Shown here in pieces: positions 1 through 35,916 of a DNA stretch of 35,916 nt; the stretch's first letter is position 1, and each line of letters starts with the position of its first letter. The position numbers were made by a program, and so were the translations under genes. The notes under the pieces are model-generated. The model was not told the origin of the DNA. It was given only the letters and a program-made list of their open reading frames with translations, and made no database searches. Origin of the DNA: a bacterium (lineage in GTDB: Bacteria; Patescibacteriota; Minisyncoccia; UBA6257; UBA9933); the NCBI GenBank assembly GCA_030693235.1, contig JAUYBE010000016.1, positions 1-35,916 of the forward strand. Direction: 5' to 3'.

Positions 1-130
1 ATGGAGGGGTTCAAGGGGAGGAAATTTTTGTCCGTGAGCCGAAGCGAAGGCCCGCCGCCCCGCGCTTTGGGCGCGGGAGCCGAAGCAGAAAAATTGACTT
101 TTCCTTTTAGAAGAAAAAAATCGGCGCGCG

Positions 131-168
131 CAAAATAAAAATGTCCATTAATGGGCATTTTTATTTTG
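131..168. terminator. AT-rich hairpin, possible bidirectional terminator downstream of tRNA-Asn
   Basis: CAAAATAAAAATGtCCATtaATGGgCATTTTTATTTTG is a near-perfect inverted repeat just 3' of the minus-strand tRNA. Confidence 0.65.
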
Positions 169-177
169 CTTTTCAGG

Positions 178-249
178 CTCCGGCGGTAGGATTCGAACCT
201 ACAACCTACTCCTTAACAGGGAGCCGCACTACCATTGTGCTACGCCGGA
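178..249 (-). tRNA. tRNA-Asn (anticodon GTT)
   Basis: Reverse complement TCCGGCG...CTCCCTGTTAAGGAG...GTAGGTTCGAATCCTACCGCCGGA folds as a cloverleaf; anticodon loop CTGTTAA; CCA not encoded. Confidence 0.95.
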
Positions 250-271
250 ATATTTAATTTTAAAAATTCTA

Positions 272-655
272 CTAAATTTTTCTTATTTTATCAATTTTGT
301 TTTTAATTTCTTCCAAGTCGGATTTTATATGGTTTAAACTTATTGATTCTTTTTTGATTTCTTTTTCGGTTTTTTCGTCTATTCTTTTTTCCTCTTTAAT
401 GCCGCTGATAATAATTTGGTCGCCAATAAAAAATGAAATAAATAAGCCTATTAACGAGAGAATAGCAACACCGAGAATCGCCGAGATTAACCCGCTTATC
501 TCCAAACTGTCGGCAATCATCCAAATCCCCCGCCACAATAAAATAATGCCGATACTGCCGATTAAAGCGTATAACCACGGACGATGGCTTAAATTCGCCC
601 TGATTTTATCTTCCAGTTTGTCGAAAAATTTAATGAGTTTCATAAAAACTTGCAA
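272..655 (-). CDS. Small membrane protein, two predicted TM segments plus charged C-terminal coiled coil
   Basis: ORF track; hydrophobic stretches WLYALIGSIGIILLW and LISAILGVAILSLIGLFISFFI; no family recognised. Confidence 0.6.
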   Translation of the reverse strand: MQVFMKLIKFFDKLEDKIRANLSHRPWLYALIGSIGIILLWRGIWMIADSLEISGLISAILGVAILSLIGLFISFFIGDQIIISGIKEEKRIDEKTEKEIKKESISLNHIKSDLEEIKNKIDKIRKI

Positions 656-664
656 TTTCCTTTC

Positions 665-740
665 TGGTGCGCCCGGTAGGAATCGAACCTACGACCATCT
701 CCTTAAAAGGGAGCTGCTCTGCCGACTGAGCTACGGGCGC
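665..740 (-). tRNA. tRNA-Lys (anticodon TTT), CCA encoded
   Basis: Reverse complement GCGCCCGTAGCTCAGTCGGCAGAGCAGCTCCCTTTTAAGGAGATGGTCGTAGGTTCGATTCCTACCGGGCGCACCA. Confidence 0.97.
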
Positions 741-785
741 GTTATTCAATAGAATTTAGGATTTAGAATATAGAATTTAGAAGGA

Positions 786-1886
786 TTAATCAAGCTCTTT
801 TTCTAAATCCTCAAGTATCTTTTTCGCTTTGGCGCTTAATTTTTTCGGAGTTTTTATTGTTAATTCCACGATTAAATCGCCTTTGCCATAACTGCCGAAC
901 CGCGGCATTCCTTCGCCGGAAATTTTCAAATTATTTTTCAAATCAAATCCAGCCGGAATTTCAGTTTTTAATCGGTTGCCGGAAATCGTCGGAATTTCAA
1001 TTTTCTTTTCCAACAGCAAATCAATTATATTGGCTTCCTTTTTAATTATCAAGTCATCGCCTCGGCGCTGAAAAACGGAATGCGACTTTATTTTGATTAT
1101 TACATAAAGATCGCCTTCGGCCATTCCTCTTTCTCCGGCTTCGCCGGCTCCTTTAATTTTGATAATCTGGCCGTCGCTGATTCCCGGCCGAATCTCAATT
1201 TTTAGCGTCCGCTCGCCTATTGCCTTACCGCTTCCTTTGCAAGTTTCGCAAATTTTCTTGGGAATCTGGCCTATTCCGAAACATTGCCGGCACGGCTTCA
1301 CTTGAATGAAGTTGCCGAAAAAACTCTGGCGCGCTTCTTTTATTTCTCCGCGACCGCCGCAAACACCGCACTGGTCAAAACCGGCCTTGGGGTCATTGCC
1401 CAAACCATGACATTTTTCGCATTTAACCAGCGTCCGATAATTAAAATTTTTTTCAACGCCCCTGAAAGCTTCTTCCAAAGTAATTTCCTGAATAATCTGA
1501 ATATCGGCTCCGCGATGATAAGTGCGGCGCTTCTGTTTCACTCCCATGCCTTCGAAAAAAGCGTCAAAAATATCGCCCAAATCTCCGAAATCGCCGAAAT
1601 CGCCAGCGCCGCCGAAATCAAATTTCACTTCGCCAAAAGGACCCTGAGCAGAGCCGAAGGGAGAAAAACCGCCGAAGGGATCAAATCCGCCGGCGCCGAA
1701 TTGATCATACTGCGCCCGCTTTTCTTTGTTGGATAAAACCTGATACGCTTCGTTGATTTCTTTAAATTTCTTGTCGTCTCCACCGCCTTTGTCCGGATGA
1801 TATTTATGCGCCAACTTCCGAAAAGCTTTTTTAACTTCTTCTTCAGAAGCATTCTTATTAATATTGAGAATTTTATAGTAATCCAT
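786..1886 (-). CDS. dnaJ: Chaperone DnaJ
   Basis: J domain with HPD (AHKYHPDKGGG), G/F-rich region, four CxxCxGxG zinc motifs (CEKCHGLG, CGVCGGRG, CRQCFGIG, CETCKGSG). Confidence 0.97.
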   Translation of the reverse strand: MDYYKILNINKNASEEEVKKAFRKLAHKYHPDKGGGDDKKFKEINEAYQVLSNKEKRAQYDQFGAGGFDPFGGFSPFGSAQGPFGEVKFDFGGAGDFGDFGDLGDIFDAFFEGMGVKQKRRTYHRGADIQIIQEITLEEAFRGVEKNFNYRTLVKCEKCHGLGNDPKAGFDQCGVCGGRGEIKEARQSFFGNFIQVKPCRQCFGIGQIPKKICETCKGSGKAIGERTLKIEIRPGISDGQIIKIKGAGEAGERGMAEGDLYVIIKIKSHSVFQRRGDDLIIKKEANIIDLLLEKKIEIPTISGNRLKTEIPAGFDLKNNLKISGEGMPRFGSYGKGDLIVELTIKTPKKLSAKAKKILEDLEKELD

Positions 1887-2873
1887 TTATTTTAAAATGA
1901 TGATTTCTCTGCTTCTTCCTTCCAACATTATAACGCTGAGTCCCAGCGCCAAACAAATTTCGTAAATAAAATACGCCAAAATCGTCGCCAGCCATCTGAT
2001 CGGCAAAGCCAAGCTGATTATGCTCAAAAAAATTAAAACGGCGACACCGACCGGAACGACAACCCTGATATTTTCCGGCAATTCAGAAAATTTTTTAACC
2101 ATTGCCCGATAAAGCGTTTCCAAAGTTCCGATTTTGGGATTGACCGGAGCGCCGATAAAATCCGAAAACTTATCTTCCAATTCTTTGGCCGATTGATTGA
2201 TTAATTGATTTTTAACGTTCGCCGGCAATAATTTCAATTGGGAATTTTGCTCAATTTGATTAACAGCCAAATTTTTCGCCAATTCGCCGACCGGTAAAAA
2301 AAGATTGAACCCGGGTAAAAAATTCTGGACTATTTTCATATTAACTACAGGAGAAATCATTTTTTCAAAAGTTGATTGCGAAATGAAAAACTCTTTTTCA
2401 TCCATACCGCCAACGCTGACATAGGCAATGCCGATAAACAACGCTAAAGCGGCAATCGCCTTGGGCAAAACTTTTTTTCCCACCCGCCAAAATCTGATTT
2501 TCATCATATTTTCCAATTCTAATCGGCCGCTATAATTAGCCCAAAGAAGAATTAAAAAACTTGCCAAAGCTCCGATTGCGATATTAACCGATAAATGATT
2601 GTAAAACGCCGCCAAAAACGCCAAACTTTCCAGAAAAATAATCTGACTGGCTCGGAATCCGCTTTTGATAAAAAACACGCCGATTAAAAAAACTGTCAAA
2701 AAACTTAAAAATACCAAAAAGGAAAACAATAAAAAATCCAGTCGGCTTTCAAGAATAAATAGCTTTAAAAAATAGCCGAAGAAAAAAGAAAAAATTATTC
2801 CCAAAGCGGCCAAAACAATAATTTTAGGAATTGATCTGTCAACTTCAATTGCCTGTGCTTGGTTGTCCATCAT
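1887..2873 (-). CDS. Multi-TM membrane protein of unknown function between dnaK and dnaJ
   Basis: Several hydrophobic segments; ORF overlaps the 3' end of dnaK and abuts dnaJ; no family recognised. Confidence 0.7.
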
Positions 2874-4677
2874 CTCCTTTATTATACATTGCTTGCCCGA
2901 TTTTTTGAAGTTCCAAAGAAAGTTCGGAGATTGCGGATTTTATTGATTCAATATTATCGCTACCCTGAGCCTGCCGAAGGGTTTCGGTTTTCTGATTTAC
3001 CGCGTCTTTGATTTCTTGGGAAACTTTATCGCCGGCGTCTTTTATTGATTTTTCCGCCAAGTAAATCATCTGCTCGGCTTGATTGCGAACTTCGGTCAAT
3101 TCTTTTTTATTTTTGTCTTCTTCGGCATGAGCAGTAGCTTCGTTTTTTAATTTTTCTATTTCATCTTTAGAAAGCTGGGTTGAAGCTTCTATTCTGATTG
3201 ATTGGCTTTTACCCGTTGCCTTATCTTTCGCCGAAACGTTCAAAATGCCGTTGGCGTCAATATCAAACGACACTTCAATTTGCGGAGTGCCGCGACCGGA
3301 CGGCGGAATGCCGTCCAAAATAAATCTTGCCAAAGTTTTATTATCAGCGGCCATTGATCGTTCACCTTGTAAAATATGAATTTCAACGGAAGTTTGATTG
3401 TCGCCGGCCGTTGAAAAAACCTGAGATTTGGCGGTCGGAATAGTGGTATTCTTTTCAATAATCGGCGTAGCGATACCGCCAAAAGTTTCAATGCCTAGAG
3501 TCAAAGGCGACACGTCCAAAAGCAAAACATCTTTAACGTCTCCTTGAAAAATTCCCGCTTGAATCGCGGCGCCGATTGCCACCACTTCATCGGGGTTGAT
3601 GCCTTTGTGCGGTTCTTTGCCGAAAAGTTTTTTAACCGCTTCCTGAATCGCCGGCATTCTCGTCTGTCCGCCAACCAAAACCAATTCGTCAATATCGGAA
3701 ATTTTCAAACCGGCTTCGGAAACTGTTTTCTTTACCAATTCAATTGACCGCTCAATTTCCGATTTAACCAATTCCTCAAGTTTCGCCCGGCTGAATTTCA
3801 TCAAAAAATGTTTCGGACCGGCAGCGTCGGAAGTTATATAAGGCAAATTAATTTCAGTTTCAAAAACCGTGGAAAGTTCGTGTTTGGCTTTTTCCGCCGC
3901 TTCTTTTAATCTTTGAAGCGCCAAAGGGTCATTGGAAATATCGATGCCTTCCTGTTTTTTATATTCGGAAACCAGATGCTCAATGATTTTTCTGTCAAAA
4001 TCGTCGCCGCCCAAATGAGTGTCGCCGCCTGTGGATTTAACTTCAACAACGTCATCGCCGACTTCCAAAACCGAAATGTCAAAAGTGCCGCCGCCGAAAT
4101 CGTAAACAACAATTTTTTCATTTTTTTGCTTGTTAAGGCCGTAAGCCAAAGCCGCGGCAGTCGGTTCGTTAATAATCCGGCGGACTTTCAAACCGGCAAT
4201 TTCTCCGGCGTTTTTTGTCGCCTGTCTCTGGGAATCGTCAAAATAAGCCGGCACGGTAATCACCGCTTCTTCTATTTTTTCTCCCAACTTCGCTTCGGCG
4301 TCTGCTTTTAATTTCGCCAAAACCATCGCCGAAATTTCTTCCGGTTTGTACCAGCGATCGCCCATTTTTATTTCCACTCCACCGGTCGCCGACTTTTGAA
4401 TATCAAAAGGCAGCCAGGTTTTATCGCGCTGAATTTCCGGAACGTCAAAACCGCGACCGATTAATCGCTTGACGGAAAAAACCGTATTTTTTGAATTAAC
4501 CACGGTCTGGCGTTTTGCCAAAAGTCCAACCAGACGCTCGCCTGATTTGCTTAAAGCCGCCACCGACGGCGTAGTGCGATTGCCCTCGTGATTTTCCAAA
4601 ATTTTCGGCTCGCCAGCTTCAATAACCGCCATCGCCGAATTAGTTGTACCGAGATCAATACCAAGTATTTTTGACAT
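2845..4677 (-). CDS. dnaK: Molecular chaperone DnaK (Hsp70)
   Basis: [58 protein letters not shown]. Confidence 0.98.
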
Positions 4678-4751
4678 GTTGTAATTGTTGTAATGTTATA
4701 AATGTTCTAAGTGATTTTTCATTACAACATTTAGAACAAATAGAACATTAT
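4677..4751. repeat. Inverted tandem-repeat spacer, unit ~TGTTNTAA
   Basis: Arm 1 TGTTGTAAT TGTTGTAA TGTTATAAA TGTTCTAA; arm 2 TTACAACA TTTAGAACA AATAGAACA. Confidence 0.8.
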
Positions 4752-4757
4752 ATCTTT

Positions 4758-5255
4758 TTACTTTGCTACTTTCACTCTCGCCGGCCTGACTAATTTGCCG
4801 TTCAATAAATATCCTCTTTCCACTTCCTCAATAATTATTCCCGACGGCTTATCCGATTCAACGCTTGCGATGGCTTCTTGCAAAGCTGGGTCAAACGGCT
4901 GACCGACCGAAACGATTACTCTTTCTAATCCCTGCTGTTTCAAAGCGTCTTCCAATTGATGGCGAATCAAATACAAACCTTTTTGAATTTTCCTGTCGCC
5001 ATCATTCCCTAAAGATATCAAAGCTAAATCAAAACTGTCCAAAACATTAATCAATTCTTTGACTAAAGATTCGTTGGCGAATTTAATCATCATTTCAAAC
5101 CTCTTCGCCTCGTCTTTTTTATAATTGAGCAAATCCGCTTTCGCCCGCTTCCAACCGTCAAGATATTCGTCTCGCTCTTTTTGACACCTCGTCGATTCGT
5201 CTGTTTCAACTTCTTTTTCTTTTTGATTTTTATCTTCTTGATGTTCTTCAATCAT
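4758..5255 (-). CDS. grpE: Nucleotide exchange factor GrpE
   Basis: GrpE-like: acidic N-terminus, YLDGWKRAKADLLNYKKDEAKR, GLERV...GQPFDPALQEAIA, C-terminal VERGYLLNGKLVRPARVKVAK. Confidence 0.95.
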   Translation of the reverse strand: MIEEHQEDKNQKEKEVETDESTRCQKERDEYLDGWKRAKADLLNYKKDEAKRFEMMIKFANESLVKELINVLDSFDLALISLGNDGDRKIQKGLYLIRHQLEDALKQQGLERVIVSVGQPFDPALQEAIASVESDKPSGIIIEEVERGYLLNGKLVRPARVKVAK

Positions 5256-5260
5256 TTCAA

Positions 5261-5295
5261 CTCTTTGATTATAAAAATAATCAAGGAGCTGTCAA
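5261..5295 (-). promoter_or_regulatory. grpE promoter with overlapping 12-4-12 inverted repeat
   Basis: Minus strand TTGACA (5290-5295) - 16 nt - TATAAT (5268-5273); CTCTTTGATTAT-aaaa-ATAATCAAGGAG at 5261-5288, one mismatch. Confidence 0.75.
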
Positions 5296-5477
5296 GAGAG
5301 GAATGATATAAAATAAAATAGGGGCATATGTATTATCAACTTTTTACGCGATCGCGTATGGATTACTAAGGATTACTAATTGGTTTTTTGTGTTAAAATC
5401 GCGCCGATTAATCATAATTTGTCCGCCTCTTTATTTTATTATTTATCTTACTACGCTACCGCTCGCGACAATAAACG

Positions 5478-5499
5478 GCGCTCTAATCGGTTAGAGCAC
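5478..5499. promoter_or_regulatory. Operator-like palindrome 3 for the TrpR-like regulator
   Basis: gcgctcta-atcggt-tagagcac, 8-6-8 geometry as at 5899 and 5917. Confidence 0.6.
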
Positions 5500-5510
5500 C
5501 TATATTATTT

Positions 5511-5870
5511 TTATACGCCTTTATATTTAGGCCATTTCGAAAATCTTGGCTCGCGTTTATTTGAAGAACCGAATTCCGACCAAACTTTTTTCTTTCTTAT
5601 TGGTTTTTTAAGGCCTTTTTTAACAAAGCTTACGGTATTGTAATGAACATCGGCAATCTCGCAAATTTTGCGGTAAGTAAATCCTTGCTTTAATAAATAG
5701 ACCACTATTAAACGTTTTTCCAAAAGATTTAATTCCGAAGGAGTAAGCGCTCTGCTTAAAGTTTTTATTATTTCTTTTTCGGATTTTGCCCGGCTAATTT
5801 CTTTTATCGCTTCTTCCCAAATTTTTTTCTTAAAATCTTCCTCAAAATATTTTTTACTGGTATTACTCAT
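5511..5870 (-). CDS. TrpR/YerC-like helix-turn-helix transcriptional regulator
   Basis: LSRALTPSELNLLEKRLIVVYLLKQGFTYRKICEIADVHYNTVSFVKKGL resembles the Trp repressor superfamily HTH (TrpR/YerC/YecD). Confidence 0.8.
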   Translation of the reverse strand: MSNTSKKYFEEDFKKKIWEEAIKEISRAKSEKEIIKTLSRALTPSELNLLEKRLIVVYLLKQGFTYRKICEIADVHYNTVSFVKKGLKKPIRKKKVWSEFGSSNKREPRFSKWPKYKGV

Positions 5871-5882
5871 AGTTATTATATC

Positions 5883-5911
5883 ATTATACCAAATAAATGC
5901 GCTCTATTCAA
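5883..5911 (-). promoter_or_regulatory. Promoter of the TrpR-like gene
   Basis: Minus strand TTGAAT (5906-5911) - 17 nt - TATAAT (5883-5888); -35 sits in the operator-like palindrome. Confidence 0.75.
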
Positions 5912-5938
5912 TTAGAGCGCTCTATCGCGATAGAGCGC
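5899..5938. promoter_or_regulatory. Two overlapping operator-like palindromes
   Basis: gcgctcta-ttcaat-tagagcgc (5899-5920) and perfect 22-bp gcgctctatcgcgatagagcgc (5917-5938) sharing GCGC. Confidence 0.8.
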
Positions 5939-6029
5939 CATATTTTATATTACTGAATAATTTTATTAAATACTCTAAATACACTAAATGCTCTAAATGC
6001 TTTTGGTGTTTTAAAAATAAAAAGTAAAA

Positions 6030-6053
6030 AGGGCAGCGCCGAAGACGCTGCCT
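6030..6053 (-). terminator. Rho-independent terminator, minus strand
   Basis: Minus strand GGCAGCGtcttcggCGCTGCC followed by CTTTTTACTTTTTATTTTT. Confidence 0.75.
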
Positions 6054-6308
6054 TGTAAAATTTTTATCCCGCTATTTTCTTGTATACCCGCCACGGCATT
6101 AACCAGAGCGGAATTTCGCGCAGCCACCACTGCCACCGTGAACGCGTCCACCATTGAGTTGAATCTTTATCATACCAGTTTTTTGAAAGATCACTGCAAT
6201 CATCATTTTTTGTACTGCTTAATACTTAGCATAAAACTTTTTAGATGTCAAGGTTTTTGTTGGTATTGCGGAAACAGGCAAATTTGTAATAAAATTAACC
6301 AATATACA

Positions 6309-7709
6309 ATGATTAAACTCTACGACACTCTTTCTCGGAAAAAACAGATTTTCAGGCCGCTTAGCAATAAAGCGGTTAAAATTTATGCTTGCGGGCCGAC
6401 GGTTTACGATTTTGCCCATATCGGCAATCTTCGGACTTATATTTTTGAGGATATTCTGCGCCGGACGCTTGAATATAACGGCTATAAAATAAAACAAGTG
6501 ATGAACATCACCGATGTTGAAGATAAAATCATTAAAAAAGCCAAAGCCGAGAAAAAAGATATTTTTGAAATTACAAAACCGTATACAAAAATTTTCTTTG
6601 GCGACCTTAAAAAATTAAACATTGAAAAATCCGAATTTTATCCCAAAGCCACCGAGCACATCAAAGAGATGGTCTGCTTGATTAAAAAATTAATCGCCAA
6701 GGGATTTGCTTATCGCGGCGAGGACGGCTCAATATATTTCAGTATTTCGAAATTTCGAAATTACGGCGAACTTTCCAGACTTAAAAAAAGAGAGTTGAAA
6801 ATCGGAGTCAGAATTGAGGCTGATGAATATAATAAAAATCAAGCGCAGGATTTTGTTTTGTGGAAAATGGCGAAAGTCGGCGAACCGTCTTGGCCAAGCC
6901 CGTGGGGATGGGGCCGGCCGGGCTGGCATATTGAATGTTCGGCGATGAGTATGAAATATCTCGGCGAAACATTGGACATTCATACCGGCGCCGTTGATTT
7001 GATTTTCCCCCATCACGAAAACGAAATCGCCCAATCCGAAGCCGCCACCGGAAAAAAATTCGTCAAATACTGGCTGCATAGCGAACATCTTTTGGTTAAT
7101 AACCAGAAAATGTCAAAATCGCTCGGCAATATTTTCACGCTCCACGATATTGAAAGAAAAAGTTTTAATCCCCTCGCCTTCCGATATCTAATTCTAACGA
7201 CCCACTATCGTTCAAAACTGAATTTCACTTGGGAATCGCTTGAGGCGGCGCAAAACGCCTTGAATAAACTCTACAAGATTGCTTCGGCTTCGCCTCGCAA
7301 TGACAGGGCGGAAAACGAGAAAAGAAAAAAATTCTACTCTTACGAAGTTCAACTTTGCAAGAGGACATCAGATATCCAAAAATACGAAAATCAGTTTCTG
7401 GCCGCCATTAACGACGATTTAAATATGCCGAAAGCGTTAGTCGTTGTCTGGCAAATTGTCAAAGACGATAATCTCGTTCCAAGCGCCAAAAAACGCCTGC
7501 TTCTTAAATTTGACAATGTTTTAGGCCTTGAATTAAACAAAATTAAACCCTTAAAAATCCCGCAAAAAATCAAGCGATTGGCGGCTCAACGGGAGAAATT
7601 AAGAATTAATAAACAGTTTATTCAAGCCGACGCCTTGCGAAAGAAAATAGAAGAATTAGGATACGAGATAGAAGACGCGCCGCAAGGACCAAAAGTCCTG
7701 CGGAATTGA
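6309..7709 (+). CDS. cysS: Cysteinyl-tRNA synthetase
   Basis: MIKLYDTLSRKKQIFRPL, KIYACGPTVYDFAHIGNLRTY, WHIECSAMSMKYLG, KMSKSLGN. Start at 6309 preferred over ORF-track 6138. Confidence 0.96.
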   Translation: MIKLYDTLSRKKQIFRPLSNKAVKIYACGPTVYDFAHIGNLRTYIFEDILRRTLEYNGYKIKQVMNITDVEDKIIKKAKAEKKDIFEITKPYTKIFFGDLKKLNIEKSEFYPKATEHIKEMVCLIKKLIAKGFAYRGEDGSIYFSISKFRNYGELSRLKKRELKIGVRIEADEYNKNQAQDFVLWKMAKVGEPSWPSPWGWGRPGWHIECSAMSMKYLGETLDIHTGAVDLIFPHHENEIAQSEAATGKKFVKYWLHSEHLLVNNQKMSKSLGNIFTLHDIERKSFNPLAFRYLILTTHYRSKLNFTWESLEAAQNALNKLYKIASASPRNDRAENEKRKKFYSYEVQLCKRTSDIQKYENQFLAAINDDLNMPKALVVVWQIVKDDNLVPSAKKRLLLKFDNVLGLELNKIKPLKIPQKIKRLAAQREKLRINKQFIQADALRKKIEELGYEIEDAPQGPKVLRN

Positions 7710-7781
7710 CCTAATTAATCTAATTTCTAAATAATGACCCAAGCCCCAAAATTTATTAGAAATTAGGTTAATTAGAAATTT
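7710..7781. repeat. Inverted-repeat spacer, unit CTAATT/AATTAG
   Basis: acctaattaatctaatttctaaataa (7710-7735) versus tattagaaattaggttaattagaaat; AGAAATTAG(G/A)TTAATTAG pairs with one mismatch. Confidence 0.8.
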
Positions 7782-7790
7782 AAGATTTTT

Positions 7791-9149
7791 ATGAATAAAA
7801 ATCTCAAGCTTCCCCCACAAGACATTGAAGCCGAGCGCTCGGTTTTAGGAGCGCTGATGCTGGACAAAAACGCCATTATTCGGGTGGCGGATTTGATTAT
7901 GCCTCATGACTTTTATCAGCCGGCGCATATAAAAATATTTGAAGCGATTTTTGAACTTTTTGAAAAAAACGAGCCGATTGATATTTTAAGCGTCACTAAA
8001 AAATTAAAAGACAAGAATCTATTGACGGATATCGGCGGCTCAAGTTATTTAACAGATTTGATCAATTCCGTTCCGACCGCCAGCCATATTTCTTATTACG
8101 CGAAAATCGTCAGCCAGAAAAAAACGCTTCGCGACCTCATAAGCGCTTCAACCGAAATCAATGAAAAAGTTTTTGACACCAGCGAAGACCCGGAAGACCT
8201 TCTTGACGATATCGAACAGAAAATTTTTTCAATCAGCCAAAAATCCCGACCGCAGAAATTCATTCCCATCAAAGATGAACTGAAAGCCGCCTACGAAAGA
8301 ATTGAAAAACTTCATCAAGGAGAAAGAGGGTTGAGAGGCGTAACCACCGGCTTTGACGAACTTGATAATTATTTATCCGGACTTCAAAAATCGGATTTGA
8401 TTATTTTAGGCGCCCGGCCATCGCTCGGCAAAACCGCTCTTTGTTTGGATATTGCCAAAAACGCGGCGATTAAAACCGGTATACCGGTTGGAATTTTTTC
8501 TTTGGAAATGTCCAAAGACCAGGTTATTGACCGATTGATCGCTTCCGAAGCCCAAGTGGCGCTTTGGAAATTGCGCACCGGCCGACTCACCGACGCGATT
8601 GAATTTGAAATGATTCAGGAATCATTGGACCGACTTTCCAAGGCTAAGATTTTTATCGATGACACGCCTTCGGCGAATATTATTCAAATCCGTTCAATGG
8701 CGCGCCGACTGCAAGCCGAACACGGCCTGGGATTATTGATTGTTGATTATATTCAATTGATTCAGCCAAGAAACCATCATAATGACAATATGGTCAGCGC
8801 TATGACTGAAGTCAGTCGGGGGCTTAAAGGTCTAGCCCGAGAACTGGAAGTGCCGGTTTTGGCGGCAGCCCAACTTTCAAGAGCGGTTGAACAAAGAGAT
8901 ATAAAAATTCCGAGACTGTCGGACCTTCGCGAATCAGGGTCGCTAGAACAGGATTCCGATGTTGTGCTTTTTATTTATCGCAAAGACCGCGACAGACTCG
9001 ACCCGTCAGCCGAAGAACAAAACACCGCGGAAATTATCATTGCCAAACACCGCAACGGCCCATTGGCGACAGTTAAATTAAAATTTGATTCGGAAAAAGT
9101 CAGTTTTAGAAGCATTGATAAATTGCATTCCGAAACATCCGCTCTATAA
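7791..9149 (+). CDS. dnaB: Replicative DNA helicase DnaB
   Basis: PPQDIEAERSVLGALMLD, Walker A GARPSLGKTALCLDIA, LLIVDYIQLI, SDLRESGSLEQDSDVVLFIYR. Confidence 0.97.
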   Translation: MNKNLKLPPQDIEAERSVLGALMLDKNAIIRVADLIMPHDFYQPAHIKIFEAIFELFEKNEPIDILSVTKKLKDKNLLTDIGGSSYLTDLINSVPTASHISYYAKIVSQKKTLRDLISASTEINEKVFDTSEDPEDLLDDIEQKIFSISQKSRPQKFIPIKDELKAAYERIEKLHQGERGLRGVTTGFDELDNYLSGLQKSDLIILGARPSLGKTALCLDIAKNAAIKTGIPVGIFSLEMSKDQVIDRLIASEAQVALWKLRTGRLTDAIEFEMIQESLDRLSKAKIFIDDTPSANIIQIRSMARRLQAEHGLGLLIVDYIQLIQPRNHHNDNMVSAMTEVSRGLKGLARELEVPVLAAAQLSRAVEQRDIKIPRLSDLRESGSLEQDSDVVLFIYRKDRDRLDPSAEEQNTAEIIIAKHRNGPLATVKLKFDSEKVSFRSIDKLHSETSAL

Positions 9150-10166
9150 AAATATTTGAGTAATTATAAATAAAATAGAAATGCCGACTAAGACCAACCC
9201 TTCTTTTCGGCTGATGGCGCCGCGGGTTTGTAAAAAAAAATTAGCCAAAAAAAGCGCCAAAATCATAAAAACCGCCGCGATTAAAAAAGCGGAAGGTTCG
9301 GAAATTTCAATCGGACTAATCAAGGCCACCACTCCTAAAATCCAGGTGGAATTAAAAGCGGTCGCTCCAAATAAATTACCCAAAGACAGCTCGCCTTTTT
9401 TTAACAAAGCCGCGCGAATGCCAAAAGACAACTCCGGCAAAGTAGTCCCCAAAGCGATTATTAAAGCGCCTACCAAAAATTGAGACATTCCGATTTTAAC
9501 CGAAATGTTTTTCGCGCCTTCAATAATCAAATAAGCGGAAAATAATAAAAATCCAGCCGCCGCCAAAAAAATAAAAAGGTTTTTTAGAAAGCTTTTCCAT
9601 TCTTGAAAAATTAAACGATTAGGATGAACGCCGGCGCTAATAATATCGCCATGAGGATGAAAATGAGACAACCAAAAACTTTTTCCATGATTAAAAATTT
9701 CTTTTAAATGAAAAAGTCTTAGCAGATTCGCGAAAAAGAGCGCGATCAAAATTAAGCCGTCAAAACGAGAAAGTTTTAAATCAATCAACAAAATCAAAGG
9801 AGAAATTCCTAAAAGAAACGTAAACCAATGATGAAAAATGATGGTTCCTTTAGGCTGATGATGAATAATCAATCGTCCGGAAATTAAAGCCACCAAGCCA
9901 AGAACCAAGCCAATAGTCAAAATGTTGGCGCCCAAAATATTCCCCAAAGAAATTAACGATTCTTTTCTAAAAGCGGCGTTAACGCCGATGGCGAACTCCG
10001 GCAGAGTCGTGGCAAAAGCCATTAAAATAAAAGAAAGAGTGAATTCGGAAACTTTTAAAAAATGAGCTATTCCAACCAATGAACGGACAATATAAACTCC
10101 TGAACGAATAAGAATAAACATTCCGACGGCGATTAAAAGAAAATTAAAAGCAAGTTCGTAAGTCAT
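9144..10166 (-). CDS. Sodium/calcium exchanger family (CaCA) membrane protein
   Basis: Duplicated alpha repeats: ATTLPEFAIGVNAAFRKESLISLGNILGANI and GTTLPELSFGIRAALLKKGELSLGNLFGATAFN. Confidence 0.9.
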   Translation of the reverse strand: MTYELAFNFLLIAVGMFILIRSGVYIVRSLVGIAHFLKVSEFTLSFILMAFATTLPEFAIGVNAAFRKESLISLGNILGANILTIGLVLGLVALISGRLIIHHQPKGTIIFHHWFTFLLGISPLILLIDLKLSRFDGLILIALFFANLLRLFHLKEIFNHGKSFWLSHFHPHGDIISAGVHPNRLIFQEWKSFLKNLFIFLAAAGFLLFSAYLIIEGAKNISVKIGMSQFLVGALIIALGTTLPELSFGIRAALLKKGELSLGNLFGATAFNSTWILGVVALISPIEISEPSAFLIAAVFMILALFLANFFLQTRGAISRKEGLVLVGISILFIITQIFL

Positions 10167-10265
10167 TTTATTTACATATAATTATAGTATTCCTTTTCTA
10201 ATTTTTCAAATTTCTTATCCCGGCCATTGACAATAATAAGAAGTTTAAGTATTCTAATTATTATT

Positions 10266-11294
10266 ATGTTAAGCGCGACCATAGACAATCTTATTCGAGA
10301 CTTAAAATCTCGGCAACAAGACGTTTTAATCAACCGCTTCGGTTTGGACGACGGCAAGAAAAAAACCTTGGCGAGCATCGGCAAAAAATACAACCTTACT
10401 AGGGAACGAGTCAGGCAAATTGAAGAAGAGGCTTTAAGAACGATTCAAAATCATATCGACGAAAAAGAAAAATCAATCAAAGAAATCAAAGGATTGATCG
10501 CCGGCCACTTGGAAACTCTTGGCGGACTGCGGCGAGATAATTTACTTCTTCTGGAACTTAAACATATTTTAAAAGATAACGACCTCCATCATTGGCATTT
10601 AAGATTTTTTTCAGAAATTACCGGCCAACCCCTATATCATTCCGGAAACAATAATTTCCATAATTTTTGGTATTTGGACAAAAAGGCTATCCAGCTCGCC
10701 GACCGCTTTACTTCTCAACTTAAAAAATTGATCCTTGATAAAAAAGAAGAGATAATTATTCACGGCCGATTTCATGATTATTTTATCAAGGTTATTAACA
10801 CTCATCGCCTGTCTGATTTGGTTGGCCTAAACTATCTTTCGGTTTCGCGAAAATTCGGCATTAATCCATTCGACGATTTGGGCTTAAGCCATTGGGAAGA
10901 AATCACTCCTAAGACAGTCAGGGGCAAGACTTATTTAATTCTCAAAAAACACGGCGGCCCTTTGCATTTCAAAGATATCGCCGAAGCAATCAATAGGATT
11001 AACGCCGGCAAGCGTCCGGCTCTGCCCCAAACCGTCCACAACGAATTAATTAAAAACCAACGTTTTGTCCTGGTTGGCAGAGGAATTTACGGACTCGTAG
11101 AACACGGCTTCAAACCGGGCGTGGCTCAAGAAGTCATTCGCCGAACTTTAAAAGAAAAAGGTCCTCTTCATTTAAAAGACATACTCAATGAGGTTTCAAA
11201 ACAGCGTACGCTTAAAGAAAACACTGTCGTTTTAAATCTCCAAAACAAAAAGTATTTTAAAAAACTGGCGGACGGAAAATACGCCGCTAAGTAA
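10266..11294 (+). CDS. Sigma-70 region 4-like HTH fused to C-terminal HARE-HTH-type domain(s)
   Basis: N-terminus LKSRQQDVLINRFGLDDGKKKTLASIGKKYNLTRERVRQIEEEALRTI; C-terminus ILKKHGGPLHFKDIAEAINRI...LVGRGIYGLVEHG. No sigma region 2. Confidence 0.8.
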   Translation: MLSATIDNLIRDLKSRQQDVLINRFGLDDGKKKTLASIGKKYNLTRERVRQIEEEALRTIQNHIDEKEKSIKEIKGLIAGHLETLGGLRRDNLLLLELKHILKDNDLHHWHLRFFSEITGQPLYHSGNNNFHNFWYLDKKAIQLADRFTSQLKKLILDKKEEIIIHGRFHDYFIKVINTHRLSDLVGLNYLSVSRKFGINPFDDLGLSHWEEITPKTVRGKTYLILKKHGGPLHFKDIAEAINRINAGKRPALPQTVHNELIKNQRFVLVGRGIYGLVEHGFKPGVAQEVIRRTLKEKGPLHLKDILNEVSKQRTLKENTVVLNLQNKKYFKKLADGKYAAK

Positions 11295-11296
11295 AA

Positions 11297-11364
11297 CCAT
11301 TGACCTTTAGCAGTTGACCGTTGACAAGCCGTCAAAAGTCAAAAGTTAAAAGTTAAAAATTAAA
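11297..11364. repeat. Inverted tandem-repeat spacer, unit TTGACC/GTCAAAA
   Basis: CATTGACCTTTAGCAGTTGACCGTTGAC-aagcc-GTCAAAAGTCAAAAGTTAAAAGTTAAAAATTAAA. Confidence 0.75.
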
Positions 11365-12666
11365 GTGGATATTTTCCTTGGTGTTATTGACAGTATTATT
11401 AGAGTAGTAGAAATTACTTGGTGGATAATTCTACCAATTTTTCTTTTCCCTCTTTTTTGGAATTTGCGGCTGATTTATCTTCGAACTCGTTTTATCAACA
11501 GCATTGAGTGGACAATGCTGGAAGTTAAAGTTCCCAAAGAAATTTTTAAAACTCCGAAAGCGATGGAGCAAATTTTTGCGGAAGCTTATGCCAGTTATTC
11601 TTATGGAATTGAATTTATTGTTAAATATCTGGAAGGAAAAATAGAGTCCTGGTTTTCTTTTGAATTGGTCGGTTCCAATGGAGGAGTTTATTTTTATATC
11701 CGCACTCCTTCAAAATATCGCAATTTAATTGAATCGGCGATTTACGCCCAATACCCTGAAGCTGAAATTCATCAAGCCGAGGATTATCTTGACCTTTTGC
11801 CGTCAATTTTGCCGAATAAGATTTATGATGTTTGGGGAACTGAGATTATTTTGGCAAAAGAAAATTATTATCCGATCAGAACTTATTCTTATTTTGAAGA
11901 ACCTGTTGACGAAAGAAGGCTTGATTCAATCGCGGCGATCACCGAAGTAATGTCTAATTTAAAAACCGACGAGTGGCTTTTATTGCAGATTTTAATCAGT
12001 CCGACCGGCGCGTTAACCGGCAACGACTGGCAAAAAGAAGGCCAGGAAAAAATAAACGAACTTTCCGGCAAAAAAACCGAGAAGGGAAAAAAGGGCTGGG
12101 GCGGCGCTTTGTACGACTGGTTGAGAAATTTATCTTTCGCGGCGGTTAAATACCCTGATTGGCCCGGCCAAAAAGAAGAAAAAATCGCCCTTATGAAATT
12201 TTTAAATCCTTATGAACAGGATGTTGTTAAAGCGCTGGGTGCTAAAATTTCCAAATTGGGTTTTGAAACTGTTTTGCGGCTTGTTTATTTAGACAGGCAG
12301 GACAGTTTTACTCCGGCTAATTTTTCGGCGGCCATGGGCGCTCTTCATCAATTAAACACGGCGAATCTTAACTCTTTCAAACCGCATCCTTTTTTAAAGT
12401 CATGGATTAAAAATAATTGGTTCACTAAAATATTTCCCAGATATAAATCATTAAAAATGCTTTATCGGAAAAGAAGACTTTTTAAATATTGCCGGCAGAG
12501 GAGATTCGGCCAATATAACAAGACCAGACCGGAAAAATTTTCAATTTTAAGCACTGAAGAGTTGGCTACTGTTTATCATTTCCCGGCAATTGCGGTTAAA
12601 GCGCCGAGATTACGGGTAGTTGAAGCCAAAAAAGGAGGCCCGCCGGCAGGACTGCCGATTGAGTAG
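11365..12666 (+). CDS. Membrane-anchored protein of unknown function, paired with VirD4-like ATPase
   Basis: GTG start; N-terminal TM (WWIILPIFLFPLFWNL); two genes upstream of aspS and adjacent to the T4SS-type ATPase. Confidence 0.7.
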   Translation: MDIFLGVIDSIIRVVEITWWIILPIFLFPLFWNLRLIYLRTRFINSIEWTMLEVKVPKEIFKTPKAMEQIFAEAYASYSYGIEFIVKYLEGKIESWFSFELVGSNGGVYFYIRTPSKYRNLIESAIYAQYPEAEIHQAEDYLDLLPSILPNKIYDVWGTEIILAKENYYPIRTYSYFEEPVDERRLDSIAAITEVMSNLKTDEWLLLQILISPTGALTGNDWQKEGQEKINELSGKKTEKGKKGWGGALYDWLRNLSFAAVKYPDWPGQKEEKIALMKFLNPYEQDVVKALGAKISKLGFETVLRLVYLDRQDSFTPANFSAAMGALHQLNTANLNSFKPHPFLKSWIKNNWFTKIFPRYKSLKMLYRKRRLFKYCRQRRFGQYNKTRPEKFSILSTEELATVYHFPAIAVKAPRLRVVEAKKGGPPAGLPIE

Positions 12667-12730
12667 GTTTTAGGTTATAGGTTTTAGGTTTTAGAACCTA
12701 ACACCTAACACCTAACACCCAACACCTAAA
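12664..12730. repeat. Inverted tandem-repeat spacer, unit TAGGTTT / ACCTAAC
   Basis: TAGGTTTTAGGTTATAGGTTTTAGGTTTTAG then AACCTAACACCTAACACCTAACACCCAACACCTAA. Confidence 0.85.
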
Positions 12731-14211
12731 TGAACGACGAAATAACATTATTTGGTAAAACAACTTTTAGAAATCAGCAGACCAGGTTCGGCATTAAAAC
12801 CGACGACCGACGCCGGCATATGTATATTATCGGCAAAACCGGCACGGGTAAAACTAATCTCTTGGAAAATATGGCGATCGCCGATATCAAGGCCGGCCGG
12901 GGCGTGGCCGTGGTTGACCCTCACGGCGAATTCGCCGAAAAACTTTTGGATTTTGTGCCGGAAAACCGCATCGACGACGTAATTTATTTTAATCCGGCCG
13001 ATATGAGTCATCCGATCGCTTTTAACCCCTTGGAACAAGTCAATGTTGAATACCGGCATTTGGTAGCTTCGGGTATGATGGGGGTTTTTAAAAAAATCTG
13101 GCCCGATGTCTGGTCGGCGCGAATGGAATATATTCTTAACAATACTTTATTGGCGCTTTTGGAATATCCGGGCTCAACGCTCTTGGGAATAATGAGAATG
13201 CTGGCGGAAAAAGATTACCGCCAAAAAATAGTCAATAACTTGCAGGACCCGATAATAAAAGCTTTCTGGACCAATGAATTCGCCCGTTATACTCAACGCT
13301 TGGAAACCGAAGCCGTCGCCGCCATTCAAAACAAAGTCGGCCAATTCGTCGCCAATCCCATAATCCGCAATATCATCGGTCAAACACATTCAACGATTGA
13401 TATGCAGAAAATAATGGATGAAGGAAAAATTTTAATCATTAATCTTTCTAAGGGAAAAATCGGCGAGGATAATTCCGCGCTTTTAGGCGCGATGATGATT
13501 ACAAAACTGCAATTAGCGGCAATGAACCGAGTGAATTTGCCGATTGAAAAACGCCGCGATTTTTATCTTTATGTCGACGAATTTCAGAATTTTTCAACGG
13601 AATCTTTCGCCAATATTTTATCGGAAGCCAGAAAATACCGCTTGAATTTAATTTTGGCCCATCAGTATATCAGTCAATTAGTTAACGATAGAAACACCAA
13701 AGTGAGAGACGCGGTTTTCGGCAATGTCGGCACGATTGCTTGTTTCAGAATCGGCGCTGACGACGCCGAGTATCTGGAAAGAGAATTTACGCCGGAATTC
13801 GTCGCCCAAGATCTGGTGAATTTGGCCAAATACCATATTTATGTAAAATTGATGATTAACGGCGTGGCTTCCAAACCTTTTTCCGCCCAAACTTTGGAAC
13901 CGGCCAAAGAATTACCGGAATCATTCCGAGACGTTATTATTGAAAATTCCCGAAGCAAATACGCCATGCCGCGTTCAATAGTTGAAGAAAAAATCGCCGG
14001 CGAATGGGTGACGAATGCGGAAGCGATTGAAGATAGGATTAAACGCCGCGAAGAACGGCCATTAGAAAGAGTTTTACAGCCGCAACCTTACAAAGAATCG
14101 CGACCAAAAGAACCGACAGTTGAAGCGGAAACCGTTAAAAAAGAACGCAAAACAATCAATATTGAAGATTTAAAAAAAGCCATTGAAGAATCGCTAAAAA
14201 AGGACGAATGA
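12730..14211 (+). CDS. VirD4/TraG-like (HerA-FtsK superfamily) type IV secretion coupling-type ATPase
   Basis: Walker A MYIIGKTGTGKTNLLENM; VAVVDPHGEFAEKLL; Walker B DFYLYVDEFQNFSTESFANILSEARKYRLNLILAHQYISQL. Confidence 0.88.
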   Translation: MNDEITLFGKTTFRNQQTRFGIKTDDRRRHMYIIGKTGTGKTNLLENMAIADIKAGRGVAVVDPHGEFAEKLLDFVPENRIDDVIYFNPADMSHPIAFNPLEQVNVEYRHLVASGMMGVFKKIWPDVWSARMEYILNNTLLALLEYPGSTLLGIMRMLAEKDYRQKIVNNLQDPIIKAFWTNEFARYTQRLETEAVAAIQNKVGQFVANPIIRNIIGQTHSTIDMQKIMDEGKILIINLSKGKIGEDNSALLGAMMITKLQLAAMNRVNLPIEKRRDFYLYVDEFQNFSTESFANILSEARKYRLNLILAHQYISQLVNDRNTKVRDAVFGNVGTIACFRIGADDAEYLEREFTPEFVAQDLVNLAKYHIYVKLMINGVASKPFSAQTLEPAKELPESFRDVIIENSRSKYAMPRSIVEEKIAGEWVTNAEAIEDRIKRREERPLERVLQPQPYKESRPKEPTVEAETVKKERKTINIEDLKKAIEESLKKDE

Positions 14212-15611
14212 GAATACTAACTAAAGAAATCGTTAATAAAGAAAACGAAGAGGTGGAGTTGATGGGCTGGGTAGCTACGCGCCGCGATCACGGCAAGCTT
14301 ATTTTTATTGATTTGCGGGACAGAAGCGGAATCAGCCAAGTGGTTTTTTTGCCGAAGCCGGAAGAACTGCGCCAATTGGCTGATAAATTAAGATCGGAAT
14401 GGGTGGTAAAAATAATCGGCAAAGTCAGCCGCCGTCCCAAAGGCATGGAAAATCCGGAAATAGAAACCGGTAATTTTGAAATTCAGGCTGAAAAACTGGA
14501 AATTTTAAATCCGGCGGAAGCCCTGCCGATTAATATTGAAACCGACGGCTATGAAATCGGCGAAGATGTCCGGATGAAATACCGCTATCTGGATTTGCGC
14601 CGCCAGCGTTTGCAGAAAAATTTCCGAACGCGGGCTAAAACCGTCAAATTTATCAGAGACTTTTTAATTGAAAAGGATTTTGTTGAAATTGAAACTCCGA
14701 TTTTAAGCAAATCAACGCCCGAAGGCGCCCGCGATTATTTGGTAGCGTCGCGGCTTCAGCCGGGAAAATTTTACGCGCTTCCCCAATCGCCTCAGCAGTA
14801 CAAACAGCTTTTAATGGTGGCCGGCTTTGAAAGATATTTCCAAATAGCCAAGTGTTTCAGAGACGAAGATACCCGAGGCGACCGCCAGCCAGAATTCACC
14901 CAATTGGATTTAGAAATGAGCTTTATTGAAAGAGAAGATGTTTTAAATCTGATGGAAGAAATGACCGTATCTTTGGTTAAAACCGTTTTCCCAAAAAAAA
15001 CAATCAGCCAAATTCCTTTTCCTGTTTTAACCCATAAAGAAGCAATTGAAAATTACGGTTCGGACAAACCGGATTTAAGAAAAGACAAGAATAATCCGGA
15101 CGAACTGGCTTTCGCGTGGATTATTGATTTCCCTGTTTTCGAAAAAGACGAAAAAACCGGAAAGATTACTTATTCCCATAATCCCTTCACTGCTCCAAAA
15201 CCGGAATTTAACGATGACTTGATGAACGGCCGGAATCTGGAAAAACTGGTTTCACAGCAATACGATCTGGCTTTAAACGGATTTGAAACAGCCGGCGGAG
15301 GAATCCGAATCAATAAGCCGGAATTATTGGAAAAAGTTTTTGAAACGATCGGCTATTCCAAAGAACATATCAGGAAAGATTTCGGCCACATCCTTGAAGC
15401 TTTTAAATTGGGCGCGCCGCCGCACGGTGGAATCGCTTTTGGCCTTGACCGATTGCTCGCGATTTTACAGAATGAACCTAATATCCGCGAAGTAATCGCC
15501 TTTTCAAAAACCGGCGACGGAAGGGATTTAATGATGGACGCGCCGAGCGAGGTTGACGAAAAGCAATTAAAAGAATTAAAATTAAAGACATATGGAACTA
15601 AAAGAATTTAA
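14208..15611 (+). CDS. aspS: Aspartyl-tRNA synthetase, bacterial type lacking the GAD insertion
   Basis: GWVATRRDHGKLIFIDLRDRSG, FVEIETPILSKSTPEGARDYLV, RCFRDEDTRGDRQPEFTQLDLEMSF motif 2, HGGIAFGLDRLLAIL motif 3. Confidence 0.95.
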   Translation: MRILTKEIVNKENEEVELMGWVATRRDHGKLIFIDLRDRSGISQVVFLPKPEELRQLADKLRSEWVVKIIGKVSRRPKGMENPEIETGNFEIQAEKLEILNPAEALPINIETDGYEIGEDVRMKYRYLDLRRQRLQKNFRTRAKTVKFIRDFLIEKDFVEIETPILSKSTPEGARDYLVASRLQPGKFYALPQSPQQYKQLLMVAGFERYFQIAKCFRDEDTRGDRQPEFTQLDLEMSFIEREDVLNLMEEMTVSLVKTVFPKKTISQIPFPVLTHKEAIENYGSDKPDLRKDKNNPDELAFAWIIDFPVFEKDEKTGKITYSHNPFTAPKPEFNDDLMNGRNLEKLVSQQYDLALNGFETAGGGIRINKPELLEKVFETIGYSKEHIRKDFGHILEAFKLGAPPHGGIAFGLDRLLAILQNEPNIREVIAFSKTGDGRDLMMDAPSEVDEKQLKELKLKTYGTKRI

Positions 15612-16203
15612 ACAAGAAAAAACTTTGGTCATCATCAAGCCGGACGGCATTCAACGCGGACTTATCGGCGAAATTATCAAAAGATTCGAAAATGTCGGCT
15701 TGAAATTAATTGCCGTTAAAATGACAACCTTGGTCCCGGATTTTATCGAGAAACATTACACCATTAATCCTGAATGGCGGAAAGTCACCGGAGAAAAAAC
15801 CATCAAAAACTACAAGGATAAAGGATTGATTCCACCCCACGATGATCCTTATAAAATCACCGAAATTATTTTGGGCAATATGAAAAAATATATGTCAGCC
15901 GGTCCGGTGATAGCGATGATTTTAGAAGGAGCCCACGCGATAAAAATCGTCCGAAAACTGGTCGGCGGTACCGAACCCTTAACCTCCGACGTCGGAACCA
16001 TCCGCGGCGATTACGTTTTGGATTCTTACCAAATGTCCGATACTGACGGCCGGTCGATCAGGAATTTAATTCACGCTTCCGGCTCGGTTGAAGACGCCGA
16101 AAAAGAAATTAGTCTTTGGTTTTCTCCGGAAGAAATCGTCAATTACCGATTGGTTCAAGAAAAAATTCTCTACGACGTGAATCTGGACGGAATTTTAGAA
16201 TAA
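15592..16203 (+). CDS. ndk: Nucleoside-diphosphate kinase with internal insertion
   Basis: KTLVIIKPDGIQRGLIGEIIKRFE; GTIRGDYV; active-site region NLIHASGSVEDAEKEI; ~200 aa versus ~140-150 usual. Confidence 0.88.
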   Translation: MELKEFKQEKTLVIIKPDGIQRGLIGEIIKRFENVGLKLIAVKMTTLVPDFIEKHYTINPEWRKVTGEKTIKNYKDKGLIPPHDDPYKITEIILGNMKKYMSAGPVIAMILEGAHAIKIVRKLVGGTEPLTSDVGTIRGDYVLDSYQMSDTDGRSIRNLIHASGSVEDAEKEISLWFSPEEIVNYRLVQEKILYDVNLDGILE

Positions 16204-16207
16204 TCGG

Positions 16208-16237
16208 TTGAATTTCCGCTATCTGGTATGTTATAAT
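16208..16237 (+). promoter_or_regulatory. Promoter of the free-standing ncRNA
   Basis: TTGAAT (16208-16213) - 18 nt - TATAAT (16232-16237) with extended TGT. Confidence 0.75.
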
Positions 16238-16243
16238 ATCAAT

Positions 16244-16366
16244 GGCTCCGCTGAAAAAGATTCTCGGATCAAATAAATTTTTAAGGGAGGGCGAATTACC
16301 ACGACGGTAACGTCGGGGTTGAGCCCACCCACCTGGATTTAGCCGGGAAATCTTCTAAGCGGGGCC
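16244..16366 (+). ncRNA. Structured non-coding RNA of unassigned family
   Basis: Closing stem GGCTCCGCT/AGCGGGGCC, AAGATT/AATCTT, GGGaGGGC/GCCCaCCC, CGACG-GTAA-CGTCG tetraloop; own promoter and terminator. Confidence 0.75.
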
Positions 16367-16369
16367 AAC

Positions 16370-16402
16370 AAAAATCCCCCGACGTAACGTCGGGGGATTT
16401 TT
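16370..16402 (+). terminator. Strong intrinsic terminator of the ncRNA
   Basis: AAAAATCCCCCGACG-taa-CGTCGGGGGATTTTT, 15-bp stem with T tract. Confidence 0.93.
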
Positions 16403-16408
16403 GTTTCT

Positions 16409-16482
16409 TGGAGCGGGTAAGGGGAATCGAACCCCTTTCATCAGCTTGGAAAGCTGAGGTAATACCAGTATACGATACCCGC
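16409..16482 (-). tRNA. tRNA-Gly (anticodon TCC), CCA encoded
   Basis: Reverse complement GCGGGTA...TCAGCTTTCCAAGCTGA...GGGGTTCGATTCCCCTTACCCGCTCCA. Confidence 0.96.
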
Positions 16483-16524
16483 GTTTATTGCCTTATTACA
16501 TTTATAATGTTATTATAAATCCCG

Positions 16525-17127
16525 ATGATTGGCAATTTTTATTTTAAAATCCCTCGGCGAATCAGGCTTCTGATTATCTTTATAATCATAATTTTTACCG
16601 CTTATTTTATTCTGCGCTTTTTAAACGCCGAGCCGAGAAACATTCCGTCGGATTTTTTGGCCGCCCGGCAGGAAGCGTCTTTAATCGCCCAGGATATTGT
16701 TTTGCTCTCCAATGAATCAACCAATAGACTTAATGAAATTGCCCAATTCGACAAAGACCGTAAATACACTGAAGCGCTTATTTTAATTTCCCAAGAACTG
16801 GAACGAAACCGCGAAGCCAGGGAAAAAGCCATTAAACTTTCCGCTCAATTGGAAATAATGGCGAAAAATCTCGCGAAAATCTCGCCCGCTTCGGCCGGTC
16901 AAATTGCCTTGGAAGCAATCAGCTTGGAAACGGCTTTAATCAGCCGACTGATAACTTATAACGATTATTTAACCAAACTTTTGGAAGTATTGAGAGAAAA
17001 ATTTTTAGAAAAACATAACGGCGATCAAGTTTCCGAATTAATCTCTAAAATAAACGACGAAGCCAAAGCGATTAACGACTTAAACCAAAAATTCAACGAA
17101 GTAATGAAAGAGTTTGATTCGGAATAA
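16525..17127 (+). CDS. Membrane-anchored coiled-coil protein of unknown function
   Basis: N-terminal TM (LLIIFIIIIFTAYFILRFL) then helical charged sequence. Confidence 0.6.
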   Translation: MIGNFYFKIPRRIRLLIIFIIIIFTAYFILRFLNAEPRNIPSDFLAARQEASLIAQDIVLLSNESTNRLNEIAQFDKDRKYTEALILISQELERNREAREKAIKLSAQLEIMAKNLAKISPASAGQIALEAISLETALISRLITYNDYLTKLLEVLREKFLEKHNGDQVSELISKINDEAKAINDLNQKFNEVMKEFDSE

Positions 17128-17156
17128 TTAATTAAGGTTTTTATAAAAGATGGGTC

Positions 17157-18071
17157 TTATTTTATTTCCAAAAAACCGGTAAGTATTAATTTTATTGCCT
17201 CATTTTGAGTCAATCCCCTCATTCTTAAATAATTTAATTCGTCTTCAGAAATTTTTCCAATCGAAGCCTCGTGGGTTATTTGAGCGTTTTTGTTTTGACA
17301 AATTAACCGGGGAGTCAAAGAAATTTTTGAATCCTCATCTACCAATAAACCTTGGCAATCTAAATGTCCCCTGCTTTGAGCCACGGCTAAAATTTGAGAA
17401 TGGGCTGAAATATCGCTTTTTTTCCCTCCCACTAATCTTAATTTTATTATTCCTGAAGCGCCTTTTTCTCTTAAGACTAAGGTGTCTTGAATTTCCGCCT
17501 TGGTTTGAACGCCATTTACCGTTATTTTTACATCGCAGCTCGCGCCTTCAAAAAGATTTAAGAGCGTATTTATTTTAAGTTTTTTGGGCGTAAAAAGGTT
17601 TTTATAAGTATAATCTAATTTTGCATTCTTTTCTAAAATAAATTCGTAGTTTGACTCAACAATGTCTTTTTGATCCCAAGAATGGGAATGATTATATTTT
17701 AAAGCAGAGTCTTCTTTTAAAATAATTTTTCCTTGGGCTTTATGAATTCCGCATAAATTTTTCTTTAGAGAATTGCAGGCGCCCTGAAGCGAAATCTTCA
17801 AATTTTTTTCCACAATTAAAAGATTTTGAAGTTCTTGTTGAATCTTTTTTGTACCGATAGAAACACGAACAAAAAGAGGAAAATCAATCTGCTTCTTTAC
17901 CCAAATGAAACAACCTTCTTTTGGCTTGTCTAAAAAATATTTTTTAACCCACCCGAACTTTCCCCATGCTTCAGGGCTTGGCAAAATAACCACTCCCTTT
18001 TTCTCGGATATTTGCTTAATTATGTGATCAATCTGCCAGTAATTTACACTTTTTACATTTTTCATAACCAT
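17157..18071 (-). CDS. SufB/SufD-family Fe-S cluster assembly scaffold (short)
   Basis: SufBD-type beta-helix core (LKYNHSHSWDQKDIVESNYEF, ISAHSQILAVAQSRGHLDCQGLLVDEDSKISLTPRLICQNKNAQITHEASIGKISEDELNYLRMRGLTQNEAIKLI); adjacent to sufC. Confidence 0.88.
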   Translation of the reverse strand: MVMKNVKSVNYWQIDHIIKQISEKKGVVILPSPEAWGKFGWVKKYFLDKPKEGCFIWVKKQIDFPLFVRVSIGTKKIQQELQNLLIVEKNLKISLQGACNSLKKNLCGIHKAQGKIILKEDSALKYNHSHSWDQKDIVESNYEFILEKNAKLDYTYKNLFTPKKLKINTLLNLFEGASCDVKITVNGVQTKAEIQDTLVLREKGASGIIKLRLVGGKKSDISAHSQILAVAQSRGHLDCQGLLVDEDSKISLTPRLICQNKNAQITHEASIGKISEDELNYLRMRGLTQNEAIKLILTGFLEIK

Positions 18072-18768
18072 ATTTTTTAATAGTTCTTAGAACCTTTTTA
18101 TAATCTTTCTCCTTGCAAATAATTTTCCCGTTTAACATTACATTGGTAATTTTCGGCCTTAAAAATCGCAAAATAACTCCGGAATGAGTAATCAACAAGA
18201 CTGAAACGCCCTTGGCGACCAGCTCTTTTTTTATTATTTTCGCCACCTTCTCCAATCTTTTAATGTCTAATCCCGAATCAATCTCGTCAAAAATCGCTAA
18301 TTTCGGACCTAAAGACAAAATTTGTAAAAGTTCGGATATTTTTTTCTCCCCGCCCGAAAATTCCAAATTCAACTCTCTTTCCAAAAATCGGGGTTTTAAA
18401 TCCAATTTTTCGCTTTCAAATTTTACTTTTGAAATTTTCTCCAATAATTGAGAGAATTTTACTCCTTTTATGGCCGGTGGCGATTGCCAAGTTAAAGCGA
18501 TTCCCAGCTTTACTCTTTTTTCTGGAGAAATTTTGGTAATTTCCTTTTGCCCGAAAAAAATTCCTCCTTTAATTATTTTATACTTTGGATTTCCCGAAAT
18601 TACCTGCGCCAAAGTGCTCTTTCCGCTGGCATTCGGGCCTAAAAGCGCTTGAACTTCGCCGGGTCTTATTTGGAAATCAATGCCATTCAGTATTTTTTTC
18701 CCGTTTCCCGCCGCGTATAAGTTTTTTAATGTCAGTAATATTTTATCTGACATTGCAATATTCGACAT
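18028..18768 (-). CDS. sufC: Fe-S cluster assembly ATPase SufC
   Basis: ABC ATPase GPNASGKSTLAQVISGNPKYKI, LEFSGGEKKISELLQIL, AIFDEIDSGLDI typical of SufC. Confidence 0.92.
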   Translation of the reverse strand: MSNIAMSDKILLTLKNLYAAGNGKKILNGIDFQIRPGEVQALLGPNASGKSTLAQVISGNPKYKIIKGGIFFGQKEITKISPEKRVKLGIALTWQSPPAIKGVKFSQLLEKISKVKFESEKLDLKPRFLERELNLEFSGGEKKISELLQILSLGPKLAIFDEIDSGLDIKRLEKVAKIIKKELVAKGVSVLLITHSGVILRFLRPKITNVMLNGKIICKEKDYKKVLRTIKKYGYEKCKKCKLLAD

Positions 18769-19432
18769 AAGCCATTAATTCCAGCGCCAATTTTTTCAAC
18801 TCTTCGTCGGAATATGAAACTTCTTTCATAAGACTTGAATCGTTCAGTTTTGTGGGAATGAATTTTTGTAAAAAATAATTTTTCGCGCCTTTTATCGTTT
18901 TCGCGATTTTTCTCAAATCGTCTTCGCTTGTGAGGCATTTTACAATAGTAGTCCGAAACTCATAATCTATGCCTGAATTCATTATTAATTCTATGCTTTT
19001 TTTTAATTTTTCAACCGGCGCCTGCCAACCCATAATCTTTGAATAATCTTCAAGCGGGGTCTTAATGTCCATAGCGAGATAATCAGCCAATTTTTCGTTG
19101 ATGATTTTTTCAAGAACTTCCGGCCGGCTTCCATTACTGTCCAATTTCACTAAAAACCCCATATTTTTAATTTTTTTCATCACCTCAATCAGATCCGGAT
19201 GTTGAGTTGGCTCTCCGCCGGTAATACTTACGGCATCAAGTTTATCGCGACGGCTCTTAAGAAAATCATAAATTTGAGAAAGCGGGATTTCCGGAGCGTA
19301 TTTTTCCGGAATGACAAGTTCCGGATTATGACAATATCGACAACGGAAGTTACAACCGCGAGTAAAAATAACAGCGCAGGTTTTCTCCGGATAATCAATC
19401 AAAGAAAATTTTTGGATTCCTCCGATAATCAT
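18743..19432 (-). CDS. nrdG: Anaerobic RNR-activating radical SAM protein
   Basis: FTRGCNFRCRYCHNPELV (CxxxCxxC), SITGGEPTQHPDL; directly downstream of nrdD. Confidence 0.92.
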   Translation of the reverse strand: MIIGGIQKFSLIDYPEKTCAVIFTRGCNFRCRYCHNPELVIPEKYAPEIPLSQIYDFLKSRRDKLDAVSITGGEPTQHPDLIEVMKKIKNMGFLVKLDSNGSRPEVLEKIINEKLADYLAMDIKTPLEDYSKIMGWQAPVEKLKKSIELIMNSGIDYEFRTTIVKCLTSEDDLRKIAKTIKGAKNYFLQKFIPTKLNDSSLMKEVSYSDEELKKLALELMAYVEYCNVR

Positions 19433-19434
19433 AT

Positions 19435-21525
19435 TTATTCCTCATTTTTATAAGTTTTCCGCACATTAAATTCGGCCATCTTACCGTCATTCCACTGATT
19501 TATGGGACGTAAATAACCGACAATTCTTGAATAAATTTCGCAGGTACTGTGGCATTCGCCGCAAACAGGAACTTCTCCGGAGATATATCCATGATTCGGA
19601 CAAACACTAAATGTCGGGGTTAAAGTAAAATAAGGCAGTCGGTAACTCTCGCATATTTTTTTAACCAAGTTTTTAACAGACGTTCCGTCTTTAATTCTTT
19701 CTCCGAGAAAAATGTGCGCAACGGTGCCGCCGGTATATTTTGTCTGTAAATCGTCTTGTAATTCCAGCGCCTCAAAAATGTCGTCGGTAAAATTAACCGG
19801 CAAGTGCGTTGAATTGGTGTAAAAAGGACTTTTCGCTTCTTTGCCTTTGCCATTGGCAAAAATAGCGTTTTCATATTTTTTTTGGTCCAATAAAGCCAAA
19901 CGGAATGAAGCTCCTTCCGCGGGTGTCGCTTCCAGATTATAATTATTTCCGGTTTCTGCTTGAAAAGAGGTAAGCGTTTCTCTCATAAAATCAAGGGTGT
20001 CTTTCGCAAATTTTTGCCCCCGGGGCGAAGCGATATTTTTTCCATATAAATTTTGCGCCGCTTCGTTCATTCCTACAAGACCGATAGTGGAAAAATGATT
20101 TTTCCAATAACTGCCATAGTGGCTTTTTATATTTCTCAAATAATATTTGGTGTATGGGTATAAATTGCCTTCTGTAAATTTTTCCAACACTTTTCTTTTT
20201 ATCTCCAAGCTATTCTTGGCCAGAATCATTAATTCTTTAAGTTTTTTAAAAAAATCTTTTTTATTTTTTGCGGTATGGCCGATACGAGGCAAATTAATAG
20301 TTACCACCCCGACCGAGCCTGTCAACGGGTTTGCGCCAAATAAACCGCCGCCGCGTTTTTCCAGCTGCCTATTGTCAATTCTTAGACGGCAACACATTGA
20401 ACGAGCGTCTTCCGGTTTCATCTCGGAATTGATAAAATTCGAAAAATAAGGCAAGCCGTATTTTCCGGTCACTTCCCATAACAGTTTACTGGTATCACTA
20501 TTCCAATCGAAATCTTTTGTAATATTGCACGTCGGAATCGGGAATGTAAAAACGCGGCCGCTTGCGTCTCCTTCCGACATTACCTCTAAAAACGCTTTGT
20601 TAAACATATCCATTTCTTTTTGAAATTCTTGATATGTTTCACGCTGCGGCTTACCGCCAATAATAACCGCCTGTTTTGCGTAATGATTGGGCGCTGTCAA
20701 ATCCAACGTAATATTTGTGAACGGCGTCTGGAAACCTACGCGCGTGGGCACATTAATATTAAAAAGAAATTCTTGAAGCGCTTGCTTTACTCCCTTATAT
20801 GTTAAGTTGTCGTATCTGATAAAAGGAGAAAGCAGAGTGTCAAAATTGCTGAATGCCTGCGCGCCAGCCGCCTCGCCCTGAAGCGTGTAGAAAAAATTAA
20901 CAACTTGTCCGAGGGCCGACCTGAAATGCTTTGACGGTTTGCTTGATATTTTCCCTTCAACCCCGGTAAAACCCTTCATTAATAAATCAAAAAGATCCCA
21001 TCCGACACAATAAACTGAAAGAATATTTAAATCATGAAGATGGAAATCCCCGCTCATATGAGCGATTCTGATATTTTCGGGATAAATTTTATTCAACCAG
21101 TAATTTTTACTTATCTCGCTGGAAATATAATTATTCAATCCCTGCAGAGAATAAGACATATTGCTGTTTTCTTTTACCTGCCAGTCTGATTTGTTCAAAT
21201 ATTGTTCTACTAAACTATTATTGGCGGAGCTTGTAATATCTCTAATTAGCTTGTGTTGTTCTCGATATAAAATATAAGCCTTGGCTGTTTTCTTATATTT
21301 TGAACGCAATAAAACATCTTCCACAATATCTTGAATTTGCTCGACCAGAGGAATCGCGTCTTTAATGATTTTTTCCGCGCAAATTAAAACTTTCTTTGTC
21401 AGTTTATTTGCCGCTTTAGAATCAAATTCTCCTGTCGCTTTTCCGGCTTTAGCAATCGCAATAGATATTCTTTTCTCATCGAAAGAAACAATTTGCTCGT
21501 TGCGTTTTTTGATTTGTGAGAACAT
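19435..21525 (-). CDS. nrdD: Anaerobic (class III) ribonucleoside-triphosphate reductase
   Basis: N-terminal ATP-cone, SVYCVGWDLFDLLMKGF, cysteine cluster CPNHGYISGEVPVCGECHSTCE, C-terminal RIVGYLRPINQWNDGK glycyl-radical region. Confidence 0.95.
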   Translation of the reverse strand: MFSQIKKRNEQIVSFDEKRISIAIAKAGKATGEFDSKAANKLTKKVLICAEKIIKDAIPLVEQIQDIVEDVLLRSKYKKTAKAYILYREQHKLIRDITSSANNSLVEQYLNKSDWQVKENSNMSYSLQGLNNYISSEISKNYWLNKIYPENIRIAHMSGDFHLHDLNILSVYCVGWDLFDLLMKGFTGVEGKISSKPSKHFRSALGQVVNFFYTLQGEAAGAQAFSNFDTLLSPFIRYDNLTYKGVKQALQEFLFNINVPTRVGFQTPFTNITLDLTAPNHYAKQAVIIGGKPQRETYQEFQKEMDMFNKAFLEVMSEGDASGRVFTFPIPTCNITKDFDWNSDTSKLLWEVTGKYGLPYFSNFINSEMKPEDARSMCCRLRIDNRQLEKRGGGLFGANPLTGSVGVVTINLPRIGHTAKNKKDFFKKLKELMILAKNSLEIKRKVLEKFTEGNLYPYTKYYLRNIKSHYGSYWKNHFSTIGLVGMNEAAQNLYGKNIASPRGQKFAKDTLDFMRETLTSFQAETGNNYNLEATPAEGASFRLALLDQKKYENAIFANGKGKEAKSPFYTNSTHLPVNFTDDIFEALELQDDLQTKYTGGTVAHIFLGERIKDGTSVKNLVKKICESYRLPYFTLTPTFSVCPNHGYISGEVPVCGECHSTCEIYSRIVGYLRPINQWNDGKMAEFNVRKTYKNEE

Positions 21526-21566
21526 AATATTTCTCCTTTAATTAATAAATAAAAAATTTGCTGAAA

Positions 21567-21705
21567 GCGCCAAGAATCAATTCAATCTTGAGGCTTGGCG
21601 CGAGCCGAAAGCGGACCTATTAGAGATAATTGCACGGGATCGGACTTTAACCGTTACGCGATAGCGAGGGAATTACACCCTGCTTCACCGTACAAACCGC
21701 TATTA
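21567..21705 (-). promoter_or_regulatory. Cobalamin (class II/AdoCbl-variant-like) riboswitch with downstream P13/terminator-like stem
   Basis: P1 AGCGG/CCGCT (21697-21701/21610-21614), GTACGG/CCGTGC, L5 hairpin AGGGTGTAATTCCCT, CGGTTAAAGTCCG; downstream GCGCCAAG...CTTGGCGC with loop GAATT complementary to L5 AATTC. Confidence 0.72.
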
Positions 21706-21759
21706 AGTTTTACACACTCATATTAACACATATAAAAACTTTTTGAAAAAAGTTTAAGT

Positions 21760-21833
21760 TGGTCGGAGAGCCGGGAATCGAACCCGGTCTATCTGCTCCC
21801 AAAGCAGACGTACTGCCAGTATACTACTCTCCG
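21760..21833 (-). tRNA. tRNA-Pro (anticodon TGG), CCA encoded
   Basis: Reverse complement CGGAGAGTAGTATACTGGCAGTACGTCTGCTTTGGGAGCAGATAGACCGGGTTCGATTCCCGGCTCTCCGACCA. Confidence 0.96.
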
Positions 21834-21860
21834 GTAAATTTATTATATTTCAGAATTGAT

Positions 21861-22763
21861 TTATTTGGAAGAACTGCGAAAAAGCAGGAGCGTGCTGGCG
21901 ACGAAAATTGAGGAATAAGTGCCGACAGTTGTGCCGATCAAGATAGTCAAAATAAAATACTTCAAAGTGACGGGCCCAAAGAAAAACAAAGCCAAAAGCA
22001 CCAAAATAAGAGTCAAAGAAGTGTTAATTGAACGGACGAAAGTTTGATTAACGCTGTTATTAATAATAGCAGGCAAATCCAAACGGTTCTTTTGAAGTAA
22101 AAGGTTTTCCCGAATCCGGTCAAAAACCACGATAGTATCATGAATGGAAAATCCCATTACCACCAATAACGCCACCACGAAATTGGTGTCAATTTCTATT
22201 CCTAATCGCCTACCCAAAACCGCCAAAAGTCCTGCCGGAATTATGACGTCGTGGAAAAGAGTGATTAAAGTAATAATTCCGTATTTCCAAGACTTAATCG
22301 GGTAGGAAACTTTTCTGAAAGCGAAAGCGATGTATAAAGAAATCCCAAGCATCACCATAATAATCGCCCAAACAGCCTTTCGTTTTAATTCCTTGCCGAT
22401 GGTCGGGCCGATACCTTCAAAACGCAATTCTTCAACCTCGCCGAATTTATTTTTTAGCGCCGATAAATAATTTTGATGCTGTTCTTCTGAAATATGGCCA
22501 AATCGAATAAGAAAACTTTGATTCTCGCCGGGAAAAACTATCACATTTTTTACCCCTAAATCAGTTTCAAAAAACTTCTTAATTTCTTCTGCGTTGGTCT
22601 GCGTTGAGTCTGCGTTAGTCCGCGTTATGGCAATTTGCCATAAAGTGCCGCCGCTAAAATCAATGCCGGGCTGAAAACCAAAAACCGCGATGGCGATAAT
22701 GCTCGCCAATACTAAAATTCCGGAAATTGATAAAAATATTTTACGATATTTTATGATGTTCAT
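21861..22763 (-). CDS. secF: Protein translocase subunit SecF
   Basis: FQPGIDFSGGTLWQI, FHDVIIPAGLLAVLGRRLGIEIDTNFVVALLVVMGFSIHDTIVVFDRIREN. Confidence 0.96.
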   Translation of the reverse strand: MNIIKYRKIFLSISGILVLASIIAIAVFGFQPGIDFSGGTLWQIAITRTNADSTQTNAEEIKKFFETDLGVKNVIVFPGENQSFLIRFGHISEEQHQNYLSALKNKFGEVEELRFEGIGPTIGKELKRKAVWAIIMVMLGISLYIAFAFRKVSYPIKSWKYGIITLITLFHDVIIPAGLLAVLGRRLGIEIDTNFVVALLVVMGFSIHDTIVVFDRIRENLLLQKNRLDLPAIINNSVNQTFVRSINTSLTLILVLLALFFFGPVTLKYFILTILIGTTVGTYSSIFVASTLLLFRSSSK

Positions 22764-23980
22764 TTTATAAATACTCTCAACATTGTTCTTGTGATAGTTA
22801 TCGCGCTAAACATTGAAACTAAAACTCCAATCAGCAACGCCAAGGCGAAACCTTTTATAAAACTGGTGGTGAAATAATAAAGAATAACGGAAGTAATGAT
22901 AGTGGAAATATTGGAATCGCGGATTGACGGCCAAGCGCGGCGGAAACCTTCTTCAATAGCCGCCGTTTTTAACAATCCCTTTTTAATTTCTTCTTTTGTT
23001 CTTTCAAAAATCAGAATATTGGCGTCAACCGCCATCCCGATTGAAAGAATGAATCCCGCGATGCCGGCTAAAGTCATCGTAATCCCCAATTTAAATATCC
23101 CTGCCACCAAAACCGTATAAATGAGCAAAGCCAACGAAGCAAAAATTCCAAAACCGCGGTAATAACCGAGCATAAAAAGAATGATCGCCAATATCCCCAA
23201 AACGCCGGCATAAAGGGCTTTTTTAAGCGATTCCTGGCCCAAACTGGCGCCAATCATCTGCTGGCTTACCAAATTTATCGGCGCCGGCAAAGCGCCGGCG
23301 TTAAACCTTGAAGCCATTTGCTTGACTTCATCAACTGTAAATTTGCCGGTTATTCTCGCCTGACCGCCGGAAATTTTTTCCTGAACCGTGGCGCAGTCAG
23401 CCGGCTGATAATCAATAAAAGTGCAAAGTTGTTTGCCAATATTTCTGGCTGTAATTTCCTCAAAAATTTTAGCGCCTTCATCATTGAATTCCAAACTCAA
23501 AGACGGAACGCCTATGGTCTGGTCGAAATCAAGTTGGGCTGATTTAAGATAGCGGCCGGTTAAATTAGTCTGAAGAAATTGAGCGGAATCTCCTTCGCCA
23601 ACTATTTCTCTAAATTCCAAAAACGGCGTCTCGCCGATCTGGCTGATGGCGGCTGAAATGTCTTTTATTCCGGCGAGTTCAACTATTAAACGATAAGAAT
23701 CGCCTTCTTTCGCCGAAACAACTTGCGGCTCGCTGACGCCGAATAAATTAACGCGGCGTTCAATAACATCGCGCAAACCGGCCATCACCGAATCACGCTC
23801 ATCCGCGTCCACTTGGCTCATATCAACTTCGTAAACCAAATGCGTGCCGCCAACCAAATCTAATCCTAACCGCCATGGCAGATATTTAGCGCCTAAACCA
23901 AAGGGGTAAACAAAAACCCCGGCAACAATTGCCATAATAATAATTAAAATCAATAAAATTATTGAATTCTTTTTGCTCAT
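22760..23980 (-). CDS. secD: Protein translocase subunit SecD
   Basis: LGLDLVGGTHLVYEVD, IERRVNLFGVSEP, GIAGFILSIGMAVDANILIFERTKEE. Confidence 0.96.
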   Translation of the reverse strand: MSKKNSIILLILIIIMAIVAGVFVYPFGLGAKYLPWRLGLDLVGGTHLVYEVDMSQVDADERDSVMAGLRDVIERRVNLFGVSEPQVVSAKEGDSYRLIVELAGIKDISAAISQIGETPFLEFREIVGEGDSAQFLQTNLTGRYLKSAQLDFDQTIGVPSLSLEFNDEGAKIFEEITARNIGKQLCTFIDYQPADCATVQEKISGGQARITGKFTVDEVKQMASRFNAGALPAPINLVSQQMIGASLGQESLKKALYAGVLGILAIILFMLGYYRGFGIFASLALLIYTVLVAGIFKLGITMTLAGIAGFILSIGMAVDANILIFERTKEEIKKGLLKTAAIEEGFRRAWPSIRDSNISTIITSVILYYFTTSFIKGFALALLIGVLVSMFSAITITRTMLRVFIK

Positions 23981-23982
23981 AT

Positions 23983-26271
23983 TTAAATTTCACAAACTCC
24001 CGAGACGCAAGCCAATTCTTTGGCGCCCTGAGTTTCATCTTCCCCTTCGTAAGCGATAATTTGAGAAAAATCAATTTCCGGAAAAGCCGCTACCATCTCA
24101 TTATATTTTTTTTCATCAATTTCCTCATAAGGAGCAAGTTTATAAACATGATCTTCATCCTCGCGCGGCAAAAAAGACAATCCTCCGACAATATCCCAAT
24201 TCTCATAAACCCAATTGCCAATCTTAACCCATTCGTCTTTGCCGACCGAAATCGTCACCGAAGGATTATGTTCCGTGTAATTCTCTTTCACTAATTTCCA
24301 ATATTCCAACTGTTCAATAGCGCTCATATTATTTCGGAAAATTGAGCCGGCCGGCGCTTTGACAGGAAACTCTAAAACATAAGTTGAAGCCGAATCCATA
24401 CTTTGACCCACTTCAGGATAATAAGAAATCCGCTGTTCTTTAAGCATTTGAAATAAACTGTCGCTGGCCGCAATCCGAACCCGCCTAATGTAATAACGAC
24501 TGTGCCGAGGATGCATACCCGAAGAAGCGTCCACTAATTGGGATACTGTTCCCGATGGTTTTACACAGGTAATGGCGGCTGAAGGATTAATGTTAAATCT
24601 TTCGGCGTAAATTTTATTAATTTCAATGGCTTTTTCTTTTAACTTGCGAAAAATTTCCGCGTTTCTCAATATTTGACAATCCCATTGTCCGGTAATTGAA
24701 ACTCCCAAAAGCCGTTCTTCTTCGCAATTTTTTTTCCATTCTTCGGAAAGATAATTGAAATCGGTAAATGTTGACTGGTAAGTGCCCAAAATAGCGGCAA
24801 TTCTGATTTTTCCCAAAAGACTTTCTTCAGTATCTTCTGGTCTGGCGACAACTTCTGTTAAATTGCAGAATTCTTTTGATTTTAAATAAATTTCGCCGCA
24901 AGGATTGACGCCGACCGTGGCTGCCTCTTTTTCTAAAATTTTCCAGCGCCGCTCCGGAACCTGATATTTTAAACCCGCCCGATTAAAAATTCCCCGCTCG
25001 CCCGCGCCGCTCCTAATAAGAGTCAGCCATTCTTCTAAAAACTGATCGGCCGTTGGTTTTTCATCGTAAGCAACGGAATTATTAGCTAAACTCCGTTGAG
25101 GTTCCGTTAAATAAAACTGGCCCATTTTTGCCATTCTCATCGTTTCATCATCCAAGTCGGATAAAGAAATCAAAGCGCTTCTGCGAACGCCGCCCATTAC
25201 CACCACCTCGCCGATTTTACAAATAATATCATGAACATCTATCGGCCGAAGGCGCTTTCCCTGGCGGGCTAAAATTTTCCGATGGGAAAATGCCAGAAGA
25301 TTTTTCAATGGCTCGGGACCGGAGGCTTTGCCGCCCATTGTTTTTAAATTACTTCCCATCGGCCTGATTTTTGAAAAATCAAAATCAATGTCTTCTCCGT
25401 CAAACCAAGCGGTCAATCCGACAGTCAAAGCGTTTCCCCATCCTTCTTTGCTATCTTCAGTTATATGGATAGGCAACAACTTCCCAGTTTGTTTTTGAAT
25501 TTGAGGAAACAGCTGAGTTGTCTGATGTTCAACGGAAAATCCGACGCCGGCTCCATTCATTAAAAGAAACATAATTTCGGCAAAATCTGTGATTTTCGCC
25601 GGAGCGATATAAGAACAATTATAGGCGCAAACATTACTTTTCTTAGCGGCCTTGCCGGCGCCCCACAATAAACGCATCGAAGGCATCACTTTTTGGGCCA
25701 AAATAGCCTCTTTTATTTCTTGATACTCAACATCCGCCAGTTTTCCGCCAAGATTCTCTTTCATAAAATCAATATAGCGGTCAATTGTTTCAATCCAGGT
25801 TTCGCGCCGATTTTCTTCTTCAATCCAGCGAGAATAAGTGCGATAATAAATGAATTCTCCCAAAGGATTCCGAAAATATTTTTTGCTTTCCTCAACTAAT
25901 TTTTTTATTTTTTCCGGGACTTCTTTGCGCTCAACCCGAATTTCAGCCATCTTCTGCCGATAAAGAATATAGGCTTTGGCGGTCTTGGCGTAATCCAATA
26001 AAATCAAAGATTCTTCCGCAACATCCTGAATTTCTTCAATCCCCAAAATATAATCCTGAGGATACTTTTTCTTTAAGACGATGAGTGTTTGATCAGAAAC
26101 GCGAATGGCGTCTTCTTCGTTGCCTTCGCCGGTCACCGCCATTGCTTTCATAATGGCGCGGGTAATAAAAGATTGGTCAAAAAACATCAATCGACCGTCG
26201 CGTTTCCTGACAGTTTTAAAATAATCATTTATCAAAGTCTGTTTATTGTTTTGTGTTTGAATTTCAGCCAT
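23983..26271 (-). CDS. nrdJ: Adenosylcobalamin-dependent (class II) ribonucleotide reductase, monomeric-like
   Basis: ATP-cone; MPSMRLLWGAG, NCSYIAPAKITDFAEIMFLLMNGAGVGFSVE, GVNPCGEIYLKSKEFCNLTEV, KPSGTVSQLVDASSGMHPRHSRYYIRRVR; C-terminal CVSGVCEI. Confidence 0.9.
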   Translation of the reverse strand: MAEIQTQNNKQTLINDYFKTVRKRDGRLMFFDQSFITRAIMKAMAVTGEGNEEDAIRVSDQTLIVLKKKYPQDYILGIEEIQDVAEESLILLDYAKTAKAYILYRQKMAEIRVERKEVPEKIKKLVEESKKYFRNPLGEFIYYRTYSRWIEEENRRETWIETIDRYIDFMKENLGGKLADVEYQEIKEAILAQKVMPSMRLLWGAGKAAKKSNVCAYNCSYIAPAKITDFAEIMFLLMNGAGVGFSVEHQTTQLFPQIQKQTGKLLPIHITEDSKEGWGNALTVGLTAWFDGEDIDFDFSKIRPMGSNLKTMGGKASGPEPLKNLLAFSHRKILARQGKRLRPIDVHDIICKIGEVVVMGGVRRSALISLSDLDDETMRMAKMGQFYLTEPQRSLANNSVAYDEKPTADQFLEEWLTLIRSGAGERGIFNRAGLKYQVPERRWKILEKEAATVGVNPCGEIYLKSKEFCNLTEVVARPEDTEESLLGKIRIAAILGTYQSTFTDFNYLSEEWKKNCEEERLLGVSITGQWDCQILRNAEIFRKLKEKAIEINKIYAERFNINPSAAITCVKPSGTVSQLVDASSGMHPRHSRYYIRRVRIAASDSLFQMLKEQRISYYPEVGQSMDSASTYVLEFPVKAPAGSIFRNNMSAIEQLEYWKLVKENYTEHNPSVTISVGKDEWVKIGNWVYENWDIVGGLSFLPREDEDHVYKLAPYEEIDEKKYNEMVAAFPEIDFSQIIAYEGEDETQGAKELACVSGVCEI

Positions 26272-26274
26272 TTT

Positions 26275-27408
26275 TTACCTCTTCTTCTTCCTCAAAAACG
26301 CCGGCGTTTCCCAGATTTCCTCCAATTTCTCTTTTCTGGATTTTTCCGTTTTTTTATCCGTTTCCGCAATATTTATTTCTTCTGCTTGCTCTCCATTTTC
26401 AATTTGAGAAGCGAAAAGATTCGGCAATAAATTATTTTTATGGCTTAAATCGCCGTTAAAACCGGTGGCCACCAAAGTAACTTTCAACTGCCCCTTGTTA
26501 AGTTTTCGGTCGTGATAAGCGCCGAAAATAATTTTCGCCGATTGGTCAACGTTTTCGGAAATTAATTTGGCGACTTCGTTGATTTCATTCATCTTCAAAT
26601 CCCGATGGCCGGAAACGCTAAAAAGCACTCCTTTGGCACCGTCAATCGTGGCTTCCAAAAGAGGCGAATTGATCGCCAAATTGGCGGCGCGACTGGCGCG
26701 TTCCTGACCGCCGGCAATGCCGAAACCGATAATCGCCGAGCCGGCTTCAGCCATAATAGTTTTAACGTCGGCAAAATCAACATTAACAATGCCCGGAAAC
26801 ATAATTAATTCCGTAATTCCCAAAACCGCGTTCTTAAGAATTTCATCGATTGCCTCAAAAGCTTTAAACAACGAAGTGTCTTTATTGATGACGGAAAATA
26901 TTCTGTCGTTTGGAACAGTAATTAAAGTATCAACGCGTTCTCTTAGTTTTGTAATTCCTTCCTGAGCCAAAAACGCTCTTTGAGCGCCTTCAAAAGAAAA
27001 AGGCTTGGTGACAATGGCAATTGTTAAAATTCCCAATTCTTTGGCTATTTCGGCTATTATTGGCGAGGCGCCGGTGCCGGTGCCGCCGCCTTCGCCAGCC
27101 GTGATGAAAACCATATCCGCGCCTTTTAAGGCTTCAACGATTTCAGAGCGGTTTTCTTCAGCGGCTTGCCGGCCTAAATCCGGATTCATGCCCGTTCCCA
27201 AACCTCTGGTTAAATTTTTGCCGATATGAATTTTTTTTCTGGCATTGGTAAAATTAAGGTCCTGAATATCGGTATTAATCGCGATTAAATCAACCGCTCT
27301 GGGAAAACTTTCACACATTCGGGAAATCGCGTTATTGCCGGCGCCGCCGACTCCAATGACTTTTATTTTAGCCGACGGATGTTCTTTGGATTTTGATTTT
27401 TTAGCCAT
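26275..27408 (-). CDS. ftsZ: Cell division protein FtsZ
   Basis: IKVIGVGGAGNNAISRM, tubulin signature AGEGGGTGTGASPIIAEIAKE, C-terminal peptide WETPAFLRKKKR. Confidence 0.98.
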   Translation of the reverse strand: MAKKSKSKEHPSAKIKVIGVGGAGNNAISRMCESFPRAVDLIAINTDIQDLNFTNARKKIHIGKNLTRGLGTGMNPDLGRQAAEENRSEIVEALKGADMVFITAGEGGGTGTGASPIIAEIAKELGILTIAIVTKPFSFEGAQRAFLAQEGITKLRERVDTLITVPNDRIFSVINKDTSLFKAFEAIDEILKNAVLGITELIMFPGIVNVDFADVKTIMAEAGSAIIGFGIAGGQERASRAANLAINSPLLEATIDGAKGVLFSVSGHRDLKMNEINEVAKLISENVDQSAKIIFGAYHDRKLNKGQLKVTLVATGFNGDLSHKNNLLPNLFASQIENGEQAEEINIAETDKKTEKSRKEKLEEIWETPAFLRKKKR

Positions 27409-27420
27409 ATTTGTATTTTT

Positions 27421-28449
27421 TTATTTTACAATATAAATCTTTTTTTCGCCAGTTGGCAATTCGTATTGAAGTTCGGTGTCGGAGAGCCAGTTAGGATTGA
27501 ATTCCCAAAGCGGCTTAGTTGTAGTTGCGATTAATTCTTTTTGTTTTGTAAATAGATTATATAGATACATTTTTGATTGCTTGCCTTCTTTCAGCCATTG
27601 TTCCGATATTTGCTGATCCATTTCAACCACGCCAGTCCAGACAACTCCGGGATGTAAAGTAGCATATCCCGTGTTGAAATTAACGGGACCGGTTATGCCA
27701 ATATCCATATCAGTAGGCATTTCAAATACTTGATAAGACCAATTTTTGGAGTCAACGCGGATAAACCCATTTGTATACGCTCCGTCAAATATATCCGCCC
27801 AGAAATATCTTCCGTCATCCGTCCATTTTATCAAACCGATGCTGCCGACCGCATTCGGGTATTTTTTAACTACATCGCTAGGTTTGACAGTTAAAACATC
27901 ATTTTTTGTGTTTATATCTTTTATTACCAGGGCATAATCGTCTTTACCTAGATAGTTTTTGATAAGAATTAAATTTTTTTCCGATAAGTCAATGCGGAAA
28001 TCGTAAGAATAATATACTTGAGGCTTCCCCGATTTATCTTCGCCAGCTAAATTAATAATTTTATTCCCTTCTCCTTTATAATTATAAACCCATAATTCCT
28101 TACTAAAACCTGGTAAAGCCTTAGATTGTTTGTAATCATCATTAAAACTTCTTAATGCATAAATTCCACATTTGTGAATTTCTGCCGCATAATTACGGAG
28201 CATAACATCGTCTATTTCAAAGCTTGATATAATTTCAGAACTTTTTTTACTTTTAATTTCAATAATTATTTTGCCAACAAAATCTGATTTATCATTTTTA
28301 TAATCCGCGACCTCATTTTCACCTAAACATTTATTTTGAACAACCTGATTATCAGAAATTACAATTTTATTGTGGTAAAAATAATAAATACCCAAACCCA
28401 ATCCGCTAATCAATAAAAAAAATAAAACTATAAATAAAACTTTTTTCAT
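27421..28449 (-). CDS. Secreted/membrane-anchored protein of unknown function
   Basis: N-terminal signal/TM (VLFIVLFFLLISGLGLGIYYFY) and WD/TolB-like tail (WTDDGRYFWADIF); lies between ftsZ and the large surface protein. Confidence 0.7.
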   Translation of the reverse strand: MKKVLFIVLFFLLISGLGLGIYYFYHNKIVISDNQVVQNKCLGENEVADYKNDKSDFVGKIIIEIKSKKSSEIISSFEIDDVMLRNYAAEIHKCGIYALRSFNDDYKQSKALPGFSKELWVYNYKGEGNKIINLAGEDKSGKPQVYYSYDFRIDLSEKNLILIKNYLGKDDYALVIKDINTKNDVLTVKPSDVVKKYPNAVGSIGLIKWTDDGRYFWADIFDGAYTNGFIRVDSKNWSYQVFEMPTDMDIGITGPVNFNTGYATLHPGVVWTGVVEMDQQISEQWLKEGKQSKMYLYNLFTKQKELIATTTKPLWEFNPNWLSDTELQYELPTGEKKIYIVK

Positions 28450-28451
28450 AT

Positions 28452-31400
28452 TTATTTAATCAAAATATTAACAGTATAATATTTTCCATCATCCAAAATA
28501 ATTTTAAGTTGCCAAGTCCCAATGGCTAAATTATTTGTTGATAAATTGTAAATATACTGATTATCTGTACTATCATAACGGAATTGATTACCGTTATCAG
28601 CATTACTTGTGGAAAAAGAAATTATATCCGCCCCAGCAATACCATTTTGAATTTTTGCGACATAAAGTTTAGCTATCGCAGTAGAAATAAAATTACCATT
28701 AGCGTCTTTTAACTGGAATTTAACTGGTAAAGTTCTACCTAATTTATAACTAACATTGGCTTTTATTGGCGATAAAAATCCTGAAAAATCATAAATAACA
28801 TTAAAATTAATCGTTTTAGTGGCAGTATTGCCAACAAAATCTTGGGCAGTAATTGAAATAATATGAGAACTAAGCTTATCAAATGTTATTTGTTGGCCGC
28901 TTGTTATTGAAATGCCGTCAAGCGTGGAAGTGACGTTAAATACACCAACGCCGACATCTGTGGCAGTAAAATTAAATTGCAACGGCGCCGAATTAAGAAG
29001 ATATTGAGACGCAAAATCGGTATGAGAAATAACTGGCGGCGTTGTATCCGCTGGCGCGAATTCGGTATTTTGAGAAGAGATGCTGTTAAAATTCAAATTA
29101 TAATCCGTTGATAAATTTAACAATGTATTCCCGTAAAGATTTTCAGTTTTCGAACTCCCATTATTATCGTAAATAACAGAAGTAATCACATAACTTCCTG
29201 TTCCGATACCAATCACTTTTACATCATAACTGCCGTCAAGCGGATTTGGGATATAAAGAGTTTTTACTTGATGAAACGCATTCTGATCAGGCGGCTCATC
29301 GCTGCTAATAATCGGTCCATCTAATGAATAGCTTGCGTTTGGAATTTCGCTATAATCCACACCCGTAATCGGGTCTGTTCCTAATTTTCTTCCTTGAGGG
29401 TCAATAACAAGATACTCCGCCGGAGAAGCAAGATAAAGATACATCGCGGCAGATATTCTTTGAGGAACGGCTGAGTAGCCAAAAAGATTAGCGGTATTGA
29501 ATTTATTATTATAACCGCGAACATACTGCGCAGGATTATCGCTATCACTAAGCGTTTGTGTTTTATACCAATATGGATCTTTTACCGCGTAAGTATTGGT
29601 GAGTTTATTATCAATGACAAAATAATGGCCAAACCTACCAGAATACGCGATCACTGGCTTTGCGGAATCTAAATAATTATTTATTATAGCGCTGTCAGCT
29701 GTAGATGAGGCATTATAAAAATCTAGAGCCAAATAGGTTTTTTTAACTCCGTTTTCAATAGTGCCCAAATATTCAATCGCTTTACCCCAAACTAATCCGC
29801 CGTTTACATCGGGATTAATGCTTGCGAGATATCCTTTATTAGCCGTAAGCCAACTATTAATACTTTGAGGATTAACATCAGTGCCGTCAATCCCGGAATT
29901 AATATTATAGTATCTGCCCAGCATTACCATTGAAGTAATGGCACAGCCGCATTTTGCGATTGTCGCTCTTTCGGTTTTCGCGCAAGAATATTTACCGATA
30001 CCTCCATTCGCATAATCTAAATCTGCCCATCTTGTCGTATCTACACTAGATGGATAATCCGATATCCTCTGTGTATATAGCGGCACCATATGCACCACAA
30101 AGTCCACATTCCCCGCAATTCCAAATTCCTGCCATTGCGATTTATTGTCCTTGTCATCTACCGCCCTTGCCCGCCATTTGTAATTACCATCAACTAACGA
30201 CTGACGATTGATAATGGCTTCACTGCCAGAATTTACAAAACCACTTTCCGATAAATCTTGTTCGTTGAATGGTTGATTAAATTCTTTGAGCTCTACTTGA
30301 AGTTTTACTTGGTTATTGTCTTGGTCTGATAAAACCGCCTTAAAAACAATTGTTGATTCGGTGGTAATGCCGCTTTCAAAGATAAGGGTTAAGCCGTCTG
30401 ATTTATATTGATTGATATTAGAAATCGTCGGCGGCTGATTAGGCTTCCACCCATTTTGAGTTTTCCACGGTAAATTATCCTGTCCTCCTATAAAAATGTA
30501 CGGCGAGTCGCAGAAATTATCATTATTTAAATCATTACAGCCTTCGGTCGGAGTGTCAAAATTACTCCAGTAGTTGCCGCCGATTGGCGCTACAAGACTA
30601 AAAACATTACCACTGCCCCAATAAACAGAAATTTGTGTGCGATTATTAATAAAATTATTATTATAAATTTTATTATTGGAACTATTAAAAAAATAAATTC
30701 CTATTCTATTAGAATTAGTAATATTGTCTGCCAAATTATTATTATTAGAAGTATAAAGATAAATCCCTATATCGTTCGAATTAGCAATATTACCGGATAA
30801 ATTATTGTAATTATTTCCATAATATACATAAATACCATAAAGGTCATTGTTATTAGTAGTGTTATTGCTAAGAACATTGTTATTAGAATAACTAGAAATA
30901 TTAATCCCAAAACCACGATTATAGTTAGTAGTATTATTAATAAAATTATTATTATTAGAATTCCAATTAACAACAATTCCAGAACCATTAAAATTACTAA
31001 TGTTATTGATTAGATTATTGCCGTTAGAAGAAAATAAATAAATGCCATTATTAAATTGATTAATAGACAGATTTTTAACGATAACGCCTGTTTTTTGAGG
31101 AAGATATATTCCAAATCCAGTATTACTACCTGTAATTATATGACCATTACCATCTAGAGTAATTCCATCATTATCTATCTGAATTGTTTCAAAAACATCT
31201 TTTGTTAAAGTACAAGTTTTAGTACCTCCATTCCAATTCCCTATTAAATAACAGTCTCCGCCAGTGGCGTCGTCTTTGATAAATTTCGTGCTTTTTCGCG
31301 GCTGGATAAAAACAAAATGGGGTTTTGATAAGTCCTGAAAATAAGCGTAATTGCCGTTTTCATCGGTGATAAATTCTGTCAGATTGTGATAATCGTCTTG

Positions 31401-31751
31401 ATATTTGTAATATTTAGTTGAAGGAGCGAAGCCGGATAAAATAATTTGTGTTGAGGTAGCGGTTGTTGAAGAAGTCATCGGTTCTATCATCATCGTTATC
31501 ATCTCAGGAATAGATTCCATTCTAAGTTTTATTGACTCAGAACTATCTAGGGTGATATTTAAATATTCGCTGTTTGTAATTTCAAAATGAGTGCCGCTAC
31601 TTTCTATTGTACCCGGCATTTCAAACATCGGCGAAAAATCAGGAATTTCTTCGGCATTTACATTAGTTAAAAAAAGAAAATTGCCGCTCACAAAAAACGC
31701 GCTCAATAAAAAAACAATAGTTAAAATTTTATTCCGAGAAAAATTATCCAT
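28452..31751 (-). CDS. Large secreted protein: parallel beta-helix (NosD-like) repeats, C39-like peptidase domain, Ig-like C-terminal modules
   Basis: Signal peptide; Asn-rich ~22-24 aa repeats (NNLINNISNFNGSGIVVNWNSNNNNFINN...); CGCAITSMVMLGRYY...GHYFVIDNK...AVKDPYW; DTTPPVISHTDF and YKLGRTLPVKFQLKDANG modules. Confidence 0.85.
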   Translation of the reverse strand: MDNFSRNKILTIVFLLSAFFVSGNFLFLTNVNAEEIPDFSPMFEMPGTIESSGTHFEITNSEYLNITLDSSESIKLRMESIPEMITMMIEPMTSSTTATSTQIILSGFAPSTKYYKYQDDYHNLTEFITDENGNYAYFQDLSKPHFVFIQPRKSTKFIKDDATGGDCYLIGNWNGGTKTCTLTKDVFETIQIDNDGITLDGNGHIITGSNTGFGIYLPQKTGVIVKNLSINQFNNGIYLFSSNGNNLINNISNFNGSGIVVNWNSNNNNFINNTTNYNRGFGINISSYSNNNVLSNNTTNNNDLYGIYVYYGNNYNNLSGNIANSNDIGIYLYTSNNNNLADNITNSNRIGIYFFNSSNNKIYNNNFINNRTQISVYWGSGNVFSLVAPIGGNYWSNFDTPTEGCNDLNNDNFCDSPYIFIGGQDNLPWKTQNGWKPNQPPTISNINQYKSDGLTLIFESGITTESTIVFKAVLSDQDNNQVKLQVELKEFNQPFNEQDLSESGFVNSGSEAIINRQSLVDGNYKWRARAVDDKDNKSQWQEFGIAGNVDFVVHMVPLYTQRISDYPSSVDTTRWADLDYANGGIGKYSCAKTERATIAKCGCAITSMVMLGRYYNINSGIDGTDVNPQSINSWLTANKGYLASINPDVNGGLVWGKAIEYLGTIENGVKKTYLALDFYNASSTADSAIINNYLDSAKPVIAYSGRFGHYFVIDNKLTNTYAVKDPYWYKTQTLSDSDNPAQYVRGYNNKFNTANLFGYSAVPQRISAAMYLYLASPAEYLVIDPQGRKLGTDPITGVDYSEIPNASYSLDGPIISSDEPPDQNAFHQVKTLYIPNPLDGSYDVKVIGIGTGSYVITSVIYDNNGSSKTENLYGNTLLNLSTDYNLNFNSISSQNTEFAPADTTPPVISHTDFASQYLLNSAPLQFNFTATDVGVGVFNVTSTLDGISITSGQQITFDKLSSHIISITAQDFVGNTATKTINFNVIYDFSGFLSPIKANVSYKLGRTLPVKFQLKDANGNFISTAIAKLYVAKIQNGIAGADIISFSTSNADNGNQFRYDSTDNQYIYNLSTNNLAIGTWQLKIILDDGKYYTVNILIK
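30640..31060 (-). repeat. Coding tandem repeats of the beta-helix region
   Basis: About six ~66-72 nt units coding (N/S)NN.L..N.(T/S)N.N..GI.... in the 1099-aa protein. Confidence 0.75.
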
Positions 31752-31758
31752 TACCGTT

Positions 31759-32982
31759 TTACGGCAAGAAATATCTTAAAATTTTTGAGATTAAACCTTT
31801 TTTCGTCATTGACCAGCTCTGGTCTTTCAAAGACTGGTCAATCGCCCAAAATAACAAGCCCGTACAAACGCTGAATTCCGAATCTTCCAGTTGATTTTTA
31901 AATTCCGCGCTAACAAATTCTACATCAGAAAGTTCCGGAATGCCAATCTGCGCCGGCAATTTCAATTCTTGCTTGGCCAATTCAACAATATCCGACATCT
32001 TGGCTCCGGCGCCGGTAATAGCCGCTCCGGCCGGCAATTTTCCCGATTTGCCGACAAGTTTCAACTCATTATCAACCAATTCAAAAATTTCGGCAAGTCT
32101 CACTTCTATAATCTCGGAAATAAATCGCCGGCTGACCATTGATTTCAAAGACTCGTCTATTTGATGAAGGTCGATTTTTTCCTTATTGGAAATTTCCCTT
32201 GACAGCGCCGAGCCGAAAGAAAGTTTGATTATTTCGGCGGTCTTAACCGAACACTTCAAACCGATCGCCAAATCATTGGTGATATTTGAAGCGCCGACCG
32301 GAAAAACCGCGGCCTGAATAAGTTTGCCTTCTTCGTAAGTCGCCATCGACGTTGTGCCGAAACCGATATCAACGACTGTCGCTCCCAATTCTTTTTGCGC
32401 TTTAGTTAAAACCGAACGACCGGAAGCCAAAGGACTATAAATTAATCCTCCGATTTTCCCGCCGGCCGCCTCAACAGCTTTAATCAAATTATTTACCGTC
32501 GGCTTAAAAGCGTCGATAATCAAAGAATTGACTTCCAATCTGCTACCGGTCATTCCCAAAGGATCGGCAATCTCGCCGATACCGTCAACGACAAATTCCC
32601 GGGTAATGGTATGGATAATCATTCTGTTCGGACCGATATTAATGGATTGCGAGGCCTTGATCGCGCGATCAACTTCGTCCGGATAAATTTCGTTATCGGC
32701 CCGTGAAACCGCGACGATGCCGCGGGAATTTTGAAATTTTATATTGCCGCCGCCGATATTTATAAAAATATTTTTCGCGGCTGATTTGTTAATTTGCTTT
32801 ATTTCGTTGATTATCCGATTGAGCGAATGAACCGCTTCGTCAAGAGACGCGATTTCTCCTTTTCGCAAACCGATTGAAGGAATTTTTAAAACGCTCAACA
32901 AAGAGAGTTTGCCGTCCTTTTGGGTTTCGGCCACGATGGCCCTAATTTGAGATGTTCCTAAGTCTAAAGCGGTTATGTACAT
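31759..32982 (-). CDS. ftsA: Cell division protein FtsA
   Basis: ALDLGTSQIRAIVAE, NIFINIGGGNIKFQNSRGIVAVS, TVVDIGFGTTSMATYEEG, AAITGAGAKMSDIVELAK. Confidence 0.95.
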   Translation of the reverse strand: MYITALDLGTSQIRAIVAETQKDGKLSLLSVLKIPSIGLRKGEIASLDEAVHSLNRIINEIKQINKSAAKNIFINIGGGNIKFQNSRGIVAVSRADNEIYPDEVDRAIKASQSINIGPNRMIIHTITREFVVDGIGEIADPLGMTGSRLEVNSLIIDAFKPTVNNLIKAVEAAGGKIGGLIYSPLASGRSVLTKAQKELGATVVDIGFGTTSMATYEEGKLIQAAVFPVGASNITNDLAIGLKCSVKTAEIIKLSFGSALSREISNKEKIDLHQIDESLKSMVSRRFISEIIEVRLAEIFELVDNELKLVGKSGKLPAGAAITGAGAKMSDIVELAKQELKLPAQIGIPELSDVEFVSAEFKNQLEDSEFSVCTGLLFWAIDQSLKDQSWSMTKKGLISKILRYFLP

Positions 32983-32992
32983 TGAACAAAAT

Positions 32993-33126
32993 TTCTAATT
33001 ATTCTAATTACTCTAATTATTCTAAATAAATCCCAATAATTTAAAATCGCAAACAATAAACTACAAAAATATCTAATTTAGTGCTTAGGATTTGGTCATT
33101 AATTAGGTTAATTAGAGTAATTTAGA
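32993..33126. repeat. Inverted tandem-repeat spacer, unit ATTCTAATT/AATTAGAGT
   Basis: ATTTCTAATTATTCTAATTACTCTAATTATTCTAAATAAAT (left) and TTAATTAGGTTAATTAGAGTAATTTAGAAAT (right), the latter overlapping the ybeY stop. Confidence 0.75.
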
Positions 33127-33576
33127 AATCAAAGATTTCTCCACTCTCTCCATCTTTACTCTATCGCTTTTCTTCTGATGATCATAGCCGAAAAGGTGAA
33201 GAAGGCCATGAACTAACAGCGCTGACAAACGCGGACTTAACGTTGACTTACGCTGAATTTTTCCGCGTTGGTCTGCGTCCAGTCCGCGTAAGTCTGCGTT
33301 TAAGTAGATTTCGCCGATTTTTTTATGTTTTGATCCGCCGGCTGGCGGAGGACAAATAAAATTCTTCGGCTCTTCGAAACTTAAAACCGTCGTTGTTTTG
33401 TCTTTGCCGCGAAATTTTTTGTTCAAAAATCTCATTTTTCGGCTGTCAATCAAATAAATATCCGCCTCAACGCCGTCTTTATTCAAAATTTTTAAAATTT
33501 TCAGCGCCGTGGCGCTGATTTTCTTTTCAAATTTCTTAAATCTTTTATCTAAACTCGCTACCACAACCCTATTCAT
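33112..33576 (-). CDS. ybeY: Endoribonuclease YbeY
   Basis: Zinc motif HGLLHLFGYDH; RFLNKKFRGKDKTTTVLSFE. Confidence 0.93.
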   Translation of the reverse strand: MNRVVVASLDKRFKKFEKKISATALKILKILNKDGVEADIYLIDSRKMRFLNKKFRGKDKTTTVLSFEEPKNFICPPPAGGSKHKKIGEIYLNADLRGLDADQRGKIQRKSTLSPRLSALLVHGLLHLFGYDHQKKSDRVKMERVEKSLISKLL

Positions 33577-34025
33577 AGATTCTTTTTAACCATTTCGCTT
33601 ACCGATGACGCGTCGGCTCTGCCTTTCAATTCTTTCATCGCTTCGGCCATTACTTTGCCAAAATCCTTAATATCTTTGGCGCCGACTTTCTCTATCGCCG
33701 CTTTAACGGCTTTTTCAATTTCTTCTTCGCCTAACTGTTCCGGCAAATATTTTTTGATAATTTCCAATTCTTTTATTTCTTTTTCGGATAAATCGGCTCG
33801 GCCGGCCTTTGAATAAATCTCCGTCGCTTCTTTTCTTTTTTTGGATTCTTTGAATAAAACATCCGCGATTTCATCATCCGACAAAACCGGTTCTTGTCCT
33901 TTGCCTTTCTTTTCTATTTCTTTATTATGAATAGCGGACAGAAGCATACGCAAAACACCCACCTGAAAGCTGCCGCCGGATTTCATCGCGTTTTTTAAGT
34001 CATCCGCGAGTTTTTGATGAAGCAT
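33573..34025 (-). CDS. YqeY-like / GatB-Yqey domain protein
   Basis: DDLKNAMKSGGSFQVGVLRMLLSAIHNKEIEK, EKEIKELEIIKKYLPEQL, DFGKVMAEAMKELKGRADASSVSEMVKK. Confidence 0.93.
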   Translation of the reverse strand: MLHQKLADDLKNAMKSGGSFQVGVLRMLLSAIHNKEIEKKGKGQEPVLSDDEIADVLFKESKKRKEATEIYSKAGRADLSEKEIKELEIIKKYLPEQLGEEEIEKAVKAAIEKVGAKDIKDFGKVMAEAMKELKGRADASSVSEMVKKNL

Positions 34026-34031
34026 TATATT

Positions 34032-34110
34032 TCGGTGTTGGGTTTTGGATATTAGGTGTTAGAAAAATTTATCTAAAACCTAAAAACTAAAACCTAAAAC
34101 CTAAAAACTA
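34032..34110. repeat. Inverted tandem-repeat spacer, TTAGGTG/AAACCTA family
   Basis: CGGTGTTGGGTTTTGGATATTAGGTGTTAG then CTAAAACCTAAAAACTAAAACCTAAAACCTAAAAACTA. Confidence 0.85.
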
Positions 34111-34111
34111 T

Positions 34112-34321
34112 TTAAAGAGTTCCCATCTTTCTCGCTTTGTCGACTTCTTTTTTCTTTTGTTCTTTGTGAAGAGCCGACAAGCGCCTCTTGGATTTTGAAA
34201 CCGAACGGGCTTTGCGCTTTCTTTTTTTCGCTTCAATCAAAATTCCGCTTTGCTGCATTTTCTTGCTAAAGCGGTATAAAAAAGCGCTTATTGCTTCTCC
34301 TTCGCGTCGTTTAATTTCCAT
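34112..34321 (-). CDS. rpsU: 30S ribosomal protein S21
   Basis: Small basic protein, MEIKRREGEAISAFLYRFSKKMQQSGILIEAKKRKRK. Confidence 0.88.
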   Translation of the reverse strand: MEIKRREGEAISAFLYRFSKKMQQSGILIEAKKRKRKARSVSKSKRRLSALHKEQKKKEVDKARKMGTL

Positions 34322-34347
34322 ACCCAGTTAATTCTAACCGCATCTTC

Positions 34348-34671
34348 TTATTTTGTCCATCCTCCCAACAAATGAAGATGCAAATGATCCACCACTTGTC
34401 CGCCTTCTCTGCCGACATTGAAAATTAATTTGTAACCTTTTAAGCCGGTTTCTTCGGCGACCTTTTTGGCCGTAAAAATTAATTTTGAAATAATTTCTTG
34501 ATGATTGCTTTCAAGATGCATTATTGACTGAATATGCTCTTTCGGAACAACCAAATAATGAATCGGCGCCGACGGATGAGCGTCTTTAAAAACCGCAATA
34601 TCGTTATTTTCATAAACTATTTCCGCCAGTATTTCCTTATTGATAATTTTACAAAATAGACAATCCTTCAT
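34348..34671 (-). CDS. HIT family protein
   Basis: CLFCKIINKEILAEIVYENNDIAVFKDAHPSAPIHYLVVPKEHI and histidine triad HLHLHLLGG. Confidence 0.95.
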   Translation of the reverse strand: MKDCLFCKIINKEILAEIVYENNDIAVFKDAHPSAPIHYLVVPKEHIQSIMHLESNHQEIISKLIFTAKKVAEETGLKGYKLIFNVGREGGQVVDHLHLHLLGGWTK

Positions 34672-34743
34672 TAGGTTTTAGGTTTTAGGTTTTAGTTTTT
34701 AGGTTTTGGGTTTTAGGACTCTAACACCTAACACCTAACACCT
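34671..34743. repeat. Inverted tandem-repeat spacer, TAGGTTT/ACCTAAC family
   Basis: TTAGGTTTTAGGTTTTAGGTTTTAGTTTTTAGGTTTTGGGTTTTAG then CTAACACCTAACACCTAACACCT. Confidence 0.87.
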
Positions 34744-35916
34744 CATCTAATTCTCTTCCTCACTTCCTCCACTACCTTCGCCAGCGGTACTGTTTCCTGC
34801 GCTCCGCTTTTCATATCTCTGATAATGATGCTGTCTTCAAACACTTCTCTTTGCCCTAAAATCAGAGCTATTGCCGCCCCTTCTTTGTCCGCGATTCTTA
34901 ATTGCGAATTAAGCGATTCTCTGCCTAATGATTCTAAAACTTTAACGCCCGATTTGCGGAATTCCTCAATTAAACAAAATGCCCTTTTTTTAGCCGGTTG
35001 GCCAATCTGAATCAAAAAAACTTTTGTCTTGCTCTTGGGGACAACGTCAATTCCCCGCTCTTTCATCGCTTCAATTAATCGCTCAACTCCCAAACTATTG
35101 CCGATCGCCGGCAAAGAGCCTTTTTTCGCTCCGAGCATTTCTCCCAAATCGTCATAACGTCCGCCGCCGCCCAAAGAAAATTTAAGTTTTTCAGCGGTAA
35201 ATTCAAAAACCGTCCGGTTATAATAATCCAATCCCCTGACCAAATAAGGATTAAGAATATAAGACAAATTTAATTCGTCCAAATATTCCAAAACAAGTCG
35301 GAAGTGATTCCGACAAGCCGAACAAAGATTATCGAGCATAATCGGCGCCTTGGTTTTTATCGCCTGACAGTTTTCGTTTTTGCAATCAAGAAGGCGCAAA
35401 GGATTTAAGGATAAGCGCCGGCGGCAGTCTTTACAAATCTTAACTGATAATTTTCGGTAGTAATCTTGTAATTTTCTACGATAAATTAGTCTGCAATTTT
35501 TACAGCCGAGACTGTTGATTTCAACTGTTAAGTTTTTAATTTTCAATTCCTCGATTAAACGATAACCGGCCAGAATAATCTGGGCGTCGTAAACCGGATC
35601 GTTTTCCCCTCCCAAAATTTCAAAACCAACCTGATAAAACTGCCGGTATCTTCCGGCTTGAGGCGATTCATAACGAAAAAAAGGGCCGAAGTAATAAAGT
35701 TTTAACGGCTGGCTAAGACGCGACAAGCCGTGTTCAAAATAAGCCCGGACAATTCCGGCCGTTCCTTCTGGCCGCAAAGCCAAACGGTCTTTGCCCTTGC
35801 TTTTGATGTAATACATCTGTTTTTCAACAATATCCGTCGCGCTGCCCGTTGATTTTTCAAAAATTTCCGCGGATTCCAAAATCGGCGTGTCAATTCTTGA
35901 AAAATTATAAAAATCG
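34743..35916 (-). CDS. hisS: Histidyl-tRNA synthetase, N-terminus truncated at the window edge
   Basis: Frame stays open to the window end (DFYNFSRIDTPILESAEIFEKSTGSATDIVEKQMY); LRPEGTAGIVRAYFEH, LVRGLDYYNRTVFEF. ORF-track 'M' at 35879 is an internal TTG Leu codon. Confidence 0.95.
   Translation of the reverse strand, partial: DFYNFSRIDTPILESAEIFEKSTGSATDIVEKQMYYIKSKGKDRLALRPEGTAGIVRAYFEHGLSRLSQPLKLYYFGPFFRYESPQAGRYRQFYQVGFEILGGENDPVYDAQIILAGYRLIEELKIKNLTVEINSLGCKNCRLIYRRKLQDYYRKLSVKICKDCRRRLSLNPLRLLDCKNENCQAIKTKAPIMLDNLCSACRNHFRLVLEYLDELNLSYILNPYLVRGLDYYNRTVFEFTAEKLKFSLGGGGRYDDLGEMLGAKKGSLPAIGNSLGVERLIEAMKERGIDVVPKSKTKVFLIQIGQPAKKRAFCLIEEFRKSGVKVLESLGRESLNSQLRIADKEGAAIALILGQREVFEDSIIIRDMKSGAQETVPLAKVVEEVRKRIR

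What the first reader, a model, noticed from the sequence alone, without database searches (positions are those of the whole stretch)
16244..16402. Free-standing structured RNA with own promoter and a terminator that repeats its internal hairpin
TTGAAT-N18-TGTTATAAT places a start 6-7 nt downstream at the first base of a 9-bp closing stem (GGCTCCGCT/AGCGGGGCC, one G-U). Inside are AAGATT/AATCTT, GGGaGGGC/GCCCaCCC and a CGACG-GTAA-CGTCG hairpin. A 15-bp terminator follows. TAACGTCGGGG occurs both in the apical hairpin (16308-16318) and in the terminator's right arm (16385-16395). The terminator's left arm (CCCCGACG) could therefore pair with either copy, giving an alternative fold that would disrupt termination. 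I could not match it to 5S, SRP, 6S, tmRNA or RNase P motifs.
Basis: partly seen in the sequence, partly recalled or inferred. Interest (0 to 1): 0.78.

Follow-up and report, generated by a model that had tools for sequence, protein, structure and literature searches.

The report
Divergent 6S RNA of Patescibacteria
The stretch encodes a compact, divergent form of 6S RNA, a well-known small RNA that mimics a promoter and sequesters RNA polymerase; it occurs widely in the ultra-small Patescibacteria (CPR) bacteria, where the standard Rfam model almost always misses it.

Summary
A free-standing RNA gene lies at 16244-16366, with its own sigma70-type promoter and a strong terminator (16370-16402), in a 0.61-Mb Patescibacteria (Parcubacteria-type) genome. 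The interpretation needs replacing: this is 6S RNA. Rfam's 6S model aligns end to end at only 22.7 bits (cut-off 46.4), so routine annotation misses it. A model built from relatives finds it, usually once per genome, in 48 of 61 related genomes and in 134 of 380 sampled across the phylum; Rfam passes its cut-off in 4 of 380. All 30 places where Rfam's 6S model scores in that sample are also hit, in register, by my model. The helices covary very strongly. The -10 box is conserved in 44 of 49 relatives. Three strands of the central bubble coexist as alternative pairings (CUCGG or CCUGG with CCGGG), as in the pRNA-driven release switch of E. coli 6S RNA. RNA polymerase binding and pRNA synthesis are inferred from homology, not shown.

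The parts
16208..16237 (+). sigma70-type promoter: -35 TTGAAT (16208-16213), 18-nt spacer, -10 TATAAT (16232-16237)
   Evidence: Sequence. 44 of 49 homologues have a 5/6 or 6/6 TATAAT match within 3-14 nt upstream of the aligned RNA start, against 11 expected and at most 20 in 200 shuffles.
16244..16366 (+). 6S RNA core (closing stem to closing stem, 123 nt)
   Evidence: RF00013 full-length sub-threshold match 16240-16371; R1/R2/R3 matches 16242-16368; covariation
16244..16252 (+). closing stem 5' strand, pairs with 16358-16366
   Evidence: Fold; all 10 aligned pairs of this helix show two-sided changes in relatives
16257..16267 (+). downstream helix 5' strand: AAGATT (pairs 16349-16354) and CTCGG (pairs 16343-16347)
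   Evidence: Covariation: 88% and 99% of cells paired
16256..16269 (+). predicted pRNA template (pRNA 5'-AUCCGAGAAUCUUU starting opposite U16269); inferred, not shown
   Evidence: Position by alignment to RF00013/E. coli 6S; CGGAUCAA conserved in relatives; prediction
16268..16284 (+). 5' strand of the central bubble (AUCAAAUAAAUUUUUAA)
   Evidence: Largely unpaired in the consensus; AUCAA 69-94% conserved in 49 homologues
16285..16330 (+). upstream (terminal) arm: GGG-A-GGGC / GCCC-A-CCC helix enclosing the apical hairpin 16298-16319
   Evidence: Helices 4-6 (96.6, 97.4 and 94.3% of cells paired)
16331..16347 (+). 3' strand of the central bubble ACCUGG(AUUUAG)CCGGG, able to form a 5-bp hairpin 16332-16336/16343-16347 when the downstream helix is opened
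   Evidence: Conserved CACCCACCUGG...CCGGGA; hairpin 87.8% of cells paired; forms in the window RNA when the pRNA template is masked
16358..16366 (+). closing stem 3' strand
16370..16402 (.). intrinsic terminator, 15 bp, A-run/T-run on both sides; lies between convergent 6S (+) and tRNA-Gly (-), probably bidirectional
16409..16482 (-). tRNA-Gly(UCC), convergent neighbour
15592..16203 (+). ndk (nucleoside diphosphate kinase), upstream neighbour

Best explanation
This is the 6S RNA gene (ssrS) of a Patescibacterium. From its own sigma70-type promoter the cell makes a compact, rod-like RNA whose central bubble resembles a melted promoter (fold and promoter shown by sequence and covariation). By homology, the RNA occupies the sigma70 RNA polymerase holoenzyme and holds it in reserve. 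When nucleotides become plentiful, the polymerase copies a short product RNA from the 5' side of the bubble (predicted start opposite U16269, 5'-AUCCGAGAAUC...). That opens the downstream helix CUCGG/CCGGG. The freed CCGGG strand can then fold back on CCUGG in the 3' bubble, which helps release the polymerase. The three mutually exclusive strands are shown in the sequence and in relatives. Polymerase binding, pRNA synthesis and release are inferred from the family.
For: Rfam 6S aligns end to end to 16240-16371 with the GGGAG...CACCCACCUGGA motif. It is the only Rfam family that recurs in register among relatives: 25.5, 25.0, 24.7, 23.9 and 20.7 bits. Model R2, built only from family- and order-level relatives, hits 134/380 Patescibacteria genomes. 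Every one of the 30 places where RF00013 scores in that sample, four above its cut-off with up to 60.2 bits, is also a hit of R2 in the same register. The broader model R3 picks out the 6S RNA of two non-Patescibacteria, Oscillospiraceae L204 and Faecalibacterium L207, as its top hits in register (19.8 and 19.3 bits). Covariation: 94.5% of cells paired, 33 of 35 pairs with two-sided changes, score 0.78 against 0.25 in shuffles and at most 0.16 when slid. Promoter conserved. A 424-aa ORF with a sigma70 region-2 domain is present in the genome. Strand switch. The known mechanism, including the E. coli-type 3'-bubble hairpin formed with the 3' strand of the downstream helix, is from PMC8876501.
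Against: The window's own RF00013 score is well below the curated cut-off. R2 and R3 do not recognise E. coli 6S itself, and R3 missed the four non-CPR 6S loci in whole-genome mode. [quoted passage not shown] The 3'-bubble hairpin alone has weaker covariation support than the long-range helix. When free, only 14 of 49 homologues fold with the long-range helix in their single best structure and 22 already form the hairpin. No expression or binding data.
Confidence: 0.93

Rival explanations
1. An Ms1-like RNA: derived from, or resembling, 6S, but binding the RNA polymerase core without sigma and acting as a reserve of core enzyme rather than as a promoter mimic that makes pRNA.
For: Ms1 was also first taken for 6S from its predicted structure and then shown to bind core enzyme (PMC9130861), so structure alone does not settle binding.
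Against: Ms1 is about 300 nt with extra terminal hairpins; this RNA has a 123-nt core and no extra hairpins. Rfam 6S matches full length here and in relatives. The template side of the bubble is conserved.
Confidence: 0.05
2. An unrelated new small RNA family that happens to share a rod-like fold with 6S.
For: Sub-threshold Rfam score in the window; no direct detection of E. coli 6S by the new models.
Against: 30 of 30 Rfam-6S places in Patescibacteria are hits of the new model in register; two Firmicutes 6S loci are its top hits; shared sequence motifs GGGAG and CACCCACCUGG in the same structural places.
Confidence: 0.02
3. One reading: a regulatory RNA whose terminator is controlled by pairing of its left arm with the apical hairpin.
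For: A 12-nt identity between apical hairpin and terminator arm.
Against: Identity not found in any of 48 other homologues; alternative fold -51.8 against -81.7 kcal/mol, and -39.9 against -57.6 before the right arm is transcribed; the next feature downstream is a convergent tRNA, so there is no adjacent same-strand gene for read-through to control.
Confidence: 0.02

Closest known systems
6S RNA / SsrS (Rfam RF00013)
   Same: Closing stem, downstream helix, central bubble with conserved GGGAG on the 5' side and CACCCACCUGG on the 3' side, terminal arm, own sigma70-type promoter, usually one copy per genome, alternative hairpin in the 3' bubble
   Different: Core of 123 nt instead of ~180; the part of the closing stem with the GUUCG / CGGCA motif of canonical 6S is missing (gaps against matches); scores below the Rfam cut-off; terminal arm short
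Escherichia coli 6S RNA
   Same: 3' strand of the downstream helix can refold into a hairpin with the 3' bubble strand (E. coli type, PMC8876501)
   Different: 5-bp instead of 9-bp hairpin; no similarity detected directly by the new models
Bacillus subtilis 6S-1 RNA
   Same: General architecture; minimal 6S-1 variants consisting of the bubble and two short arms still complete the cycle in vitro (PMC8876501), which makes a compact natural 6S plausible
   Different: B. subtilis uses a bubble-collapse helix rather than the E. coli-type hairpin; I did not test for a collapse helix here
Ms1 RNA of Actinobacteria
   Same: 6S-like rod with central bubble
   Different: About 300 nt, extra terminal hairpins, binds core enzyme (PMC9130861)

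Membership tests
6S RNA (RF00013) | Score above the Rfam gathering cut-off (46.4 bits) | tested here: not met
   22.7 bits in the window. Four homologous Patescibacteria loci do meet it, up to 60.2 bits, and are hit in register by the model built from the window's relatives. The cut-off is an annotation threshold, not a biological feature.
6S RNA (RF00013) | Homology to accepted 6S RNAs over the whole length | tested here: met
   Full-length 1-187 alignments; 30/30 co-location of the two models; R3 finds Firmicutes 6S
6S RNA (RF00013) | Rod-like fold: closing stem, central bubble, terminal arm, supported by covariation | tested here: met
6S RNA (RF00013) | Conserved bubble sequences (GGGAG / CACCCACCUGG) in place | tested here: met
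6S RNA (RF00013) | Independent transcription from a housekeeping promoter | tested here: met
   Consensus -10 box conserved in 44/49 homologues; the transcript itself was not observed
6S RNA (RF00013) | Alternative structure that can form after pRNA synthesis (3'-bubble hairpin or bubble-collapse helix) | tested here: met
   (hairpin type); masking the template gives the hairpin in 31/49 homologues, including the window
6S RNA (RF00013) | Binding to sigma70 RNA polymerase holoenzyme | not testable with these tools
   A sigma70 region-2 protein is encoded; binding needs experiment
6S RNA (RF00013) | Acts as a template for pRNA | not testable with these tools
   Template and start predicted only
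Ms1 RNA | About 300 nt with extra hairpins at both ends | tested here: not met
   123-nt core bounded by promoter and terminator

The most novel reading that the evidence does not exclude
Patescibacteria carry a distinct compact 6S subclass, inherited from the base of the radiation and largely invisible to Rfam, which has lost the canonical GUUCG/CGGCA part of the closing stem while keeping an E. coli-type refolding switch. It would be one of very few global regulators left in ~0.6-Mb host-dependent genomes.
Probability: 0.5. Interest if true: 0.6.

Novelty: new member of a known kind. Interest (0 to 1): 0.45.

Why it matters
6S RNA is the main RNA that controls bacterial RNA polymerase directly. 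In the open papers searched I found no description of it in the candidate phyla radiation, and Rfam passes its threshold in only 4 of 380 sampled Patescibacteria genomes. A model from this locus and its relatives raises that to at least 174 of 380. If right, these extremely reduced bacteria kept a growth-phase polymerase regulator. The covariance model could be used to annotate it, and pRNA reads in existing metatranscriptomes could test it.

Tried and rejected
Rfam at gathering threshold gave only tRNAs and a cobalamin riboswitch in the window. Other weak Rfam matches (His_leader, PyrR, rimP and so on) mostly sit on the terminator hairpin and do not recur in relatives. The terminator/apical alternative fold was rejected by conservation and energy. 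A DNA pattern over genome contigs gave 28 stretches: 20 of them carry a match to R2 at the pattern; the eight without one (Kitasatospora, Halopiger, Nocardioides, Gracilimonas, Anaerolineales, Oscillospiraceae, Faecalibacterium and Acidobacteria records) are chance. Blastn hits at the terminator palindrome in relatives are unrelated terminators. Blastn hit L020 is not this RNA: the surrounding sequence looks like a tRNA gene interrupted by an intron, which I did not test. Searching the Chloroflexota as a group was not possible. MAFFT misaligned the closing stem (A1), so a model was built and sequences realigned to it (A4, A5).

Full report
What is there. Window 16244-16402 lies between ndk (15592-16203) and a convergent tRNA-Gly (16409-16482, minus strand). 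No ORF of 90 aa or more covers it. The genome has 610,819 bases. Named records that carry the RNA include Parcubacteria, Wolfebacteria, Liptonbacteria and Colwellbacteria, so the window is Patescibacteria.

Identity. No Rfam family reaches its gathering score. A permissive scan of 331 bases gave RF00013 (6S) over its whole length, 16240-16371, at 22.7 bits, E 0.0088 across all families. The alignment places GGGAG and CACCCACCUGGA, the two sides of the 6S central bubble, on the same letters in the window. Blastn against 60 relatives found diverged copies. From 11 sequences (the window and ten relatives) I built model R1, which finds the RNA in 48 of 61 genomes of the family and order, almost always once. 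RF00013 finds 2 of the 61, both under its cut-off. Scanning 40 of these loci against all of Rfam, RF00013 is the only family that recurs in register: L070 25.5, L093 25.0, L092 24.7, L086 23.9, L073 20.7 bits.

The decisive test is phylum-wide. R2 (49 sequences, all found by R1 in the family and order) hits 134 of 380 Patescibacteria genomes. RF00013 hits 30 of the same 380, four above its cut-off. All 30 places are R2 hits in the same register: 26 of them already in the whole-genome search, and the other four when the fetched loci were searched (L168, L180, L190, L195). None of these 30 sequences was used to build R2. So accepted 6S RNAs of other Patescibacteria and the window's RNA belong to one family. 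R3 (97 sequences) reaches 174 of 380, a lower bound because only 9 candidates per genome are scored. R3 gives no hit at E 1 or less in 8 non-Patescibacteria genomes, four of which have a Rfam 6S. Scored without filters, R3's best hits are the 6S RNAs of two Firmicutes, L204 and L207 (E about 0.01). E. coli 6S itself is not recognised.

Structure. On 49 homologues (A4), 94.5% of cells pair, 33 of 35 pairs change on both sides, and the covariation score is 0.78 against 0.25 for shuffles and at most 0.16 for slid structures. The alignment was fitted to this structure, which favours it, but the margin is large and two-sided changes occur in all six helices. The most conserved bubble stretches are AUCAA (5' side) and ACCUGG (3' side).

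Switch. The strand CCGGG (16343-16347) pairs either with CUCGG (16263-16267, 99% of cells) or with CCUGG (16332-16336, 88%). In several relatives all three strands remain compatible after changes, for example CUCGA/CCUGA/UCGGG and CCUGG/CCUGG/CCAGG. Masking the 14 nt that a pRNA would cover makes the window RNA, and 31 of 49 homologues, form the 3'-bubble hairpin, against 22 unmasked. This is the E. coli type of refolding described in PMC8876501: opening of the downstream helix lets its 3' strand form a hairpin with the 3' bubble. That it happens here is inference.

Promoter and terminator. 44 of 49 homologues have a -10 box at the expected place, against 11 expected by chance and 20 at most. 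23 of 49 have a clear terminator within 70 nt. The window's terminator is symmetric and lies between convergent genes, so it probably serves both.

The shared 12-mer is peculiar to this genome and the alternative pairing is about 30 kcal/mol worse, or about 18 worse before the right arm exists. It is best seen as a coincidence or local duplication.

What differs from textbook 6S. The core is 123 nt; PMC9130861 cites about 160 nt for one of the shortest known. The alignments show that the missing part is in the closing stem, where canonical 6S has GUUCG/CGGCA, and in the terminal arm. Truncated 6S-1 with only the bubble and short arms still works in vitro (PMC8876501), so the compact form can plausibly function. 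The full transcript with terminator would be about 159 nt, so the claim of shortness applies to the core only.

Novelty. In the held open-access library no paper holds '6S RNA' with 'Candidate Phyla Radiation' or 'Saccharibacteria', and one holds it with 'Patescibacteria', incidentally. Subscription papers, including the main survey of 6S RNA (Wehner et al. 2014, known here only through citations), could not be read, so earlier mention cannot be excluded. The four Rfam-positive genomes show that 6S in the phylum is not wholly unknown to databases. I therefore file this as a new member of a known kind.

Noticed in passing
window 21627-21705 (-): AdoCbl-II (cobalamin) riboswitch above its Rfam cut-off (45.6 bits), directly upstream of nrdD, a class III anaerobic ribonucleotide reductase (19435-21525, -), and nrdG (18743-19432, -): a B12 switch on a B12-independent reductase in a Patescibacterium.
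   Followed up: partly
L066 151-277 and 493-618 (-): Genome G012 carries two tandem copies of the 6S RNA about 215 nt apart, reminiscent of the paired 6S RNAs of Bacillus.
   Followed up: no
window 16307-16318 and 16384-16395: 12-nt identity between the apical hairpin of the 6S RNA and the terminator arm, not seen in 48 homologues; possibly a local duplication or conversion event.
   Followed up: yes
L005, L019 (genomes G019, G013): These two related 6S genes have lost the otherwise near-invariant CACCCACCUGG (they read CACCAUAUUGAG and CACCAAUUUUGAG) while keeping stems: a natural variant of the 3' bubble.
   Followed up: no
L020 (genome G040): A tRNA-like sequence that appears interrupted by an intron-like insert containing GACGGTAACGTCGGGGTGAATCCC...AAGATACAGTC, probably a group I intron in a tRNA gene (sequence); a chance blastn match to the apical hairpin.
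   Followed up: no
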